Positions 1-64,000 of a DNA stretch of 64,000 nt are shown one piece after another. The DNA lies in the NCBI RefSeq assembly GCF_013402875.1, contig NZ_CP058579.1:2914001-2978000 (forward strand). The letters are read 5' to 3'. The DNA comes from Halorarum salinum. GTDB taxonomy: Archaea; Halobacteriota; Halobacteria; Halobacteriales; Haloferacaceae. Each line of letters starts with the position of its first letter. Positions within the stretch are counted from its first letter, which is position 1. The translations under genes and the position numbers were made by a program. Below the pieces are notes generated by a model. The model ran no database searches and was not told the DNA's origin. It was given only the letters and a program-made list of their open reading frames with translations.

Positions 1-59
1 CAGCGGAGCACGCGACCCAGCAGGGCGATGCTGACGCGCCAGTCGACGCGGAGCCTCAC
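1..59 (-). CDS. trkH: TrkH-family potassium transporter, N-terminal fragment
   Basis: Only the first 19 codons are inside the window; the gene runs off the left edge. The GTG start overlaps the TGA stop of trkA by two bases (GTGA), which implies translational coupling. The visible peptide begins MRLRVDWRVSIALLGRVLR, a basic-amphipathic start followed by the beginning of a hydrophobic stretch, as in haloarchaeal TrkH. TrkH is the membrane pore subunit that works with the cytosolic TrkA gate. The family call rests mainly on position next to trkA and the short peptide, so it is tentative. Confidence 0.55.
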   Translation of the reverse strand, partial: MRLRVDWRVSIALLGRVLR

Positions 60-1393
60 AGTTTGGCCGTGAGGTCCGCCACCACGTCGGCCGGCGCGAA
101 CGCGACGACGTGATCGCCCGTCTCGATGACGGTGTCACCGCGGGGCGTCACGAACGAGTCGTTCCGGGTGATGGCACCGAAGACGACGCGCTCCGGGAGT
201 TGGGCCACCGACTCCTGGATGGTCCTGCCTGCGAGGGGGCTGTCGGCCTCGATCTCGATCTCGATGACCTCCGCCTTGTGGGACTCGATGAGCGCCACGT
301 TCTCGGCCCGGTTCTCGCGCGTGAACCGGGTGATCTCCTCGGCGACGACCGCGCGCGGGCTGATGGCGACGTCCACACCGACGGTCTCGAACAGTTCGAT
401 GTACGGGTCGCTGTCGACGATCGAGACGGTCCGTCCGACGCCGAGCCGCTTCCCGAGCAGGCACGCGAGCAGGTTCTTCTCGTCGGCGTCGAGCGCGCTC
501 ACGAGCACGTCCGCGTCGCCGACGTGTTCCCGCTCCAGGAACTCCACGTCGGTCGCGTCCGACTGGAGCACGACCGAGTCGGGGAGCAGCTCCGCGAGTT
601 CGCGGGCCCGATCCGGATCCTGCTCTATGACCCGGACCGAGATGCCCCGGTCCTCGAACAGTCGGGCGACGTGGTAGCCGATCTCCGAGCCGCCGACGAC
701 GACCAGTTCGGACACCTCGGCCTGCTGTTCCCTGCTGGCGACGGTCGGCGCGAACCCGCGGACGCTCTCGGGGCTCCCGATGACGACGAGCCTGTCGCCC
801 CCGCTGATGACGGTCTCGCCGGTCGGGATGACGACGTCGCCGTTCCGGAGGACTGCGACGAACGTGAGCGAGTCGAACCGGTCCGCCTCCGCGACGGTCT
901 CTCCGACCACCTCGCTGTCGGAAGCCACCTCGAACTCGGCCATCTGTACCTTCCCGCCCGCGAAGGGGTCGACGTCCAGCGCCGCCGGGAGGCCGACGAC
1001 GCGGACGACCGACTGTGCGGTGAGCAGGTTCGTACACACCATGAAGTCGATGCCGAACGCGGTCTCGGACCGGCGCCAGGTCTTCAGGTACTCGGTCGCC
1101 TTCACGCGCGCGATGGTGAACGCGTCGGTGATCGCTTTCACCGTCGAACAGGCGACGATGTTGGTCTCGTCGTCGTCGGTCGAGGCGATGACGATCTCCG
1201 CGTCCGCCACGCCGGCCTCCTCCAGCGTGTCGACCGACGTCCCGTCGCCGTTGACCGTCAGCACGTCCAGCGAGTAGGTCAGTTCCTCACACCGCTCCGA
1301 ATCGCGCTCGACGACGACGACCTCGTGGGTGTCGTCGAGGTCGTCGGCGATGGACTCCCCGACCTGTCCGGCGCCGATGATGACGACGCGCAT
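56..1393 (-). CDS. trkA: Trk potassium uptake regulatory subunit TrkA
   Basis: This 445-residue cytosolic protein gates a TrkH-type K+ transporter in response to nucleotides. It is a tandem duplication typical of TrkA: a first Rossmann RCK domain with an IIGAGQVG dinucleotide motif at residues 5-12, a TrkA_C domain near 145-225, a second Rossmann domain with VVVGGSEIG at 231-239, and a second TrkA_C domain near 365-445. Length matches the full two-copy family. The ATG at 1393 begins directly with the first beta strand, so the start is secure. It lies upstream of and overlaps the trkH start, forming a K+ uptake operon. K+ accumulation is central to a salt-in halophile. Confidence 0.95.
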   Translation of the reverse strand: MRVVIIGAGQVGESIADDLDDTHEVVVVERDSERCEELTYSLDVLTVNGDGTSVDTLEEAGVADAEIVIASTDDDETNIVACSTVKAITDAFTIARVKATEYLKTWRRSETAFGIDFMVCTNLLTAQSVVRVVGLPAALDVDPFAGGKVQMAEFEVASDSEVVGETVAEADRFDSLTFVAVLRNGDVVIPTGETVISGGDRLVVIGSPESVRGFAPTVASREQQAEVSELVVVGGSEIGYHVARLFEDRGISVRVIEQDPDRARELAELLPDSVVLQSDATDVEFLEREHVGDADVLVSALDADEKNLLACLLGKRLGVGRTVSIVDSDPYIELFETVGVDVAISPRAVVAEEITRFTRENRAENVALIESHKAEVIEIEIEADSPLAGRTIQESVAQLPERVVFGAITRNDSFVTPRGDTVIETGDHVVAFAPADVVADLTAKL

Positions 1394-1498
1394 CAGGCGA
1401 CCACCTCGATCATTACGTGGTGTGTCAGGCGGGGGCAGTATGAGGGTTCCGACCCCGCGACGGCCGTGACGCCCGAGAGCGCGGCCACGGTGGTCCGG

Positions 1499-2059
1499 TC
1501 AGCGCGTCCCGCCGTCCCCGGACGGGCCGTCCTCCGACCGCACGTCGAGTCGAACCTCCCGCTCCCTCCCCTCGAGTTCCCGGACCGCGCGCCGGACGAC
1601 GCGTTCGGCCTCCTCACGGACCAGCGGCCGTACACGGTCCAGCACCCGGCCGAAGGAGACGAACCGGGGGAGCGACACGGCCGACTCGTCGGCGGACTCG
1701 GCGTCGAACCGGACCTCGAAGGTGACCCGGCTCCCCTCCTCGGCGTCGGCGGGCGCTTCAGCTGGGAGGGGCTCTAGCGGTTCGACCAGCCAGGAGCCGT
1801 GCGCGTCGACGTCCTTCGTCACGCGCCAGTCGATGCGGGTCGGGGGCTCGACGTCCGTCACCTCCGACCGGGCGGTGTAGGTGAGCTTCCACCACGAGAA
1901 GCGGAACGCGTACCGGCTCCCGGGTCCGCCGTCGCCGTGGGTACAGGACACGCGGTCGAGGTACTTCGTGTACTCCGCGTAGCTCTCGAAGTCCAGCAGG
2001 AACTCGAACGCCTCGGCCGGCGACACGTACACGTCGGTCGTGACGGCCAGTTCGTCCAC
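1499..2059 (-). CDS. SRPBCC (START-like) family protein
   Basis: The 186-residue product shows a polyketide cyclase/COQ10-type SRPBCC fold: the opening strand TDVYVSPAEAFEFLLDFESY, a central region with paired aromatic strands (FRFSWWKLTYTAR, TRIDWRVTKD) and a C-terminal amphipathic helix. A charged Arg/Glu tail of about 35 residues follows. Members bind hydrophobic ligands in a deep cavity; the ligand here is unknown. I place the start at a GTG at 2059, because the reading frame stays open far upstream but the recognisable fold begins nine residues later and no ATG lies nearby. It is divergent from the iron transporter. Start uncertain. Confidence 0.75.
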   Translation of the reverse strand: MDELAVTTDVYVSPAEAFEFLLDFESYAEYTKYLDRVSCTHGDGGPGSRYAFRFSWWKLTYTARSEVTDVEPPTRIDWRVTKDVDAHGSWLVEPLEPLPAEAPADAEEGSRVTFEVRFDAESADESAVSLPRFVSFGRVLDRVRPLVREEAERVVRRAVRELEGREREVRLDVRSEDGPSGDGGTR

Positions 2060-2175
2060 GCGGGGAGGTTCGTCGGGTTCCAGGTAAGCGTTCCGGGCGG
2101 CGGACCGCCGGAGGGCGTCCCCTCCGGGACGTCGGCGGCGGACGGCACCGGCGGAAAGCGACCGCCGGGAGATTG

Positions 2176-2189
2176 TTAGGCCCGCCGAA
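2176..2189. promoter_or_regulatory. DtxR/IdeR-like iron box 1
   Basis: The 14-mer TTAGGCCCGCCGAA is an imperfect palindrome with half sites TTAGGC and GCCgAA. It differs by one base from the TTAGGC-NN-GCCTAA core of DtxR/IdeR metal-responsive repressors. It sits upstream of the TATA-like element of the siderophore-binding protein gene. Confidence 0.6.
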
Positions 2190-2200
2190 AAACCGACGGG

Positions 2201-2208
2201 CTTATGAA
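2201..2208 (+). promoter_or_regulatory. TATA-like element of the siderophore-binding protein gene
   Basis: CTTATGAA lies 23-30 bases before the ATG at 2231, the spacing expected for a leaderless haloarchaeal transcript. It is bracketed by the two iron boxes. Confidence 0.5.
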
Positions 2209-2211
2209 TGT

Positions 2212-2225
2212 TTAGGCAAGCCGAA
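2212..2225. promoter_or_regulatory. DtxR/IdeR-like iron box 2
   Basis: TTAGGCAAGCCGAA has the same half sites as box 1 and a two-base centre that differs. It lies between the TATA-like element and the start codon, where bound repressor would block initiation. The two boxes start 36 bases apart. Confidence 0.65.
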
Positions 2226-2230
2226 AGAGC

Positions 2231-3391
2231 ATGCATCGACGGGAGTTCGTCGCCGTCGCCGGCGGCGCGCTGACGACCGGACTGGCCGGGTGTGCGGGCT
2301 CGACCGACCCCGAAGCTGGTTCGCCCACGGATGGATCGGGCGACGGATCGACTGGGACCCCCCAGGAGTCGTCGAGCGGCTCCGGAACCGACGCGGACGG
2401 CTCCTACAGCGTCTCGATGGAGCCGGTCGGCGAGGTCACGTTCGACGAGGTCCCGGAGACCTGGGTCGCGAACAACGGAAGCTGGGCCGACATGGGCGTC
2501 GCGCTCGGGATGGAGCCGCCGAAGGGGGTCTGGCTCACCAGCCGGTACCACACGCAGTACTACGACGACATCGACGGGGTGTCCGTCGACGCGAGCGGGA
2601 TGGTGGACCTGTACCAGGACGGCGTCGACAAGGAACTGTTCCTCGAACTCGACGCCGACGTCCACGTCATCGACCCCAACTTCCTGATGAACCGGTTCAA
2701 GGGGTGGGATCAGGATGACGTCGACGAGATCAGCCAGGGGGTCGCGCCGTTCTTCGGGAACAGCATCTTCTCGACCGGCTACGCCTGGCACGAGGACTAC
2801 GAGTACTACGGCCTCTACGAGGCGTTCGGCAAGCTCGCGGAGGTGTTCCAGCGCACGGACCGGTACGGGGCGTTCGCGTCGCTCCACGAGGAGTTCCAGG
2901 CGTCGCTGGCGGACGTCGTTCCCCCGGAGGGCGAACGGCCCGCCGTCGCCATCATGTGGGCGGACGGCGACGAACCCGAGACGTTCTCGCCGTACCTCGT
3001 CGGCGAGGGAACCAGCTTCAAGCAGTGGCGCGACCTGGGCGTCCGGGACGCGCTCGCGGAGACGGACGTGCAGGACTTCCACAGCAACCGAGGCCGGATC
3101 GACTACGAGACGCTGCTGGAGATCGACCCCGATGTGCTGCTCTTCCGCGGACAGGAGGCCAAGACCGGGCGGGAGTTCCGCGACACCGTCGTCTCGTTCA
3201 TGGAGGACCACGACGTGGCGAGTTCCCTCACGGCCGTCCGGAACGGCGACGTGTTCCGCGGCGGCCCGCTCTATCAGGGCCCCATCACCAACCTGGTCCT
3301 CACCGAACGGGCCGCCGGGCAGGTGTACGGCGTGGAGGACGAACTGTTCGACCGGAACCGGGTCGCCGGGATCGTTAACGGCGACGTCTGA
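2231..3391 (+). CDS. Fe3+-siderophore ABC transporter substrate-binding lipoprotein
   Basis: The 386-residue protein begins with a Tat-type signal (MHRREFVAVAGG) and a lipobox LAGC with the lipidated cysteine at residue 21, so it should be exported folded and anchored outside the membrane. A Ser/Gly/Asp-rich linker follows (about 22-60). The rest resembles the FecB/FhuD class III binding-protein fold. It has two lobes joined by a long helix, and a C-terminal region in which dGDVFRGGPLYQGP is typical of these proteins. It is first in an operon with a FecCD permease and an ATPase. Two iron boxes flank its promoter, which supports iron-siderophore rather than cobalamin uptake. The exact ligand cannot be told. 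Confidence 0.88.
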   Translation: MHRREFVAVAGGALTTGLAGCAGSTDPEAGSPTDGSGDGSTGTPQESSSGSGTDADGSYSVSMEPVGEVTFDEVPETWVANNGSWADMGVALGMEPPKGVWLTSRYHTQYYDDIDGVSVDASGMVDLYQDGVDKELFLELDADVHVIDPNFLMNRFKGWDQDDVDEISQGVAPFFGNSIFSTGYAWHEDYEYYGLYEAFGKLAEVFQRTDRYGAFASLHEEFQASLADVVPPEGERPAVAIMWADGDEPETFSPYLVGEGTSFKQWRDLGVRDALAETDVQDFHSNRGRIDYETLLEIDPDVLLFRGQEAKTGREFRDTVVSFMEDHDVASSLTAVRNGDVFRGGPLYQGPITNLVLTERAAGQVYGVEDELFDRNRVAGIVNGDV

Positions 3392-3437
3392 GGGGCTCCC
3401 CTCGCCGGGACCTCCGGACCGAAGGCCTTTTGCCGAA

Positions 3438-3451
3438 TTAGGGTCGCCTAA
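3438..3451. promoter_or_regulatory. DtxR/IdeR-like iron box 3
   Basis: TTAGGGTCGCCTAA is a third copy of the motif, with a perfect right half site. It lies between a TATA-like CCTTTTGCC (3426-3434) and the ATG of a short leader ORF at 3457. This suggests a second iron-regulated promoter for the permease and ATPase. Confidence 0.65.
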
Positions 3452-3456
3452 ACACC

Positions 3457-3486
3457 ATGCACTGTCGGACGGGGAGTGACCGGTGA
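3457..3486 (+). CDS. possible nine-codon leader ORF before the FecCD permease
   Basis: ATG at 3457 opens a frame encoding MHCRTGSDR and stops with a TGA whose last base is the A of the permease ATG (TGATG). A purine-rich GGGGAG sits about 10 bases before that ATG. The ATG is about 25 bases downstream of the TATA-like CCTTTTGCC, so the transcript could be leaderless on this peptide, coupling it to permease translation. No homology can be assessed at this length and chance is a real alternative. Confidence 0.3.
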   Translation: MHCRTGSDR

Positions 3487-4637
3487 TGGCCGGGGGGACC
3501 CGGTCGCTCCGGACGGGCGCGGTGCGGGACCGTCTCACGTGGGTCGACGGCCCGCTCGTCACCGTCGTGCTGGGGAGCCTTCTGATCGCGTTCTCGGCCG
3601 GACTCGTCCAGGTCAGCTTCGGCGACTACACGATGTCGATTCCCGCCGCCTGGCGCGCGGTGTTCGATCCGGTCGTCTGGACGAACCCGCAGTTCTTCCT
3701 CCGCCTGTTCCTGGGCGACGCGCTCGGAACGGAAGTCGCGCGGGCGGTCGGCCTCTCGACGGCGGCGGTCGAACTGTCCCGGGAAACGCTGGTCGTGTGG
3801 CGCATCCGGATGCCCCGCGTCGTGGTCGCGGCGTTCGTCGGCGCGAACCTCGCCGTCTCCGGCGCGGTGTTCCAGGCCGTGACCCGGAACGAACTCGCCT
3901 CCCCCTACATCCTCGGCGTCTCCTCCGGCGCGGGGCTCGCGATCCTCCTCACGCTGATCGTCTTCAGCACCCTCACGCGGTTCCTCCCGCTCATCGCCGC
4001 GCTCGGCGGCATGCTCGCCTTCCTGGTGGTGTACGCCATCGCCTGGAGGGGCGGGACCAGCCCCGTCAGGCTGGTGCTCGCCGGCGTGATCGTCTCGACC
4101 GTCTTCCAGTCGCTCCAGACCGGCCTGTTCCTCGTCGCGGACGACCTGGCGGTGGTCCAGACGGCCATCGCGTGGACGACCGGATCGCTCACCGGCGTCG
4201 ACTGGGAGCAGGTGCGGATCTCGCTTCCGTGGACGGTCGTCGCGCTCGCGCTCGCGCTCGTCGGTTCGCGACAGCTCAACGTCCTCCTCCTCGGCGAGCG
4301 CACCGCGAGGTCGCTCGGAATGCGCGTCGAACGGACCCGCTTTCTGCTGTCGGGCGTCGCCATCCTCGCCGCCTCGACCGCGATCGCCGTGGCCGGGATC
4401 GTCAGCTTCGTCGGCCTCATCGTCCCGCACATGGTCCGCCAACTCGTCGGAAGCGACTACAAGCGGCTCGTCGTCGGCTGTCTGTTCGTGGGTCCGGCGC
4501 TGATGACCGTCGCCGACGCGGGCGCCCGGCTCGCGCTGCCCTCCGGGCAGGTTCCGGTCGGGATCGTCACGGGTCTCATCGGCGGCCCGTACTTCCTCTA
4601 CCTGATGCGGAGAACGGAGGCGCTGGGGGACCTATGA
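3486..4637 (+). CDS. FecCD-family siderophore ABC transporter permease
   Basis: The 383-residue membrane protein has about ten hydrophobic segments. It carries the family signatures LGVSSGAGLAILL (after the second third of the N-half) and GLIVPHMVRQLVG in the cytoplasmic coupling loop that contacts the ATPase. Length is slightly above the usual 330-350 because of an extended N-terminus. I prefer the ATG at 3486 to the GTG immediately before it, because it overlaps the stop of the leader ORF. Its TGA overlaps the ATPase ATG (ATGA), so the two are translationally coupled. It moves ferric siderophore delivered by the upstream lipoprotein. Confidence 0.9.
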   Translation: MAGGTRSLRTGAVRDRLTWVDGPLVTVVLGSLLIAFSAGLVQVSFGDYTMSIPAAWRAVFDPVVWTNPQFFLRLFLGDALGTEVARAVGLSTAAVELSRETLVVWRIRMPRVVVAAFVGANLAVSGAVFQAVTRNELASPYILGVSSGAGLAILLTLIVFSTLTRFLPLIAALGGMLAFLVVYAIAWRGGTSPVRLVLAGVIVSTVFQSLQTGLFLVADDLAVVQTAIAWTTGSLTGVDWEQVRISLPWTVVALALALVGSRQLNVLLLGERTARSLGMRVERTRFLLSGVAILAASTAIAVAGIVSFVGLIVPHMVRQLVGSDYKRLVVGCLFVGPALMTVADAGARLALPSGQVPVGIVTGLIGGPYFLYLMRRTEALGDL

Positions 4638-5518
4638 GTTCCCTCGGCGACCCCGACGGCGACGACGCGACCGGGGCCGACGGCGGCGGGACGACCCCTC
4701 GGAACCGTCGCGGAGCGGCCGACAGCCCGGAGCTGTACGTGGACGACGTCGCGCTCTCCTACGGGGCCGGCGAGCCGGTCGTCGAGGCGGAGACGCTGGT
4801 CGTTCCTGCGGGCGAGGTGACCGCCCTGGTCGGCCCGAACGGGAGCGGGAAGTCGACGCTCCTGCGGGCGATGGCCGGGGAGAAGGGACCCGACCGCGGG
4901 TCGGTGCTGCTCGACGGCCGCGAGGTGGACGCGTTCGGCGCCAAGGAGCTCGCCCGCACGCTCGGCATGCTCTCCCAGGAGAACGTGGCGCCCGACTCGA
5001 CGTCCGTCCGCGAACTCGCGATGCACGGCCGCTACCCGCACCGGAGCTTCTTCGAACCGGTCGACGAGGGCGACGAGCGCGCCGTCGACCGCGCGCTGGG
5101 GCTCGTCGGGGTCGAACCGCTCGCGGACCGGGCGGTGGGCGACCTCTCGGGCGGGCAGAAACAGCTCGCCTGGCTCGCGATGGTGCTGGCACAGGAGACG
5201 GACGTGCTGCTGCTGGACGAGCCGACGACGTACCTCGACCTCCACCACCAGCTTCGGGTGCTCGAGGCCGTCCGCGAACTGAACGACGAGCGCGGCGTCA
5301 CCGTCGCGGTGGTCCTCCACGACGTCGGCCAGGCGGCCAGGTTCGCGGACAACCTCGTCGCGCTGAAGGACGGCGAGCCGTACGACTGGGGCCCGCCCGA
5401 CGAGGTGGTGACGACCGACCTCGTGCGCGAGGTGTTCGGCGTCGAGGCCGACGTCGGGTTCGGACCCGAGGGGCCGACGGTCACCCCCCGGCGCCCGCTC
5501 GGCGAGGGGTCGGACTGA
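4634..5518 (+). CDS. iron-siderophore ABC transporter ATP-binding protein
   Basis: This 294-residue cytosolic ATPase powers the FecCD permease. An acidic Gly/Asp-rich extension (residues 1-32) precedes the nucleotide-binding domain. Walker A is GPNGSGKST (about 68-76), followed by the Q-loop in LGMLSQEN, the signature LSGGQKQL, Walker B VLLLDEPTTYLD and the H-loop in VVLHDVGQA. These are characteristic of the FepC/FhuC/BtuD group. The ATG overlaps the permease stop. It is the last gene of the iron operon; 118 bases separate it from the next gene, which has its own promoter. Confidence 0.93.
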   Translation: MSSLGDPDGDDATGADGGGTTPRNRRGAADSPELYVDDVALSYGAGEPVVEAETLVVPAGEVTALVGPNGSGKSTLLRAMAGEKGPDRGSVLLDGREVDAFGAKELARTLGMLSQENVAPDSTSVRELAMHGRYPHRSFFEPVDEGDERAVDRALGLVGVEPLADRAVGDLSGGQKQLAWLAMVLAQETDVLLLDEPTTYLDLHHQLRVLEAVRELNDERGVTVAVVLHDVGQAARFADNLVALKDGEPYDWGPPDEVVTTDLVREVFGVEADVGFGPEGPTVTPRRPLGEGSD

Positions 5519-5636
5519 CCGTCCGTCCGACCGACCGTCGGCGCGCCCCGCCCGTCCCTCGACGAGCGCCGGGCGCCGTCCGTCGAGTGAAAGCCGGGGA
5601 ACATAAGGCGGTCCGTCGGGTTTCGATTCGTAACGG

Positions 5637-7718
5637 ATGAGCGCGGACGACGCGAGCGTCTTCGACGTCTACCGGGACCGCGTGAGTCGTCCCCTCCATC
5701 GGCTGTTCACGGAGTACGGCACCGACGAGTGGCGCTGGCTCGTGCTGGGGATGACCGCGAACGTCGTCGCCCGGGCGGCCAGCCTGCTCCCGCCGGTCGT
5801 GCTCGGCGCCGCCATCGACAGCTCCTTCCAGGGCGACGACCCGTACGCGCTCCCGCTGGTCCCCGCGTCGCTGCTCCCGACGGACGCGCCCGACGCCGAA
5901 CAGTTCTGGTTCTCGGCGGCGCTCATCGTCGGGGCGTTCCTTGTGACCGCCGTGCTGACCTGGGTGTACGGCGTCGCCGCGAACAACTTCGCCCACAGCG
6001 TGATGCACGCGGTCCGAACCGACTCGTACGCGAAGATGCAGGACCTGGACATGTGGTTCTTCGACGGCAAACAGACCGGGGAGGTGATGTCCGTCCTGAA
6101 CAACGACGCGACGAACCTCGAGCGGTTCCTCGACGACGCGCTTCAGAACTCCGTCCGCATCGGCGTGATGCTCGTCGGCATCGGGATCGTGCTGTTCCTC
6201 GAGAACGCCCAGCTCGCCGCGCTCACCCTCGTCGCCGTCCCGGCGATGGTCGGGTTCACCTACTGGTTCATGAAGGCGGTCGAGCCGCGCTACGCCGCCC
6301 AACGCGAGGCGGTCGCCGACCTCAACACCCGACTGGAGAACGCGCTCGGCGGCATCCGGCTCGTGAAGTCGACGGGGAGCGAGGCGTACGAGACCGACCG
6401 CGTCCGCCGGAGTTCGCTCGCCTACTACCGGAGGACGCTCTCGATGCTCCGGCTGAACTACGTCTACCGGCCGGGGATGGAACTGCTGGCCGGCGTCTCC
6501 TTCGCGGTCACCTTCGTCGTCGGGGGCATCTGGCTCATCGGCGGGACGGCGCCGGGGCCGCTCTCCGGCGATCTGACGGCGGGCGCGTTCGTCACGTTCC
6601 TCTTTCTCTCCCAGCGGTTCGTCACGCCGCTGGCGGAGGTGTCCAACATCGTCTCCCAGTACGAGAACGCGAAGGCGTCGTGTGAGCGCGTGTTCGGCCT
6701 GCAGGACGTCCCGCGGCGGGTGACCGACGAGCCGGACGCGCTGGAACTGGACGACGTCGAGGGCGCCGTCGAGTACGACGGCGTCTCGTTCCGGTACGCG
6801 GACGGCGACCCCGCCGACGCCGGGTCGACCCCGGTCGAACCGGCGCGTGCGGACGGCGGTTCCCCGGAAGACGGTCCCTCCGAGGGCGGCCCCCGGGAGG
6901 ACGGGCGTACGGACGGCGGCGACGACTGGATCCTTCGGGACGTCGACTTCGCGGTCGAGCCGGGCGAGACGGTCGCGCTCGTCGGGCCGACCGGGGCGGG
7001 GAAGTCGACGCTCCTGAAGCTGCTGTTGCGCCTGTACGACGTGAACCGCGGCGCGGTCCGGGTGGACGGCCACGACGTGCGCGAGGTGACCGCGCGGAGC
7101 CTCCGCCGGTCGGTGGGCTACGTGAGCCAGGACACGTTCCTCTTCGACGGGACCGTGGCCGAGAACGTGCTGTACGGCACGTTCGGTTCGGCGGGCGCCC
7201 GGGGCGGGAACGGAGAGGTCGCCGAGGTGCAGGGGGACGTCGAGGCCGCCGCGAAGGCCGCGGAGGCCCACGAGTTCATCCGGAACCTGCCGGAGGCCTA
7301 CGACACCGAGGTCGGCGAGCGCGGCGTGAAGCTCTCGGGCGGCCAGCGTCAGCGGCTCTCCATCGCCCGGACCGTCCTCCAGGACCCCGACGTCCTCGTG
7401 CTCGACGAGGCGACCTCCGCGGTGGACACCGAGACCGAGCTGCTCATCCAGCGCTCGCTCGACAGGCTGGCGGCCGACCGCACCACGTTCGTCATCGCAC
7501 ACCGGCTCTCGACGGTGAAGGACGCCGACGAGATACTCGTCCTCGAGGGCGGCGAGGTGGTCGAACGTGGGGTGCACGAGGAACTCCTCTCGGCGGACGG
7601 GCTGTACGCGAAGCTCTGGGGCGTGCAGGCCGGCGAGATCGAGTCGCTCCCCGAGTCGTTCGTCCAGCGCGCCAGGGAACGGCAGGCGGAGACCGTCCCC
7701 CCGAACGAGGACGACTGA
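5637..7718 (+). CDS. ABC exporter with fused membrane and ATPase domains (MsbA/MDR-like)
   Basis: The 693-residue half-transporter has an N-terminal six-helix exporter domain (about 1-340) and a C-terminal ATPase domain with Walker A GPTGAGKST (about 450-458), signature LSGGQRQRL (about 567), Walker B VLVLDEATSAVD and H-loop IAHRLST. It should dimerise and export lipid or drug-like substrates; the substrate is unknown. Between the first ATPase strand and Walker A lies a roughly 40-residue acidic Gly/Pro/Asp insertion, and a second small Gly-rich insertion follows the Q-loop region. A TATA-like CATAAGG at 5602-5608 suggests an independent promoter despite following the iron operon. Confidence 0.9.
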   Translation: MSADDASVFDVYRDRVSRPLHRLFTEYGTDEWRWLVLGMTANVVARAASLLPPVVLGAAIDSSFQGDDPYALPLVPASLLPTDAPDAEQFWFSAALIVGAFLVTAVLTWVYGVAANNFAHSVMHAVRTDSYAKMQDLDMWFFDGKQTGEVMSVLNNDATNLERFLDDALQNSVRIGVMLVGIGIVLFLENAQLAALTLVAVPAMVGFTYWFMKAVEPRYAAQREAVADLNTRLENALGGIRLVKSTGSEAYETDRVRRSSLAYYRRTLSMLRLNYVYRPGMELLAGVSFAVTFVVGGIWLIGGTAPGPLSGDLTAGAFVTFLFLSQRFVTPLAEVSNIVSQYENAKASCERVFGLQDVPRRVTDEPDALELDDVEGAVEYDGVSFRYADGDPADAGSTPVEPARADGGSPEDGPSEGGPREDGRTDGGDDWILRDVDFAVEPGETVALVGPTGAGKSTLLKLLLRLYDVNRGAVRVDGHDVREVTARSLRRSVGYVSQDTFLFDGTVAENVLYGTFGSAGARGGNGEVAEVQGDVEAAAKAAEAHEFIRNLPEAYDTEVGERGVKLSGGQRQRLSIARTVLQDPDVLVLDEATSAVDTETELLIQRSLDRLAADRTTFVIAHRLSTVKDADEILVLEGGEVVERGVHEELLSADGLYAKLWGVQAGEIESLPESFVQRARERQAETVPPNEDD

Positions 7719-7801
7719 ACGTGTCGAGCGGGGGCCGTTCGTCGGGCGGGTACGGACGGGTGGGAAGGTGACGGGTGGACGACCGGGGGCGCTCCCCCGG
7801 T

Positions 7802-8116
7802 TCAGATGTCGTCGACGAGTTCGCCCAACCGATCGGTGGGGATCGCGCGCATCGTCTGGGTGTCGAGCCCGTGTCGCTCGATCGCCATCGCGATCTGCAT
7901 GGCCGCGTCCTCCTCGTCCACCTCGAAGGTGACGACGAAGTCGTACCCGCCCACGAGCGCGTAGCTGTCGAGGAGTTCGCCGCCGAGCTTCTCGACGTCC
8001 TCGCGGATGTCGCCCCAGATGGACACGAGCTCCTGGGGGTTCTGGAACTCCTGTTCGTTCACGTCGGCCAGCGCGATGTACGTGGACACGTGCCGGAAGT
8101 CGGTCCCCGGAATCAT
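7802..8116 (-). CDS. GYD-domain protein
   Basis: The 104-residue protein has the small alpha-beta GYD fold: an opening strand (VSTYIALADV), the diagnostic GGYDFVVTFEV segment near residues 65-77 and a final strand pair. GYD proteins resemble dimeric ferredoxin-like sensor domains; their biochemical role is not established. I start at the ATG at 8116, which begins the conserved region; a longer in-frame start at 8161 would add 15 residues of unusual composition. It is convergent with the exporter and lies downstream of the LVIVD/protease operon on the same strand, but 106 bases away. Confidence 0.75.
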   Translation of the reverse strand: MIPGTDFRHVSTYIALADVNEQEFQNPQELVSIWGDIREDVEKLGGELLDSYALVGGYDFVVTFEVDEEDAAMQIAMAIERHGLDTQTMRAIPTDRLGELVDDI

Positions 8117-8222
8117 ATGTCTTGTTTCCCCGAAACGACACTCGAGGAGGCGTTCCCGCACACGCCGCCGGGAAGCGGAGGGCGAACCGATCGGCGGGTC
8201 GCGCCGGCGGGAACCCGTCCGG

Positions 8223-9545
8223 CTACAGCGGCTTCCCCATCGTCCCCGTCAGCACGTCGTCGGGGCCGAGTTCCTCGTCGGCGTCCCAGCTCTGCTCGCC
8301 CGGCGTCTCGTGGTTCAGTTCGAGCACCGTCAGCCCCTTCCCGATGTCCGACCCGACGGTGTACCGACGGGGGCCGGCGGTCGGGAGGTCCACGGCCGCC
8401 CAGTAGGCCGTTCCGGGGGCGGCGAACCCGGCGAGGTGTCGGGGGTCGCCTGGGTCCTCGATGTCGTAGGCGTGGATCCCGCCCTGGTAGAACGACGCGA
8501 ACACCTTCGAGTCGGTCACGTCGAAGTTGTGGCTCGTGCGGAGCGCGTCCGCGGGGCGGTCGGGCGCGGGGATGTATCCGACGTGCCCCTCGTGGGGATC
8601 GCCCGGTTCCGAGTCGGTCGACAGGTCGCCGGTGTCGAAGATCCGGATTCCGCCGTGGTCGCCCGGGACTACCGCGTCCTCGTACGGGCCCGGGAACGTC
8701 TCCGCGCCCACGAGGGTGTACTCCCCGTCCGGCGTCGGCCGGACGTAGTGGGCGTTCGTCTCGTGGCCCCCGAGGTAGCGCTCGTACTGCTCGACGGCGT
8801 CCTCCGGTCGCTCGCCGGCGTCGTCGGCCGCGCCGAAGTGGGCCACCGCGCGCGGGTCCGTCGGGTCGGAGACGTCCGCGACGACGACGCCCGCGTCCCA
8901 GAAGCACATGTACGCGAGGTCGTCCTGGACGTAGATGTCGTGGATCGGGTTGACCCCCGCGTCGGCCATGTCGGGATGGCGGTCGCGCAACATCCACGCA
9001 CCCCCCGATCCTCGTTCGTCACCCTCGAGGCTCACGGGGTTCTCGGGGTCGGAGACGTCCACGATCACCATTCTGGCGTACGCGAAGCTGTCGTTGATAC
9101 AGAGGTACGCGTAGTCGTCCTCGAGATAGCAGTTGTGGACGCCGCTCGCGGCGTCGTAGAACGAGAGTTCGACCGGGACCGCGGGGTCGCTCACGTCGAA
9201 GAACGTCACCCCGCCGGCGCTCCCATCGTCCGCGAGGCCGGCGACGTCGCCGGCGACCTTGACGTCCTTGTTGTCGTCGCCGTGGCCCGGCGCCGTCCCG
9301 CCGAGCAACGGGGCGGTCGGATCGGAGAGGTCGACCGTGGCGATGGACGCGCCGTTGGCGGTGTACGCCCAGTCGTCCTGCACGACGACCTCCTGTGCGC
9401 CCGCGTCGAGTGCCTCGCCGGCGAGTTCGTAGTTCCAGGTCGATTCGCCCGCGACGCTCCCGCTGGCGGCGGTCGCGCCCGCGAGCGCGACGCCGGATGC
9501 CTTCAGGAACGTACGCCTGTCGAAGTGTCTTGAGTGCTCAGTCAT
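8223..9545 (-). CDS. Tat-exported LVIVD-repeat beta-propeller protein
   Basis: The 440-residue protein starts with a clear Tat signal (DRRTFLKASGVALAGATAA, residues 9-27). It has no lipobox, so it is probably released or held by other contacts. The mature part is built of LVIVD repeats. Each has a strand pair, an aromatic-Tyr step and the turn VSDPxxP, visible as VDLSDPTAP, FDVSDPAVP, VDVSDPENP and ADVSDPTDP, with later degenerate copies. Such repeats are predicted to form a beta-propeller on the cell surface; partners are unknown. Its ATG overlaps the stop of the upstream protease by four bases (ATGA), so it is the third gene of an export operon. Confidence 0.87.
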   Translation of the reverse strand: MTEHSRHFDRRTFLKASGVALAGATAASGSVAGESTWNYELAGEALDAGAQEVVVQDDWAYTANGASIATVDLSDPTAPLLGGTAPGHGDDNKDVKVAGDVAGLADDGSAGGVTFFDVSDPAVPVELSFYDAASGVHNCYLEDDYAYLCINDSFAYARMVIVDVSDPENPVSLEGDERGSGGAWMLRDRHPDMADAGVNPIHDIYVQDDLAYMCFWDAGVVVADVSDPTDPRAVAHFGAADDAGERPEDAVEQYERYLGGHETNAHYVRPTPDGEYTLVGAETFPGPYEDAVVPGDHGGIRIFDTGDLSTDSEPGDPHEGHVGYIPAPDRPADALRTSHNFDVTDSKVFASFYQGGIHAYDIEDPGDPRHLAGFAAPGTAYWAAVDLPTAGPRRYTVGSDIGKGLTVLELNHETPGEQSWDADEELGPDDVLTGTMGKPL

Positions 9546-11353
9546 GATTCAGTGTCCGTGAGTTCGACTTCGTCGAAGTCGGCGAATTCGCCCCGTTCGG
9601 CCCGCCGGACCGCGGCCTCCGCGTTCACGAAGCCCGCGCCGACGTTCCAGGGGGTGTACGATCCGTGGACGGCCTCGGCCGTCGCCTCGAGGACGTTGAT
9701 CACGTCCACGGGCGACCACTCGCGACCGTTCATCCTCGCGGCGTCTATCAGCAGGGTGGCGACGCCCGCGGTCACCGGCGTCGCCATCGACGTGCCGGTC
9801 ATCGGCGTGTAGTAGGGCTCCTCGTCGGGTTCGAGTGCGTCCAGCGGGTCGGTCGGTCCGACCGTGGACACCAACGAGTTGCCGGGCGTCCCGACGGCCG
9901 GCCGGTACACCCCGACCGGCCGGAACTGCTCGGGTTCGCCCCTGATCTGCTCGAAGCCCTCGTAGTCGATCTCGTAGGTGACGGCGACGTTCGCGGCGGG
10001 TTCGAGCTCGATCCAGTAGGTCTCGCCCCCGGTGACGTCGGTCGTCAGCGTGTAGTGCTGGTAGACCGGCTCCTCGCCCATCTTGCCCACCTCGGTGCCG
10101 TCCCGGCTGCCCTCGTGGACGGTCACCGTGATCTGCTCGCCGTCGGGGGTGAGATCGAGCGTCAGCGCCAGGACGTCGGCCCCGTTCGGGGCCTCCCAGG
10201 CGTGGTAGTCGCTCCCCGTCCCGGAGGGTCCGAGTTCGCCGTCCCACGTCCCGGAGTCGAGGGTGCGCTCTTCGTTGGTCATCGCCGCGTGGAACCGGCC
10301 GAGGTTTCCCAGCGCCGTCCGGCGGTCGTAGTTGGTCTCGCGGTCCTCGTCGGGGGTGCGGCCGCGCGAGGAGAACTCCGTCACCTCCCGGTCGTCGTCC
10401 GTCGCGGCGACGCAGAGCACGTGGGGCGCCTTCGCGAACCGGTTGAGCGTGTCGACGGCCGGGCCGTCGTTGCCCGCGGCGAACGCGACGACCATCCCGC
10501 GGCGGTACGCCTCCCAGGTGGCCACGTTCACCGGGTCGTCGGGGTTGTACCGGACGTCCCGGGCGACCCCGTAGGAGTTCGAGACCACGTCCGGGTCGAA
10601 GTCCACGTCGGGGTCGTCGGCACGCGCGAGGACGTGGTCCCACGCGCCGACGACGTACGGCAGGTACTGGGTGGCGTTCGTCGAGTACACCGACAGGCGC
10701 GCGCCGGGGGCCATCCCGCGGTACCGGCCGTCGCTCGCGCCCCCGTCGCCGGCGATGGTCCCCGAGACGTGGGTCCCGTGACCCAGGTCGTCCGTGTCGG
10801 CGTCGGCTCCGAGGTCCACCCAGTCCGCGTCCGGACTCCCGAGCGGGTCGTCGACCCACTGCCAGTTCGACTCGATCCGCCCCTCGAAGTCCGGGTGCGG
10901 TCCGCTGAACCCGCTGTCGATGACGGCCACGTCCACGCCCGATCCGTCGTAGCCGAGGTCGCTGGCGGCATCGACCCCCACCAGGCCGCGCGCGTCGTCG
11001 TCGTAGTACTCCAGTTCGACCGCCTTCCGGACCCGCCGGACGCCGTCCCAGCCCGCGACCGTCCGAACCTGGCCGCTCGTCAGGGCCGTGTAGGCCATCG
11101 ACAGCATCCGATACTCGTAGATCCCCTCCCGGAGGTCGAGGTCCCCGGACAGCCGGGCGACCGACTCGTCGTCGGCGAAGACGACGATCACCTCGTGGAG
11201 CGCGTCCGAAGCCGAGAGGTCGAGCCGGTCGTCCACGGTCCCGGCGGCCCTCGCCGTGTCCGCGGCGAGCGGCAGGGCCGCCGTGGCACCGAGCGCGCCA
11301 CCCGCTTTCAGCACCGTGCGTCTGTCGTATCGCCTGCGCGGCTCGTCAGTCAT
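9542..11353 (-). CDS. Tat-exported S8 subtilisin-family serine protease with internal beta domain
   Basis: The 603-residue enzyme has a Tat signal (DRRTVLKAGGALGATAA, from residue 10) and a short prodomain of inhibitor type (about 45-120). The catalytic domain has Asp146 in AVIDSGFSGPHPDFE, His192 in GHGTHVSGT, oxyanion Asn295 in AAGNDG and Ser522 in TGTSMATP. The distance from Asn295 to Ser522 is about 227 residues, well above the roughly 65 of subtilisin. The extra part (about 335-470) reads as a beta-rich domain resembling a pre-peptidase C-terminal domain (GETYWIELEPAANVAVTYEI). No PKD or other C-terminal domain follows. It lies between two LVIVD propeller genes in one operon, which suggests joint action outside the cell. 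Confidence 0.9.
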   Translation of the reverse strand: MTDEPRRRYDRRTVLKAGGALGATAALPLAADTARAAGTVDDRLDLSASDALHEVIVVFADDESVARLSGDLDLREGIYEYRMLSMAYTALTSGQVRTVAGWDGVRRVRKAVELEYYDDDARGLVGVDAASDLGYDGSGVDVAVIDSGFSGPHPDFEGRIESNWQWVDDPLGSPDADWVDLGADADTDDLGHGTHVSGTIAGDGGASDGRYRGMAPGARLSVYSTNATQYLPYVVGAWDHVLARADDPDVDFDPDVVSNSYGVARDVRYNPDDPVNVATWEAYRRGMVVAFAAGNDGPAVDTLNRFAKAPHVLCVAATDDDREVTEFSSRGRTPDEDRETNYDRRTALGNLGRFHAAMTNEERTLDSGTWDGELGPSGTGSDYHAWEAPNGADVLALTLDLTPDGEQITVTVHEGSRDGTEVGKMGEEPVYQHYTLTTDVTGGETYWIELEPAANVAVTYEIDYEGFEQIRGEPEQFRPVGVYRPAVGTPGNSLVSTVGPTDPLDALEPDEEPYYTPMTGTSMATPVTAGVATLLIDAARMNGREWSPVDVINVLEATAEAVHGSYTPWNVGAGFVNAEAAVRRAERGEFADFDEVELTDTES

Positions 11354-11374
11354 GGCGGGCGGAGGAAACCGGCC

Positions 11375-12988
11375 TCATTCGTCGACCCTCTCGAGCACGT
11401 CGCCGACGCGGTCGCTGTCGCGGGTGAGCAGGCCGCCGAGCCCCGCCGCACCCGCCGCCAGTCCGAGCCTGCTCTTGAGGTCGTCGCCGCTGCTGTCGGG
11501 CTTGAACCGGAGCGCGTAGACGCCTGTGTTGGCGTCCGAGACGTAGGTGACGCCGTTCTGCGCGACGGCCGCCCACGTGAACGGCGCGGCGTGGTTCAGC
11601 CCCTCCATCTTCGACTCCTCGGGGACGGCCTCGGCCGCCTGGAAGTAGCCCTTCTCGGCCAGCGTCCAGTCGCCCTCGTCGATCCGCAGGAACCGCGTGC
11701 CGCCGTGGTAGTGGCCGAGGTGGACGTACCCCCGCTCGGTGACGTTGAAGTTGTGTGGGCTGAGGGTGAAGTTCTCGAACGTCACGTTCGACTTCCACTC
11801 CCACTCGTCGAGTTTCTCGACGTTGTCCGAGCCGTCGAACCCGTCATCGAGTCCGTCGGCGTCCAGCAGGTACACCTTCCCGCTGGAGCCGTCCTCCTGA
11901 CCGGAGATCTCCTGACCGGCGACGACGACCCGCTTGCCGTCGACGTACGTCGGGGTCGGCTCGGCGTAGTGGGCCGCGCCCATCGAGAAGTGCCCCAGGG
12001 GCTGGATGTCCGTCGGGTCCGAGAGGTCAAGCGCCCACAGTCCCTGGTCCCAGTAGGAGAGGTAGCCGACGGGCCCGTCCAGCCGCTCGTCGTCCTGAAC
12101 CGTGATGTCGTGAATGTAGTTCGTACCGCCGGTCCCCAGGTCGGGGAGGTTGCCGTCGACGTTCCACTCGTTGACGAGCACGAGCGCCCCCGTCGTTCGG
12201 TCGAACCGGAACACGTAGAGGGCGGCCGACCCGTCGTTTAGGTCCTTCACGCCGAACACGTACTCCGCGCCGCCGATGCGGTGGTACCAGGAGTTGTGCG
12301 GCCCGGTGTCCCAGCCGTCGTACGTGCCCACGACGAGGGGATTCTCCGGGTCGGAGACGTCGACCGCCTGCAAGGCGGCCGCGCTCACCGTGGTGGCGTC
12401 GCCGTCGTCGGCGTCGGCGGTCGGGTCGGTCTCGCCGAACAGCGCGGTGTAGGGCTGCTTGCTGATGAAGACGTAGTCGCCGTCGTCGCTGACCTTCACG
12501 TCCATCACGGCCGAGGCGTCGTTGTCGTTCCGGAGGAACGAGACGACCTCGAGTTCGGCCTCACGGAGTTCGCTGGCGTTCTCGGCGTCCTCGAACGCCG
12601 AGACGTCGAGGATCGCGAGGCCGCGGTTGTTCGTCGGGTCCTTCGAGGAGAAGACCGAGACGTAGGCGTGGTCGCCCTCGACCCGGATCTCCGAGAGCGC
12701 GCCGTAGTGCGGGCTGGTGGCGCGCCCGCTCTCGCTCGAGGGGCCCACGTCGCCGACGCTGTGGTAGTCGAGCAGGTCGACGTTGTTCGTCGCGCCGTGG
12801 ATCCCCCCGTCCGCGTGGCCGTGGTCGCCGTCGTCGGTCGACTCGCCCGACGAACCGTACTCGTGGGCGCTCGCGGTACCGGTGGTCGCGGCGAGCGCCA
12901 CCCCGACCGTGCCCGCTCGAAGCAGGTCGCGTCGCGCGATCCCCGGTTCGGTCGGTCGGCCGTCGCCCCTCGCGGCGGGTTCACGCAT
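11375..12988 (-). CDS. Tat-exported LVIVD-repeat beta-propeller protein, first gene of the export operon
   Basis: The 537-residue protein has a Tat signal (IARRDLLRAGTVGVALAATT, from residue 17) ending near ASAHEYG. Repeats with VSDPxxP turns (VDVSDPENP, LDLSDPTDI) and HDITVQDDE/HNFNV steps mark the same LVIVD propeller family as the gene at 8223. A Gly/Ala/Leu segment near the C-terminus could be a weak anchor. I choose the ATG at 12988, because it places the twin arginine about 20 residues from the start; an upstream in-frame start would add 23 mostly Arg/Gly residues. The protease follows after 21 bases. Confidence 0.86.
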   Translation of the reverse strand: MREPAARGDGRPTEPGIARRDLLRAGTVGVALAATTGTASAHEYGSSGESTDDGDHGHADGGIHGATNNVDLLDYHSVGDVGPSSESGRATSPHYGALSEIRVEGDHAYVSVFSSKDPTNNRGLAILDVSAFEDAENASELREAELEVVSFLRNDNDASAVMDVKVSDDGDYVFISKQPYTALFGETDPTADADDGDATTVSAAALQAVDVSDPENPLVVGTYDGWDTGPHNSWYHRIGGAEYVFGVKDLNDGSAALYVFRFDRTTGALVLVNEWNVDGNLPDLGTGGTNYIHDITVQDDERLDGPVGYLSYWDQGLWALDLSDPTDIQPLGHFSMGAAHYAEPTPTYVDGKRVVVAGQEISGQEDGSSGKVYLLDADGLDDGFDGSDNVEKLDEWEWKSNVTFENFTLSPHNFNVTERGYVHLGHYHGGTRFLRIDEGDWTLAEKGYFQAAEAVPEESKMEGLNHAAPFTWAAVAQNGVTYVSDANTGVYALRFKPDSSGDDLKSRLGLAAGAAGLGGLLTRDSDRVGDVLERVDE

Positions 12989-13361
12989 CGATCGTCCCCC
13001 CCTGCGTTCGCCCCGCGGTTCGCCACGACGGGTCGTCCCCCGCGGAGCGACGGCCACGTGTACGCGGTGCTCGACGTGCCCTCGACCGCCCCGTCGCTAC
13101 CGGACGAGACCGACCGGACGCCCGCCGGCGTACGGGACTCCGGTCCACGATTCCCCCCTGTTCCGGGACCGTCCGTCCATCGGTACCGGGAGTGTTCCCC
13201 AGCATCGACCGCTGATCCCGCTCCAAGGACTTAAAAACAACTGAAGAAAAGTTAAATGTAATTCCACCGTCCGTCTCAGTTTCGGTCGTCGCGACCGCCG
13301 ACGATCGGCCGGCGCCGATCGGTGGTCACACCTTTGTCGGTCCCCTCGAACCGGTCGAACC
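12989..13361. other. 373-base intergenic region between the export operon and the FAD protein
   Basis: No gene is supported here. The notable parts are an A/T-rich island at about 13226-13262 and an 8-bp inverted repeat at 13302-13321. The island contains a TATA-like element on the minus strand, which would give the export operon a leader of roughly 200 bases if used. Short open frames crossing the region have shadow-like Arg/Ser composition. Confidence 0.5.
13302..13321. repeat. 8-bp perfect inverted repeat upstream of the FAD protein gene
   Basis: CGATCGGC and GCCGATCG are separated by four bases (CGGC). The element ends about eight bases before a weak TATA-like CACCTTTGTC and about 40 bases before the ATG at 13362, a position suitable for an operator. 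No regulator is known. Confidence 0.4.
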
Positions 13362-14159
13362 ATGACGGACGTCACCACCGACGATGCCACCGCCGACTGC
13401 GATGTTCTCGTCGCCGGCGGCGGGGTCTCCGGGCTCACCGCGGCGACGTACACGGCCCGTGCCGGCCTTCGAACGCTCGTCGTCTCGGGCGAAGAGTCGA
13501 TCCTCCGGCGCAACGCTCACCTGGAGAACTTCCCCGGCTTCCCGGCCGGCGTGAACCCGCGGCTGTTCGCGGACATGCTCCGCGACCAGGCCGGGCGAAA
13601 CGGCGCCGAACTGGTCGGGGGGACCGTCGAGGACCTCGCGGGCACGGAAGGCGAGTTCGTGGCCACCCTGTCCGACGGGAGGACGGTCACCGCGGCGCGG
13701 GTCGTGGCGGCGTCGTGGTCGGACGCGGACTACCTGGACGGACTCGGCGTCGAGATACGGGACGCCGGGAGCAAGCGCTACGTCGCCGTCGACGGCGTCG
13801 GCCGGACGTCGGTCGCGGGCGTCTACGTCGCGGGGCGACTCGCGGAGAAGTACCACCAGGCGGTCGTCGCGGCCGGACACGGCGCCGAGGCGGGGATCAC
13901 GCTCGTCCACGACGCGGAGGTTCCCTACTACCACGACTGGGTCGCCCCCGAAGGGTACTTCACGGACCGCGGGCGGGAGGTGCCGCCGGGCTGTGAGGAG
14001 ATCGACGCCGGCGAGCGGGACCACAGGGAGGCCGAGTCCCGCGAGACGATGCGCGAGTACTTCGCGGAACCGCACGACCAGCGCCAGCGCACCCACCCCA
14101 GTCTGGTCGACGACGAGCGGGGGCGCGTGGACGCCGACTGGGAGGGGGACGACGGCTGA
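13362..14159 (+). CDS. FAD-dependent oxidoreductase, thioredoxin-reductase-like
   Basis: The 265-residue protein has a dinucleotide-binding motif VLVAGGGVSGLTAA (about 15-28) and NFPGFPAGV, both typical of the FAD part of thioredoxin reductase-like enzymes. A C-terminal FAD-contact motif GVYVAGRLAEKYHQAVVAAG is also present. It is shorter than thioredoxin reductase and lacks the CxxC active site and an obvious NADPH domain. The middle is replaced by a short segment. The last 50 residues are charged and hydrophilic. It is probably a flavoprotein with unknown redox partner. The ATG at 13362 is well supported by the Rossmann strand that follows. Confidence 0.8.
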   Translation: MTDVTTDDATADCDVLVAGGGVSGLTAATYTARAGLRTLVVSGEESILRRNAHLENFPGFPAGVNPRLFADMLRDQAGRNGAELVGGTVEDLAGTEGEFVATLSDGRTVTAARVVAASWSDADYLDGLGVEIRDAGSKRYVAVDGVGRTSVAGVYVAGRLAEKYHQAVVAAGHGAEAGITLVHDAEVPYYHDWVAPEGYFTDRGREVPPGCEEIDAGERDHREAESRETMREYFAEPHDQRQRTHPSLVDDERGRVDADWEGDDG

Positions 14160-14297
14160 TCGGCACCCCTCGAACGCCGACTGATCACCCGGCGACCGTG
14201 CCTCACGAGCGTCCGACCGGCGACGCTCCGCCGTCGAGTCGACCGGCGGTCGTGCGTATCGCGCGATCGGTGGTCGTGGTACCTCGGCCCTCGCAAG

Positions 14298-14305
14298 TGT
14301 TATCC
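14298..14305 (+). promoter_or_regulatory. TATA-like element of the cold-shock gene
   Basis: GTGTTATCCC-type sequence lies about 30 bases before the ATG at 14332, consistent with a leaderless transcript. Confidence 0.4.
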
Positions 14306-14331
14306 CCGACTCGGGACTACGTTCGTTCGCA

Positions 14332-14538
14332 ATGGCAAACGGTAAGGTTGACTTCTTCAACGACACGGGCGGTTACGGTTTCATTTCGACTGACGACGAC
14401 GGCGTCGACGACGACGAGGACGTCTTCTTCCACATGGAGGACGTCGGCGGCGACGACCTCGAGGAGGGTCAGGAAGTCGAGTTCGACATCGAATCATCCC
14501 CCAAGGGACCGCGCGCGACGAACCTCGTCCGCAAGTAA
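14332..14538 (+). CDS. cspA: cold-shock domain protein
   Basis: The 68-residue protein is a single cold-shock domain, a five-strand barrel that binds single-stranded RNA/DNA. RNP1 appears as GGYGFIS (13-19) and RNP2 as DVFFHM. The opening MANGKVDFFNDTGGYGF is typical of haloarchaeal Csp proteins, in which the bacterial lysines are partly exchanged for Asp. A run of six acidic residues precedes RNP2. It is monocistronic, with its own TATA-like element and a hairpin after the stop. Confidence 0.95.
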   Translation: MANGKVDFFNDTGGYGFISTDDDGVDDDEDVFFHMEDVGGDDLEEGQEVEFDIESSPKGPRATNLVRK

Positions 14539-14551
14539 CGACGAACGTCGC

Positions 14552-14570
14552 CCGTCGCTCGCGGCGACGG
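14552..14570 (+). terminator. stem-loop after the cold-shock gene
   Basis: CCGTCGC and GCGACGG form a perfect 7-bp stem with a five-base loop, 14 bases after the stop codon. A pyrimidine stretch (TTCTTTC) follows at about 14582. It may be a terminator or a 3'-end stabiliser. Confidence 0.4.
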
Positions 14571-14769
14571 CTGATGACTCAGTTCTTTCGCGCCACTACG
14601 TGCCGTAGCTGAGGGTGTTCGTCCGCTCCGTCGTCGTCCGCTCCCGACCGGCGTGTTCGAATCCGTCCGAGGGACCGCCTCGAACGACGCGTCCCCTGGA
14701 GCGGATCCCCGCTTCCGCCTCCCTCAAGTGGCGATGGTGGCGGACCCGTCGTTCGGGGGTGGGTGCCGT

Positions 14770-15039
14770 TCAGGCGGACGTGGAACCGCGATTCCAGCCG
14801 GGGTCGTGCCCGGTCTGGTCGATGAGGTCGGACCGGCACGCCGGGCAGTAGTCGGGGGTGACCGACTCCCCCCGGGGGACGTACACCGCGCCGCCGCACT
14901 TCACGCACGCGTCCGCGACGATGGTCGCACAGTCCGCACAGACGTTGAAGTCGTCGACCGTGAGATCGCGCAGGGGTTCGAGTTGTTTGTCCAGAGTGTA
15001 CTCGTCGATGACCGCCTGGCAGCGTTGGCACGGTTTCAT
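14770..15039 (-). CDS. small zinc-ribbon protein with four CxxC pairs
   Basis: The 89-residue protein has CxxC pairs at residues 4-7 (CQRC), 34-37 (CADC), 45-48 (CVKC) and 65-68 (CPAC), enough for two zinc sites. It has no enzymatic motif and no membrane segment. Such proteins in haloarchaea may bind nucleic acids or proteins; the function is unknown. I choose the ATG at 15039 because it is followed directly by the first CxxC pair, and a TATA-like GTATTTAGGG lies about 35 bases upstream at 15071-15080. It is convergent with the cold-shock gene and divergent from coaBC. Confidence 0.8.
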   Translation of the reverse strand: MKPCQRCQAVIDEYTLDKQLEPLRDLTVDDFNVCADCATIVADACVKCGGAVYVPRGESVTPDYCPACRSDLIDQTGHDPGWNRGSTSA

Positions 15040-15274
15040 GGCGATGCACGTGTCCCAACGTGGCCGCACCCTAAATACCTGCTTCCGGAAACCGACGGAC
15101 CCACCGTCCCCGGTTCGAGCCGTCCCGTTTCGAGATCCACGCCGAGGGAAGGGACGGCGGTGCGGTCCGCCGCCACGGCTCCGGCGACGGGTGCGGGGAC
15201 GGCGCGGTTCCGACCGCGGGGCGGACCCCGCGGAGAGCGACGATTTAACACCCGGTCGGGAGTAGGGGCGGGTA

Positions 15275-16450
15275 ATGACCGACCTCCTCGCGGACGCGAA
15301 CGTCGCGCTCGGCGTCTCCGGGAGCATCGCGGCGGTCAAGACCGTCGAACTCGTCCACGAACTCCGCAGGCGGGGCGCCTCGGTTCGGGCCGTGACGACC
15401 GAGGCGTCCCGCGGCATCGTCCACCCGTGGGCCCTCGAGTTCGCGACCGGGAGCGACGTCGTCACCGAGATCACCGGCGCCGTCGAGCACGTCGAACTCT
15501 GTGGCACCGACGGCTGGGCGGACGTCCTGCTCCTCGCGCCCGCGACGGCGAACACCGTCGGGAAGGTGGCCGCCGCCGTCGACGACACGCCCGTGACGAC
15601 CTGCGCGACGACGGCGCTCGGCGCCGGCGTCCCGGTCGTCGTCGCGCCCGCCATGCACGAGCCGATGTACGACCACCCCGGCGTGCTGGAGGCGATCGAG
15701 CGCGTCGAGTCGTGGGGCGTCGAGTTCGTGGAGCCGCGCGTCGAGGAGGGGAAGGCGAAGATCGCGGGCGAGGAGGCGATCGTCACCGCGACCGCCCGCG
15801 CCGCCCGTTCCGGCGAGGACCGCCCGCTCGCGGGCCGCCGCGTCGTCGTCACCGCCGGGGCGACGAGCGAACCCGTCGACCCCATCCGCGTGCTCACGAA
15901 CCGCGCGTCGGGGCGGACCGGGCGGGCGGTCGCGCGCGCCTGCCACGTGCTCGGAGCCGACGTGACCCTGCTCCACGACGGCGGCGAGGTGCCGTACGCG
16001 GACGTCGTGTCCGTCGGGACGGCCGCCGAGATGACCGACGCCGCGCTCGAAGCCTGCGCGGACGCTGACGCGCTGGTCTCAGCGGCGGCCGTCTCGGACT
16101 ACACGGTCGAGCCGGCAGCGGAGAAGATCCGGTCGGGCGAGGAGTCGCTCACGCTCGAACTGCGGCCGACGCCCAAGCTCGTCGACGCCGTGCGCGAGGC
16201 GCGCCCCGACCTGGCCATCGTCGGGTTCAAGGCGGAGACGGACGGCGACGACGAGGCGATGGCCGAGGAGGCCCGCGAACTGCTCGGCCGCGTCGGCCTC
16301 TCGTTCGTCGTCGCGAACGACGCGTCGGTGATGGGCGGGGAGACCACCCGGGCGCTGTTCGTGCGGGAGACCGACCTCGCGGAGTACGAGGGGACGAAAC
16401 ACGGCCTCGGCGTGCGCGTCGCGACGGAACTGTCCGGGGAACTCGGCTGA
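15275..16450 (+). CDS. coaBC: bifunctional phosphopantothenoylcysteine decarboxylase/phosphopantothenate-cysteine ligase
   Basis: The 391-residue enzyme carries two steps of coenzyme A synthesis. The N-terminal flavoprotein domain (about 1-185) has GVSGSIAAVK and the substrate-recognition clamp PAMHEPMYDHP. The C-terminal CTP-dependent ligase domain (about 188-391) has VVTAGATSEPVDPIRVLTN, RASGRTGRAVA and, later, VGFKAET. Length and order match archaeal and bacterial CoaBC (Dfp). The ATG at 15275 follows a TATA-like GATTTAACA by about 25 bases. It appears monocistronic; the Mrp operon starts 126 bases downstream with its own promoter region. Confidence 0.95.
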   Translation: MTDLLADANVALGVSGSIAAVKTVELVHELRRRGASVRAVTTEASRGIVHPWALEFATGSDVVTEITGAVEHVELCGTDGWADVLLLAPATANTVGKVAAAVDDTPVTTCATTALGAGVPVVVAPAMHEPMYDHPGVLEAIERVESWGVEFVEPRVEEGKAKIAGEEAIVTATARAARSGEDRPLAGRRVVVTAGATSEPVDPIRVLTNRASGRTGRAVARACHVLGADVTLLHDGGEVPYADVVSVGTAAEMTDAALEACADADALVSAAAVSDYTVEPAAEKIRSGEESLTLELRPTPKLVDAVREARPDLAIVGFKAETDGDDEAMAEEARELLGRVGLSFVVANDASVMGGETTRALFVRETDLAEYEGTKHGLGVRVATELSGELG

Positions 16451-16576
16451 CCGCCGCCCGCCGGATCGACCTCGACACGTGTATCCCGAATCACAACGAT
16501 TTTGATTGGCTCATCCGAACCTTCGCCCAACGAACGTGATTGCCACTAGCTACCGTTCTGCGGCTCTATCGACGCG

Positions 16577-17617
16577 GTGCCAGAACCGTTCCGTCCGGAG
16601 GGGGTCACGGTGACCGGGGGGGCCGTCCTCGTTCCGGTCGAGGAGTCGACCACGCTGCGGAACACCGTCGCGCACGTCCTCCACGAGGCCGCCGAGTCGG
16701 AGGCGGCGACGCCGGTCGTCCACTTCGTCTACCCCCTCTCCAGCCGCGGCCGCCTCGGCGACGAGGACGAGGAGGCCCGCGAACTGCTGGAGCGGATCGA
16801 ACTGTGGGCCGAGGAGGACCTCGGCGAGGACGACCGGCGGGTCCGGGTCGTGACCGCAACGGTCGGCGAGGACGAGTACCTGTTCAGCCCGGGCGACTAC
16901 GCCGACGTGCTGGAGCGATACGCGAGCCAGCACGACGTCGAGTCGGTCGTCCTCGACCCGGAGTACAACCCGACCGGGGCGACGCCGCTGCTCCCGGCGC
17001 TCGAGTCCGAGATCCGCGGAACCGGCCTCTCCGTCGAGGAGGCGCCGGTGGACCGGCCGACACGCCGGAGCCGGCTCGTCCGACGCTCCGGCGCCGGGCA
17101 GTTCCTCCTGCTGTTCGGGCTCTCGACCGTGTTCTACCTGTTGCTCGCCTGGTCGCTCGCCCCATATGACCTCGTGACGGGCGTCGTCACGGGTGCGGTC
17201 GTCTCGACGGTGCTGTGGCACGTCTCGCTGACCGGTCCGATCCAGCCCCGTCGCCTGTTCGGCCAGATGGGTCGGCTGTGTCTGTACGTCCCGTTCCTGC
17301 TGTGGGAGATCGCGAAGGCGAACGTCGGGATCGCGTACGTCGTCCTCCACCCGAAGCTCCCCATCGACCCGGAGGTCGTCGAGTTCGACGCAGCCGTCTG
17401 GTCGGAGATCCCGGTGGCGACGCTCGCGAACAGCATCACGCTGACGCCCGGCACGCTGACGATCGACGTCGAGAGCCGGCACTTCACGATACACACGCTG
17501 ACGGCGGGCGCGCGCGAGGACCTGTTCGACGGGTCGCTCGAACGCGCCGTTCGGTTCGTCTTCTACGGTCGCAACGCCGCGCGAATGCCGACGCCGTCGG
17601 AACGCGAGGGGCGATAG
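16577..17617 (+). CDS. mnhE: Na+/H+ antiporter subunit MnhE with N-terminal UspA-like domain
   Basis: The 346-residue protein is about twice the length of bacterial MnhE. Residues 1-150 look like a universal-stress-protein alpha/beta domain (GGAVLVPVEESTTLRNTVAH, later ESVVLDPEYNPTGATPLLP). The C-terminal part is the MnhE membrane domain, with two to three helices (FLLLFGLSTVFYLLLAWSLA) and the family signature NSITLTPGTLTIDV. It opens a nine-gene Mrp operon. The start is a GTG at 16577; a GTG ten codons later is also possible. The UspA part may let the antiporter sense nucleotides. Confidence 0.88.
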   Translation: MPEPFRPEGVTVTGGAVLVPVEESTTLRNTVAHVLHEAAESEAATPVVHFVYPLSSRGRLGDEDEEARELLERIELWAEEDLGEDDRRVRVVTATVGEDEYLFSPGDYADVLERYASQHDVESVVLDPEYNPTGATPLLPALESEIRGTGLSVEEAPVDRPTRRSRLVRRSGAGQFLLLFGLSTVFYLLLAWSLAPYDLVTGVVTGAVVSTVLWHVSLTGPIQPRRLFGQMGRLCLYVPFLLWEIAKANVGIAYVVLHPKLPIDPEVVEFDAAVWSEIPVATLANSITLTPGTLTIDVESRHFTIHTLTAGAREDLFDGSLERAVRFVFYGRNAARMPTPSEREGR

Positions 17618-17620
17618 CCC

Positions 17621-17896
17621 GTGACCCTGATCGTCGACGCCCTGCTCGCGGCCGCGGCCGGGTTCCTCGTCGTCACGCTCTCGGTCCTCTACCGGGTCGT
17701 CCGCGGCCCGACGATGCAGGACCGCGTCATCGCGGTGAACGTGATCGGCTCCAACACCGTCGTCGTGGTCGCGCTGCTCGCGGTCGCGACCGGGAGCCCC
17801 GGCGTGCTCGACATCGCGCTCGTGTACGCCCTGTTGAACTTCCTCATGAGCATCGCCATCTCCAAGTTCACGGTCGAACGCGGGGGGGTGCTGTAG
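17621..17896 (+). CDS. mnhF: Na+/H+ antiporter subunit MnhF
   Basis: The 91-residue protein has three membrane helices and the MnhF motif RVVRGPTMQDRVIAVNVIG (about residues 25-43). It starts with GTG three bases after the stop of mnhE and is followed without gap by mnhG. MnhF is a small structural subunit of the Mrp complex, also linked in bacteria to cholate efflux. Confidence 0.93.
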   Translation: MTLIVDALLAAAAGFLVVTLSVLYRVVRGPTMQDRVIAVNVIGSNTVVVVALLAVATGSPGVLDIALVYALLNFLMSIAISKFTVERGGVL

Positions 17897-18277
17897 ATGG
17901 TCACCCTCAGGGAGGCCGCCGTCATGGCGCTGCTCGGCGGCGGCCTGTTCTTCGCGCTGGTCGCGGCCGTGGGGCTGGTCCGGCTTCCGGACCTCTACAC
18001 CCGCGCCCACAGCGCCTCCAAGAGCGACACTCTCGGCGCCGTGCTCACGCTCGGGGCCGCCGGGATCGCGCTCGGCCCGGAGCCGGGAACGCTGAAGGTC
18101 GGCCTGCTGCTCGTGTTCATGTTCATCACCAACCCGACGGCGGCCCACGCCATCGCCCGCGCCGCCGCGGACCAGGGGATCGAGCCATGGACCGACGAGG
18201 ACGCGTCGGCCGAGGAGGGGACCCCCGCGGTGGACGAGGGGCCCCCCGCGGCGGACGAGGGAGGTGAGCGGGCGTGA
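17897..18277 (+). CDS. mnhG: Na+/H+ antiporter subunit MnhG
   Basis: The 126-residue protein has three helices in its first 90 residues with the signature VGLVRLPDLYTRAHSASKSD, then an acidic Glu/Asp/Pro tail of about 35 residues that is longer than in bacteria. The ATG follows the mnhF stop directly, and the stop overlaps the next start by four bases (GTGA). Confidence 0.93.
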   Translation: MVTLREAAVMALLGGGLFFALVAAVGLVRLPDLYTRAHSASKSDTLGAVLTLGAAGIALGPEPGTLKVGLLLVFMFITNPTAAHAIARAAADQGIEPWTDEDASAEEGTPAVDEGPPAADEGGERA

Positions 18278-18807
18278 CGCCCCTCGAGGTCGCGTTGCTC
18301 CTGTTCGTCCTGGCCTGTGCCGTGACGACGGCGCTGCTCAGGGACGTCCTCGGCGCGATCATCGCCTTCGCGGCCTACAGCCTGGGCGTCGCCATCGTCT
18401 GGGTGATCCTGCGGGCGCCCGACGTCGGACTCACGGAGGCCGCCGTCGGCGCGGGCGTGGTGACGGTGCTGTTCCTGTTGACCATCGCCAAGACCGTTCG
18501 GCCGCCGGGCGAGGACCTCCTCGTCAGCGTCGACTGGCCGGCCCTCGGCGTCGCGGCGGTCCTGGTCGGCGCGTTGCTGACGACGCTCGGGGCGCTCCCC
18601 CGGGTCGGGGCGGACACGACGCCCGTCGCCACCTCGGCCGTGACCGAGTACTACCTCGCGAACGCCTACCCCGAGACGGGCGTCGAGAACGCCGTCACCG
18701 CGGTGCTGGCCGCCTACCGCGGGTTCGACACGCTGGGGGAGGCGGTCGTCGTGTACGCGGCGATCGTCGGGATCCTCGTCGTCCTCCGACGGGAGGTGGC
18801 GATATGA
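18274..18807 (+). CDS. DUF4040 membrane subunit of the Mrp antiporter (MnhA C-terminal/MbhD-like)
   Basis: The 177-residue protein has about five helices. It resembles DUF4040, which in bacteria forms part of the C-terminal extension of MnhA and in archaeal membrane-bound hydrogenases is MbhD. The motif DVLGAIIAFAAYSLGVAIVW (about 22-41) and PDVGLTEAAVGAGVV are typical. Here it is a separate gene, so the large bacterial MnhA is split in this organism. It overlaps mnhG by four bases and mnhB by four bases. Confidence 0.85.
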   Translation: MTPLEVALLLFVLACAVTTALLRDVLGAIIAFAAYSLGVAIVWVILRAPDVGLTEAAVGAGVVTVLFLLTIAKTVRPPGEDLLVSVDWPALGVAAVLVGALLTTLGALPRVGADTTPVATSAVTEYYLANAYPETGVENAVTAVLAAYRGFDTLGEAVVVYAAIVGILVVLRREVAI

Positions 18808-19298
18808 GCGCCTGGACGGGGACCGACGACGACGGCGAGGGGTCCCGTTCCCGCCGCCCGTACGTCGAGAGCCCCATCATCATGGCGACGGTCAGGATCG
18901 TCGCGCCGTTCGTGTTCACGCTCGGACTGTTCGTGATGTTCCACGGCGCCGACTCCTCCGGCGGCGGCTTCCAGGGCGGGGTCATCGTCGGCACGGTCGT
19001 GTTGATGCTGGCGATCGCGTTCGGCGTCGGCCCGACGCGGGGGTGGCTCTCCTCGACGCTGCTGGTCGTCCAGCTCGTCGTCGGGGTCGGGCTCTTCGTC
19101 GGCGTCGGCCTGACGGCGATGGCGTTCGGCGGGGCGTTCCTCGAGTACTCCGCCGTTCCGGTCCACCACGCCAGCAAGTACGGCATCGAACTGGTCGAGT
19201 TCGGCATCGGCATCATCGTCGCCGGGACCGTCGTCGGCCTGTTCTTCGCGCTCGCGGCGGGCCACGAACTCACCGAGGAAGAGGAGGTGGCGGAGTGA
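18804..19298 (+). CDS. mnhB: Na+/H+ antiporter subunit MnhB
   Basis: The 164-residue protein has a hydrophilic acidic head (1-28) and four helices. The MnhB signature HGADSSGGGFQGGVIVG (about 53-69) is intact. It starts with the ATG at 18804, which overlaps the previous stop, and its TGA overlaps the GTG of mnhC. MnhB is needed for complex stability in Mrp antiporters. Confidence 0.93.
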   Translation: MSAWTGTDDDGEGSRSRRPYVESPIIMATVRIVAPFVFTLGLFVMFHGADSSGGGFQGGVIVGTVVLMLAIAFGVGPTRGWLSSTLLVVQLVVGVGLFVGVGLTAMAFGGAFLEYSAVPVHHASKYGIELVEFGIGIIVAGTVVGLFFALAAGHELTEEEEVAE

Positions 19299-19651
19299 TC
19301 GACGCGTTGGCGGGACGGGCGTACTACGTCGCCGCGTTCCTGCTGCTCGGGATCGGCGTGTACATGATGATCGGAAACAGGAACCTCGTGAAGAAGGTGA
19401 TCGGCATGAACGTGTTCCAGACGGGGATCTTCCTCTTTTTCATCTCCTCGGCGTACCTCGACGGCGGCTCGGCCCCGCTGCTCTCGCAACCTGCCCCGTA
19501 CGTCAGCCCGCTGCCCCACGTGCTCATCCTGACGGCCATCGTCGTCGGGGTGAGCCTCACCGCGGTCGCGCTGGGGCTCGTCGTCCGCATCTACAACGAG
19601 TACGGCACGCTCAGTGCCGACCTCGTCGAGGAGGTGAACGGCGGTGAGTGA
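19295..19651 (+). CDS. mnhC: Na+/H+ antiporter subunit MnhC (NuoK-like)
   Basis: The 118-residue protein has three helices homologous to NuoK of complex I. The segment GNRNLVKKVIGMNVFQTGI and the LTAIVVGVSLTAVALGL helix are characteristic. The GTG at 19295 overlaps the mnhB stop, and the gene overlaps mnhD by eight bases. Confidence 0.92.
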   Translation: MIDALAGRAYYVAAFLLLGIGVYMMIGNRNLVKKVIGMNVFQTGIFLFFISSAYLDGGSAPLLSQPAPYVSPLPHVLILTAIVVGVSLTAVALGLVVRIYNEYGTLSADLVEEVNGGE

Positions 19652-21116
19652 CCTCCCCGCGATGCTGGTCGTGGTTCCCATCGTCGGCTCGCTGGTCGCG
19701 ATGCTCGCGGGCGCGTTCCGCCCGCACACCGGCTGGTACGTCGCGCTCGTGACCGCCGTCGTGCAGGTCGCGATCGCGACGACGGTCGCCGTCCGGGCGT
19801 TCGTCGACGGGCCGATCAGCTACGCGGTCGGCGACTTCGAGCTCCCGTTCGGCATCGAACTCGTCGTGGACGGGCTCACGGCGTCGATGATCGTGCTCGT
19901 GGCGGTCGTCGCGCTCGGCGTGCTCGCGTACGCCCGCACGGCCGGCCCGCGGTCGAACGGGTTCTACGCGACGTACCTGCTGCTCGTCGCCGGCCTCTCG
20001 GGGATGTCGGTCACGGGCGACGTGTTCAACCTGTACGTGTTCCTCGAGATCACCGGCCTCACCGCGTACGCCCTCGTCGCGAGCGGCGAGGGCGGACGCT
20101 CCGCCGTCGCCGGGCTGAAGTACCTCATCGTCGGGACGTTCGGCGCGTCGCTGTACCTGCTCGGCGTCGGCTACGCCTACGTCGCCACGGGCACGCTGAA
20201 CATGGCCGACCTCTCGACCCAACTCGCGGCGGTCGGCTACGGCTCGCCGCTGGTCCGGACGGCGTTCGTGCTCGTCGTCGTCGGGCTGTTCGTCAAGGTC
20301 GCGATGTTTCCGCTGCACACCTGGCAGCCGGAGGCGTACGCCGGCGCGCCCGACAGCGTGAGCGGGCTCATCGCGGCGCTGGTGTCGACGGTGAGCGCCT
20401 ACGCGCTCGTGCGGGTCGTCCTGACGGTGTTCACCCCCGAGTTCCTGGAGGCGACGCCGCTGGCGCGCGACCTGCTCGTCGCCGTCGCGACGGTGAGCAT
20501 CGTCGTCGGGAGCGGCCTCGCGGTGGCCCAGACCGAGGTGAAGCGGATGCTCGCGTACTCCTCGGTGTCGCAGTTCGGGCTGATCGTCGCCGCGCTGTCG
20601 GTGACGAACGGGACGGCGCTGGTCGGCCTCTCGGTCCACCTCGTCGGCCACGCCGTGATGAAGGGCGGGCTGTTCCTCGCGGCCGGGCTCGTCGCGACGG
20701 GCACCGGCGCGCGCACGGTCGCCGAGTACGACGGGCTGGCCGACCGGATGCCCGTCGCGGCCGGGGCGTTCGGCGTCCTCGTGCTGGCGATGGTCGGGGT
20801 GCCGCCCGCGATCGGCTTCCTCGGCAAGTGGTACATCGTCATCGGCGCCATCGAGGCCGGGGCGTGGACGCTCACGGCCGTCATCCTGCTCTCGACGCTC
20901 CTGACGCTCGCGTACTTCGCCAGGATCGTGGAGCGGATGTTCTTCCGGGACGCCCCCGGAGTGGCGTCCCACGTCGCGGCGACCGACGGCGGGCGCGCCT
21001 CGCTCGGGATGTACGCGGCAGTCGTGGGCGCGGCCCTCCTCGCAGTCGGGCTTGCCGTGGGCGTACCGTCGTTCGAACAGCTGCTCCAGCCGACCGTAGA
21101 GAACCTCCTGCAATGA
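19644..21116 (+). CDS. mnhD: Na+/H+ antiporter subunit MnhD, first proton-channel subunit
   Basis: The 490-residue protein belongs to the NuoL/M/N-type proton-conducting family, with about 14 helices. The helix-5 glutamate is in FLEITGLTAY (about Glu135) and the helix-7 lysine in FVKVAMFPLHTW (Lys218). The later lysine of LGKWYIV is present. At the helix-8 position, where MnhD proteins usually have TKVG, this protein has STVSAY (Thr249), so that lysine is missing. It starts with GTG at 19644 and overlaps the next gene by four bases. The protein translocates H+ in exchange for Na+. Confidence 0.92.
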   Translation: MSDLPAMLVVVPIVGSLVAMLAGAFRPHTGWYVALVTAVVQVAIATTVAVRAFVDGPISYAVGDFELPFGIELVVDGLTASMIVLVAVVALGVLAYARTAGPRSNGFYATYLLLVAGLSGMSVTGDVFNLYVFLEITGLTAYALVASGEGGRSAVAGLKYLIVGTFGASLYLLGVGYAYVATGTLNMADLSTQLAAVGYGSPLVRTAFVLVVVGLFVKVAMFPLHTWQPEAYAGAPDSVSGLIAALVSTVSAYALVRVVLTVFTPEFLEATPLARDLLVAVATVSIVVGSGLAVAQTEVKRMLAYSSVSQFGLIVAALSVTNGTALVGLSVHLVGHAVMKGGLFLAAGLVATGTGARTVAEYDGLADRMPVAAGAFGVLVLAMVGVPPAIGFLGKWYIVIGAIEAGAWTLTAVILLSTLLTLAYFARIVERMFFRDAPGVASHVAATDGGRASLGMYAAVVGAALLAVGLAVGVPSFEQLLQPTVENLLQ

Positions 21117-22858
21117 CCGAGATACTCTCTCTCCGACCGCTCGCAGCCGTGCTCGTCTCCGCCGTCGCCATCGGGCCGATCCTCGCCACCGGCCGGCGGC
21201 CGAACCTCAGGGAATCGTGGACCGGCGTCGCCGCGCTGGCGAAGTTCGCCGTCGTCGCGAGCATGGTTCCGGGCGTGCTCGCCGGCGACTCGTACGTGAC
21301 CGACCTCGGCACGTTCCTCCCCGCCGGGGGGGAGACCGGAATCCGGTTCGCCCTCGAGGTGGACTCGCTCGGACTGCTGTTCGGACTGCTCGCCAGCGGC
21401 CTCTGGGTCGTCACGAGCTGTTACAGCGTCGGCTACATGCGCGGGCTCGACGAGGGGTCACAGACCCGCTACTTCGCGGCGTTCGCCGGCAGCCTCTCGG
21501 CGGCGATGGGCGTCGCGTTCGCGTCGAACCTCGTCGTCCTGTTCGTGTTCTACGAGCTGTTGACCGTGGCGACGTACCCGCTGGTCGCCCACGACGAGAC
21601 CGACGAGGCGCGGGCGGCCGGCCGCAAGTACCTCGCGTACACCTTCGGCGGCGGCGTCGCCGTCCTCGGCGGCACCGCGCTCGTCTACTGGCTCACCGGC
21701 TCCGTCGCGTTCACGCCGGGCGGCATCGCCGGCCTCTCCGCGGCCGACCCGGCGCTCGCCCGCCTGGCGTTCGCGCTGCTGATCGCCGGCTTCGGCGTGA
21801 AGGCCGCGCTGATGCCGCTCCACTCCTGGCTCCCCGACGCGATGGTCGCGCCGACGCCCGTCTCCGCCCTGCTGCACGCGGTCGCGGTGGTGAAGAGCGG
21901 GGTGTTCGGCATCGCGCGCGTCGTCCTCGACACGTTCGGACCGGAGACGGTCGCGGACCTCGGCGCAGGACTCCCGCTCGCGGCCGTCGCGGCGTTCACG
22001 CTCCTGACCGCGAGCGTCATCGCGCTCCGGCAGGACAACCTCAAGCGCCGGCTCGCCTTCTCGACGGTGAGCCAGCTCTCGTACATCGTGCTCGGGCTGG
22101 CGGTGCTCGACCCGACGGCGCTCGTCGGCGGATTGTTGCACATCCCCGCCCACGCGTTCATGAAGATCACGCTGTTCTTCTGTGCGGGCGCCATCCACGT
22201 CGAGACCCACACCGACGACGTCTCGGAGATGGCCGGCATCGGGCGACGGATGCCGCTGACGATGGCGGCGTTCGCCGTCGCCGCGGCGGGGATGGCCGGC
22301 ATCCCGCTCGTCGCCGGCTTCGTGAGCAAGTACTTCCTGCTCATCGGCTCCGTCTCGACCGGCGGGACCGTCTTCGCGCTCGCCCTGCTCGTCTCGGGCG
22401 TGCTGAACATCGCCTACTTCTGGCCGGTGGTCTACACCGCGTTCTTCGAGTCGCCGGGCGAGGACGACCCGAAGCCGATCGTCGAGGCGCCGCTCGGGGG
22501 CCGGTGGGGGGAGGTCCTGTCGGGCCCCGTCGGGGGGTCGGAGGCGACCGGCGGCACCCCCGCGGCGGACGGGAGCGGGGTCGTCGACGCCGAACCGTCC
22601 GACGGCGTCGGTGGACCCGACGAGCATGACGCGCACGAGGACCACGACGTGCACGAGGGTCACGGGGCCCGTGGCGCCCACGCCGACGGCTGGGAGCGCC
22701 GCGGCTGGACCGGCGGTGAGTCGACCTGGTTCATGCTCGGGCCGATCCTCGTCGTCGCGGCCGGGTCGATCGTGCTCGGCGTCGTCCCCGACGGCTTCGT
22801 GTTCCTGCGGGTCGTCCGCCTCGTCGTCGCGGGCGTCACGGGGGTGAGCGTCCCATGA
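21113..22858 (+). CDS. Mrp antiporter proton-channel subunit (MnhD/MnhA-like), second copy
   Basis: The 581-residue protein is of the proton-conducting NuoL/M/N family. It keeps the complete set of polar helix residues: Glu in FYELLTVATY, Lys230 in FGVKAALMPLHSW, Lys261 in AVVKSGVF and the lysine of FVSKYFLL. Between the last two helices there is a hydrophilic Gly/Asp insertion with many histidines (about 470-535; EHDAHEDHDVHEGHGARGAH), which could bind metal or be a flexible acidic loop. The ATG overlaps the mnhD stop; the TGA overlaps the next ATG. Confidence 0.9.
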   Translation: MTEILSLRPLAAVLVSAVAIGPILATGRRPNLRESWTGVAALAKFAVVASMVPGVLAGDSYVTDLGTFLPAGGETGIRFALEVDSLGLLFGLLASGLWVVTSCYSVGYMRGLDEGSQTRYFAAFAGSLSAAMGVAFASNLVVLFVFYELLTVATYPLVAHDETDEARAAGRKYLAYTFGGGVAVLGGTALVYWLTGSVAFTPGGIAGLSAADPALARLAFALLIAGFGVKAALMPLHSWLPDAMVAPTPVSALLHAVAVVKSGVFGIARVVLDTFGPETVADLGAGLPLAAVAAFTLLTASVIALRQDNLKRRLAFSTVSQLSYIVLGLAVLDPTALVGGLLHIPAHAFMKITLFFCAGAIHVETHTDDVSEMAGIGRRMPLTMAAFAVAAAGMAGIPLVAGFVSKYFLLIGSVSTGGTVFALALLVSGVLNIAYFWPVVYTAFFESPGEDDPKPIVEAPLGGRWGEVLSGPVGGSEATGGTPAADGSGVVDAEPSDGVGGPDEHDAHEDHDVHEGHGARGAHADGWERRGWTGGESTWFMLGPILVVAAGSIVLGVVPDGFVFLRVVRLVVAGVTGVSVP

Positions 22859-24600
22859 TAGACCCGCTCGTCCCGCCGTTCGTGCCGGTGCTCGCGGTCG
22901 CACTGTTGCTCCCGCTGGTCGGGCGCCGGACCGGCCACGCACTCGGCGTGCTCGCGACCGCGCTCGTGGTGCCGTACGTCTGGCTCGTGCCCGGCGGCGA
23001 GCACCTCCCGACGCTGCTGTTCGGCTTCGACGCCGTCCTGTTCAACGTGGACGGCTTCTCCCGGGTGATGGGCGTCATCTTCGGGTTCATCGGCTCCGTC
23101 GCGGTGCTGTACTCGTGGGCCAGCGACGCCGACGCGGTCCAGACCGCGTTCGCGCTCGGCTACGTCGGCACCAGCCTCGGGGCGGTGTTCGGCGGCGACT
23201 GGCTCACCCTGATCTTCTTCTGGGAACTGATGGCCGTCACGAGCACGCTGCTCGTGTGGCACTACGGCGGCCGCGCGGTCCGCGCCGGCTTCCGGTACGC
23301 GCTGTTCCACGGCATCGGCGGGACGCTGCTGCTGGGCGCGGTCGTCTGGCACTACGCGGAGGCGGGGACGTTCCTGTTCACGGGGGCGGGGATGGCGGGC
23401 GTCGTCGCGCCCGTCCTCGCGGCGGTCGGCATCGGCGTCAACGTGGGGTTCGTCGGCCTCCACGCGTGGCTGCCGGACACGTACCCGCGCCCGCACGTCG
23501 CCGCGAGCGTCTTCCTCTGCGTGTACACGACCAAGACCGGCGTGTACGGCATGTTCCGGGCGTTCCCGGACGGCGAGCTCGCGATCGCGTACATGGGCGG
23601 GCTGATGGCGGTGTTCGGCGCGTCGATGGCGCTGCTCCAGGGCGACATGCGCCGCCTGCTCTCGTATCACATCCAGTCGCAGGTCGGGTACATGATCGCC
23701 GGCGTCGGCCTCGGCGGCGCGCTGGCCACCGCTGGCGCGTTCGGCCACGTGTTCAACCACATCCTCTACAAGAGCCTGCTGTTCATGACCGTCGGCGTCG
23801 TCATCTACCGGACCGGCGAGGAGCACCTCGACGACCTCGGGGGGCTGGCCGGAAAGCTCCCCGTCACCGCGGGGGCGTTCCTCGTCGCGGCCCTCTCGAT
23901 CGCCGGCTTCCCGGGGTTCAACGGCTTCGTCTCCAAGGGGATGGTCATCGCCGCCGCCCACGAGGAGCACCTCGACGTCCTCTGGTACCTGTTGCTGGCC
24001 GGGGGCGTCGGGACGTTCCTCTCGTTCATCAAACTCGGCTACTACGTCTTCCTCCACGGCGAGTACGAGGGGGACGTGGAGGTCGCGAACCGGGGCCAGC
24101 AGGTCGCGATGGTGTCGGTCGCCGCGCTGTGTGTGCTCTACGGGCTCTACCCGTCCGCGCTGTACGCCCTCCTGCCCGGTGCGGACTCGCTCGAGTACAC
24201 GGCCTACACCCTCGGCCACGTCGAGGAGGGGCTGATCCTCGCCGCGCTCGGGGTCGTCGGCTTCGCGGTCCTGAAGAAGCCGCTGAACAGGATCGGGAAG
24301 GTGCCCGACGTGGACAGCCTGTACAACCCGCTCGCGCTCTACGGTACCCGGGCGCTCGTCGTCGGCGTGACCGAACTGTACGCCGCGGTCGACGGGGCGG
24401 TCGTCGCGTTCACCAGCGCGGTGTCCCGGTCGGTGCGCGACCCGGAGACGCTCGTGGACCGTCTCGGCGCGGGCGGACGGGGGTCGGCCGAGGCGACCGA
24501 CGACTCGGACGGGGCGACGGGCGACCTCCGTGCGGGCGTCGGGACGAGCATCCTGCTCGTCGCGGTGATGGTCGTCCTCGCGCTCCTCGTCGTCCTGTGA
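22855..24600 (+). CDS. Mrp antiporter proton-channel subunit (MnhA/MnhD-like), third copy
   Basis: The 581-residue protein is a third NuoL/M/N-type subunit closing the operon. The glutamate of FFWELMAVTS, the lysine of TTKTGVYGMF (Lys227) and the lysine of FVSKGMVI are present. The helix-7 motif reads GVNVGFVGLHAW, with Asn196 where the other two copies have lysine and Gly where they have Pro. The C-terminus has an amphipathic region and a final helix. It overlaps the previous gene by four bases. No further gene of the operon follows; the next gene has its own promoter. Confidence 0.9.
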   Translation: MIDPLVPPFVPVLAVALLLPLVGRRTGHALGVLATALVVPYVWLVPGGEHLPTLLFGFDAVLFNVDGFSRVMGVIFGFIGSVAVLYSWASDADAVQTAFALGYVGTSLGAVFGGDWLTLIFFWELMAVTSTLLVWHYGGRAVRAGFRYALFHGIGGTLLLGAVVWHYAEAGTFLFTGAGMAGVVAPVLAAVGIGVNVGFVGLHAWLPDTYPRPHVAASVFLCVYTTKTGVYGMFRAFPDGELAIAYMGGLMAVFGASMALLQGDMRRLLSYHIQSQVGYMIAGVGLGGALATAGAFGHVFNHILYKSLLFMTVGVVIYRTGEEHLDDLGGLAGKLPVTAGAFLVAALSIAGFPGFNGFVSKGMVIAAAHEEHLDVLWYLLLAGGVGTFLSFIKLGYYVFLHGEYEGDVEVANRGQQVAMVSVAALCVLYGLYPSALYALLPGADSLEYTAYTLGHVEEGLILAALGVVGFAVLKKPLNRIGKVPDVDSLYNPLALYGTRALVVGVTELYAAVDGAVVAFTSAVSRSVRDPETLVDRLGAGGRGSAEATDDSDGATGDLRAGVGTSILLVAVMVVLALLVVL

Positions 24601-24716
24601 TCCCGCCGGGGGCGTGACCCGACGGGGGCGGTTCGGTCCGGCCCGGAACTCCCCCGATTCCCGGACGACCACCCTCAATCCGTCAGGTTTTACCGGGGAG
24701 TCGCCGTCCCCACGAC

Positions 24717-25283
24717 ATGGACCAACTGCGCCAGTCCTTGCTCGACGCTCCCATCATCGAGAAGGGGGACTACCAGTACTTCGTCCACCCGATCAGCGAC
24801 GGCGTCCCGATGCTCGAGCCGGAGCTGCTGCGCGAGATCGTCATCCGCATCATCCGGAAGGCCGAGATCGAGGACGTGGACAAGATCGTCACCCCCGCGG
24901 CGATGGGCATCCACATCTCCACGGCGCTCTCGCTCATGACGGACATCCCGCTCGTCGTCATCCGCAAGCGGGAGTACGGACTCGACGGGGAGGTGGCGCT
25001 CGCCCAGGAGACCGGCTACTCGGAGTCCGAGATGTACATCAACGACGTGTACGAGGGCGACAAGGTGCTCGTCCTCGACGACGTGCTCTCGACGGGCGGG
25101 ACGATGAAGGGCATCCTCGACGCGCTCACCCACATCGGGGCCGACGTGGTCGACGTCGTCGCCGTCATCAAGAAGGCCGGCCCGAACAAGCTCGACGACA
25201 CGGACTACTCCGTGAAGACGCTCGTCAACGTCACCGTCGAGGACGGCGAGGTCGTCATCGTCGACGAGTTCGGCGACGGCTGA
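24717..25283 (+). CDS. hpt: purine phosphoribosyltransferase, haloarchaeal HGPRTase type
   Basis: The 188-residue protein has the PRPP-binding loop [17 protein letters not shown] (about 116-132) of type I phosphoribosyltransferases and the opening region typical of archaeal hypoxanthine/guanine (APRT-like) enzymes ([18 protein letters not shown]). It should salvage a purine base to its nucleotide with PRPP; base specificity cannot be read off. The ATG at 24717 follows a TATA-like GGTTTTACC at about 24685-24695. It is single, between the Mrp operon and a small membrane protein gene. Confidence 0.88.
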
Positions 25284-25385
25284 GCGGGCGCATCGGGGCG
25301 GACGAACTCCCGAGAGGCTCTTCGGGGCGTTCGCCACGCGGCCCGCGACGGGAACCTTTTCACCCCGCCGGGACGAGGCTCTCGC

Positions 25386-25832
25386 ATGGTCTCGACCCGG
25401 TTCTACGGGCTGATCAGCACGGTCCTCCTCGTCGTCGGCGCGCTCCTCGTCGGCCAGGGGTTCCACCTCTCGCTCGTCACCGGCGAGATCGCCCTCGCCT
25501 CGCCCGCGTTCGCCCTCCACCTCGTGCTCGGCTCCGTCCTGATCGCGCTCGGCTACCGGGCGCGGCGACCCGTCGCGGAGGCGTACGACCTGACGAGCGG
25601 CGACGCCGGCGAGGGGGAAGCCTCCCGCCGGGAACCGGACCGGGGCGACGGGACGCCCCGTTCCGGGGAGGACGCGGAGTTCGACCCGAGCATGAGCCCC
25701 CTGGGCGAGGCCGCCCCGGGCGACGCCGAACGGGAACGGGGCGGGCGCCCCGACGGGGAGTCGACGCCGGACGAACGGGACGAACGAAGCGGACGCGCGC
25801 CACGCGACGGGACCGCCGCGGACGAGCCCTGA
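25386..25832 (+). CDS. small membrane protein with acidic cytosolic tail
   Basis: I do not recognise a family. The 148-residue protein has two hydrophobic helices (about 8-27 and 38-58) and then about 85 hydrophilic residues rich in Gly, Glu, Asp and Arg, probably disordered. A TATA-like CCTTTTCACC lies about 30 bases before the ATG. Codon use is like the neighbours, and gene length and promoter support a real gene. It could be an anchor or an adapter protein. Confidence 0.65.
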   Translation: MVSTRFYGLISTVLLVVGALLVGQGFHLSLVTGEIALASPAFALHLVLGSVLIALGYRARRPVAEAYDLTSGDAGEGEASRREPDRGDGTPRSGEDAEFDPSMSPLGEAAPGDAERERGGRPDGESTPDERDERSGRAPRDGTAADEP

Positions 25833-25844
25833 AACCGGAACGGG

Positions 25845-25855
25845 AGATATATTAG
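25845..25855 (+). promoter_or_regulatory. TATA-like element of the gene pair at 25882
   Basis: GAGATATATTA lies about 30 bases before the ATG at 25882 in otherwise GC-rich DNA. It is one of the strongest TATA-like elements in the window. Confidence 0.55.
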
Positions 25856-25881
25856 GTGGGACGGTCGTGACTGTGGTAGCG

Positions 25882-26127
25882 ATGTCCACGGAACGGCGTA
25901 TCCCGGACCGACTCGTGGGTCCGCTCGGGGGGCTGTCGCTCCTCGTCGGCCTCGCGAGCATCGTCCTGGCATACATCTTCATCATCATCGGAACCACCCT
26001 CTACTTCGATATGAACGGCCTCGACGGCGTCACGAGGACGGACTCGATCATCGTCCTCGTCACCGGCGTCCTGCTCGTCGGTGTGGCGTACGCCGGCTAC
26101 AAGGGGTTCATGCGGTTCGCGACCTGA
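25882..26127 (+). CDS. small two-helix membrane protein
   Basis: The 81-residue protein has two hydrophobic helices (about 12-37 and 53-72) joined by a short polar loop (DMNGLDGVTRTDS). I know no function. The ATG at 25882 sits at leaderless distance from a good TATA-like element, which decides against an upstream in-frame GTG at 25867. Its TGA overlaps the ATG of the next gene (TGATG), so the two are coupled. Confidence 0.7.
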   Translation: MSTERRIPDRLVGPLGGLSLLVGLASIVLAYIFIIIGTTLYFDMNGLDGVTRTDSIIVLVTGVLLVGVAYAGYKGFMRFAT

Positions 26128-26666
26128 TGCCGATCGACATCCGCGACCATCCCGACGCGCCGTCGCTGGAGGAGCTCCGGGAGTTCACGCTCGTCCCGGT
26201 CGCCCGGGAGGAGATCGAGTCCCGCCGGGCGGAGGGCCAGGAGCTCCGGGAGCTGAACCTGCAGGAGGAACGGAACGACGTCTCCGCGTCCCTCGACGTC
26301 GAACCGGGGTCGGCGGGGAGGAGCCTCGACGTCGGCATGGTGCTCTACCGGCTCGTCCAGCTGTTCGGGACGCCGCAGGTCCCCGGCTTCGAGGCGGGCG
26401 GCGACGTGAGCGGCCGCGAGGACACGACGTTCAAGTACCTGTTCAGGCTCGTCCGCGAGGCCGACGTCGACGGCTCGCTCCCGGAGGAGTGGCTCGTCAC
26501 CGTCTTCGACTCGCACGTCGACCTGGGCGTGGGCCTCGCCGCGTGGACGGGGGACGGCGTCGACCCCGCCGACTACGGCGACGACGTCGTGCTCGTGACG
26601 CTGGCGCTCGCGACCAACGTCGTCACGGAGCCGGTCACCTGCGTCTACGGGGACCGCTGGTACTGA
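26127..26666 (+). CDS. conserved-looking soluble hypothetical protein
   Basis: The 179-residue cytosolic protein has no membrane segment or recognised motif. Predicted alternation of helices (first 60 residues) and strands (VTVFDSHVDLGVGLAAWTG, VVLVTLALATNVV, CVYGDRWY at the end) suggests a compact alpha/beta fold. It overlaps the stop of the preceding two-helix membrane protein by one base, so they probably work together. Convergent with the gene at 26742. Confidence 0.65.
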   Translation: MPIDIRDHPDAPSLEELREFTLVPVAREEIESRRAEGQELRELNLQEERNDVSASLDVEPGSAGRSLDVGMVLYRLVQLFGTPQVPGFEAGGDVSGREDTTFKYLFRLVREADVDGSLPEEWLVTVFDSHVDLGVGLAAWTGDGVDPADYGDDVVLVTLALATNVVTEPVTCVYGDRWY

Positions 26667-26741
26667 CGCGGCGCCGACCGGAACCGATCGGTCGCCCCGC
26701 CGCGGAACTCGTTTTCGACCACGGGGCGGGTCCGCCGTCCC

Positions 26742-27002
26742 CTACCTGCCCGTCAGGACGTGCATGAGCGCGAAGACGACGACGAGCGAGCCGACCAGCA
26801 GGCCCGTGAAGACGGGGATCACGGTCGACTCGGGGTAGAGTCCCTCCCAGTGGCCCGCGTAGGCGACGACCACGAACGTCGGCACCGACAGGAGGAAGAA
26901 CAGCGAGGAGGCGTACGACGCGACGGTCGGGTCGCCGCCGTGCTTCGCGTAGGTCCCCCGCTCGCGGACCGGCCTGTCCTCGGTGGGGAGCTCCTTCGGC
27001 AT
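26742..27002 (-). CDS. two-helix membrane protein, end of the dpp-linked gene string
   Basis: The 86-residue protein has a charged head (1-28) and two hydrophobic helices (about 32-50 and 60-83). No family is recognised. It lies 74 bases downstream of the gene at 27077 on the same strand and could be the last gene of the transcript that starts at dppA. The ATG at 27002 gives the most natural hydrophilic-to-helix layout. Confidence 0.65.
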   Translation of the reverse strand: MPKELPTEDRPVRERGTYAKHGGDPTVASYASSLFFLLSVPTFVVVAYAGHWEGLYPESTVIPVFTGLLVGSLVVVFALMHVLTGR

Positions 27003-27076
27003 GGGTGCGGGTTGCGACGCCGCCGGGAAAGCTCTGTCGCCCCCCGGGACCGGACCCGAGCGTCCCGATCGTGCGC

Positions 27077-27541
27077 TCAGGCCCTGGCTCCGTCGTACAC
27101 CACGCCGAGGACGTACCCAAGGAACTGGAGCGGGAACTGTTCGCCGACGAACGCGAGCACGGCCCGGCCCACCGGCCGGACGACCGCGTACCCCCCGATG
27201 GTGTCGATCCCGAGGAGGTAGTAGGGCGAGATCTCGAAGCCGACCGAGAACCCGAGTCCGGCGAGACACGCCACGAGGACGGCGGCGGCGCTGGTTCGCA
27301 TCTGTTGGGCGAGCAGCTTCGTGAGCACTCCCGAGACGACGACGAGCGCGAACGCGGGGGCGGACGCGACCCACCCCGGCGCCAGTTCGGCGTGGAGGGT
27401 CACGTAGTGGGCCATCGACGCGAGCAGGCCCGTGAGGACGCCCACGTGGAGGACGACCACGAGTCGCTCGCGGGGCGAGCCCTGGGACGCCCGCGCCGGG
27501 CTGGCGACCGTCGACCGGAGCGTCGAGACGCTACTCGACAC
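27077..27541 (-). CDS. multi-helix membrane protein linked to the dpp operon
   Basis: The 154-residue protein has a polar head (1-25) and four probable membrane helices (about 26-46, 54-76, 82-104 and 118-150). No catalytic motif is seen. Its start overlaps the end of the LEA14-like gene by 11 bases, so it is translated in the same transcript. Function unknown; co-transcription with a peptide importer suggests an envelope role. Confidence 0.68.
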   Translation of the reverse strand: MSSSVSTLRSTVASPARASQGSPRERLVVVLHVGVLTGLLASMAHYVTLHAELAPGWVASAPAFALVVVSGVLTKLLAQQMRTSAAAVLVACLAGLGFSVGFEISPYYLLGIDTIGGYAVVRPVGRAVLAFVGEQFPLQFLGYVLGVVYDGARA

Positions 27542-28010
27542 GGATATCGAACTCCTCGCCCGCCATCCGCGCGGTCAGCTGCCCCCGGCTCGACGCGTCG
27601 CCCGCCGCCAGCGCCCGTCGCGTCCGGTCCACGTCGTCGTCGTGAACGTCGGCCTCGACCCGGAGCGTCCTCGTCTCGCCGGCCCCGAGGGTCACCCGTT
27701 CGACGGTCGCGGTGCGCGGCACGCTGAGTCGGTCCCCGGTCTCGGGCGGCGGGTCGCCCTCGAAGACGAGTAGCCGGACCGTGGTCAGCTCGATCGGCCT
27801 GTCGAGGGGGTTCCCGACCCGGAGGTCCGCGACGACGCGGTGCCCCTCGTCCGTCCCGGAGAGCGAGAGGTCCGTCACCGCGGCGTTCACCGAGTCCCGC
27901 TGGTGCCAGTCGAGTTGCGCGTCGAACGTGAGCCCGAACGCCGTCCCGGTGGCGACGAGCAGCAGCGCGAGCAGCGCCGAGAGGAGGGTTCCCGAGCGCG
28001 GGACCGCCAC
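27531..28010 (-). CDS. membrane-anchored LEA14-like beta-sandwich protein
   Basis: The 159-residue protein has one N-terminal helix (about 8-28, LLSALLALLLVATGTAFGL) and an external beta-rich domain with the pattern DLRVGNPLDRPIELTTVRL, typical of LEA14/WHy-type water-stress proteins. A second strand set (GETRTLRVEADVHD) completes the sandwich. It starts three bases after the dppF stop, so it belongs to that operon. It may stabilise surface proteins or bind a partner; no direct evidence. Confidence 0.68.
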   Translation of the reverse strand: MAVPRSGTLLSALLALLLVATGTAFGLTFDAQLDWHQRDSVNAAVTDLSLSGTDEGHRVVADLRVGNPLDRPIELTTVRLLVFEGDPPPETGDRLSVPRTATVERVTLGAGETRTLRVEADVHDDDVDRTRRALAAGDASSRGQLTARMAGEEFDIRVE

Positions 28011-28013
28011 CGT

Positions 28014-29414
28014 CTAGTCCTCCGAGGCGACCGGATCGACCGGCGCGGCGCGGTCCACGCCGGAGTCGCCGTCCGCGCCGTGGCCCTCCCCGTCGTAGCG
28101 GTGACAGGCGACCTCGCGGGTCGCGACGGTGCGGGGGTCGGGGTAATCGGTCTCACAGACCGTCGTCACGACGCGCTCGAGGTCGTCTGCCGCGGCGTCC
28201 GGCTCGCCCTCGAGCGCGACCTCGGCCGCTTCGAGGAGGGCGTCGCGGGCGGCGGCCGGGAGGTCGAGTTCCCGGAGGGAGACGCGGTGCCCCCCGGACT
28301 CGACCTCCGTCCCCGTCTGGAACTCCTCGGGAACGTCGAGGGTGAGCCCCCGTTCGAGCAGGGCGCGTGCCGGCTCGGGCGAGTCGGGCCCGACGGACTC
28401 CGGTTCGACGTCGCCGCGCCGCAGCTTCAGCTTGAACTGGTGTGCGCGCCGGAACGACTCCTGGCTCCCGGCCCAGTCCTCGGGCGGGATCACCTTCGCA
28501 CACCGGGGGTTGTAGCGACAGCCCGGCGGGGGGTCCCGCGGGGAGGGGACCTCGCCGGTCGCGTTCGCCCGCCGGCGGTCGGCGCCGAGTTCCACGTCGG
28601 GGACCGCGTCGAACAGCGCCTCCGTGTAGGGGTGTTTCGGGTCGTCGACGACGTCGCCGGTCGGCCCCCGTTCGACCATGTTCCCCAGATACATGATGCC
28701 GGCGCGGTCGCACATGTACCGGATGAGCGAGAGGTCGTGGCTGATGAACAGGTACGTCAGATCGTACTGCTCCTGGAGTTCCTTCATCAGGTTCAGCACG
28801 CCCGCCCTGATGGAGACGTCCAGCATCGACACCGGCTCGTCACAGACGACGAACTCGGGGTCGACGACCAGCGCCCGGGCGATGGCGACCCGCTGCCGCT
28901 CGCCCCCCGACAGCTCGTCCGGGAACGCGTCGAGGTACACGTCCGCGGGGGCGAGCCCCACGTCGTCGAGCACCTCGCGGACGCGCTCGCGACGCTCCTC
29001 GTAGTCGCCGACGATCCCGTTGATCTTCAGCGGCTCGGCGACGGTGTCGAAGACCGACATCCGCGGGTTCAGCGACTCGAACGGATCCTGGAAGATCATC
29101 TGGACCCGCTTGCGGAACTCCGACTCCTCCCCGGTGGACATCGACGTGACGTCGGTGCCGTCGAACCGGATCGTCCCCTCCGTCGGCTCGTACAGCTTCA
29201 CCAGCAGTTTGCCGAGCGTCGTCTTCCCGCAGCCCGACTCGCCGGCGATTCCGACGATGTCGCCCCGCTCGATGGTGAACGAGACGTCGTCGACCGCGCG
29301 CACCGGACGGGGCTCGCGCCCCAGAAGGGTGTCGACGACGCCCTGGGACGTGCCGAACAGCTTGCTGACGTTCTCTACTTCGACTAGCGGTTCTCGATCT
29401 CCTGTGCCGTCCAT
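28014..29414 (-). CDS. dppF: dipeptide/oligopeptide ABC transporter ATPase DppF with split cysteine motif
   Basis: The 466-residue ATPase energises peptide import. It has Walker A GESGCGKTT (58-66), signature LSGGERQRV (about 168-176), Walker B VVCDEPVSMLD and H-loop ISHDLS. The usual C-terminal oligopeptide-transporter motif with four cysteines is present but split. Cys299 and Cys305 (GCRYNPRC) are separated from Cys420 and Cys437 (VACHRY) by about 114 residues, where relatives have about six. The inserted part is helical and acidic. The ATG at 29414 overlaps the end of dppD by 31 bases; a longer in-frame start is shadow-like. Confidence 0.93.
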   Translation of the reverse strand: MDGTGDREPLVEVENVSKLFGTSQGVVDTLLGREPRPVRAVDDVSFTIERGDIVGIAGESGCGKTTLGKLLVKLYEPTEGTIRFDGTDVTSMSTGEESEFRKRVQMIFQDPFESLNPRMSVFDTVAEPLKINGIVGDYEERRERVREVLDDVGLAPADVYLDAFPDELSGGERQRVAIARALVVDPEFVVCDEPVSMLDVSIRAGVLNLMKELQEQYDLTYLFISHDLSLIRYMCDRAGIMYLGNMVERGPTGDVVDDPKHPYTEALFDAVPDVELGADRRRANATGEVPSPRDPPPGCRYNPRCAKVIPPEDWAGSQESFRRAHQFKLKLRRGDVEPESVGPDSPEPARALLERGLTLDVPEEFQTGTEVESGGHRVSLRELDLPAAARDALLEAAEVALEGEPDAAADDLERVVTTVCETDYPDPRTVATREVACHRYDGEGHGADGDSGVDRAAPVDPVASED

Positions 29415-30541
29415 GTTTCCTCCTGAGTGGCGTCCGTGCGAATCGATTCGAGTTCGTCGACGCGGTAGCACGCGGACCGGTGGGCCCGCTGGTCGCCCGC
29501 CTCCAGACGGCGGCCGTCGGCCGCGGCGGCCTCCACGTCGTACATCGGCGGGTGCGTCGCGTGACACTCCTCGACGACGAATGGGCACCGTTCGCGGAAC
29601 CGGCAGCCCTCCTCGGGGTCGCGCAGCGTCGGCGGCGTCCCCGGGATGGAGACGAGCGACTGCTGGGCCTCCGTGATCGTCGGGAACGAGTTCTTCAGCC
29701 CGAGGGTGTACGGGTTCGCGGTGTCGTCGAAGATGTCCTCCTTCGGGCCGCTCTCCATCACCTTCCCGCCGTACATGACCGCCATCCGGTCGCAGATCTC
29801 GGCCATCACCGAGATGTCGTGGCTGATGACGAGGATGGACACTCCGAACTCCTCCTGGAGCTTCTCCAGTTCCTCCAGGATCCGGTCCTGGATGATGACG
29901 TCCAGCGCCGTCGTCGGCTCGTCGGCGATGAGCAGGTCGGGGTTACACGCCATCGCCATCGCGATGACCGCCCGCTGTTTCATGCCGCCGGAGAACTGGT
30001 GGGCGTAGTCGTCGGCCCGTTCCGGCTCGATGCCGACCCGTTCGAGCAGGTCGCGGGCGCGCCCGTCGGCCTCGCGCTTGCTCGTGTTCGGTTCGTGTCG
30101 GAGGATCGCCTCGACGATCTGATCGCCGACCCGGTACACCGGATTCAGCGCGTTCATCGCGCTCTGTGGGATGAGCGCCACGTCACGCCACCGGACGTCC
30201 CTTATCTGCTCGGTCGAGAGCGCCGCGAGGTTCGTCATCCCGTCCGCGCGGACGGGGTAGCTCTCGTCCTCGATTATCTCGGGTCGGGGGTCGCCGTTCC
30301 CGTCCTCCCAGGCGGGGAGCGTGGCGTCGAGCCACACCTCGCCGCTCTCGATGTAGCCGTTCGAATCGAGCAGGTGGACCAGACTCTTCGCGAGCGTCGT
30401 CTTCCCGCAGCCGGACTCGCCGACGAGCCCGTACGTTTCGCCGGGTTCGACGCTGAAGGAGACGCCGTCGGCCGCGTGTACGGACGAGCCGTCCTCGACC
30501 GCGTACCGGATCGAGAGGTCGTTGACTTCGAGTAGTGTCAT
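29384..30541 (-). CDS. dppD: dipeptide/oligopeptide ABC transporter ATPase DppD
   Basis: The 385-residue ATPase pairs with DppF. Walker A is GESGCGKTT (41-49), signature FSGGMKQRA, Walker B LLIADEPTTALD, and the C-terminal four-cysteine motif is in normal arrangement (CRFRERC, then Cys of EECHATHP and SACYRV). A roughly 30-residue insertion lies between the Walker A helix and the Q-loop region. It starts one base after the dppC stop and overlaps dppF by 31 bases. Confidence 0.93.
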   Translation of the reverse strand: MTLLEVNDLSIRYAVEDGSSVHAADGVSFSVEPGETYGLVGESGCGKTTLAKSLVHLLDSNGYIESGEVWLDATLPAWEDGNGDPRPEIIEDESYPVRADGMTNLAALSTEQIRDVRWRDVALIPQSAMNALNPVYRVGDQIVEAILRHEPNTSKREADGRARDLLERVGIEPERADDYAHQFSGGMKQRAVIAMAMACNPDLLIADEPTTALDVIIQDRILEELEKLQEEFGVSILVISHDISVMAEICDRMAVMYGGKVMESGPKEDIFDDTANPYTLGLKNSFPTITEAQQSLVSIPGTPPTLRDPEEGCRFRERCPFVVEECHATHPPMYDVEAAAADGRRLEAGDQRAHRSACYRVDELESIRTDATQEETWTAQEIENR

Positions 30542-30542
30542 G

Positions 30543-31502
30543 TTATCGCTGTGGGTTCGTCACGTCCTCCATCGAGAAGCCGATGAAGTAGAAGGCGGCC
30601 GCGAGCAGGGTGATGGCGAGCCCCGGCGGGATGAGCCACCACCACGCTTCGAACACGTACCCCTCCGCTTTGATGTTCTCGAGCATGATGCCCCAGGAGA
30701 TCGCCGTGAAGTCGGCGAGCCCCAGATACGCGAGCGCCGCCTGCGCGAGGATGGCGCCCGCCGCGTCCTGTGCGAGGAAGACGAACGACAGCGGCAGGAT
30801 GTTCGGCATGATGTGCCGGAAGATGATGCGCGTGTCGCTCGCGCCGGCGACCTTCGCCGACTCCACGTAGGAGCGCTCCCGCAGCGAGAGCGTCTCGCCG
30901 CGGATGGTGATGCAGTTGTTGAGCCAGGAGGTCACCGCGATCCCGATGATGATGTTGGTCGTCGAGATGCCACGGATGGCGACCAGCACGATGAGGAACG
31001 GCAGGAACGGCAGGCCGTACATCACGTCGACGACGCGCTGGATCGTCTCGTCGATCCAGGTGTCGCCGTAGAACCCGGAGATGAGCCCCAGGGGGACGCC
31101 GACGAGACTGGAGAGCAGCCCCGCGGCGATGCCGATGTACATCGCGTTGCTCGCCGAGTAGATGACGAGCGTCAGGATGCCGAACCCGTGTGAGTTGGTC
31201 CCGAGCGGGGCGAAGAACGGGTCGCCGAACGCGGGCGGGTGGGGGAGCGTCCGGATCTGCTCGCCCGTCAGCCTGGCGTCGTGGGGCGGCTCCCCGAGGT
31301 AGGCGACCCACTCCAGCGAGTGGGGCGCGAAGAAGCCGGGCGCGATCGACCACAGCGAGTAGACGAGGATGATGAGGAGCCCCAGGACCCCCATCTTGTG
31401 CTCGGTGAACCGACCCCAACTCCGGCGGAACCGCTCGATCCGCGGCTCCCAGCGTTTCTTGAACGATTCGAGGTTCGAGGCGTCGCGTTGTTCGGTCGCC
31501 AT
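30543..31502 (-). CDS. dppC: dipeptide/oligopeptide ABC transporter permease DppC
   Basis: The 319-residue membrane protein has about six helices, with a long extracellular loop between helices 1 and 2 (about 60-105). The EAA coupling loop reads AKVAGASDTRIIFRHIMPNI (about 215-234), which docks on the ATPases. An N-terminal charged helix of about 35 residues is typical for DppC. It follows dppB by two bases. Confidence 0.93.
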   Translation of the reverse strand: MATEQRDASNLESFKKRWEPRIERFRRSWGRFTEHKMGVLGLLIILVYSLWSIAPGFFAPHSLEWVAYLGEPPHDARLTGEQIRTLPHPPAFGDPFFAPLGTNSHGFGILTLVIYSASNAMYIGIAAGLLSSLVGVPLGLISGFYGDTWIDETIQRVVDVMYGLPFLPFLIVLVAIRGISTTNIIIGIAVTSWLNNCITIRGETLSLRERSYVESAKVAGASDTRIIFRHIMPNILPLSFVFLAQDAAGAILAQAALAYLGLADFTAISWGIMLENIKAEGYVFEAWWWLIPPGLAITLLAAAFYFIGFSMEDVTNPQR

Positions 31503-31504
31503 CG

Positions 31505-32494
31505 TCAGGATTCCTCGCCGAATTTGATCCGCGGGTCGAGGTACGTGTAGACGACGTCGGTGAACAGCCGCATGATGACGACCAGCACCGCGATCATGAA
31601 GAACGTCGCCTGCGCCACCGGGAAGTCACGGTTGAGCACAGCGTCGACGATCAGCTGCCCCATCCCGGGCCAGTTGAACACGTTCTCGATGATGATCGAG
31701 CCGTCGATGAGGAACGCGAGGCTGATGATCGCGCCGGTCACGACCGGGATGAGCGCGTTGCGGGCCGCGTGCTTTATCATCACGGTCCGTTCCGAGAGCC
31801 CCTTCGCACGCGCGAGGAACACGTACCCCTCGTCGGTCACGTTGTTCATCGTCGGCCGCATGATGAGCATCGAGCCGACCCACCCGATGAAGACGAGGCT
31901 CATCATGGGCAGCGCCATGTGGTACAGTACGTCACGCATGATCGTGAAGGCCGTCCACTCGAACTCCGGGAACTGCGTGAACATGTACGCGCTGGGGAGC
32001 CAGCCGAGTTCGTAGTTGAACACCCAGATGAACAGCCAGGAGATCCAGAACGCGGGCATGGAGTAGACGAACAGCGAGGTGCTGAAGATGCCCTTGTCCT
32101 TTGTGCTGCCCCGCCACCAGCCGAGGTACATCCCGACCAGCGGGCCGATGACGAAGCCGACGAGGAACGTCGACCCGAACAGCACGATCGTCCGGGGCAT
32201 CCGTCGGATCACGAGGTCCCAGACCTGGGCGTTGTTCGTCGGCGAGCGCCCGAAGTTGCCAGTCTGGTAGTTCACCATGAAGTTGACGTACTGTTTCCAC
32301 AACGGTTCGTTCAGTCCCCACTCCTGTCTGATCCGCTCGACCTGCTCTGCGGTCATTCCGGGGTCGATCATGCTCGAGACGAACGAGCCCGGCATACTGC
32401 GGAGGAGGACGAACAGGAGCGACATGATGACGAGGAGCGTCAGGTACGAAACGACGACCCGCTTCGCCAGGTATCGTCCACTAATTCTAGTCAT
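31505..32494 (-). CDS. dppB: dipeptide/oligopeptide ABC transporter permease DppB
   Basis: The 329-residue membrane protein has about six helices, the first near residues 14-32. The EAA loop is ARAKGLSERTVMIKHAARNA (about 227-246). Typical DppB features such as the LPRSMPG-like segment (LLRSMPGSFVSS) are visible. A terminator-like hairpin and an inverted repeat lie between dppA and this gene, suggesting partial read-through or a second promoter. Confidence 0.93.
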   Translation of the reverse strand: MTRISGRYLAKRVVVSYLTLLVIMSLLFVLLRSMPGSFVSSMIDPGMTAEQVERIRQEWGLNEPLWKQYVNFMVNYQTGNFGRSPTNNAQVWDLVIRRMPRTIVLFGSTFLVGFVIGPLVGMYLGWWRGSTKDKGIFSTSLFVYSMPAFWISWLFIWVFNYELGWLPSAYMFTQFPEFEWTAFTIMRDVLYHMALPMMSLVFIGWVGSMLIMRPTMNNVTDEGYVFLARAKGLSERTVMIKHAARNALIPVVTGAIISLAFLIDGSIIIENVFNWPGMGQLIVDAVLNRDFPVAQATFFMIAVLVVIMRLFTDVVYTYLDPRIKFGEES

Positions 32495-32523
32495 ACGTTG
32501 TCAGACCGCTCGTGTACGCGAAC

Positions 32524-32540
32524 ATCGAAATGGATTCGAT
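32524..32540. repeat. 6-bp inverted repeat in front of dppB
   Basis: ATCGAA and TTCGAT are separated by five bases, about 30 bases before the dppB start. It could be an operator or part of a second promoter. Confidence 0.35.
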
Positions 32541-32571
32541 ATGAATCTGTTGACTCGGTGCGTCGGGCGTC

Positions 32572-32596
32572 AAAAGGCCGGTTCTCGGGAAACCGG
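32572..32596 (-). terminator. terminator or attenuator between dppA and dppB
   Basis: On the minus strand CCGGTT-TCCCGAG-AACCGG forms a 6-bp stem followed by CCTTTT, just after the dppA stop. It would let the binding-protein mRNA accumulate above that of the membrane parts. Confidence 0.55.
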
Positions 32597-32601
32597 TCGC
32601 G

Positions 32602-34638
32602 TTACTCCGCCTGGTAGACCTGCTCGAACTGCGTCCCCAGGTACGTGGAGCCGGGGCCCGGGATGTTGCCGACGAAGCCGTCCCAGTCGGCGTCGTTGAC
32701 GGGCCACTTGACGATGTCGTAGCTCGTGACCAGCGAGGGCATGTCGAGGTAGATCTGCTCGACGGCCTGGCGGGCCAGGTCGTTACGCGTGTCGGCGTCC
32801 ATCTCGGTCCGGGCCCGTTCGATGAGGTCGTCGGCGGTCGCGTCCTCGAAGAGGCCGTACCCCATCGGGTTGTTGTAGTCGGTGTCGGAGTTACCCTCCG
32901 AGTGGTCGTCGGCGTTCGCGCTGTGGAACAGCCCGTACAGCGTGCTGACCGCGAACGGCGACAGGTTGACCCAGCCCATCGGGTAGAGGTCGAAGTCCTC
33001 CTCGACGTAGACGCTCGTCAGCATCGTGTTGAACGTGTTGACCTCGCGCTCGACGGGGATGCCGATCTCGTGGAGCGTGCCGATGAAGTTCTCCATCATC
33101 TGGGCGGCCTGCGGGCCGTCCTCCGCGGGGGTGATGTAGAACGTGAGCGGCTCGCCGTCCCGGAGTTCGGTGACGGTCTGGCCGTCGATGCGGATCTCCT
33201 GGTCGGCGCCCGCGTCCGCGAGGACGCTCGATTCGACCTCGCCGAACGTGTACTCGTACTTCGACTCGGTCTGGCTCGCCGTGACGCCGGTGTGGCTACC
33301 GGGGTACTGCCGTCCGGCGAACTCGCCCTCCTCCCCGGAGATGACGTCGCCGTTCGTCAGGAACTCGCGGACCCCCTCGACGTCGACGACGCCGGGTTCG
33401 GACTCGCGGAACGCGAACGCCTCGGACGCGTCGGCGGTGAGCACGTCGGTGTCGGAGGAGGTCTCCGGTCGGACCTGGGTGTAGCCCGGCGGCATGACGA
33501 AGTCGCCCGACTGAAGGTACCCCTGCCCGAGCCGCTCGGTTCGGTAGATCTCGTCGTACGCGAAGCCGATGATCTGCCGGAACGTGACGTCGTCGAAGGG
33601 GGCGTTCCGGAGGTTCATCGAGTAGTGGCTGTAGCCTGTGTCGTACCCGTCGACGAGGCTGAGCCCCTCCGCCTCCTCCACGTCGCTGATGCGGGAGGTG
33701 TTGATGCCGTCGTACATCGAGTCGATCTCGCCCTGGAGGAACGCCTGGTTGAGGGCGTTGTCGCTGCCGTAGACGAAGACGCGGACCGCGTCGACGAACG
33801 GGCCGCCGGCGATGAGGCCGTTGGTCTCCTCCTTCCAGGCGACGTCCGAGAGGAGGTACTCGCCCTCGCGGTCGGCGTAGCTGATCTCGATGGACGTGTC
33901 GGGCTCGTACCGGGTGAGGACGGCCGGACCCAGGCCGAGCAGTTCGCCGTCCGCGTCGGGCGACGGCTCGTACGTCTGGTAGTCGTCGACGTCGCTCCAC
34001 TCGCTCTCGGCCAGGATCGGGATGAACCCGAGCTGGGTCGAGTCGTAGGTGCCGAGCGGCTGGTTCAGGATCATGTCGACGTCCCAGTCGCTCGAGTCGG
34101 ACTCGGAGACCTCGAGGATGGGGTCGATGTAGGAGACGTACGCGCCCGGCTGCTGCTCCATCACGTAGTTGTACGAGAAGACGACGTCCGAGACGGACAG
34201 CTCGCTGCCGTCGTTGAACGTCAGCCCGTCGCGGACGTTGATGCGCACGCGAACGTTGGACTGGTCGTTGTCGCCCGTCTCGTCGAGCTCCTCGAACTCC
34301 CAGTCGGTGAACACGGAGGGCACGACCTCGGAGGTGACGGGGTTGACGCTGGTCCCGTAGCCGTGGATCTCGTTGAGGATGAGGCTCGAGTACGCCGAGT
34401 TCGTGTTGAGGACGTTGATCCCGTCCGGCTCCTGGGACATGCCGATGTTGAACGTCCCGCCGGTGGGGACGTCCCCCTGCGGTTCGTTCGACGTCGGCGT
34501 CCGGTCTTCGGTGGGGGTGTCCTCCTCGGGGGTGTCGTCCCCGCCGCCGCTACACCCGGCGAGGCCGAGCGAGACGGCTGCTGCACCGGTCCCCTTGAGG
34601 AACCGACGACGGTTCGATCCGGTCTGACTGTCGGACAT
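32602..34638 (-). CDS. dppA: dipeptide/oligopeptide ABC transporter substrate-binding lipoprotein
   Basis: The 678-residue protein starts with a Tat signal (NRRRFLKGTGAAAV, from residue 9) and a lipobox LAGC with Cys29, so it is exported folded and lipid-anchored. A Thr/Glu/Asp-rich linker (30-57) leads to a family 5 solute-binding domain (about 60-678). The domain shows the usual opening GGTFNIGMSQEPDGINVLN and the LTFNDGSELSVSDVVFSYNY block. It is longer than bacterial DppA (about 510) because of acidic insertions. It is the first gene of the dpp operon and has a TATA-like element at about 34662. Confidence 0.93.
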   Translation of the reverse strand: MSDSQTGSNRRRFLKGTGAAAVSLGLAGCSGGGDDTPEEDTPTEDRTPTSNEPQGDVPTGGTFNIGMSQEPDGINVLNTNSAYSSLILNEIHGYGTSVNPVTSEVVPSVFTDWEFEELDETGDNDQSNVRVRINVRDGLTFNDGSELSVSDVVFSYNYVMEQQPGAYVSYIDPILEVSESDSSDWDVDMILNQPLGTYDSTQLGFIPILAESEWSDVDDYQTYEPSPDADGELLGLGPAVLTRYEPDTSIEISYADREGEYLLSDVAWKEETNGLIAGGPFVDAVRVFVYGSDNALNQAFLQGEIDSMYDGINTSRISDVEEAEGLSLVDGYDTGYSHYSMNLRNAPFDDVTFRQIIGFAYDEIYRTERLGQGYLQSGDFVMPPGYTQVRPETSSDTDVLTADASEAFAFRESEPGVVDVEGVREFLTNGDVISGEEGEFAGRQYPGSHTGVTASQTESKYEYTFGEVESSVLADAGADQEIRIDGQTVTELRDGEPLTFYITPAEDGPQAAQMMENFIGTLHEIGIPVEREVNTFNTMLTSVYVEEDFDLYPMGWVNLSPFAVSTLYGLFHSANADDHSEGNSDTDYNNPMGYGLFEDATADDLIERARTEMDADTRNDLARQAVEQIYLDMPSLVTSYDIVKWPVNDADWDGFVGNIPGPGSTYLGTQFEQVYQAE

Positions 34639-34661
34639 ACGAGGCTTCGTTATGTAATATC

Positions 34662-34670
34662 ATACTTAAG
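34662..34670 (-). promoter_or_regulatory. TATA-like element of the dpp operon
   Basis: CTTAAGTAT on the minus strand lies about 25-32 bases before the dppA start in an A/T-rich stretch, consistent with a leaderless transcript. Confidence 0.5.
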
Positions 34671-34782
34671 CTTGTGGATTTCACTCATGAGGAATCAATA
34701 CATACCCGGAATCGGACGCACTACCGGGGTAAGGTCCCCGTACTCGCGTATCACTCGTCCAACCGGTCGCCCGGCCGTCCTC

Positions 34783-35064
34783 TCAATCTCGGCGTGTGAA
34801 CATCGTTTCGTGTGTCCGTATTCCGAAATAGAGCGCCAGCGTGACCGCCGCCATCCCCCCGGAGAGGTACGTCTCGGCCGGGGTGGTCGCCTCGCCGCGG
34901 CGTGCGAGTTCCATCCCGAGGAACGCCCACCCGCCGGCGAACAGGAAGCCGACGGTGAGACAGAGCAGCCCCGGACCCGTCCGGTCGGTCGCGTGGAGGG
35001 CGGTCCCCACCGACAGGAAGACGACCCCGACGATGGCGAACACCGACCGGGTTTCGAGTGCCAT
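34783..35064 (-). CDS. small three-helix membrane protein
   Basis: The 93-residue protein has three hydrophobic helices (about 6-26, 33-53 and 66-83) and ends with a short charged tail. No family is recognised. The ATG at 35064 directly precedes the first helix. An earlier in-frame ATG would add 16 residues. It lies upstream of dppA on the same strand, but the strong dppA promoter between them argues for separate transcription. Confidence 0.65.
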   Translation of the reverse strand: MALETRSVFAIVGVVFLSVGTALHATDRTGPGLLCLTVGFLFAGGWAFLGMELARRGEATTPAETYLSGGMAAVTLALYFGIRTHETMFTRRD

Positions 35065-35196
35065 ATCCGCGGTGGGCGGCGTGGGGGTAAAGAAACAACG
35101 TATGTACGTCACGCGTCGGGGGCCAGGACGATCGGGCGGCGGTCCGCGCCGTCCGGGTTCGGTCCCACCGCCGTGCCACCGCCCGCGGTCCCGAGG

Positions 35197-35475
35197 TCAC
35201 TCGATCGTGAACGTCGCCTCCTCGAGGCTCTCGCTCCGGCACTCCGGGCACCTCGACGGGTTGCCGGCCGGCCGATCGAAGCCGGAGAAGCCGCAGTCGC
35301 GACACTCGGGCGGCGCGACGAGCAGTTCCTCGCCCTCGAGGGTTCGAGCGACGTGTCGAACGTGTTCGTACACCTGGGGTGCCGGGACGGCGAATCGATC
35401 CGCGAGTTCGCCGGCGGTCGACGGGTCCTCGCGGAGCCGATCGGCGATGCGCTCCCGGGTGGTCCGCTCTGGCAT
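35197..35475 (-). CDS. winged-helix and zinc-ribbon transcription regulator
   Basis: The 92-residue protein combines a helix-turn-helix (about 5-45; RIADRLREDPSTAGELADRF) with a C-terminal zinc ribbon (Cys58, Cys61, Cys76, Cys79). This architecture is common in small archaeal regulators. It is divergent from the nucleotidyltransferase gene at 35591, 115 bases away, so it may control that gene or itself. The ATG at 35475 begins directly with the first helix. Confidence 0.78.
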   Translation of the reverse strand: MPERTTRERIADRLREDPSTAGELADRFAVPAPQVYEHVRHVARTLEGEELLVAPPECRDCGFSGFDRPAGNPSRCPECRSESLEEATFTIE

Positions 35476-35590
35476 GTCCGGCCGAAGGCGCCCGACCGAC
35501 GAGACGCTTTCGCCGCCGACGCCCCCCGATGGGGACACCCCGGCACACGAGAGGAAAAAGGACTTACCTTGGCCGACTAATTCGCCCGCC

Positions 35591-36559
35591 ATGAAGGCAG
35601 TCGTACTCGCCGGCGGATACGCGACGCGCCTGTGGCCCATCACGCGCCACCGGCCGAAGATGTTTCTCCCCGTCGGCGAGGAGACGGTCATCGACCAGAT
35701 CTTCGCCGACCTCGAGGTCGACGACCGCATCGACGAGGTGTTCGTCTCGACGAACGAGCGGTTCGCCGAGCGGTTCGAGGAGTACCTCGCCGAGTCGACC
35801 TTCGAGAAGCCCCGACTCTCGGTCGAGGACACCTCCGAGGAGTCGGAGAAGTTCGGGGTCATCGGCGCGCTCGCCCAGCTCGTCGACCGCGAGGGGGTCG
35901 ACGACGATCTGGTCGTCGTGGCCGGCGACAACCTCATCTCGTTCGACGTCGGTGAGTTCGTCGACTTCTTCGAGGCGAAGGGGGCACCCTCGCTGGCCGC
36001 CTACGACGTCGGCTCCAAGCGCCTCGCCAAGGAGTACGGGCTCGTCGACCTCGACGGCGACCTCGTGGTCGACTTCCAGGAGAAGCCCGACGACCCGAAG
36101 AGCACGCTCGTCTCCATCGCGTGTTACGCGTACCCGCGCGAGACGCTCGACCTGCTCGAGACGTACCTCGCGGACGGCAACAACCCGGACGAGCCGGGCT
36201 GGTTCGTCCAGTGGCTCCAGAATCGCGAGGACGTGTACGCGTTCACGTTCGACGGCGCGTGGTTCGACATCGGGACGCCCGAGTCGTACCTCGACGCGGT
36301 CGCGTGGGAACTCGACGGCGACAACTTCGTGCACCCGGACGCGACGGTGGAGAACTCCACGCTCGGCCGGAACGTCCACGTCATGGCGGGCGCGGAGGTC
36401 GTCGACTCCTCGCTCGACGAGTCCGTCGTGTTCGACGGCGCGACCATCCGCGACGCCGACATCCGGCGGTCGATCATCGACGAGGACACCACGGTGTCGG
36501 GGCTCGACCTGGCCGGCGCGCTCATCGGGGCACACTCGACGCTGACGAACGGCACCTGA
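35591..36559 (+). CDS. sugar-phosphate nucleotidyltransferase with left-handed beta-helix tail
   Basis: The 322-residue enzyme joins a sugar 1-phosphate to an NTP. The N-terminal transferase domain has the variant loop LAGGYATRLWPIT (6-18; Ala-Thr instead of Gly-Thr) and PKMFLPVG. The Asp-containing VVAGDNL marks the metal site. From about residue 245 hexapeptide repeats follow (VHPDATVENSTLGRNVHVMA), so the protein resembles the GlmU/RmlA-long/GMP group. The sugar cannot be told. It may feed S-layer glycosylation or polysaccharide synthesis. The ATG at 35591 is directly before the first strand. Confidence 0.87.
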   Translation: MKAVVLAGGYATRLWPITRHRPKMFLPVGEETVIDQIFADLEVDDRIDEVFVSTNERFAERFEEYLAESTFEKPRLSVEDTSEESEKFGVIGALAQLVDREGVDDDLVVVAGDNLISFDVGEFVDFFEAKGAPSLAAYDVGSKRLAKEYGLVDLDGDLVVDFQEKPDDPKSTLVSIACYAYPRETLDLLETYLADGNNPDEPGWFVQWLQNREDVYAFTFDGAWFDIGTPESYLDAVAWELDGDNFVHPDATVENSTLGRNVHVMAGAEVVDSSLDESVVFDGATIRDADIRRSIIDEDTTVSGLDLAGALIGAHSTLTNGT

Positions 36560-36659
36560 ACCCCGCCGAACGACGTCCGAGCGGGGGAGCCGAGCGGAAG
36601 CGACTGCGACGCCCCGACCGGGTGTGCGAACGGGGCGACCACGAACGACGGGACCGGCG

Positions 36660-37178
36660 CTACTTCTCGGCCACCAGCCGCTCGATGTCGCGACTCCCGC
36701 CGATCGCCTCGGCGATGGAGCGGGTCACGACGTCGAAGGCGGTCACGAGCGGGGAGAGCGCCCGCTCGACGAGCCTGATCGGACCCGCCACGCGGAGCCC
36801 CCACGTCTCCCTGTTCCCAAGCCCGTAGGCCTTCGGGACGATCTCGCCGAACACCAGCACGACCGTACTCACCAGAACCGTGGCCACCGCCACGGCGATC
36901 CCGCCGGGGAGCGACGAGGTCAACAGCAGGGTGACGACGCTGGAGACCGCGACGTTGACGACGTTGTTCCCGACCAGGATGGTCACGAGCAGTCGGTGGG
37001 GGTCCCCGCGCAACGACTCCAGCACCGCCGCGCGCGGATCGCCGGCGTCGGCGCGCTCGGCGATCCACTCGTCCGGGAGCGAGAACACGGCGATCTCGCT
37101 GCTCGAGAAGAACGCGCTACACGCCAGCAGGACGACCGTCACGGACACGCCCGCGAGGAGCGTCGGGAGTTCGACCAT
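36660..37178 (-). CDS. DUF21 membrane protein without CBS domains (CNNM/CorC-like core)
   Basis: The 172-residue protein consists of a DUF21 transmembrane domain only, with helices near 5-25, 60-85 and 92-115. The conserved FFSSSEIAVFSL (23-34), VGNNVVNVAVSS and FGEIVPKAYGL motifs are present. Full-length CNNM/CorC/YfjD proteins carry a CBS pair and a CorC_HlyC domain; here the gene stops shortly after the membrane part. Haloarchaeal short forms exist, so this need not be a truncation. A role in divalent cation transport is inferred from the family. Confidence 0.83.
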   Translation of the reverse strand: MVELPTLLAGVSVTVVLLACSAFFSSSEIAVFSLPDEWIAERADAGDPRAAVLESLRGDPHRLLVTILVGNNVVNVAVSSVVTLLLTSSLPGGIAVAVATVLVSTVVLVFGEIVPKAYGLGNRETWGLRVAGPIRLVERALSPLVTAFDVVTRSIAEAIGGSRDIERLVAEK

Positions 37179-37274
37179 GAGTCGTGGTCCGCCCCGACCG
37201 CAATGAACCCGGCGCGTGCCCGTCGGTCCCCGGGGGACGGTCGAACGTCGCCCCGGACGGAGGATCCACGGAGC

Positions 37275-38012
37275 TCATCGCAGTCGGGCGTCGGTCACGC
37301 GGATCCGACCGCGGGAGCCGTCCCACTCGGTGTCGTACGTCAGGTCCACCGCGCGGTCCATGTGGGGTCCGTCGGTGACGAACGTCTCGAACTCCCCGCC
37401 CTCCCCGAGGACGTGGACGCCGTACTCCTCGTGGAGCTCCGCCAGTTCCGCCAGCGCGCCGCGGTCGAGCGTTCGCCCGAGCCACGACTCGTCGAGGCCG
37501 GCCGCCGCGACCTGGAGGATCGTGATCTCGAAGCCGGCGTCCAGCATGGCCTCGCCGAGTTCCAGCGGGTCCCGCTGCCAGAGCGGCGCGAACAGGCCGA
37601 TCCCCAGGCGGTCGCACATCGCCTCGATGCGGGACGTCTGGAACTCGCTCTCGACCGCGCCGGCGGTGACTCCCGCGAGCGGGAGGTCGTCGGCCAGTTC
37701 CGCCAGCGCCGCCTCCATCGGCTCCAGTTCGGCGTCGCCCTGCTCGCCGGCGTCGACGACGTCGTCCGCGCCGAACGCCCCGGGTTCGACCTCGAGGAGC
37801 GGGACGCCGACGCTCTCGGCCGCGAGCGACGCCAGCCGCGTCTCCGGGACGTGGTACATGTAGGAGTCGCCCGCCGGGTGGACCGTCAACAGGCGCTCGA
37901 CGGGGAGCCCTTCCTCGAGCGCGCGGTGGAGCGCCCACGAGGAGTCCTTGCCGCCCGAGAAGAGGCTCACCCACGCGCCCCCCTCGCGCGTGTCGGCCGT
38001 GTCGGTGGACAT
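37275..38012 (-). CDS. dph6: diphthine-ammonia ligase family protein
   Basis: The 245-residue ATP-pyrophosphatase has the PP-loop SGGKDSSWALH (19-29) and later VTAGAVESEFQTSRIEAMC and APLWQRDPLELGEAMLDAGF, typical of the MJ0570/Dph6 family. Dph6 makes the final amidation of diphthamide on translation factor EF-2, using ammonium and ATP. It is divergent from the M48 protease with 109 bases between. Start at the ATG at 38012, about 17 residues before the PP-loop. Confidence 0.88.
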   Translation of the reverse strand: MSTDTADTREGGAWVSLFSGGKDSSWALHRALEEGLPVERLLTVHPAGDSYMYHVPETRLASLAAESVGVPLLEVEPGAFGADDVVDAGEQGDAELEPMEAALAELADDLPLAGVTAGAVESEFQTSRIEAMCDRLGIGLFAPLWQRDPLELGEAMLDAGFEITILQVAAAGLDESWLGRTLDRGALAELAELHEEYGVHVLGEGGEFETFVTDGPHMDRAVDLTYDTEWDGSRGRIRVTDARLR

Positions 38013-38121
38013 GTGCTGTGTACGGGCCGTTCCGGACTTACGGGTGACGGTTCACGGCGTCGCGTCCCGTGCCCGCCGGGGCGACCGACATCGTTTCGGA
38101 CCGACCGACCCAACCGCCGGC

Positions 38122-39093
38122 ATGGAACGGCACGGTCCCGGGATGCGCGTCGCCATGGCGGTCGTCGGCCTGGCGACGCTCGGGTTCTACGCGGTCGCGG
38201 CGCTCCTCGTCTATCTCGGGGCGCGGGCCCTCTGGGCGAACCGGCCCGACCCGGTCGCGTTCGCGGTCCTGCTCGCGGCCGCTGCGCTCGCCTCCGGCCT
38301 CCTCACCTACCGGCTGGGTCCCCGGAACGCGCTCGAGGGGCTGGACGCGCGGGAACTCCCGCCCAACAGGGCACCCGCCGTCTACCGCATCCGCGATCGG
38401 CTCGCGGGCGCGACGAACGTCCCTCCGCCCCGGGTATACGTCGCCAGGCTCGGCGAGCCGAACGCGCTGACGCTCGGCGGCCGGACGCCCGCGCTGGTGG
38501 TCGACTACTCGCTGTTCTCGCTGCTCGCGGCCGACGAGTTCGAGGCCGTCCTCGCCCACGAGTTCGCACACCTCGAGGTCGGCGACGGACTGTTCCAGAC
38601 GCTCGCCTACAGCGTCGTCCACTCGCTGGTCGGCGTCGTCGCGCTCGCGCTCGCCCCGCTGGGGTTCGTCCTCCGGGGGTTCGGGGTCGGGATCGCGCTC
38701 GTCGGCGGCCGGCCGGGCGACTGGCGGGCCACGCCGCCGGGACGGCTGCGGACCGCGCTCGAGCGGGCGCTCACGCTCCTGCTCGTCGGACTGACGGCGC
38801 TCGTCCGCGCGCACTCGCGTCGGCGGGAACACGCAGCCGACGACCGCGCGGCGGCGGTGACCGGGAACCCGCTCGCGCTCGCCCGGGCGCTCCGCAAGAT
38901 CGACCGGTCGACGGGGTTCCGGTTCCCGTTCGCCCCGCTGTCCCCGCGGCGGAGGGAGTCGGGCCCCGTCGGGCGCCTGCTGTCGACGCACCCCTCCGTG
39001 GACGAACGGATCGAGCGGCTCGAGGCCGCAGCGGCCCGGATGGAGCGGGAACGCCGTGAGCGCGACTGGACGAGGATTCCGGTGCGGGACTGA
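38122..39093 (+). CDS. htpX: M48-family membrane metalloprotease (HtpX-like)
   Basis: The 323-residue protein has two N-terminal helices (about 8-35 and 43-62), then the zinc motif HEFAH (146-150) with a third ligand Glu in RREHAADDRAA (about 239). Two hydrophobic helices lie between them. It should cleave damaged membrane proteins in the cytoplasm-facing membrane. A C-terminal basic-acidic helix ends the protein. The ATG at 38122 is followed by a short head before helix 1; an upstream frame is open but lacks composition of a real protein. Confidence 0.88.
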   Translation: MERHGPGMRVAMAVVGLATLGFYAVAALLVYLGARALWANRPDPVAFAVLLAAAALASGLLTYRLGPRNALEGLDARELPPNRAPAVYRIRDRLAGATNVPPPRVYVARLGEPNALTLGGRTPALVVDYSLFSLLAADEFEAVLAHEFAHLEVGDGLFQTLAYSVVHSLVGVVALALAPLGFVLRGFGVGIALVGGRPGDWRATPPGRLRTALERALTLLLVGLTALVRAHSRRREHAADDRAAAVTGNPLALARALRKIDRSTGFRFPFAPLSPRRRESGPVGRLLSTHPSVDERIERLEAAAARMERERRERDWTRIPVRD

Positions 39094-39281
39094 GCCCTCA
39101 AGACGGGGCACCATGACTGGAACGGCTTCTGGAACGGTCCGAGAGTGGGAGCGGTGGCTCTTTGAAATCCTTGTGGGGAGAGACCGGTACCCCTCGACGC
39201 TCGGTACGGACGGTCCGTGTCTCGAACCGTCGCTGCGAGTGGTACTCCTTATGAGCGTGTGGAGATGATCGTCGTGGGATA

Positions 39282-39764
39282 ATGGCCACGTCACGGGCGA
39301 TCGGCCGATGGACGAGCGGGAACGTCGGCTATCTCGGGGCCGCACTCGCGTTCCTCGTCGCCAGTATCCACCTCTTTCATCCCCAACGCGGCTTTCTCCG
39401 ACTCGCCACGTTCGTCACGACGGGGAACGCGTCGTTGCTCGTCTCCGACCCCCGCCCGGTCGCCTTCGTGCTGTCCGCGCTTGCCATCCTACTCGGCATC
39501 AATCTGGTCGTCGCGAACGTCGCACGGAAACGCGTGTACGCACTCGGGATGGCGCTCATGGTGACCTACTTCGTCGGCTACTTCGCCTGGCACCTGTCGG
39601 GGCACGGCGGCTTCCTCCCCGGACGAGAGCCGCTGTACCACGGCCTCCATCCCGTCGAGGCCGTCATCTCCCACCTCGTGAACGACCCACTGGCGGCCCT
39701 CGCGAAATCCGCGGAAGCAGCCCTGTTCGTCGTGCTTGCAGTCCTCTACCGGACGGAATCGTGA
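39282..39764 (+). CDS. four-helix membrane protein of unknown function
   Basis: The 160-residue protein has helices near 15-32, 58-80, 85-106 and 138-156. His and Gly residues lie between helices 3 and 4 (WHLSGHGGFLPGREPLYHGL), which could bind a metal or haem. No family is recognised. Codon use is somewhat less GC-rich than its neighbours. A TATA-like CTTATGAG lies about 30 bases before the ATG. Confidence 0.65.
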   Translation: MATSRAIGRWTSGNVGYLGAALAFLVASIHLFHPQRGFLRLATFVTTGNASLLVSDPRPVAFVLSALAILLGINLVVANVARKRVYALGMALMVTYFVGYFAWHLSGHGGFLPGREPLYHGLHPVEAVISHLVNDPLAALAKSAEAALFVVLAVLYRTES

Positions 39765-39922
39765 GCCAGGGCCAGCGACGGGTTCGCAAACTCCATCGTG
39801 CGACTATTTCACATCGTTTTGTATCGGAATGAATCGCTCTCGAGGGAGCCGAAGCGGAAGAATCGAGTCGGTTTCGGACAGTCTGACCGTGGCGGACCGA
39901 CCGAGTTCGTCTCAGCGAGCCT

Positions 39923-40891
39923 TCACATGTAGCCGAGGTCGCGGAGGCGCTCCATCAGGTCCTCCTTGTCCTGGGCGCGACCCGCGCGCTCGGTCGTGTT
40001 GTCGAGGTCCTGGAGCCACGCCGGGTCGTCGGCCGACTTCTTCGTGCTCACCTCGCTCCCGAGCGACCGGAAGCCGGCGAAGTACTTCGGCGAGATCGGG
40101 ACGTCGTCCTGGGTCAGCCCCTCGGGGAGGTCCGCGTCCGACTGCGGGACGTGGCCCTCCGGGTAGCCCTCGACGGTGTCCGGGACGACGAAGTGCCAGA
40201 ACGCGTCCCAGACGGACCGTTCGTCGAAGTGGAGGATCGGCTGGATGCGGTCGTGTGGCGGGTAGATGTCGGGGTCGTGCCGCGGGGAGAAGAACGTCTC
40301 GTCGGCGCGGGCCTCCTGCTCGTCCCAGCGGACGCCCGAGAGGATGCCGTCGATGTCGTACTCCTCGAGCGCGTCGTTCAGCGCGACGGTCTTGAGCAGG
40401 TGGTTGCCGACGTACGTGTCGAGCAGGAAGGGGAACGTGTCCTCCTCGTACTCGAGGATGTCCCGCACGTGGTGCCGGTTGTGCTCGGAGAGCTCCGAGA
40501 TGGGGACGTCGTCGCCGGGTTCCAGGTCGTTCTCCTCCACGTAGTCGCCGACGTCCTCGTTTCGCGCGTAGATGACCTCGAGGTCCCACTCGTCCGCCCA
40601 GCGCTCGACGAAGTCGTGGATCTCCTGGAAGTGCTGGAAGTGGTCGATGAACACCGTCGGCGGCAGTTCGAGGTCGAACTGCTCGCAGACCTCCTTCACG
40701 AAGTAGAGGGTCAGCGTCGAGTCCTTCCCGCCCGTCCACATCACGGCGGGGTTCTCGTACTCCTCCAGGCCGACTCGGGTGACCTCGATAGCCTTCTCGA
40801 TCTTGTGCTCGAGCGAGGGGTAGTCCTCGGGCGACTCGCCCTCGCCGTCGGCGTAGTCCACGTCCAGGTAGTCGGGGAACTCCTGAGCCAT
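39923..40891 (-). CDS. PAPS-reductase-family ATP pyrophosphatase
   Basis: The 322-residue protein has a PP-loop MWTGGKDSTLTL (51-62; TGGKDS instead of SGGKDS) and the typical following strand VFIDHFQHFQE. It lacks the C-terminal cysteine motif of assimilatory PAPS reductase (ECGLH). No cys genes are nearby. It therefore may be a CysD-like adenylyltransferase, a tRNA/sulfur-modifying enzyme or another member. Aspartates in the middle (RWDEQEARADETFFSPRHDP) are conserved-looking. A TATA-like CTTTTACG lies about 25 bases before the ATG. Confidence 0.8.
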   Translation of the reverse strand: MAQEFPDYLDVDYADGEGESPEDYPSLEHKIEKAIEVTRVGLEEYENPAVMWTGGKDSTLTLYFVKEVCEQFDLELPPTVFIDHFQHFQEIHDFVERWADEWDLEVIYARNEDVGDYVEENDLEPGDDVPISELSEHNRHHVRDILEYEEDTFPFLLDTYVGNHLLKTVALNDALEEYDIDGILSGVRWDEQEARADETFFSPRHDPDIYPPHDRIQPILHFDERSVWDAFWHFVVPDTVEGYPEGHVPQSDADLPEGLTQDDVPISPKYFAGFRSLGSEVSTKKSADDPAWLQDLDNTTERAGRAQDKEDLMERLRDLGYM

Positions 40892-41083
40892 GGTAATGAG
40901 ATATAATTACTTCGTAAAAGGTCTTGTGCCCGTTCCGTCGACGCCGCGTCGACGGCGTGCCGTGATCGCCGCCGTTCCGGGTGCGGGCGTCGGTCGGGAC
41001 CCGCCGGGAACGACCGGAACGGCGACCGGCGGCGATAGAGGTTCGATTACGCCGTTGGGCTCCCCGGATTCACATGAGCTTCG

Positions 41084-41090
41084 TTTTTAA
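41084..41090 (+). promoter_or_regulatory. TATA-like element of the HalOD1 gene
   Basis: TTTTTAA in GC-rich DNA, about 42-48 bases before the ATG at 41132, implies a short leader of roughly 15-20 bases that includes a palindrome. Confidence 0.45.
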
Positions 41091-41110
41091 GCCCGGAGGG
41101 AGTACAACGG

Positions 41111-41124
41111 GTACCGTCCGGTAC
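41111..41124. repeat. palindrome between promoter and HalOD1 gene
   Basis: GTACCG-TC-CGGTAC is a perfect 6-bp inverted repeat with a two-base centre, placed around the expected transcription start and eight bases before the ATG. It could be an operator. Confidence 0.4.
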
Positions 41125-41131
41125 ATCTCTC

Positions 41132-41371
41132 ATGACTACGCCAAGCACCCGAGTCGTCGAAGCGGTCGCGGAGTTCCGGGACGTCGATCCGGCGGAACTC
41201 CCCCCGCTCTACGACGTGGTGGACCCCGACGCTCTGGACGCGCTGTTCGACTCGACCGGGACGAGTTCGTCCCGCCGCGAGGGAACGGTCGAGTTCGTCT
41301 ACGCGGGGATATTCGTGCGAGTCGACGCGAGCGGCGGCGTCGAGCTCACGTCGGCGGCGGATCCGGAGTAG
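41132..41371 (+). CDS. HalOD1 output-domain protein
   Basis: The 79-residue protein is a single HalOD1 domain, a haloarchaeal output module usually found after response receivers. The pattern VVEAVAEFRDVDPAELPPLYDVVDPDALD and the last strand EFVYAGIFVRVDASGGVEL fit the family. As a stand-alone protein it is probably a soluble adapter in signal transduction. Its role is unknown. No receiver or kinase gene is near. Confidence 0.85.
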   Translation: MTTPSTRVVEAVAEFRDVDPAELPPLYDVVDPDALDALFDSTGTSSSRREGTVEFVYAGIFVRVDASGGVELTSAADPE

Positions 41372-41485
41372 CCGTTCGGGCCGATCCCCGCCTCCCTCGA
41401 GCCACGCCGCACCCCGGTCGCTCCCCCGGCTGGGTGGAACACGAACCGCGTGGAATTTTATCCGGCGCTCCCGTGGGATCACCGC

Positions 41486-41836
41486 ATGGAGAGTATCTGG
41501 CTCGTCGCGGGGGGAGGAGCCGTCGCCGTCCTGCTCGTCGGTCTGCTGCTCTCGCGGCGGGGGTCCCGGGACGAACGGGAGTCGCGTCGCGCCCACGAGG
41601 CGGCGCGGTCCCGGGCCCCGCCCGTGGAGATCGGGGAGACGTACGAGTTCGGCGTGACGGAGTTCACGGACCACCACTCCGGCGACCGGGTCGCCGTCGG
41701 GAAGGTGGAGGGGTTCGTCCTGTTCGCCGAGGACGTTCCCGAGGCGGTCGACGAGGGCGACGTGATCCGCGCGAAGGTGCTGTCGTTCAACCGGGGGCAC
41801 ACGTCGGCGGACGCGACGTTCGTCGGGCGGTCCTGA
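41486..41836 (+). CDS. membrane-anchored TRAM-domain-like protein
   Basis: The 116-residue protein has one N-terminal helix (about 4-23), a basic Arg/Glu linker and a small beta-barrel domain at about 49-116. Its pattern (VEIGETYEFGVTEFTDHHSG, VAVGKVEGFVLFAED, VIRAKVLSF) resembles the TRAM RNA-binding fold. Membrane anchoring of a TRAM-like domain is unusual but seen in haloarchaea. The ATG at 41486 begins the helix; 12 codons upstream an in-frame ATG also exists. Confidence 0.7.
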   Translation: MESIWLVAGGGAVAVLLVGLLLSRRGSRDERESRRAHEAARSRAPPVEIGETYEFGVTEFTDHHSGDRVAVGKVEGFVLFAEDVPEAVDEGDVIRAKVLSFNRGHTSADATFVGRS

Positions 41837-41955
41837 GGACGTCCGGCGTGGTAACGGAACGGGTCCCGGGCGGGATCGATCCCCTTCCCCGTCCCGCCCC
41901 CGCGTCCCGATCGACCGGTACACCGATACCCCCGGCGCGGGAAGTCCGTCCCGAG

Positions 41956-42252
41956 ATGGCAGGGGACACGGCGCCGACGGCGCCCGACGGCGACGGGGGC
42001 GGCCCCGAGGCCGACCCGCGACCGGGACGGATCGGCATCGCGCTCGGACTCGTCCTCGCGGGGACCGCCCTGTGTGTCGGCGTGGTCTGGATCGCTCGGC
42101 TGGCGACCGGGGGACCGGCCGTCGCGGACGGACTGCTGTTCGACCTCCTCCCGCCGGCGCTGCTCGTCTACCTCGGCGCACGACACCTCGGTACGGTGCG
42201 GCGACGGCTTCGCGCGGACCGGACCGGGGAGGGGGACGGCGGGGACGTTTAA
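41956..42252 (+). CDS. small two-helix membrane protein
   Basis: The 98-residue protein has an acidic Pro/Gly/Asp head (1-25) and two hydrophobic helices (about 26-46 and 55-74), then a basic tail. No known family. It ends 24 bases before the SDR gene and could be co-transcribed with it. Confidence 0.62.
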   Translation: MAGDTAPTAPDGDGGGPEADPRPGRIGIALGLVLAGTALCVGVVWIARLATGGPAVADGLLFDLLPPALLVYLGARHLGTVRRRLRADRTGEGDGGDV

Positions 42253-42276
42253 CTGCTCGCCTCGAGAGCGGTACGT

Positions 42277-43047
42277 ATGGACGGACTCACCGCGTTCGTC
42301 ACGGGCGCCAGCCGGGGGATCGGGCGGGAGATCGCCCTGGCGTTCGCCCGGGAGGGCGCGAACGTGGCCCTCGCGGCCCGAAGCGACGGGATCGAGGGGA
42401 CCGCGGACCTGATCGACGCCCCGGAACGGACGCTCCCCGTCCGCACCGACGTGACGGACGAGTCGTCGGTGCGGGAGGCGATCGACCGGACGGTCGCGGA
42501 GTTCGGCGGGCTCGACGTTCTCGTCAACAACGCCGGGATCGCTGGGCCGACGGCGCCGGTCGACGAGGTCGACCGCGACGACTGGGACCGGACGATGGCG
42601 GTCAACGTCACCGGGGCGTACCTGACCACGAAACACGCCACACCCCACCTCCGGGGGAGCGAGCGCGCCAGCGTGATCAACCTCTCGTCGATCAGCGGCA
42701 AGCGACCGCTCGAGAACCGGACGCCGTACGTCGCCTCGAAGATGGCGGTCGTCGGTCTCACCCGGACGCTCGCGTTCGAACTGGGCGAGGACGACGTCAC
42801 CGTGAACGCGATCTGCCCGGGCGCGACGAGGGGACCACGGATCGACGACGTGATCGAGGCGCAGGCGGAGGCGCTCGGCGTGGGGTACGAGGAGGCGAAG
42901 CGTCGGGTGTTCACCGACGACACGGCGCTCGGAACGCTCGTCGACGCGAGCGACGTCGCGGCGATGGCGACGTTCCTCGCGAGCGAGGACGCACGGCACG
43001 TCACCGCACAGGACGTCAACGTCGACGGCGGCGCGACCTGGTACTGA
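42277..43047 (+). CDS. short-chain dehydrogenase/reductase
   Basis: The 256-residue enzyme has the classical SDR set: TGASRGIG cofactor motif (9-16), NNAG, the catalytic Ser in INLSSISG, and Tyr/Lys of YVASK. The C-terminal QDVNVDGGATWY is usual. It resembles FabG-like 3-oxoacyl or 2-keto sugar reductases; the substrate is not known. An acidic residue after the second strand would favour NADH or NADPH but is not clear. Convergent with hisD. Confidence 0.9.
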   Translation: MDGLTAFVTGASRGIGREIALAFAREGANVALAARSDGIEGTADLIDAPERTLPVRTDVTDESSVREAIDRTVAEFGGLDVLVNNAGIAGPTAPVDEVDRDDWDRTMAVNVTGAYLTTKHATPHLRGSERASVINLSSISGKRPLENRTPYVASKMAVVGLTRTLAFELGEDDVTVNAICPGATRGPRIDDVIEAQAEALGVGYEEAKRRVFTDDTALGTLVDASDVAAMATFLASEDARHVTAQDVNVDGGATWY

Positions 43048-43079
43048 CGCGCGGGACCGTCGGCCGACCCGTCCGCCGG

Positions 43080-44360
43080 CTACCCGTCGGGGGGCCCGAA
43101 CCGCTTCTCCGCGGAGATCCGGTGGGCCTCGGTTCCCTCCAGTTCGCAGATCTTCGCCGCGTGCGGCGCCACGCTCGCGGCGCCCTCCGCGGTCAACTCC
43201 TGGTGAGTGACCGCCTTCAGGTACGTCCCGACCCAGATGCCGCCGGTGTACGTCGCGACCTCCAGGGTCGGCAGACAGTGGTTCGTCCCGACCGCCTTGT
43301 CCCCGAAGACGACGGGTGAGTGGTGGCCGAGGAACAGCGACCCGTAGTTCCGGAGTCCGTCCACGTACGCGCGCGGGTCGTCGCTCATCACCTGCAGGTG
43401 CTCCATCGCGTAGTCGTTCGCGACCTCGACCGCCGCTTCGCGGTCCGGAACGACGATCACCTCGCCGTTCGCCTCCCACGAGGCGCGCGCGGTCTCGGCC
43501 GTCGATAGTTCGCCGAGCTGCCGCTCGACCTCCTCGATCGTCGCCTCCGCGAGCCCCTCGTCGGTCGAGACGAGCACCACGCGTGACTCCGTGTCGTGTT
43601 CGGCCTGCGCGAGGAGGTCGGTCGCGACGAGCGCCGGGTCGGCGCTCTCGTCGGCGACGATCAGCACCTCGGTCGGGCCCGCGAGGAAGTCGACGCCGAC
43701 GTGCCCGTACACCTGGCGTTTCGCCTCGGTGGTGTAGACGTTCCCCGGCCCGGTGACGACGTTCACCGCCGGAACCGACTCGGTGCCGTACGCGAGCGCG
43801 GCGATGGCCTGTGCACCGCCGACGCAGTAGATCTCGTCGGCCCCCGCCTCGTCCATGGCGTACAGTTGTGCCGGCTGAACGTGGCCGTCGGCCTGCGGGG
43901 GCGCGCACGCGACGATGTCGTCGACGCCGGCGACCACCGCGGGGACGATGGTCATCGCGGGCGACGCCACCAGGGGGTAGCGTCCGCCCGGGACGTAGAC
44001 GCCCGCCCGTTCGACGGGGAGGACGCGCTGGCCGAGCGTCACGCCCGGCCGGAACTCCCGCTCGAACCCCTCGACGTGCTCGCGCTGTTCCTCGTGGAAC
44101 TCGCGGACGTTGGCGATCGTCGCGTCGATCGCCTCCCGGTCCTCGGCGGAGAGCGACTCCCGGGCCCCCTCGATCTCCCCGTCGGTCACGCGGATCGACT
44201 CCCGGGAGACGCCGTCGAACTCCTCGGTGAGTTCGCGGATCGCGTCGTCCCCGTCGCGGCGGACGGCGGCGACGATCTCGGAGACCGACTCGGTCACCTC
44301 CGGGGGAAACTCGAGCGACGGTCGTTCTGCGCCCTTGACGTGCGTGCGATCGGCTCCCAT
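43080..44360 (-). CDS. hisD: histidinol dehydrogenase
   Basis: The 426-residue zinc enzyme oxidises L-histidinol twice to histidine, the last steps of histidine synthesis. Seen are AGPTEVLIVADE, the zinc-ligand segment LLAQAEHDTES (Gln and His), the catalytic Glu-His pair in AMEHLQVMSDDP and GTNHCLPT. Length matches the family. Other his genes are not nearby, as is common in archaea. The ATG at 44360 lies just before the charged head of the protein. Confidence 0.95.
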   Translation of the reverse strand: MGADRTHVKGAERPSLEFPPEVTESVSEIVAAVRRDGDDAIRELTEEFDGVSRESIRVTDGEIEGARESLSAEDREAIDATIANVREFHEEQREHVEGFEREFRPGVTLGQRVLPVERAGVYVPGGRYPLVASPAMTIVPAVVAGVDDIVACAPPQADGHVQPAQLYAMDEAGADEIYCVGGAQAIAALAYGTESVPAVNVVTGPGNVYTTEAKRQVYGHVGVDFLAGPTEVLIVADESADPALVATDLLAQAEHDTESRVVLVSTDEGLAEATIEEVERQLGELSTAETARASWEANGEVIVVPDREAAVEVANDYAMEHLQVMSDDPRAYVDGLRNYGSLFLGHHSPVVFGDKAVGTNHCLPTLEVATYTGGIWVGTYLKAVTHQELTAEGAASVAPHAAKICELEGTEAHRISAEKRFGPPDG

Positions 44361-44441
44361 ACGTGGCGAACGGCGCTCGGCGAGTTAAAATGACGCCCTC
44401 GCGGCGGGTGGGAAGGATGCCCGAAGCGGAGGGGAGCGGTG

Positions 44442-45743
44442 TCAGTCGAAGGCGCCCGACAGCTCCCGGCACCAGGATAGCAACCACTCGTCGAAGCCGA
44501 ACCGGGCAGTACACTGAACCCCCATCGGCAACCCGTCGTCGGTCTCGGAGGCCGGGAGCGTCACCGTCGGCAGCCCAGCGTGGGTCCACGGGAGGTTCAT
44601 GACGGGGTCACCGGTCGAGGCGATCCCCTCGGGGGCCGGCCCGGGCGCTGCGGGGCTGACGATCAGGTCGAACTCCCCCTCGTCCATGCGGTCGTGGACG
44701 CGCTCGCGTAGCGCCGACCGACCGGCGCGGGCGGCCGCCAGTTCCTCGACCGACACGTCGTGGCCCTCGCGGATGAGGTCGGCCGTCGCCGGGGCGTAGC
44801 GGTCGCCGTGCTCCGGGAAGAGCCCGGCGTGCGAGAGCGCGGTCTCGGCGGCGACGAGCCGTTCGTGGCGTCGGTTGACGTCGTCCACGCGGGGGAGGAG
44901 CTCGACGCGTTCGACGTCGTATCCAGCGGCCTCGAGGGCCCCGACGTGGGACCGGAAGTGCTCCCGCCCGGCGTCGGAGGCCTGATCGAGGTACGGGCCG
45001 TCGACGGCCGCGATCCGCACGGGCGTCGGCGCCTCGTGGCCGCCGCGCCAGCCGTCGTACAGCACCCCCGCGGCGAGCGCCGCGCCGGCGACGTCCTGGG
45101 TGAAGTAGCCGACGGTGTCCACGGACGGGGCGACCGGGAGCACGCCGTCGACGGGAACCCGGCCGTAGCTCGGCTTGACCCCGACGACGCCGCAGAACGC
45201 CGCCGGCCGGTTCACGGAGCCGATCGTCTGGCTGCCCAGCGCGAGCGGACACAGCCCCGCGGCCACGGCGGCGGCCGAACCGCTGCTCGACCCGCCGGGG
45301 GTGTGGGCCGTGTCGTGTGGGTTCCGCGTCGGTCCGGGTGCGAAGTACGCGAACTCGGTCGTCACCGTCTTGCCGAGGACCACCGCACCGGCGTCCTCGA
45401 GGGCGGTCACCGTCGAGGCTTCGGGACCCGCCAGTTCCTCGGGCGGCACCTTCGACCCGGCACGGGTCTCGAACCCCTCCGCGTGGAAGATGTCCTTGAC
45501 GCCGACGGGGACGCCGTACAGCGACGGACGGTCCGCAGGGTCGGGGTGTCGGGCCTCGACGGCGGACGCGTCGCGCTCGAGGCGTCCCCACCTGTCGTCC
45601 TCCGGGACCATTGCCCGGACCGTCGGATCGACCGACTCGACCCGGTCGCGGACCCGGTCGAGGTGCGCGGGCGGGGTGAGGTCGTCGGTCCGGAGTCGCC
45701 TGACGAGCGGGGCCAGCGGCGCGGTCGCGGTCGTGGACGTCAC
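44442..45743 (-). CDS. amidase-signature-family hydrolase
   Basis: The 433-residue enzyme has the Ser-cisSer-Lys triad of amidases: Lys in GVPVGVKDIF, cis-Ser in PGGSSSGSAAAVAAG and the nucleophile Ser in GSQTIGSVNRPAAF. It may hydrolyse a small amide. It lacks features of the glutamyl-tRNA amidotransferase GatA (no gatB/C nearby). I place the start at a GTG (45743), as no ATG exists before the conserved region and a TATA-like TGTTATCC lies about 28 bases upstream. Confidence 0.85.
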   Translation of the reverse strand: MTSTTATAPLAPLVRRLRTDDLTPPAHLDRVRDRVESVDPTVRAMVPEDDRWGRLERDASAVEARHPDPADRPSLYGVPVGVKDIFHAEGFETRAGSKVPPEELAGPEASTVTALEDAGAVVLGKTVTTEFAYFAPGPTRNPHDTAHTPGGSSSGSAAAVAAGLCPLALGSQTIGSVNRPAAFCGVVGVKPSYGRVPVDGVLPVAPSVDTVGYFTQDVAGAALAAGVLYDGWRGGHEAPTPVRIAAVDGPYLDQASDAGREHFRSHVGALEAAGYDVERVELLPRVDDVNRRHERLVAAETALSHAGLFPEHGDRYAPATADLIREGHDVSVEELAAARAGRSALRERVHDRMDEGEFDLIVSPAAPGPAPEGIASTGDPVMNLPWTHAGLPTVTLPASETDDGLPMGVQCTARFGFDEWLLSWCRELSGAFD

Positions 45744-45896
45744 GGTGACGTGTTCTTCGACCGCGTCGGGATAACAGTATGTGGTGGCGCTGTTTCGGCA
45801 CCCGGAACGGGGCCCGTGTGCGGCCGTCGTGAACGCCGGCGCCGAGTCGGCGACGAACGCACGCACGCTTTTCCGCGACCGTGCGCACTTCCGTGC

Positions 45897-46952
45897 ATGA
45901 ACGCGGACGGGAACGGCCCCGATGCGGACGAGCGGATCGACGAGGAGACGAGTCGGAGCGATCTCGTTCACGAGCGCCTTCACGAGTCGCCGGTCCGGCG
46001 GTGGGTGTTGCTCGACGGGAACCGGTACGCGATCACGGGCCTGTTCTCGGGCGTCGTCTTCGCCGCCGTAGCCGGCATCGGCGCGGCCGGTTACATCCCG
46101 GTCGCCGACCCCGACACCGCGACGACGCTGGTCGCGTCGATCGTCGGCGGCACGCTGCCGTTCATCACCATCGTGCTCGCGATCAACCAACTGGTCCTCT
46201 CACAGGAACTCGGCTGGCCGGGCGACCTCGCGGAGCGGTTCGAGGGGATGGTGAACTTCCGCCACGAGGTCGAAACCATCGCGGGGACGCCGGTCAGCCC
46301 GGCGGCGCCCGCCGACTTCCTGCAACTCGTCGTCGACGCGGTCGTCGATCGGACCGAACGGCTGCGAGCGGAGACGGACCGAGCGGCCGGTCCGGACCAC
46401 GCCGATGCCGTCGGGCAGTTCGTCGAGGCCGTCACGACCGAGGGCGGGATCGTCTCCGAGTCGCTCGAGGACGCGGACTTCGGCACGTTCGACGCGCTGT
46501 CGGCAGTGCTCGGCCACTTCAACGGGGCGCACCTGTACGCGGCCCGGCGGATCCGGACGCGCCACGCGGACGAACTCTCGGACGACGCACTCGAGACGCT
46601 CGAGTCGCTCGTCGAGTTGCTCGGCAACCTCGCGATCGCCCGCCAGACGTTCAAGACGCTGTACATGCAGTACGAACTCGCGCACCTCTCGAAACTGCTG
46701 CTGGTTGTCGGCTTCCCGACGCTGCTCGGCGGCGGAATCTTCATGATGTCGTACCCGACGATCGTCGGGGCCGTCGACGCGCCGGCGGTCCTGCTGCTCC
46801 TCGTCAGCGTCGTCGTCACCCTCGTCTTCCTCCCGTTCACCGTCCTGCTGTCCTACACGTTCAGGATCGCGTCGATCGCGTCCCGCACCGCCGACTTCGG
46901 GCCGTTCGTCCCGCGGGTGGAGTTCGAGGAGGGGACGGAAGGGACGGAGTGA
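45897..46952 (+). CDS. haloarchaeal four-helix membrane protein
   Basis: The 351-residue protein has an acidic head (1-45), two helices (about 47-70 and 80-105), a soluble helical middle part (about 110-260), and two more helices (about 265-290 and 298-325). The core phrases PFITIVLAINQLVLSQELGW and FKTLYMQYELAHLSK look conserved. I recognise no function. It is divergent from the amidase; the start codon follows a short intergenic region. Confidence 0.72.
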   Translation: MNADGNGPDADERIDEETSRSDLVHERLHESPVRRWVLLDGNRYAITGLFSGVVFAAVAGIGAAGYIPVADPDTATTLVASIVGGTLPFITIVLAINQLVLSQELGWPGDLAERFEGMVNFRHEVETIAGTPVSPAAPADFLQLVVDAVVDRTERLRAETDRAAGPDHADAVGQFVEAVTTEGGIVSESLEDADFGTFDALSAVLGHFNGAHLYAARRIRTRHADELSDDALETLESLVELLGNLAIARQTFKTLYMQYELAHLSKLLLVVGFPTLLGGGIFMMSYPTIVGAVDAPAVLLLLVSVVVTLVFLPFTVLLSYTFRIASIASRTADFGPFVPRVEFEEGTEGTE

Positions 46953-47050
46953 TCGGGAGGCCGTATCCCGGACGGTCGTTCGGTCCGGCAGGTCGGCCGC
47001 TCGGTTCGGCGGTCGGTCGTCCGGCAGCGGAGTCGGTTCGTCGGCGGCGC

Positions 47051-48454
47051 TCAGTAGGGCAGGAAGTACAGCCCCAGCGCGAACACCGGCGCGAGCGCGA
47101 TCATGAGCAGCAGCGTGTACCCGAGGATGTCGCGCGCGCTCACCTTCGTGATGCCGAGCAGCGGGATGGCCCAGAACGGCTGGAACATGTTCGTCCACAT
47201 GTCGCCGACGCCGTAGGCGACGATCGCCTGACCGGCGGGGACGCCCAGTTCGTTCGCGGTCCCGCCGACGATGCCGCCGATGATGCCCCACTCCCCGCCG
47301 CCCGAGGGGACGAAGATGTTCATGAACCCGCCGAGCAGCCACGCGATCACCGGGAACGTCTCGGGCGTGGCGATCGCGAGCATCCCCTCCGCGATGATGT
47401 CCGAGAGGCCGGAGTTCTGGATGATGCCCAGGATGCCGGCGTAGAAGGGGAACTGCAGGATGATGCCGGCCGCGCTCTCGGTCGCGTCACGGATCGCTCC
47501 CATGTAAGCCGCCGGCGTCCCGTACAGGAACAGGCCGAGCGCGACGAACAGGAAGTTGAACACGTTGAGGTCGAGCGCCTCGCCGATCCCGGCTGTGGCG
47601 AAGTGCTGGACGATGTACGCCATCATCCCCAGGCCGACGACGTAGGAGATGATCCGGCTGTCGTTGAGCCGGTCGGCCGGCAACCGACCGGTCTCCCCCC
47701 GCGTCTCGTCGGCACCGGCGCCGTTCGCTGCGGCCTTACGGTCGCCGTCGATGAGTTCCGGTGCGTACTCGCTCATCCCCACCGCGTTCTCCTCCTCGGG
47801 TGCGAGCAAGTACATCACGGGGACGACGGTGAGGAACACCAGGATCGCGATGCCGAACGCGTAGAGCGTGAACACGGACTCCGAGAGCGGGACGACGCCG
47901 ATGACGTCCTCGAAGACGTGCCCCTCCGTCGCGGACAGCAGTCCCGCGCTCGTCGAGGGGCCGACGTGCCAGATCACCTGGCTGGTGTAGCCCGCCGCAC
48001 ACAGGAGCGGGTAGTGGAACGTCATCCCGCGCTCGAGGCCCGCCCGCGCGACGAAGATGGCGAAGATCGCGCCGACGATCAGTCCGACCCCCCAGTGGAA
48101 GTAGCCCCCGACCATCGCCACCGCGGCGACGTACGCGGCCGCCTGGGCCCCGTTTTTCGGCAGCGACGCGATCCGCGTGAGCACGCCCCCGACCTGCCGG
48201 GAGTCGGCGACGGCGTACCCGGTGACCAGCACGAGCACCATCTGCATCGCGAACTCGAGCAGCGACCAGAACCCGTCGTACCAGTTGATGACGTTCGCCA
48301 GCGGGCCGTCCGGCGTGAACGCCAGCGCGGCCGCGTACGCGATCAGCGTGAGCAGGATCGCGAAGATGAACGGGCTCGGGACCCACCGTTCCGCCCAGTT
48401 GGCGACGCCCTGTCCGAGTCGCTGTACTCCGCCCTGTGAACTGGTGGCAGCCAT
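47051..48454 (-). CDS. atoE: short-chain fatty acid transporter, AtoE family
   Basis: The 467-residue membrane protein has about 12 helices. The segments RWVPSPFIFAILLTLIAY, FHWGVGLIVGAIFA and PSGGGEWGIIGGIVGGTANE are typical of the AtoE/short-chain fatty acid uptake family. It would import acetoacetate, butyrate or similar acids. No ato metabolic genes are near. I choose the ATG at 48454, six codons into the longest frame; both are possible. Confidence 0.87.
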   Translation of the reverse strand: MAATSSQGGVQRLGQGVANWAERWVPSPFIFAILLTLIAYAAALAFTPDGPLANVINWYDGFWSLLEFAMQMVLVLVTGYAVADSRQVGGVLTRIASLPKNGAQAAAYVAAVAMVGGYFHWGVGLIVGAIFAIFVARAGLERGMTFHYPLLCAAGYTSQVIWHVGPSTSAGLLSATEGHVFEDVIGVVPLSESVFTLYAFGIAILVFLTVVPVMYLLAPEEENAVGMSEYAPELIDGDRKAAANGAGADETRGETGRLPADRLNDSRIISYVVGLGMMAYIVQHFATAGIGEALDLNVFNFLFVALGLFLYGTPAAYMGAIRDATESAAGIILQFPFYAGILGIIQNSGLSDIIAEGMLAIATPETFPVIAWLLGGFMNIFVPSGGGEWGIIGGIVGGTANELGVPAGQAIVAYGVGDMWTNMFQPFWAIPLLGITKVSARDILGYTLLLMIALAPVFALGLYFLPY

Positions 48455-48573
48455 GGGGCACGGTACTTTCACTCATACATAACCGTACCGGAGAGTCCGG
48501 AAGGGGACCGTTACTCGACCCCGCTCGGTTCGTACGGACGTCGGCGTGGACGCAGTCGCGGTCGTCCCGGGAC

Positions 48574-48600
48574 GCGAGCGTCGACGGCTTCGACGCTCGC
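48574..48600. repeat. 11-bp perfect stem-loop between two minus-strand genes
   Basis: GCGAGCGTCGA and TCGACGCTCGC form a perfect 11-bp inverted repeat with a five-base loop. It lies about 105 bases after the stop of the gene at 48707. No T-tract follows, so it may be an mRNA 3'-end structure or an operator for atoE. Confidence 0.45.
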
Positions 48601-48706
48601 CGTCGACCTATCGGAAGGACTCTAGGATCGTCACGTCTCCCGCTTCACGCTCCCCTTCCCGAACGACGTCGTCGCGTCGAGGAGATCTCCGGCGGCCGGT
48701 CGCGAA

Positions 48707-49273
48707 TCAGTCGCTGATGAACTTGTTGTCCCGCCAGTTGACGGCGCCGCCGTTGCCGCCCTCGCCGCGGGGGCTCTCGACGACCTCGACGCTCGCGGAG
48801 CGCTCCTCGCCCTCCACGATGCGGGTGGCGCGGAGTTCGTCGTCGGACTCCGTGATGGCGGTAAGGGTCCCCTTCTCGGAGAGCAGCGCGATGTCGCGGA
48901 GCACCTCGAACATCGGGTACTGGAGGGCGGTGTTCTGGAGCACGGTCTCGCGGTCGCCCTTGAAGCAGGCGAACTCGACGAGTTCGCTCGGGATCTCCTC
49001 CTCCTCCTCCTGCATCCAGCCGCCGCCGGTCTTCGGCGGCTCCTCCTCGTACACGCGCGTCTCGGAGACGCTCGCTTTCAGCTGTGCGGTCGGGGTGTAC
49101 TTGCTGAGGCTCTCGTCCTCGGCGACCGCCTTGATGATGAGCGTGTTGTTCCGCCGGGTGATGTCCACGTCCTCGACGCCCTCCGGGAGGTCCGGGTCGC
49201 CGTCGAAGTAGTCCTCAACGTCTTCAAGCGGCAGTTCGAGCGTCGAATGGAGTCGGAATACGCGGCCTGTCAT
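48707..49273 (-). CDS. conserved-looking acidic hypothetical protein
   Basis: The 188-residue soluble protein has no motif known to me. The first 85 residues form a small alpha/beta domain (RVFRLHSTLELPLEDVEDYF, then VDITRRNNTLIIKAVAEDE). A middle Glu-rich segment with five consecutive glutamates follows, and then a second domain (VEFACFKGDRETVLQ, FEVLRDIALLSEKGTLTAI). Promoter: a TATA-like CCATATAAGC at 49351-49360 would give a 5' leader of about 50 bases. It is probably a haloarchaeal core protein. Confidence 0.75.
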   Translation of the reverse strand: MTGRVFRLHSTLELPLEDVEDYFDGDPDLPEGVEDVDITRRNNTLIIKAVAEDESLSKYTPTAQLKASVSETRVYEEEPPKTGGGWMQEEEEEIPSELVEFACFKGDRETVLQNTALQYPMFEVLRDIALLSEKGTLTAITESDDELRATRIVEGEERSASVEVVESPRGEGGNGGAVNWRDNKFISD

Positions 49274-49350
49274 GGATGGATTCGAGAGGTGGGGAGTCGT
49301 CGGGTCGGCCCGTGGTCAGCAACGTTCTCGTCGATAGATACGTGCTCCGG

Positions 49351-49360
49351 GCTTATATGG
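49351..49360 (-). promoter_or_regulatory. TATA-like element upstream of the gene at 48707
   Basis: On the minus strand CCATATAAGC is a good archaeal TATA box, about 78-87 bases before the start codon, so the transcript would not be leaderless. Confidence 0.45.
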
Positions 49361-49514
49361 TCTGCCCCTCGCGTCGGCCGAGGGCCGCCCCGGGAGGCCC
49401 GGGGCGACGGAACCGGACCCCGCGGTCGGACCGATCCGGCCACGGTCCGTCCGGTGACGGTTCGCCCGGTCGGCCCTCGCCCGGGCACGCCTCGAACGGG
49501 GGCTCCTCGTTCGG

Positions 49515-49862
49515 TCACGCCTCGCCGGCCAGCGTGTCGCCGAGTTCGCCGCGCTCCTCGAGTTCGGCGAGGACGTCGGACCCGCCGACGAACTCGCCCT
49601 CGACGTACGTCTGGGGGATGGTCTCCCAGCCGCTGTTGGCCTCCAGGGCCTCGCGGTAGGCGGGAAGCGCCGGGAGCACGTCGACCGTCTCGAACTCCTC
49701 GACGTGCCCGGAGATCAGCTCCAGGGCGCGCTTCGAGTAGCCGCACTGGGGCATCAGCCGGTTCCCCTTCATGAACAGCACCACGTCCTCGCTCGCGAGT
49801 GCCTCCTCGACGCGCTCTCCGGCCTCCTCGGCGGAGAGTTCGCCCTCGGGTTGGAACGTCAT
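49515..49862 (-). CDS. monothiol glutaredoxin-family protein
   Basis: The 115-residue protein has a thioredoxin fold with the monothiol motif CGYS (Cys40) after FMKGNRLMPQ, and the thiol-cofactor loop TIPQTYVEGEFVGGSDVL. It resembles Grx4/GrxD proteins, which carry or deliver [2Fe-2S] clusters. Haloarchaea use gamma-glutamylcysteine instead of glutathione. I start at the ATG at 49862, nine codons into the frame. Confidence 0.9.
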   Translation of the reverse strand: MTFQPEGELSAEEAGERVEEALASEDVVLFMKGNRLMPQCGYSKRALELISGHVEEFETVDVLPALPAYREALEANSGWETIPQTYVEGEFVGGSDVLAELEERGELGDTLAGEA

Positions 49863-49965
49863 ACCAGCCCCTAGGTGGCTTTGCCTCAAAGACGTTGCGC
49901 CCCGTCGCCGGGCCGGGTTCGCGTCCGGCGCGGGGCGAGCGTCGCTTCGAGGTCGGAGCGACCGC

Positions 49966-50616
49966 TCACTCCCGTCCGACGCCGACGACGTTGATGAGCG
50001 AGTACACCGGAACCCCCGCCACCTCGTCGAGCCCCTGCTTGTCGACGATTACGCCACACGCGACCGGCTCCCCGCCCTCCTCGATCACCGCTTCGACCGT
50101 CTCGGTGAGCGTCGTCCCGCTCGTCACGGTGTCGTCGACCACGTAGCACTCGCGGTCCCGGATCGACGCGAAGTTGCGGGAGAAGCCGCCGCCGCGGTCG
50201 TCGATGTCGCCCTCGTTCCACTGGTGTTTCGCGGGCGCGTACGCCGCGAGGTCCGTGTCCAGTTCGCGCGCGATCGTCGTCGCGAGCGGGGTCCCCGCCT
50301 TCTCGATGCCGACGGTGAGATCGACGTCCTGCCCCTCCTTGGCGAGCAGGTCCGCCATCGCGCGGCCGACGTGGGTGAGCCGCGTGCTGTCCCGGCCGAC
50401 GGCGCTCCAGTCGACGTGGATGTCGCTCGGACCGCCGGTCGGTTCGGCCCCCTCCGGCGCCGCGTCCGCGCTCCCCGGAGCAGTCGCGCCGGCGCGTTCG
50501 ACCAGCCACGACGCCGTCTCGCGCGACACGTTCAGTTCGTCAGCGATCTCGCCCCTCGACAGTCCGCGCTCGGCCAGCGCCGCCGCGTCCTCGATGAGGT
50601 CGTCGACGTTCTTCAT
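49966..50616 (-). CDS. gfcR: GfcR-type sugar catabolism regulator (PRTase-like with HTH)
   Basis: The 216-residue protein has an N-terminal helix-turn-helix (about 5-42; LSRGEIADELNVSRETASWL) and a phosphoribosyltransferase-like domain with VVDDTVTSGTTL (159-170). This is the architecture of GfcR, the regulator of sugar catabolism in Haloferax volcanii, where it is not an active orotate enzyme. It probably binds a phosphorylated ligand. Its ATG overlaps the stop of glucose dehydrogenase by three bases, so regulator and target pathway gene are co-transcribed. Confidence 0.9.
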   Translation of the reverse strand: MKNVDDLIEDAAALAERGLSRGEIADELNVSRETASWLVERAGATAPGSADAAPEGAEPTGGPSDIHVDWSAVGRDSTRLTHVGRAMADLLAKEGQDVDLTVGIEKAGTPLATTIARELDTDLAAYAPAKHQWNEGDIDDRGGGFSRNFASIRDRECYVVDDTVTSGTTLTETVEAVIEEGGEPVACGVIVDKQGLDEVAGVPVYSLINVVGVGRE

Positions 50617-51674
50617 CTCGTCGCGAGTTCGACCGCCGTCTTGATAGTGGTGTCGTCCTCCGCGAACGTCCGCTCGAACTCGTCGAGGCCGTACACTCCG
50701 GTGACCAGATCGTCGAGGAACCGGTCGGGGAGCCCGTCGAGCGTGTCCACCGCTCGTTCGAACTGCCGGGCGTTGGAGTTCACCGAGCCGACGACCGCCT
50801 TGTTCTGAAGTACGAGTTCGCGGTGGAGTGCCCCGCCGTCGACCTCGAACGTCCAGGGCTCGGGCACGCCGAGCAGCGCCGCGACGCCGTTGGGCGCCAG
50901 CGCCCGGATCGACTCGAACGCGTGTTTCGCGTACCCCGTCGCCTCGTAGACGAGGTCCATCCCCTCGTGGACCGCGGGGACCTCCGACACCGGCGTCTCG
51001 CGCGAGTCGACGTACGTCCCGCCGAGGTCCTCGATGATCGAGATCGTCGGGTCCGGGCGGTCTCGGCGTCCCAGACAGTAGAGGCGCTCGAACTCCCCGC
51101 GGAGCATCGCGAGGGTGAGCAGCCCGAGGCTCCCGTTGCCCAGCACCAGCGCCGACTCGGGGGACCACTCGAACGCGGACCGGGAGGCCCGCGCGTGCTC
51201 CATCGCCTTCACGGTGATCGAGATCGGCTCGACCAGGAAGCCCAGTTCCGCGAGTTCGGGCGGCACTTCGACGAGCGACCACTCCGGGCTCGTGAAGTAC
51301 TCGGCCATGAAGCCGTGCGCCCCCGAGATGCCGCGCTCGTGGTACTGACCCTCCGGCGCCATGTCCGGCTCGCCGCGCTCGAAGTACTCGTTCGGGCCGT
51401 TCGGCGGTCGCCGGACGGTCGGCACGACGACGTCCCCCTCGGCCAGCGACGTCCCGTTCGGGTCGACGACCACGCCGACGGCCTCGTGGCCGATCACCAG
51501 GTGGTCCTCCCCCTCCGGGAACCCGCCGTGGGCGCCCAGCAGCACCTCGTGGTCGGTCCCGTCGACGCCGACCCGGAGCGTCCGGACCAGCGCCTCCCCC
51601 TCCCCCGGTGCCGGCCGCGGTTTCTCGACGAGGACCGGGGTCGTCTCGCCCCGCCGTATCACGATCGCCTTCAT
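50613..51674 (-). CDS. gdh: glucose 1-dehydrogenase (zinc-dependent MDR family)
   Basis: The 353-residue enzyme oxidises glucose to gluconolactone, the first step of the semi-phosphorylative Entner-Doudoroff pathway of haloarchaea. Catalytic-zinc residues match the Haloferax mediterranei enzyme: Asp38 (in place of the usual Cys), His63 and Glu64 in IGHEAVG, and a Glu near 149. The cofactor motif is LVLGNGSLGLLT (about 171-182). The ATG at 51674 follows a TATA-like TTTTATCC at 51697-51704. It lies first in an operon with gfcR. Confidence 0.92.
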   Translation of the reverse strand: MKAIVIRRGETTPVLVEKPRPAPGEGEALVRTLRVGVDGTDHEVLLGAHGGFPEGEDHLVIGHEAVGVVVDPNGTSLAEGDVVVPTVRRPPNGPNEYFERGEPDMAPEGQYHERGISGAHGFMAEYFTSPEWSLVEVPPELAELGFLVEPISITVKAMEHARASRSAFEWSPESALVLGNGSLGLLTLAMLRGEFERLYCLGRRDRPDPTISIIEDLGGTYVDSRETPVSEVPAVHEGMDLVYEATGYAKHAFESIRALAPNGVAALLGVPEPWTFEVDGGALHRELVLQNKAVVGSVNSNARQFERAVDTLDGLPDRFLDDLVTGVYGLDEFERTFAEDDTTIKTAVELATR

Positions 51675-51696
51675 ACCGGACGGTTTCGCGGGCGCG

Positions 51697-51704
51697 GATA
51701 AAAG
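51697..51704 (-). promoter_or_regulatory. TATA-like element of gdh-gfcR
   Basis: TTTTATCC on the minus strand lies 23-30 bases before the gdh ATG, as for a leaderless mRNA. An inverted repeat abuts its upstream side. Confidence 0.55.
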
Positions 51705-51726
51705 GTTTATTCCGTCCCGAGTAAAC
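51705..51726. promoter_or_regulatory. 8-bp inverted repeat, candidate activator site of gdh
   Basis: GTTTATTC-CGTCCC-GAGTAAAC is an inverted repeat with one mismatch, immediately upstream of the TATA element. In the gene direction it includes TACTC-N7-AATA, close to the TACT-N7/8-GAGTA motif reported for haloarchaeal TrmB. GfcR encoded by the same operon is the other candidate. Confidence 0.5.
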
Positions 51727-51778
51727 GTCGGTCCGAGGGGGGAGGAGCGGTCGATCCCTGTGCCGTACGACCAGTCCG

Positions 51779-52231
51779 TCACTCGACCCGGTAGTACATC
51801 CCCTTCGAGGCGGGGCGCGTCTCGGCGAACCCGAACCGCTCGTAGAAGCCGTCGACGTCGGCCATCAGGTTCACGTACGCGCCCGACGGCGCGTCCGCGT
51901 CGACGAACGCCATCACCGCCTCCATCATCTCCGATCCGATCCCCCGGCCCTGGTGGTCCGGATGGACCGCCATGTCGCAGACGTGGTAGACCGATCCGCC
52001 GTCCCCGACGATGCGGGCCATTCCGACGGTCCCGTCGGGGCCAGCACCCGCCGTCCCGTCCACGGCGCTGTTGGACCCTGATCCCGCCGTCTCGACCGCG
52101 TGGACCGCGTACACGCTGTTTCCCAGTCCACGCTCGACGCCCTCGCGGGGACGGGGTGCCATCCCCGCGACCTCCCGGAGGCGAACGAAGTCGTCCACCG
52201 AAGGGGGCCCGTCCCGGAGTTCGTAGCTCAT
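51779..52231 (-). CDS. GNAT-family N-acetyltransferase
   Basis: The 150-residue protein has the GNAT core. The acetyl-CoA loop is HPDHQGRGIGSEMMEAVM (about 90-107), preceded by strand VYHVCDMAV and followed by NLMADVDGFYERFGF. A low-complexity Gly/Ser/Ala insertion lies at about 49-68. The closing ASKGMYYRVE is typical of small GNATs. Substrate unknown. It lies 104 bases upstream of gdh on the same strand but has its own promoter region. Confidence 0.87.
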   Translation of the reverse strand: MSYELRDGPPSVDDFVRLREVAGMAPRPREGVERGLGNSVYAVHAVETAGSGSNSAVDGTAGAGPDGTVGMARIVGDGGSVYHVCDMAVHPDHQGRGIGSEMMEAVMAFVDADAPSGAYVNLMADVDGFYERFGFAETRPASKGMYYRVE

Positions 52232-52364
52232 GGTCGTCGCTACGGGATGCGGGACTTCAATCCGGCCGGTCCGGAGGCGGCGGTTCGTCGAGAACGGACG
52301 GGGCCGACCGAGCGGGAAACGGCGACCGACGACGGTCGGGCGGGCGACGCGGCGGTCGCGTCGG

Positions 52365-53126
52365 CTACTCCGCTTCCTCGTCGCCCTCGCCGTCCTCGGC
52401 GAGGAGTCCGAACTCGTCGAGGTACTCCCCGACCCGTTCGGCGTCGTGGTCGACGTACTGGGGCTCGGCCGCCTCGATGGTCGCCAGCCCGACCCCCTCC
52501 GGTTCGAGGCCGTCCTCGCTCGCCTCCGCGAGCGCGCCGAGCGCGAGTTCGATGCCGTCCTCCAGACCCAGTTCCCGCTCGTACCCCTCCTCGAGGTAGT
52601 CGCGGACGTCGGTGCGGTTCGCCCCGATGGAGAGCGCCTTCCACTCGTAGGGCGTCCCCGACGGGTCCGTCTCGAAGAGGCGGGGCTCACCGTTCTCGAT
52701 GCCGCCGACGATGAGCGCGACGCCGAACGGGCGCGCGCCGCCGACCTGCGTGTACTGCTGGATGTGGTCGGTGACCGTCTTGGTGAGCGTCTCGATGCCC
52801 ATCGCCTCGCCGTAGCGCAGACGGTTGATCTGGGCCTGTCGGCGGGCGAAGTCGATGAGCTGTCGGGCGTCGGCGACGTGGCCGGCGGAGGCGATTCCGA
52901 CGTGGTCGTCGGCCTTGTGGAGCTTCTCGACGGATGCCGGCTCCATCAGCGGGGAGCGCGACCGCTTGTCGGCCGCGAGCACGACCCCCTCCTCGGTTCG
53001 GACCCCGATGCTCGCAGTCCCTCGCTTGACCGCCTCGCGCGCGTACTCGACCTGGTAGAGGCGACCGTCCGGGGAGAAGATGGTGATACCCCGGTCGTAC
53101 GCCTGCTGTTGGGCTTGTCCCTGCAT
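52365..53126 (-). CDS. psmA: proteasome alpha subunit
   Basis: The 253-residue protein forms the outer rings of the 20S proteasome. The opening YDRGITIFSPDGRLYQVEYA (10-29) is the alpha-type N-terminal gate region, followed by a helix and the Ntn sandwich. The C-terminus has an acidic tail ending in Glu-Glu-Ala-Glu. The start at MQGQAQQQ is that of haloarchaeal alpha1. It lies ten bases after the rnp2 stop, in the conserved archaeal order with RNase P genes. Confidence 0.96.
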   Translation of the reverse strand: MQGQAQQQAYDRGITIFSPDGRLYQVEYAREAVKRGTASIGVRTEEGVVLAADKRSRSPLMEPASVEKLHKADDHVGIASAGHVADARQLIDFARRQAQINRLRYGEAMGIETLTKTVTDHIQQYTQVGGARPFGVALIVGGIENGEPRLFETDPSGTPYEWKALSIGANRTDVRDYLEEGYERELGLEDGIELALGALAEASEDGLEPEGVGLATIEAAEPQYVDHDAERVGEYLDEFGLLAEDGEGDEEAE

Positions 53127-53136
53127 GGTAGTGTCC

Positions 53137-53613
53137 TTATATGTCGGCGTCCGTCGCGCCCACGAACCCCCGCGGCGTCTCGACGTCGACGACGCGCTCG
53201 CGCACGTGTCCTCGCCGGGGTTCGCCCTCGAACACGACGTCTCTCTCGTCAACGAGTCCGCCCGCGCGTCCTAAATACCTTTCCTCACACGCCCGAATCG
53301 TCCCCGAGACGCCGCGGACGCGGAGGCCGACCGGGCGGCCGTCGACGTCGTCGACGCACGCCAGCGCGGCCCGGCCCGCCCGCACCTCGTCGCGCCGGAC
53401 CCGGAGCAGCGCCTCCCCGACCCCGTCGCCGTGCCGGAAGCGGACGACCGTCAGGTCCGCGTCTGCGCTCCCGGGGTCGCCGAGCAGGTTCTGTGCGGCG
53501 TACCACACCTCGCGCTGGAACGCCCCGCGGGAGAGCGTCGCGTCGGGCCACGTCTCGATGCCGACCGCGAGGTAGCGCCACCGGGGGCGGAGATGTTTGG
53601 GGAGGTGCTTCAC
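53137..53613 (-). CDS. rnp2: ribonuclease P protein component 2 (Pop5)
   Basis: The 158-residue protein is Pop5/Rpp14-like: KHLPKHLRPRWRYLAVGIET at the start, then an RRM-like fold (DLTVVRFRHGDGVGEALLRV) and the final GVSGTIRACEERYLG. It is part of the RNase P protein set that helps the catalytic RNA trim tRNA 5' ends, and pairs with Rpp30 (rnp3, two genes upstream). A C-terminal extension of about 45 residues is longer than in many archaea. It overlaps the methyltransferase stop by four bases. Confidence 0.92.
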   Translation of the reverse strand: MKHLPKHLRPRWRYLAVGIETWPDATLSRGAFQREVWYAAQNLLGDPGSADADLTVVRFRHGDGVGEALLRVRRDEVRAGRAALACVDDVDGRPVGLRVRGVSGTIRACEERYLGRAGGLVDERDVVFEGEPRRGHVRERVVDVETPRGFVGATDADI

Positions 53614-54332
53614 CGGCTCCCCTCCCCGGTCGGATCGCGGACGGAGACGCGTTCGGCCGTGATCACGCCGACCTGGTCGTGGACCCTGTCGACGCTCGTC
53701 ACCGCGTAGCCCACGTCGGTGAACGTCTCCACGAGCGAACCGACCGTCGACGGGTCGTCGACCTCGGGGCTGTAGAACGGTTCGTCGGGGTCCGGCGAGC
53801 CGAAGAACATCACGTCGCCGAGGACGACGCGGCGCGGGCCCGGCGTCGAGTCGGGCGCGACCTCCCCCGGCGCGTCGTCAGGGACGGTGACCCCCGAGCC
53901 GCCGCCGGTGGCGTCCCGTCCGCCGTCGAGGGCCGCGACGGTTTCGATCGCCTCCCGTTTCTCGGCCTCGCCCAGGTGGTGGAGCGCGAAGTTCGACGTG
54001 ACGACGTCGACGGGGCCGTCGTACTCCGGGTCGCGGAACTCCCCGTAGCCGAACTCGACGTTCCCGAGGCCGCGCTCGTCGGCCTTCCGGCGCGCCTCCG
54101 CGAGCATTCCCTCGCTGATGTCGCGGCCGACGACGCGGTCCGCGTCCGCGGCGAGAGCGAGCGCGATGGCGCCCGTGCCACACCCGAGGTCGAGCACGGC
54201 GTCCGACGCCGTCGGGCGGGCGCGCTCGACGACGAGGCCGGCGCAGGCCTCGTACTCCGGGGTGGTGTCGTCGTCGTACTCCGCCGCGAGCTCCGAGAAG
54301 CGCTCAGCGTGCTCCTCGATCGTCCGCTTCAT
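53610..54332 (-). CDS. class I SAM-dependent methyltransferase in the RNase P operon
   Basis: The 240-residue protein has motif I VLDLGCGTGAIAL (about 47-59), a second acidic strand end and the NFALHHLGEAEKREAIETVA segment. A Gly/Thr/Pro-rich insertion lies at about 140-165. The substrate is unknown; the place between rnp2 and rnp3 suggests RNA, but small-molecule methylation is equally possible. The ATG at 54332 lies 28 bases inside the end of rnp3; an ATG three codons upstream is also possible. Confidence 0.87.
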   Translation of the reverse strand: MKRTIEEHAERFSELAAEYDDDTTPEYEACAGLVVERARPTASDAVLDLGCGTGAIALALAADADRVVGRDISEGMLAEARRKADERGLGNVEFGYGEFRDPEYDGPVDVVTSNFALHHLGEAEKREAIETVAALDGGRDATGGGSGVTVPDDAPGEVAPDSTPGPRRVVLGDVMFFGSPDPDEPFYSPEVDDPSTVGSLVETFTDVGYAVTSVDRVHDQVGVITAERVSVRDPTGEGSR

Positions 54333-55026
54333 ACCGACCACGTTCGACCCCCGGGGAGATGAACTCCCCGGAGAGCCGCTCCCGGTTCCGCTCTGCGAGT
54401 CGGCCCCACTCGGCGAGCCCCTCGCGGACCCGCTCGGCGGCGAACCCGATCTCCTCGCCCACGGCGACGAGTTCCCGCGGCGCGCGGAGTTCGAGGTGCG
54501 AACGCGGCCGGGCGCTCACGACGAACGGGGCGTCGTACTGGACCACCATCTCGCGGAGCTTCCGGAGCCCCTTCAGCGCGCGCACCCTGGCCCCGCCCGA
54601 CTCCCGGAGGACCGGCCCGAAGTCGAACTCGACCCGCGTCCCGTGCTCGCGCGCCGCCTTCGCCAGCACGTGGTTGACGTCGCCCTCGCCCGCCATCGGC
54701 CGGGCGAGCACGTCCACCCGGTCCTGCTCGACGGCGAACCGGTTGAGCGCGTTCGTCCCGCCCCGCACCAGCACCAGGGGGAAGTCGGGGCGGAAGTTGC
54801 CGACGCTGCCGCTCGCCGAGGGCGGGTCGTCCGCGACGACCTCGACTGCCGGCACCACGTCGAGGCCGGTCGAATCCGCGAGTTCCGCGGGGTCGAACTC
54901 GGCCTCCCGCGTCCGTATCACGACCCCGCCGAAGCCGTACTCGCGCCCGGCCACCGCGTACCGCGAGGCGGTCGACTCCCCCTCCGGGTGCGCGAAGACG
55001 GCCTCGTACGGCGGGGCGTCGCTCAC
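54304..55026 (-). CDS. rnp3: ribonuclease P protein component 3 (Rpp30)
   Basis: The 240-residue protein is a TIM-barrel-like Rpp30 homologue. Typical strands are YGFGGVVIRTR, DVVPAVEVVAD, FPLVLVRGG and RVDVLARPM; VEFDFGPVL and FVVSARPRSHLELRAPREL close the barrel. It partners with Pop5 in archaeal RNase P. It overlaps the folCP stop by four bases and the methyltransferase start by 29 bases. Confidence 0.92.
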   Translation of the reverse strand: MSDAPPYEAVFAHPEGESTASRYAVAGREYGFGGVVIRTREAEFDPAELADSTGLDVVPAVEVVADDPPSASGSVGNFRPDFPLVLVRGGTNALNRFAVEQDRVDVLARPMAGEGDVNHVLAKAAREHGTRVEFDFGPVLRESGGARVRALKGLRKLREMVVQYDAPFVVSARPRSHLELRAPRELVAVGEEIGFAAERVREGLAEWGRLAERNRERLSGEFISPGVERGRYEADDRGAR

Positions 55027-57524
55027 GGGTCGGGCCCTCCTCCCGGTTCGGCCCCTTCCGTCCCCTCGACCGCGTCACGGTCCGGGGCGTCGAACCCGTC
55101 CGGGTCCCGGGTCGCCTCGACGATCCGTACCGCGCGGGCGTTCTCGACGACGTCGTGGACCCTGACGATGTCCGCGCCGTTCACGGTCGCGATCGCGGTC
55201 CCGGCGACCGTCTCCGCGGCCGCGTCGCCCGCCTCCCCGCCGACGAGTTCGTACATCGACTTGTGGGAGTGGCCGATCAGCACCGGACAGCCGAGCGCGT
55301 GGAACTCGTCGACGCGGCCGAGCAGCTCGAACTCCTCCCGCCTGGACTTCCCGAAGCCGAGCCCCGGGTCGACGATCACGTTCTCCCGGGGGACGCCGGC
55401 CTTCTCCGCGAGCAGGACCCGCTCGCGCAACTGGTCGATCACGTCCTCGACCACGTCGTCGTACTCGACCTCCGTGGACGGGTCGACCGGCGCGTCGATG
55501 CTGTGCATCACGATGACCGGCACGTCGCGCTCGGCCGCGAGGAACCGCATCTCCGGGTCCTCCAGCCCGGTCACGTCGTTGAGGACGTCGGCGCCGGCGT
55601 CGAGCGCCGCCTCCGCGACCGCCGCCTTCCGGGTGTCGACCGAGACCAGCGCGTCGGCGTCCGCGACGGCCTCGACGACGGGGACGATGCGGTCGATCTC
55701 CTCCTCGACCGGCACCGTCTCGGCCCCCGGGCGGGTGCTCTCGCCTCCCACGTCGACGATGTCCACCCCAGCCTCGACGAGTTTCTCCGCGTGCGCGAGC
55801 GCGTCGCCCCGGTCGAAGAACTCGCCGCCGTCGTGGAAGGAGTCCGGCGTCACGTTCAACACGCCCATCACGGCGGTGCCGTCCTCCCAGGGGTAGCCGC
55901 GGGACTCGGCCGATCCGCCGAGGCCGACGTCCTCCCTGACGTCGTCAGCGAGTGCCGGGAGGCCGTTCCCGTCCGCCTCGAGCGCGTCGACGAGCGCTCG
56001 GAACTGTCCGAGCGTGCCCGTCAACACCACGTCGTGGAGTTCCCCGGCGCTCGCGAGTCCCGACGTGACGCACCTGCCGCCGGCCGCGAGCATCTCCCGC
56101 TCGAGGACGTCCGCCTCCCCCGCCGCGACGCGGGTCTTCAACACCCGGTGGACCGCCTCCTCGCCGGCGCGCCGGGCGTCTTCCGGCGTGGCGTTCGCTC
56201 CGCGGAGCGTCGACGTCGCCTCCGGGACCGACTCCACCCGCTTCCGGATCCCCGTCCGCGTCCACTCCGCCCGCGCCTCGGCGACGCAGAACAGCGACCC
56301 GGTGAGGAGCACGCAGTCGTCGGGGGCCGCGGCCTCGCGGGCGGCCGCGAGCGCGCCGGCGACCGACGACTCCGCGTGCACCGCCGCGTCGGTTCCGCGG
56401 CGGAACACCTCGGCGAGCACCTCCGGGTCCTCGGCCCGGTCGAGCGTCGGCGCACACGTCCGGACCGAATCGGGGTCGGGGAGCGTGGCCACCATCTCGT
56501 CGTGGTCCTTGTCGTGCATCGCGCCGAAGACGAGGTGGAGGCCGTCGTGCTCGAGTTCCGCGAGCGTGTCCGCGAGCGTCGCGCAGGCGCCGGGGTTGTG
56601 CGCGCCGTCGAGGACGACGAACGGGTCGGCCGCCATCACCTCGAAGCGCCCCGGCCAGTGGGCGTTCCGGAGCCCGCGGGCGAGCGTCCCGCCGTCCTCG
56701 ACGCCGAGCTGCCGGACGAGCGCCGCGGCGACGCCGGCGTTCCTCGCCTGGTACGCGCCGAGCAAGGGGAGGCGGGTCTCGACCGACCAGCTCGCGCCGG
56801 CGAGCGACACGGCCGACTCCTGGTGGCTCACCGCACCCCGGTAGTCGGCGGTCACGTCCGCGTCCGACCCGGCGTCTCCGACGGTCACCACGTCTCCGGC
56901 CACCTCGCGCACCGTCTCCAGCGCGGCGCCCTCGGTCGCGGTGACCAGCGGCGCGTCCGCGGGCGCGACCTTCGCCTTCGTCCGGGCGATCTCCTCGATC
57001 GTGTCCCCGAGGACGCTCGTGTGTTCGAGCGTCACGTTCGTCACGCAGGCGGCGACGGGGTCGACGACGCTCGTCGCGTCGAGTTCCCCGCCCATGCCGA
57101 CCTCCAGCACCGCGACGTCGACGTCCGCCCGGCCGAACCGCCAGATTCCCATCGCCGTGACGACCTCGAAGAACGTCAGGGGCTCGCCGTCGGCGGCGCG
57201 CTCGACGAGCCACGGCTTCGCCTCCGCGACGAACGCGGCGACCTCGCCCCGGGGGACCTTCCGCCCGTCGACGCGGATCCGCTCGCGGAGGTCCTCGAAG
57301 TGCGGGGAGGTGTAGAGGCCGACGGTCCGGCCGTCCTCCCGGAGCACGGACTCGACCATCCGCGCGACGCTCCCCTTCCCGTTCGACCCCGCGACCTGCA
57401 CGAACTCGACGTCCTCGTGCGGGTCGCCGAGGTGCGCCAGCAGGTCACGCACCGACTCGGTGCCCGGCTTGACCTGGAAGCGACGGAGGTCGAAGAGGAA
57501 GTTCGCCGCCTCGTAGTACTCCAT
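55023..57524 (-). CDS. folCP: bifunctional folylpolyglutamate synthase/dihydropteroate synthase fusion
   Basis: The 833-residue protein joins two folate enzymes. The N-terminal FolC part (about 1-430) has a Mur-ligase P-loop AGSNGKGSVARM (45-56), TSPHFEDLRERIRVDGRKV and VVLDGAHNPGACATLAD. The C-terminal FolP part (about 545-833) has VMGVLNVTPDSFHDGGEFF, DVGGESTRPGA and VIVDPGLGFGKS. About 110 residues between them form an extra domain of unknown role. Gene order FolC first is the haloarchaeal form. It starts with ATG at 57524 and is first in the operon with rnp3, methyltransferase, rnp2 and psmA. Confidence 0.94.
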   Translation of the reverse strand: MEYYEAANFLFDLRRFQVKPGTESVRDLLAHLGDPHEDVEFVQVAGSNGKGSVARMVESVLREDGRTVGLYTSPHFEDLRERIRVDGRKVPRGEVAAFVAEAKPWLVERAADGEPLTFFEVVTAMGIWRFGRADVDVAVLEVGMGGELDATSVVDPVAACVTNVTLEHTSVLGDTIEEIARTKAKVAPADAPLVTATEGAALETVREVAGDVVTVGDAGSDADVTADYRGAVSHQESAVSLAGASWSVETRLPLLGAYQARNAGVAAALVRQLGVEDGGTLARGLRNAHWPGRFEVMAADPFVVLDGAHNPGACATLADTLAELEHDGLHLVFGAMHDKDHDEMVATLPDPDSVRTCAPTLDRAEDPEVLAEVFRRGTDAAVHAESSVAGALAAAREAAAPDDCVLLTGSLFCVAEARAEWTRTGIRKRVESVPEATSTLRGANATPEDARRAGEEAVHRVLKTRVAAGEADVLEREMLAAGGRCVTSGLASAGELHDVVLTGTLGQFRALVDALEADGNGLPALADDVREDVGLGGSAESRGYPWEDGTAVMGVLNVTPDSFHDGGEFFDRGDALAHAEKLVEAGVDIVDVGGESTRPGAETVPVEEEIDRIVPVVEAVADADALVSVDTRKAAVAEAALDAGADVLNDVTGLEDPEMRFLAAERDVPVIVMHSIDAPVDPSTEVEYDDVVEDVIDQLRERVLLAEKAGVPRENVIVDPGLGFGKSRREEFELLGRVDEFHALGCPVLIGHSHKSMYELVGGEAGDAAAETVAGTAIATVNGADIVRVHDVVENARAVRIVEATRDPDGFDAPDRDAVEGTEGAEPGGGPDP

Positions 57525-57610
57525 ACTCGTGGGACCCACGGGGACCGCTTTAGGCTAACGGGTCTCCGTGAGGGTGAGCGGGCTACGGTCCGATGACCGC
57601 ACCGCGACCC

Positions 57611-58600
57611 TCAGTCCGACTCGTGGCCCCGCAGTTCGCGGCGATCGCCCAGACTTCCGTCGGACTTCGCTCGGTCGGTGAGGAGCGCCGGGAGGGCCGA
57701 CCGGACGTCGATCGACTCGCTCCCGAGCACCGCGAATCCGGAGAAGATGGTGAGGAAGCCGGCGATCGCGAGCGGGGAGATCGACTCCCCGAGGAGCGCC
57801 CACCCGCCGAGCGTCGCGACGACCGGCACGACGTAGAAGACGAGGTTCGCCCGGATGGCGCCGGCCTCGTCGATGAGCGAGAAGTACGTGATGTACGCGA
57901 CGGCGCCGGCGAACACCCCGACGTACCCGAGCGCGACGATCGCCTCGGGAGCCCACGTGATGGCCGCGGTCGTCTCGCCGGCGGACAGCGAGAGGAGGTG
58001 GCACAGGAGCGCCCCGAACGGGAGCCCCCAGGCGGTTCGAACCGTGCTCGACAGGGTCCCGTCGGCCCGTCGGATGAGCACGCTCCCGAGCGCCCCGCAC
58101 GTCGCCCCGGCGAACAGCAACGCCTTGCCGACGACGCCGCCGCCGAGGAGGTTCGCGGGGTCGGGGCTGACGACGAGTCCGACGCCCACGAGGCCGAGGA
58201 GCATCCCGGCCGACCCCCGCGCGGAGAGGCGCTCGTCCGACAGGGCGACCGCCGCGAACACGGGCGTCAGGATGGGGTTGAGGCTGAAGACGATCGACCC
58301 CACGGCGCTGGTGGCGTACTGCTGGCCCACGAACAGCAACGCGTTGGCGGCGCCGATGACGAGGAGCCCGGTCGCGAGGATTCCCACCGCATCGCCGCGC
58401 GTCCGCGGGAGCAGGTCCTCCCGCGACGCCGTGAGGAGGGCGTAGCCCGCCAGCGCGACGGCCGCGACGTCGAACCTGAACGCGACGAACAGCAACGGGG
58501 GGAAGTAGTCGAGCCCGGCCTTCGCGGCGACGAACGTGCCGCCGAAGAGGACGGCCGTGACCGCGAAGAAGGCGAGCGAGCGCCGGTCGATCACCGGCAC
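57611..58600 (-). CDS. EamA-family (DMT) membrane transporter
   Basis: The 329-residue protein has ten helices in two EamA repeats (about 7-140 and 150-290). The family phrases FGGTFVAAKAGLDYFPPLLF and GQQYATSAVGSIVFSLNPIL (with the conserved Pro) are present. It ends in an acidic-basic tail of about 40 residues. It may export a metabolite. I choose a GTG at 58600 (a second GTG two codons later is equally possible), since no ATG precedes helix 1 closely. It is divergent from a regulator gene with 219 bases between. Confidence 0.83.
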   Translation of the reverse strand: MPVIDRRSLAFFAVTAVLFGGTFVAAKAGLDYFPPLLFVAFRFDVAAVALAGYALLTASREDLLPRTRGDAVGILATGLLVIGAANALLFVGQQYATSAVGSIVFSLNPILTPVFAAVALSDERLSARGSAGMLLGLVGVGLVVSPDPANLLGGGVVGKALLFAGATCGALGSVLIRRADGTLSSTVRTAWGLPFGALLCHLLSLSAGETTAAITWAPEAIVALGYVGVFAGAVAYITYFSLIDEAGAIRANLVFYVVPVVATLGGWALLGESISPLAIAGFLTIFSGFAVLGSESIDVRSALPALLTDRAKSDGSLGDRRELRGHESD

Positions 58601-58712
58601 CCCTCCGTCCGGTGGGGAAGGATCGAGAAAGCAGCTCCGGGGGAAAACTGCGAGGGAGACGAGTGAATCATCGTACCAGTCGGTACGGGAGCCGCACGTA
58701 TAGTTTCGTTCA

Positions 58713-58723
58713 GAAATCATTTC
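58713..58723. promoter_or_regulatory. palindrome 1 in the EamA/regulator intergenic region
   Basis: GAAATCATTTC is a perfect 5-bp inverted repeat around one base. A second, nearly identical site lies 54 bases downstream, so these may be operators for the regulator at 58820. Confidence 0.45.
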
Positions 58724-58766
58724 ATGGGAAGAAAGAGCCGGACTCCGCGGAAACCGCTCGGGCGAT

Positions 58767-58777
58767 GAAATCGTTTC
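58767..58777. promoter_or_regulatory. palindrome 2 in the EamA/regulator intergenic region
   Basis: GAAATCGTTTC matches palindrome 1 with one change. It sits 15 bases before the TATA-like GTTTACGG (58792-58799) of the regulator gene. Confidence 0.45.
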
Positions 58778-58819
58778 ACGGTGCGAAAACGGTTTACGGC
58801 GACGGGTGCCAGGGGAGCC

Positions 58820-59614
58820 ATGGAATCGGCGCTGGAGACGATCGAGTTCCTCGCGCTCTCGTCGAATCGGGTGGAGGTGCTCCAGCTCCTCGCGTCGGAC
58901 CGGCGGACGCGCACCGACCTCGCCGGGGAGACCGGCGCCTCGCAGGCGACGCTCGGTCGGATCCTCGGCGACTTCGAGGAGCGCTCGTGGATCAGGCGGG
59001 AGGACGGCGAGTACGTGGCGACGGCGACGGGGCGACTCGTCGCGTCGGGGTTCACCGACCTGCTGGGGATCGTCGAAACCGAGCGGAAGCTCCGCGACAT
59101 CGTCCGGTACCTGCCGACGCACGCGATGGACTTCGACCTCGGCCGCCTCGCGGACGCCACCGTGACCGTCCCGAGCGGGACGAGGCCGAACGCGCCGGTA
59201 CAGCGCGTCGTCGACCTGCTCCGCGACGCGGACGACGTCCGGGTGTTCTCCCACGCGTTCAACGAGCAGAGCCTCACCGCCGTCCAGGAGCGGGTGGCCG
59301 ACCCCGACCGGACGTTCAGGGGCGTCTTCTCGCGGAACGCCATCGACGCGCTCGCCGACGACTCGGGGTTGCGTCGACGGCTGAAACGGCTCCTCGAGTC
59401 CGACGGCGCGGGGATGCGGATCCACGAGGAAGGGGTTCCACTCGCGGTGACGATCGCGGACGACGTGGTCCACCTGCTGTTGCGCGACGAGAACGGAGTG
59501 CTGCAGGCGTCCGTGGACACCGACGACCCGGCCGTCTACTCCTGGGCCCACGACACGTTCGATCACTACTGGCGGACGTCGTCGCCGATCGATCCCGACG
59601 AGTTCTCGTCCTGA
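58820..59614 (+). CDS. winged-helix transcription regulator (ArsR-like HTH with FilR1-like domain)
   Basis: The 264-residue protein has an N-terminal winged helix (about 5-75; RVEVLQLLASDRRTRTDLAG, ASQATLGRILGDFEER) and a C-terminal domain (about 110-264) with DDVRVFSHAFNEQSL and GVPLAVTIADDVVHLLLRDE, like the methanogen/halophile DUF1724/FilR1 group. The ligand is unknown. The ATG at 58820 lies 21-28 bases behind a TATA-like GTTTACGG; an upstream in-frame start would put the promoter inside the gene. It probably controls the divergent EamA transporter and itself. Confidence 0.87.
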   Translation: MESALETIEFLALSSNRVEVLQLLASDRRTRTDLAGETGASQATLGRILGDFEERSWIRREDGEYVATATGRLVASGFTDLLGIVETERKLRDIVRYLPTHAMDFDLGRLADATVTVPSGTRPNAPVQRVVDLLRDADDVRVFSHAFNEQSLTAVQERVADPDRTFRGVFSRNAIDALADDSGLRRRLKRLLESDGAGMRIHEEGVPLAVTIADDVVHLLLRDENGVLQASVDTDDPAVYSWAHDTFDHYWRTSSPIDPDEFSS

Positions 59615-59712
59615 ACGCCCGAAGACGGGATGCTGGCCGTCGGACGCCGATACCCACCTCCGGGACGGTGCGAAAACGCAGCAGTTAGCCGCCCGGAACG
59701 GCAGGCTCGCCT

Positions 59713-61302
59713 TCAGTCGTGCCGGAACGACCGCGAACCGGTGAACGCCATCGCCATCCCGTGCTCGTCGGCCGCCTCGATCACGTCGTCGTCGTTGACG
59801 GAGCCGCCGGGCTGGATCACCGCCTCGATGCCGGCCTTCGCCGCCTCCTCGATGCCGTCCGGGAACGGGAAGAACGCGTCCGAGGCCATCACGGCCCCCT
59901 CCGCGGACTTGCCCTCCGCGTCCTTCTCCGCCTTCATCGCCGCGAGCGTGACCGCGTCGACGCGGGACACCTGGCCCATGCCGACGCCGACCGTCTCGGT
60001 CCCGTCGGCGAACAGGACGCCGTTCGACTTGACGTGCTTGAGGACCTTCCAGGCGAACAGCATCGTCTCGACCTCCTCGTCGGTCGGTTCGCGCTCCGTG
60101 ACGAACTCCAGGTCCTCCCGGGTCGGGGACTGGAGGTCGCGTTCCTGGACGAGCCGCCCCCCGACGACCGGCTTCTCGGTCAACGTCTCGCCGGTCCTAC
60201 CCGGTTCACCGAGTTCTCCGACGTCGAGCACGCGCAGGTTCTTCTTCCCGGTCAGGACGTCGAGTGCATCGTCCGTGTAGCCCGGCGCGACGACGACCTC
60301 CTTGAACGAGTCGACGACCCGATCGGCGGTCGCGGCGTCGCACTCGCGGTTCAGCGCGACGATGCCGCCGAACGCGGACTTCGGGTCGGTCGCGAGCGCG
60401 TCGGCGTACGCGTCCGCGAGGGTGTCGGCCGTCGCACAGCCCGCGGGGTTGGTGTGCTTGATGACCGCCGCGGCCGGGTCGTCGAACTCCTTCACGAGGT
60501 TCAACGCCCCGTCGGCGTCGTTGTAGTTGTTGTACGAGAGCGCCTTCGCCCCCTCGTTCAACTGGTCCGCGGCGACGACGTTCGCCTCCTCGCACGTCGT
60601 GTCGGCGTACAGCGCGGCGTCCTGGTGGGGGTTCTCGCCGTACCGGAGTTCCCGGACGCGGTCGTCCGAGACGAGCCGACGGGCCGGGAACGCGCCGCCC
60701 GCGTCGTCCTCGACGGACACCCGCGCGGCGTCCGCGTCCACCTCGACGCGTCCCTCCGCGAACCACTTAACCGCGCGCGGGTAGGCGGCGAACTCCGCCT
60801 CGCGGAGGACGCGCTCCTTCAGGTCGGCCGCGTCGTCGCCCTCGAACACCGGCACCGGCTCCTGGGTCACGATGGGGCCGTCGTCCACCTCCCCGGTGAC
60901 GACGTGTACCGTACAGCCGGTCGTCCGGACGCCGGCCGCCAGCACCTGCTCGTGGGCGTCGGTTCCGGGGAACGCGGGGAGCAGCGACGGGTGGACGTTC
61001 AGCGTCGTCGGCGCGTTCGCGAGGAACTCGTCGGTGAGCACGCGCATGTAGCCGTCCAGACAGATCAGGTCGAACTCGTGGCCGTCCAGCGCGTCGAGTA
61101 CCCGGCGCTCGTGCGACTCGCGGGGCTCGTCCGGGTCGCGCTCGACGACTTCGGCGGGCACGCCGCGCCCCGCCGCCGCGTCGAGGACCGGCGCGTCGGC
61201 GTCGTTCGTCAGGACGACGGCGAGTTCGACCCCGCCGGGCGCCCGGTCCGCGATGTTCAGCAGGTTCCGTCCGCGGTTGCTCGCCAGGCCGGCGATCTTC
61301 AT
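59713..61302 (-). CDS. purNH: bifunctional GAR/AICAR formyltransferase (PurN-PurH fusion)
   Basis: The 529-residue enzyme holds two formyl-transfer steps of purine synthesis. The N-terminal PurN domain (about 1-190) has LASNRGRNLLN, LICLDGYMRVLTD, LNVHPSLLPAFPG and TGEVDDGPIV. The C-terminal AICAR transformylase domain (about 200-529) has RYGENPHQDAALY, IKHTNPAGCA and PGGSVNDDDVI. The IMP cyclohydrolase (MGS-like) domain of bacterial PurH is absent; archaea use PurO for that step. The ATG at 61302 is directly before the first strand. It is divergent from purB. Confidence 0.95.
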   Translation of the reverse strand: MKIAGLASNRGRNLLNIADRAPGGVELAVVLTNDADAPVLDAAAGRGVPAEVVERDPDEPRESHERRVLDALDGHEFDLICLDGYMRVLTDEFLANAPTTLNVHPSLLPAFPGTDAHEQVLAAGVRTTGCTVHVVTGEVDDGPIVTQEPVPVFEGDDAADLKERVLREAEFAAYPRAVKWFAEGRVEVDADAARVSVEDDAGGAFPARRLVSDDRVRELRYGENPHQDAALYADTTCEEANVVAADQLNEGAKALSYNNYNDADGALNLVKEFDDPAAAVIKHTNPAGCATADTLADAYADALATDPKSAFGGIVALNRECDAATADRVVDSFKEVVVAPGYTDDALDVLTGKKNLRVLDVGELGEPGRTGETLTEKPVVGGRLVQERDLQSPTREDLEFVTEREPTDEEVETMLFAWKVLKHVKSNGVLFADGTETVGVGMGQVSRVDAVTLAAMKAEKDAEGKSAEGAVMASDAFFPFPDGIEEAAKAGIEAVIQPGGSVNDDDVIEAADEHGMAMAFTGSRSFRHD

Positions 61303-61395
61303 GGTCGAGGTGACCCGCGCCGTCGGAAAAACGGTTCCGGTCCGGTTCGCCGTTCTATGCACGTTCACGGGTCGAAACGAGGAACTCGTCCGCAA

Positions 61396-61412
61396 TATAC
61401 GCGTGAAGTATA
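61396..61412. promoter_or_regulatory. inverted repeat in the purNH-purB intergenic region
   Basis: TATAC-GCGTGAA-GTATA is a 5-bp inverted repeat with a seven-base spacer in the middle of the 168-base divergent promoter region. It could be a shared purine operator. Confidence 0.4.
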
Positions 61413-61470
61413 CACGACCGTGGTACGTTCGACCGGAACGCCTTTGCCCGCGGCTGCGGCAGGGACGCGT

Positions 61471-62865
61471 ATGAACGTGCCCCGCGAGGACCCGCTCGCC
61501 GCGGTGTCGCCGCTCGACGGCCGGTACGCCGGGCGGACCGCGCCGCTCGTCCCGTACGCGAGCGAGGCCGGACTGATTCGCGAACGCACACGGGTCGAGG
61601 TGGAGTACCTGCTCGCGCTGGCCGACGAACCGGGCGTCGACCTGACGCTGTCGGACGACGAGCGCGACCACCTCCGTTCGCTCGTCGCGGGGTTCGACGC
61701 CGAGGACGCCCGACTCGTGAAACGGCTCGAGACGGAGGGCGCCGCGGGCTACCCGGCGACGAACCACGACGTGAAGGCGGTGGAGTACTTCCTGCGGACG
61801 GAGACGACCGACCGTGTCCATCCGTGGATCCACTTCGGGCTGACGAGCGAGGACGTGAACAACCTGGCCCAGCGCCTGCTCGTGAAGCCCGCCGCCGAGG
61901 AGGTGCTTGTGCCGGCGCTCCGGGACGTGCGGGACGCCCTCGCCGACATGGCCCGCGAGCACCGCGACGTGCCGATGCTCGCGCGCACCCACGGCCAGCC
62001 CGCGACGCCGACGACGTTCGGCAAGGAGATGGCCGTCTACGCGGCCCGCCTGGGGAGGGCGCTCGGACGGATCTCCGGGGCCGCCGGGGGGCTCTCCGGA
62101 AAGCTGGCCGGCGCCTCGGGCACCTACGCCGCACACCGAGCCGCGTACCCCGACGTCGACTGGCGGACGTTCTCCGGGGAGTTCGTGACCGGGCTGGGGC
62201 TCGATCACACCCCGCTCGCGACGCAGGTGAACCCCTGCGACGACCTCGCGGCCCTGTTCGACGCGCTCCGCGGGGCGAACAGCGTCCTCCTGGACCTGGA
62301 CCGCGACGCGTGGCTCTACGTCTCGGACCGCTACCTCGGACAGGACGCCGCGGCTGGCGAGGCCGGGTCCTCGACGATGCCCCACAAGGTCAACCCCATC
62401 GACTTCGAGAACTCGGAGGGGAACCTCTCGAAGGCGAACTCCGACCTCACATTCCTGGCCGACTACGTCACCACCTCCCGGCTCCAGCGGGACCTCTCGG
62501 ACTCGACCGTGAAGCGGAACGTCGGCGCGGCGCTGGCCCACTGTCTCGTCGGGTACACGAAGACCGCCGCCGGCCTCGAGACGGTCACGCCCGACGAGCG
62601 GGTCATGCGCGAGGAGCTGGAGGCGAACCCCGAGGTCGTCGGCGAGGCCGTCCAGACCATCCTCCGACGCGAGGGCGACACGGAGGCGTACGAGCGCGTG
62701 AAGGAGCTCACCCGCGGGAGTCGAACCACCCTGGCGGACTTCCGCGCCCTGTTCGAGGACCTCGACGTCGACGAGGCGACCCGGGAGGAGCTGAACGCGC
62801 TCACGCCGGCGGGCTACACCGGCTACGCGAGCGAGCTCGTGGACGAGCTGGACGGGGAGGACTGA
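61471..62865 (+). CDS. purB: adenylosuccinate lyase
   Basis: The 464-residue enzyme splits SAICAR to AICAR and adenylosuccinate to AMP. It has the fumarase/aspartase-superfamily signature GSSTMPHKVNPIDFENSEGN (about 305-324), the N-terminal PLDGRYAGRT, THGQPATPTTFGKEM and HFGLTSEDVNNLAQR. Length agrees with the family. It is transcribed away from purNH, which makes the AICAR formylation that follows. Start at ATG 61471. Confidence 0.96.
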   Translation: MNVPREDPLAAVSPLDGRYAGRTAPLVPYASEAGLIRERTRVEVEYLLALADEPGVDLTLSDDERDHLRSLVAGFDAEDARLVKRLETEGAAGYPATNHDVKAVEYFLRTETTDRVHPWIHFGLTSEDVNNLAQRLLVKPAAEEVLVPALRDVRDALADMAREHRDVPMLARTHGQPATPTTFGKEMAVYAARLGRALGRISGAAGGLSGKLAGASGTYAAHRAAYPDVDWRTFSGEFVTGLGLDHTPLATQVNPCDDLAALFDALRGANSVLLDLDRDAWLYVSDRYLGQDAAAGEAGSSTMPHKVNPIDFENSEGNLSKANSDLTFLADYVTTSRLQRDLSDSTVKRNVGAALAHCLVGYTKTAAGLETVTPDERVMREELEANPEVVGEAVQTILRREGDTEAYERVKELTRGSRTTLADFRALFEDLDVDEATREELNALTPAGYTGYASELVDELDGED

Positions 62866-63052
62866 CCGAGCGCCGACGGCGGGAGGGTCGAACGGGAACG
62901 GGACCCGTCGTGTCCGTCACCGGCGGGCACTTCCGGACGTCGAGTCGCCCCTCGACGACGAACCGTTCGGTCCTAGTCCGTTTCCTGTTGATAAGGGGCA
63001 AGCACATACAGGCAGTAGCCCTCTACTCGAACGGGAACATGGTACACGTGCG

Positions 63053-63298
63053 ATGGCACGGAACTTCACGGACGACGATCGGGACAAGCACGTGGTCACC
63101 TCCGAAGGCACCCGCATCGGCACGATCCGCGACGTGAACGACGACCGCGCGACGGTCGAGCGAAGCGACGACGACGAGGGGCTCACGGACAAGGTCAAGG
63201 ACATGCTGGGCTGGGACGACGACGACTCGAACGAGATCCGGGACGAGCACGTCGACTCCGTGAACGACGACGAGGTCCGACTGCGCGACCGACGGTGA
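63053..63298 (+). CDS. small PRC-barrel-like protein
   Basis: The 81-residue acidic protein has a short beta-rich N-terminal part (KHVVTSEGTRIGTIRDVNDD) and a mirrored end (IRDEHVDSVNDDEVRLRD) like a PRC-barrel domain with an Asp-rich middle. Such small proteins are common in haloarchaea; some bind RNA-processing or division partners. The ATG at 63053 follows the first candidate start region; a TATA-like CACATACAG lies about 50 bases upstream. A hairpin with six T follows the stop. Confidence 0.75.
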   Translation: MARNFTDDDRDKHVVTSEGTRIGTIRDVNDDRATVERSDDDEGLTDKVKDMLGWDDDDSNEIRDEHVDSVNDDEVRLRDRR

Positions 63299-63303
63299 CC
63301 TGA

Positions 63304-63325
63304 GCCGCGAACGGCCCGCTTTTTT
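63304..63325 (+). terminator. terminator after the PRC-barrel gene
   Basis: GCCG-CGAA-CGGC is a short stem followed by CCGC and six T (63320-63325), a few bases after the stop codon. The T-run is the stronger sign. Confidence 0.45.
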
Positions 63326-63427
63326 CGGCGCCGTATCGGTCCCGGTATTCGGGTTCCTTCCGCGTCGGTTCGAACGGGGAGCGGGAAGCGATCGTCTCGA
63401 ATCGGTACACGTCGAGGCGTTCCATTG

Positions 63428-63483
63428 CCGCCTCGGGTCAGTACACCTCGGCGGTCTTCTGGTACCGCCTCGGGTCTGTACAC
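63428..63483. repeat. two 19-bp direct repeats
   Basis: CCGCCTCGGGTCAGTACAC (63428-63446) and CCGCCTCGGGTCTGTACAC (63465-63483) differ by one base and start 37 bases apart. A shorter related stretch (GGGTCAGTAC) spans the stop codon of the gene at 63512. Confidence 0.55.
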
Positions 63484-63484
63484 T

Positions 63485-63508
63485 CGCACGGCCACCCGGT
63501 GCCGTGCG
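63485..63508 (-). terminator. stem-loop after the winged-helix gene at 63512
   Basis: CGCACGGC and GCCGTGCG form a perfect 8-bp stem with an eight-base loop, starting a few bases after the TGA in the direction of transcription. No T-tract follows. Confidence 0.45.
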
Positions 63509-63511
63509 GGG

Positions 63512-63865
63512 TCAGTACTCCTCGTACGCCAGGTTCATCAACCACTGCGTGAACGCGTCGCCGTTCGGGTCGATCTCCTCCTCGCCGATGAACGGCGAGA
63601 GCAGGTCCCCCGCCATCAGCAGCGAGAAGTCCAGATCGGCGGCGGTGGGTTCGAGGTAGTAGGTGTTGTGACCGTTGTACACCGCGTTCTCGCGTTCGAT
63701 GAGCCCCAGTTCCGAGAGCCTCTCGGCGATGCGGCTGCCCTTCCGCGAGGAGACGTCGAGCTCCTTCCAGAAGTCGCTCTGGTGGATTCCGCCCGTGTCA
63801 CGGACGAGTTCGAGCCCTGCACGTTCGTCGTCCGACAGGTCGGCTTCGGCGTCGGCGGCGCTCAT
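63512..63865 (-). CDS. winged-helix DNA-binding protein
   Basis: The 117-residue protein has a winged-helix domain (about 12-70): LELVRDTGGIHQSDFWKEL, the recognition helix SSRKGSRIAERLSELGLIER, and a wing ending in NTYYLEP. The last 45 residues (FSLLMAGDLLSPFIGEEEID) are acidic and hydrophobic and may serve dimerisation. It resembles haloarchaeal MarR/Lrp-like HTH proteins. The target is unknown. Start at the ATG at 63865. Confidence 0.82.
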   Translation of the reverse strand: MSAADAEADLSDDERAGLELVRDTGGIHQSDFWKELDVSSRKGSRIAERLSELGLIERENAVYNGHNTYYLEPTAADLDFSLLMAGDLLSPFIGEEEIDPNGDAFTQWLMNLAYEEY

Positions 63866-63891
63866 ACCGTGTCACACGACGCCGTCCCCGT

Positions 63892-64000
63892 TTAACTTTG
63901 GCCTTCGCCGGCGTCCGCCGGGGACGTTTCCACCACCGTCCGGTACTCGGTCCGGCAGGGCGGCCCGTCGGCGAAGTCGTACCGGCGGCTCCCGTCCGCC
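63892..64000 (-). CDS. C-terminal end of an unidentified protein, cut by the window edge
   Basis: A frame on the minus strand is open from the window edge to a TAA at 63892-63894 and reads RRYDFADGPPCRTEYRTVVE followed by a short acidic-polar tail. Codon positions are G/C-rich at third bases, as in genes here. The stop is 26 bases before the winged-helix gene start on the same strand. Too little is visible to identify it. Confidence 0.5.
   Translation of the reverse strand, partial: ADGSRRYDFADGPPCRTEYRTVVETSPADAGEGQS

Follow-up and report, generated by a model that had tools for sequence, protein, structure and literature searches.

The phosphotriesterase of Sphingobium sp. TCM1 contains a binuclear metal centre in its propeller, and to our knowledge no protease partner of this enzyme is known. 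SBP56, SELENBP1, and methanethiol oxidase are seven-bladed propellers with a cavity metal site composed of His, Asp, and Glu (PMC10362175), through which SELENBP1, a copper-dependent thiol oxidase, binds copper (PMC10362175). The LVIVD repeat is known from surface proteins of archaea and bacteria (PMC2447325), and the available part of the LVIVD literature assigns it no enzymatic role. The haloarchaeal halolysins, such as SptA, are exported S8 proteases; the halolysin abstracts consulted name no propeller partner. Clusters of the S8-LVIVD or S8-M14-LVIVD type were not found described in the open-licence literature searched.

The window analysed here, meaning the whole stretch of 64,000 nucleotides, corresponds to C1:2914001-2978000 of a 4.26 Mb genome (G+C 70% in the first 40 kb), whose relatives mark it as haloarchaeal. 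It contains three genes, denoted A, S, and C, all of which are located on the minus strand and read from right to left (Table 1). An earlier note on this DNA had described them as a Tat export operon with an S8 protease between two LVIVD propellers, and the coordinates of the open reading frames agreed with its 21-base gap between A and S and four-base overlap between S and C. The family assignments also held: the LVIVD model (PF08309) scored 26.4 bits for A, each repeat singly falling below the cut-off, and 53.8 bits for C versus a cut-off of 20.2, and Peptidase_S8 (PF00082) scored 111.9 bits for S versus 21.8. The RR motif is present in all three proteins and is invariant in the alignments of the A and C families. 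The TAT_signal model of Pfam was passed by S only (24.6 bits); C was just under the cut-off (20.7 versus 22.7 bits), and A gave no match to this model. A and C share their repeat type with the LVIVD repeat proteins (PF08309) and the choice-of-anchor B proteins (TIGR04312). Membership of TIGR04312 was rejected, C scoring 46.6 bits versus a curated cut-off of 100 and A giving no match.

S retains the catalytic triad and the oxyanion Asn; an insert of about 110-130 aa separates this Asn from the catalytic Ser. This insert gave no Pfam match; it also occurs in most A-linked S homologues and is absent from the forms of 470-490 aa. S resembles the halolysins as an exported S8 protease and differs from SptA in the insert. 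The C-terminal extension of SptA holds two Cys, according to the available part of its report (PMC3158780), and S was rejected as a halolysin of this kind because Cys314 is the only Cys in the whole protein. At the C-terminus of the A family, a hydrophobic stretch rich in Gly precedes residues rich in Arg and Tyr, and this ending resembles a membrane or sorting tail. The flanking genes seem to have no connection with the three: on one side are genes for a GYD-domain protein and for siderophore-type ABC transport, and on the other are genes for a flavoprotein and a DFP (CoaBC-like) protein.

Table 1. Positions of the features in the window and of the related loci in other contexts.
Feature	Position	Strand	Remarks
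A, LVIVD seven-bladed propeller, 537 aa	11375..12988	-	RR motif, His-rich N-terminus after signal, Gly-rich hydrophobic C-terminal tail
S, S8 (subtilase) serine protease, 603 aa	9542..11353	-	Tat signal; Asp146/His192/Asn295/Ser522
C, LVIVD seven-bladed propeller, 440 aa	8223..9545	-	RR motif
AT-rich segment separating A from the divergent gene at 13362	13210..13270	-	Possible promoter region, by eye only
C-terminal tail of A	11375-11500		
Blade-start codons of A	H94 12707-12709, D163 12500-12502, H231 12296-12298, H293 12110-12112, H340 11969-11971, E360 11909-11911, H412 11753-11755, W472 11573-11575	-	
Blade-start codons of C	E52 9390-9392, D94 9264-9266, H137 9135-9137, H202 8940-8942, H266 8748-8750, E282 8700-8702, H339 8529-8531, W382 8400-8402	-	
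Loci with the A3 module on S8, M14, and LVIVD proteins of one cluster	L098:10423-18316, L099:1093-14007, L086:1931-11872, L105:2092-12153		
Lone large S8 of the window genome	L186:4246-7059		937 aa, A3-type module
A-family gene downstream of P-type ATPase	L132:6252-10955, L133:8898-13614, L144:8094-12807		G022, G045, G116
Tandem LVIVD genes with multicopper oxidase	L127:6501-11995, L128:7468-13208, L129:7284-12983, L130:6018-12140		G072, G107, G171, G078
C-like LVIVD gene between ROK-family and NifU-like genes	L150:8239-11156, L151:7774-10707		L151, window genome

The AlphaFold2 models of A (pLDDT 77.7, pTM 0.80) and C (pLDDT 83.1, pTM 0.82) both read as seven-bladed propellers. When the alignments were compared with the strand limits of the models, invariant or near-invariant residues were located close to where the inner strand of each blade begins. 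The residues invariant among the 23 homologues of A were H94, D163, H231, H293, H340, E360, and H412, and those invariant among the 25 homologues of C were D94, H137, H202, H266, E282, and H339; W472 of A and E52 and W382 of C, invariant or nearly so, also belong to the blade-start sets. The four His listed for C are the only invariant His of that family, and all belong to the set. The family profiles of A and C align with each other at E 1.2e-35, and their blade-start sets correspond from blade 2 on. An invariant His/Asp/Glu set of this kind is typical of a metal site and suggests one in both proteins, which most likely hold one or two metal ions at these residues. A conserved metal site may be structural or serve for storage, and catalysis is a prediction.

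The haloalkylphosphorus hydrolase/phosphotriesterase of TCM1 (PDB 5hrm and 5ioj) is the nearest solved sequence relative of C. Foldseek returned 5hrm as the best match of both models, at 3.3e-14 for A (next match, 8.6e-10) and 2.8e-13 for C (next protein, 6.5e-12), the margin of C over ordinary WD40 propellers being modest. The profile of the C family also found 5hrm by sequence (E 1.9e-10). Under four MAFFT settings with the whole C family, H171, H230, H302, and H388 of 5hrm fell on H137, H202, H266, and H339 of C, respectively. The phosphotriesterase sequence used for MAFFT and hhalign was a fragment, residues 80-430, taken from the profile alignment. Like C, the TCM1 enzyme thus has four His in the register of the invariant His. 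It differs from A and C in being bacterial, in an identity of about 15%, and in the inexact alignment of the Glu and the first-blade Asp: E320 of 5hrm was one residue from E282 of C, and Asp94 of C was likewise one residue off. For A, the His register was not obtained when the protein was aligned directly with the phosphotriesterase, and it is therefore assigned to A with C as the intermediate. Poor registers were obtained when the single phosphotriesterase sequence was aligned with the A and C profiles by hhalign. The VIA-align rows shown for A and C contained generic propellers only, mostly WD40; the absence of 5hrm and 2ECE among them excludes nothing.

We surveyed 195 haloarchaeal genomes of the same order for the conservation of the linkage. 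Of these, 39 had genes for P0002-type S8 proteases (S-like), 19 had A, and 121 had C-like genes. S was located within 1 kb of A on the same strand in 10 of the 19 A-bearing genomes, whereas 0.024 would be expected under random placement. When the distance was extended to 5 kb, a P0002-type S8 gene accompanied A in 13 of these genomes and was missing in the other 6. The neighbourhood is not unique to the window genome; such uniqueness was part of the refuting condition named in the earlier note, and it did not arise. Genomes of six families have S adjoining A or C, the gaps being -8, -4, or short positive values, and the overlap between S and the propeller gene is 8 bases in L084, L090, L092, and L103 and 4 bases in L106. 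An S8 gene is part of the clusters that hold the closest C orthologues (>500 bits; G078, G082, and G190) and of the one that holds a more distant orthologue in G127. The gene maps usually read S and then the propeller: S-A-C in G078, S-A-C-C in MAG QS_5_70_17, and S-A in most others. The order A-S was found in G050 and in the window, and the window order A-S-C is an unusual form because most loci read S then propeller. Further cases are a Haladaptatus salinisoli plasmid (NZ_CP085329.1; S8 then A), a plasmid of H. pallidirubidus (NZ_CP085302.1; S8-S8-M14-A), Halomarina halobia, and Halegenticoccus soli. Genes were called locus by locus with a custom codon model, which failed at some lower-GC loci and gave no call for L138. 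A functional link between the propellers and the protease is supported by these arrangements.

The long forms of A (about 650-700 aa) often have a large S8 protease (~900 aa) and an M14 zinc carboxypeptidase (~1100 aa) as neighbours. A module of ~120 aa near the C-terminus is common to M14, the large S8, and the long forms of both A and S (alignment A3; for most of them, E between 1e-29 and 1e-50), with the consensus FTGGQTNxVD..VRDxVPxEWTV..YFAEAP..GxYxFGPVE... The module gave no Pfam match above the cut-off and no credible relative in the PDB. In 12 whole genomes it was found at 28 places, mostly on the protein classes mentioned above, plus one fragment. Three places outside the clusters were inspected and comprised one large S8, one M14, and one protein that is metallophosphoesterase-like by inspection of its sequence. 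Neither A nor S of the window carries the module. The window genome encodes a lone large S8 with an A3-type module at C1:661 kb, about 2.26 Mb from the operon, and the sole match of the M14 query in this genome was the module of that protein. These clusters join secreted S8 and M14 proteases, propellers, and the unnamed module in one system, an arrangement that could account for the site of action of these proteins.

In the tree of A, the protein of the window groups with that of L084 (98/98) inside a clade of short A (100/100). Most partners in this clade are S proteins of 500-600 aa that fall outside the clade of the window S. In the tree of S, the protein of the window groups (100/98) with the 740-aa S of G082, G108, and G194, all from clusters that contain long A and M14. 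Judged from the two trees, the window operon pairs S of one cluster type with A of another, the partners having been exchanged. Such swapping argues against an obligate complex of S and A; as the two come from different cluster types, they would share one process without a fixed interface.

We consider the three genes to be a small form of a gene cluster that recurs in haloarchaea and encodes extracellular hydrolases exported by the Tat route, in which A and C would be metal-dependent enzymes co-exported with proteases, and we place the probability of this reading at roughly 0.55. In the proposed mechanism, S is the S8 endopeptidase, as its motifs show. A and C, modelled as propellers with invariant His/Asp/Glu near the blade starts, have these residues at positions homologous to the His set of the TCM1 phosphotriesterase (C by alignment and A by way of C) and would work alongside the protease as metal-dependent enzymes. 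They are probably hydrolases, with peptides, esters, or phosphoesters that proteolysis releases or exposes as their substrates. That S8, M14, and a phosphoesterase-like protein carry one shared module points to hydrolysis. Partner exchange suggests that A and C are coupled to S by co-expression and shared localisation and not by one fixed interface. A wider proposal is tentative, and we hold it to be possible but rather doubtful: the LVIVD propellers would be exported metal-dependent hydrolases with a site like that of the TCM1 phosphotriesterase, forming a large family that has gone unrecognised. Haloarchaea would then employ them alongside S8 and M14 peptidases for degradation outside the cell, and the new C-terminal module would mark the components of this system for a common location. 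New here are the predicted metal-site residues of LVIVD propellers, the S8-S8-M14-LVIVD clusters, the unnamed C-terminal module, and the partner exchange. LVIVD proteins are common, as the C-like genes counted above illustrate, and are named for their repeat alone; prediction of a metal site at the level of residues therefore makes their function directly testable.

The metal-dependent hydrolase is favoured over a copper reading, to which we nevertheless give real weight even though it is unlikely. A and C would then be copper proteins, either oxidases or copper carriers, akin to SBP56 and methanethiol oxidase, and adjacency to the protease would reflect a common regulon or another use of copper and not hydrolysis. 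Many homologues of C match SBP56 weakly (17 of 25 family members; best, 2.5e-5), but the window C scores 11.2 bits versus a cut-off of 34 for this family (PF05694), and A has no match. The cavity His, Asp, and Glu with which SELENBP1 binds copper (PMC10362175) offer a precedent, and A has a His-rich segment after its signal; the HH and HxxH motifs of SELENBP1 are, however, absent from the window A and C, as judged from their His positions. Relatives also adjoin metal-linked genes, which speaks for a metal site under the favoured reading too. In G022, G045, and G116, a gene for a copper-type heavy-metal P-type ATPase is followed immediately downstream by an A-family gene, and three tandem C-like LVIVD genes adjoin a Tat-type multicopper oxidase in G072, G107, G171, and G078. 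Against this stand the origin of the CopA linkage from one genus and the phosphotriesterase as the best fold match.

Somewhat less likely again is that the propellers have no catalytic role and serve S as a chaperone, inhibitor, or substrate adapter in a stoichiometric complex, where S, folding in the cytoplasm, could need silencing before export. A need to control S is plausible because SptA is able to self-activate inside the cell, according to the available part of its report (PMC6085418), and the overlap of S and propeller genes in several lineages (-8 and -4 bases) would suit such a complex. Simple binding, however, needs no invariant His/Asp/Glu set, and A also occurs at loci that lack a P0002-type S8 gene and next to a CopA-type ATPase. 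In addition, A and S of the window derive from different cluster types, and no fixed interface of the pair appears to be kept. The earlier note had proposed a secreted or surface complex in which the propellers act as adapter, inhibitor, or anchor for the protease. The functional link in this proposal is supported by the recurrent linkage, the overlaps of 4-8 bases, and the module common to long A, S8, and M14, whereas a dedicated complex is no longer the first choice, in view of the invariant residue set, the occurrence of A without an S8 neighbour, and the swapped partners.

Chance proximity of unrelated exported proteins is very improbable and was rejected: many genomes do not show the linkage, the same-genus genome G104 and the other sampled genomes of the window's family lack a match to A, and most sampled genomes of that family lack a match to the window S, but the linkage counts far exceed expectation (10 of 19 versus 0.024) and the adjacency is conserved in several families and several gene orders, with a common C-terminal module.

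A widespread C-like LVIVD gene is located between ROK-family and NifU-like genes, in L150 and in the window genome (L151; Table 1), and genes of like size flank the C-like gene in several other families (maps among L148-L156).
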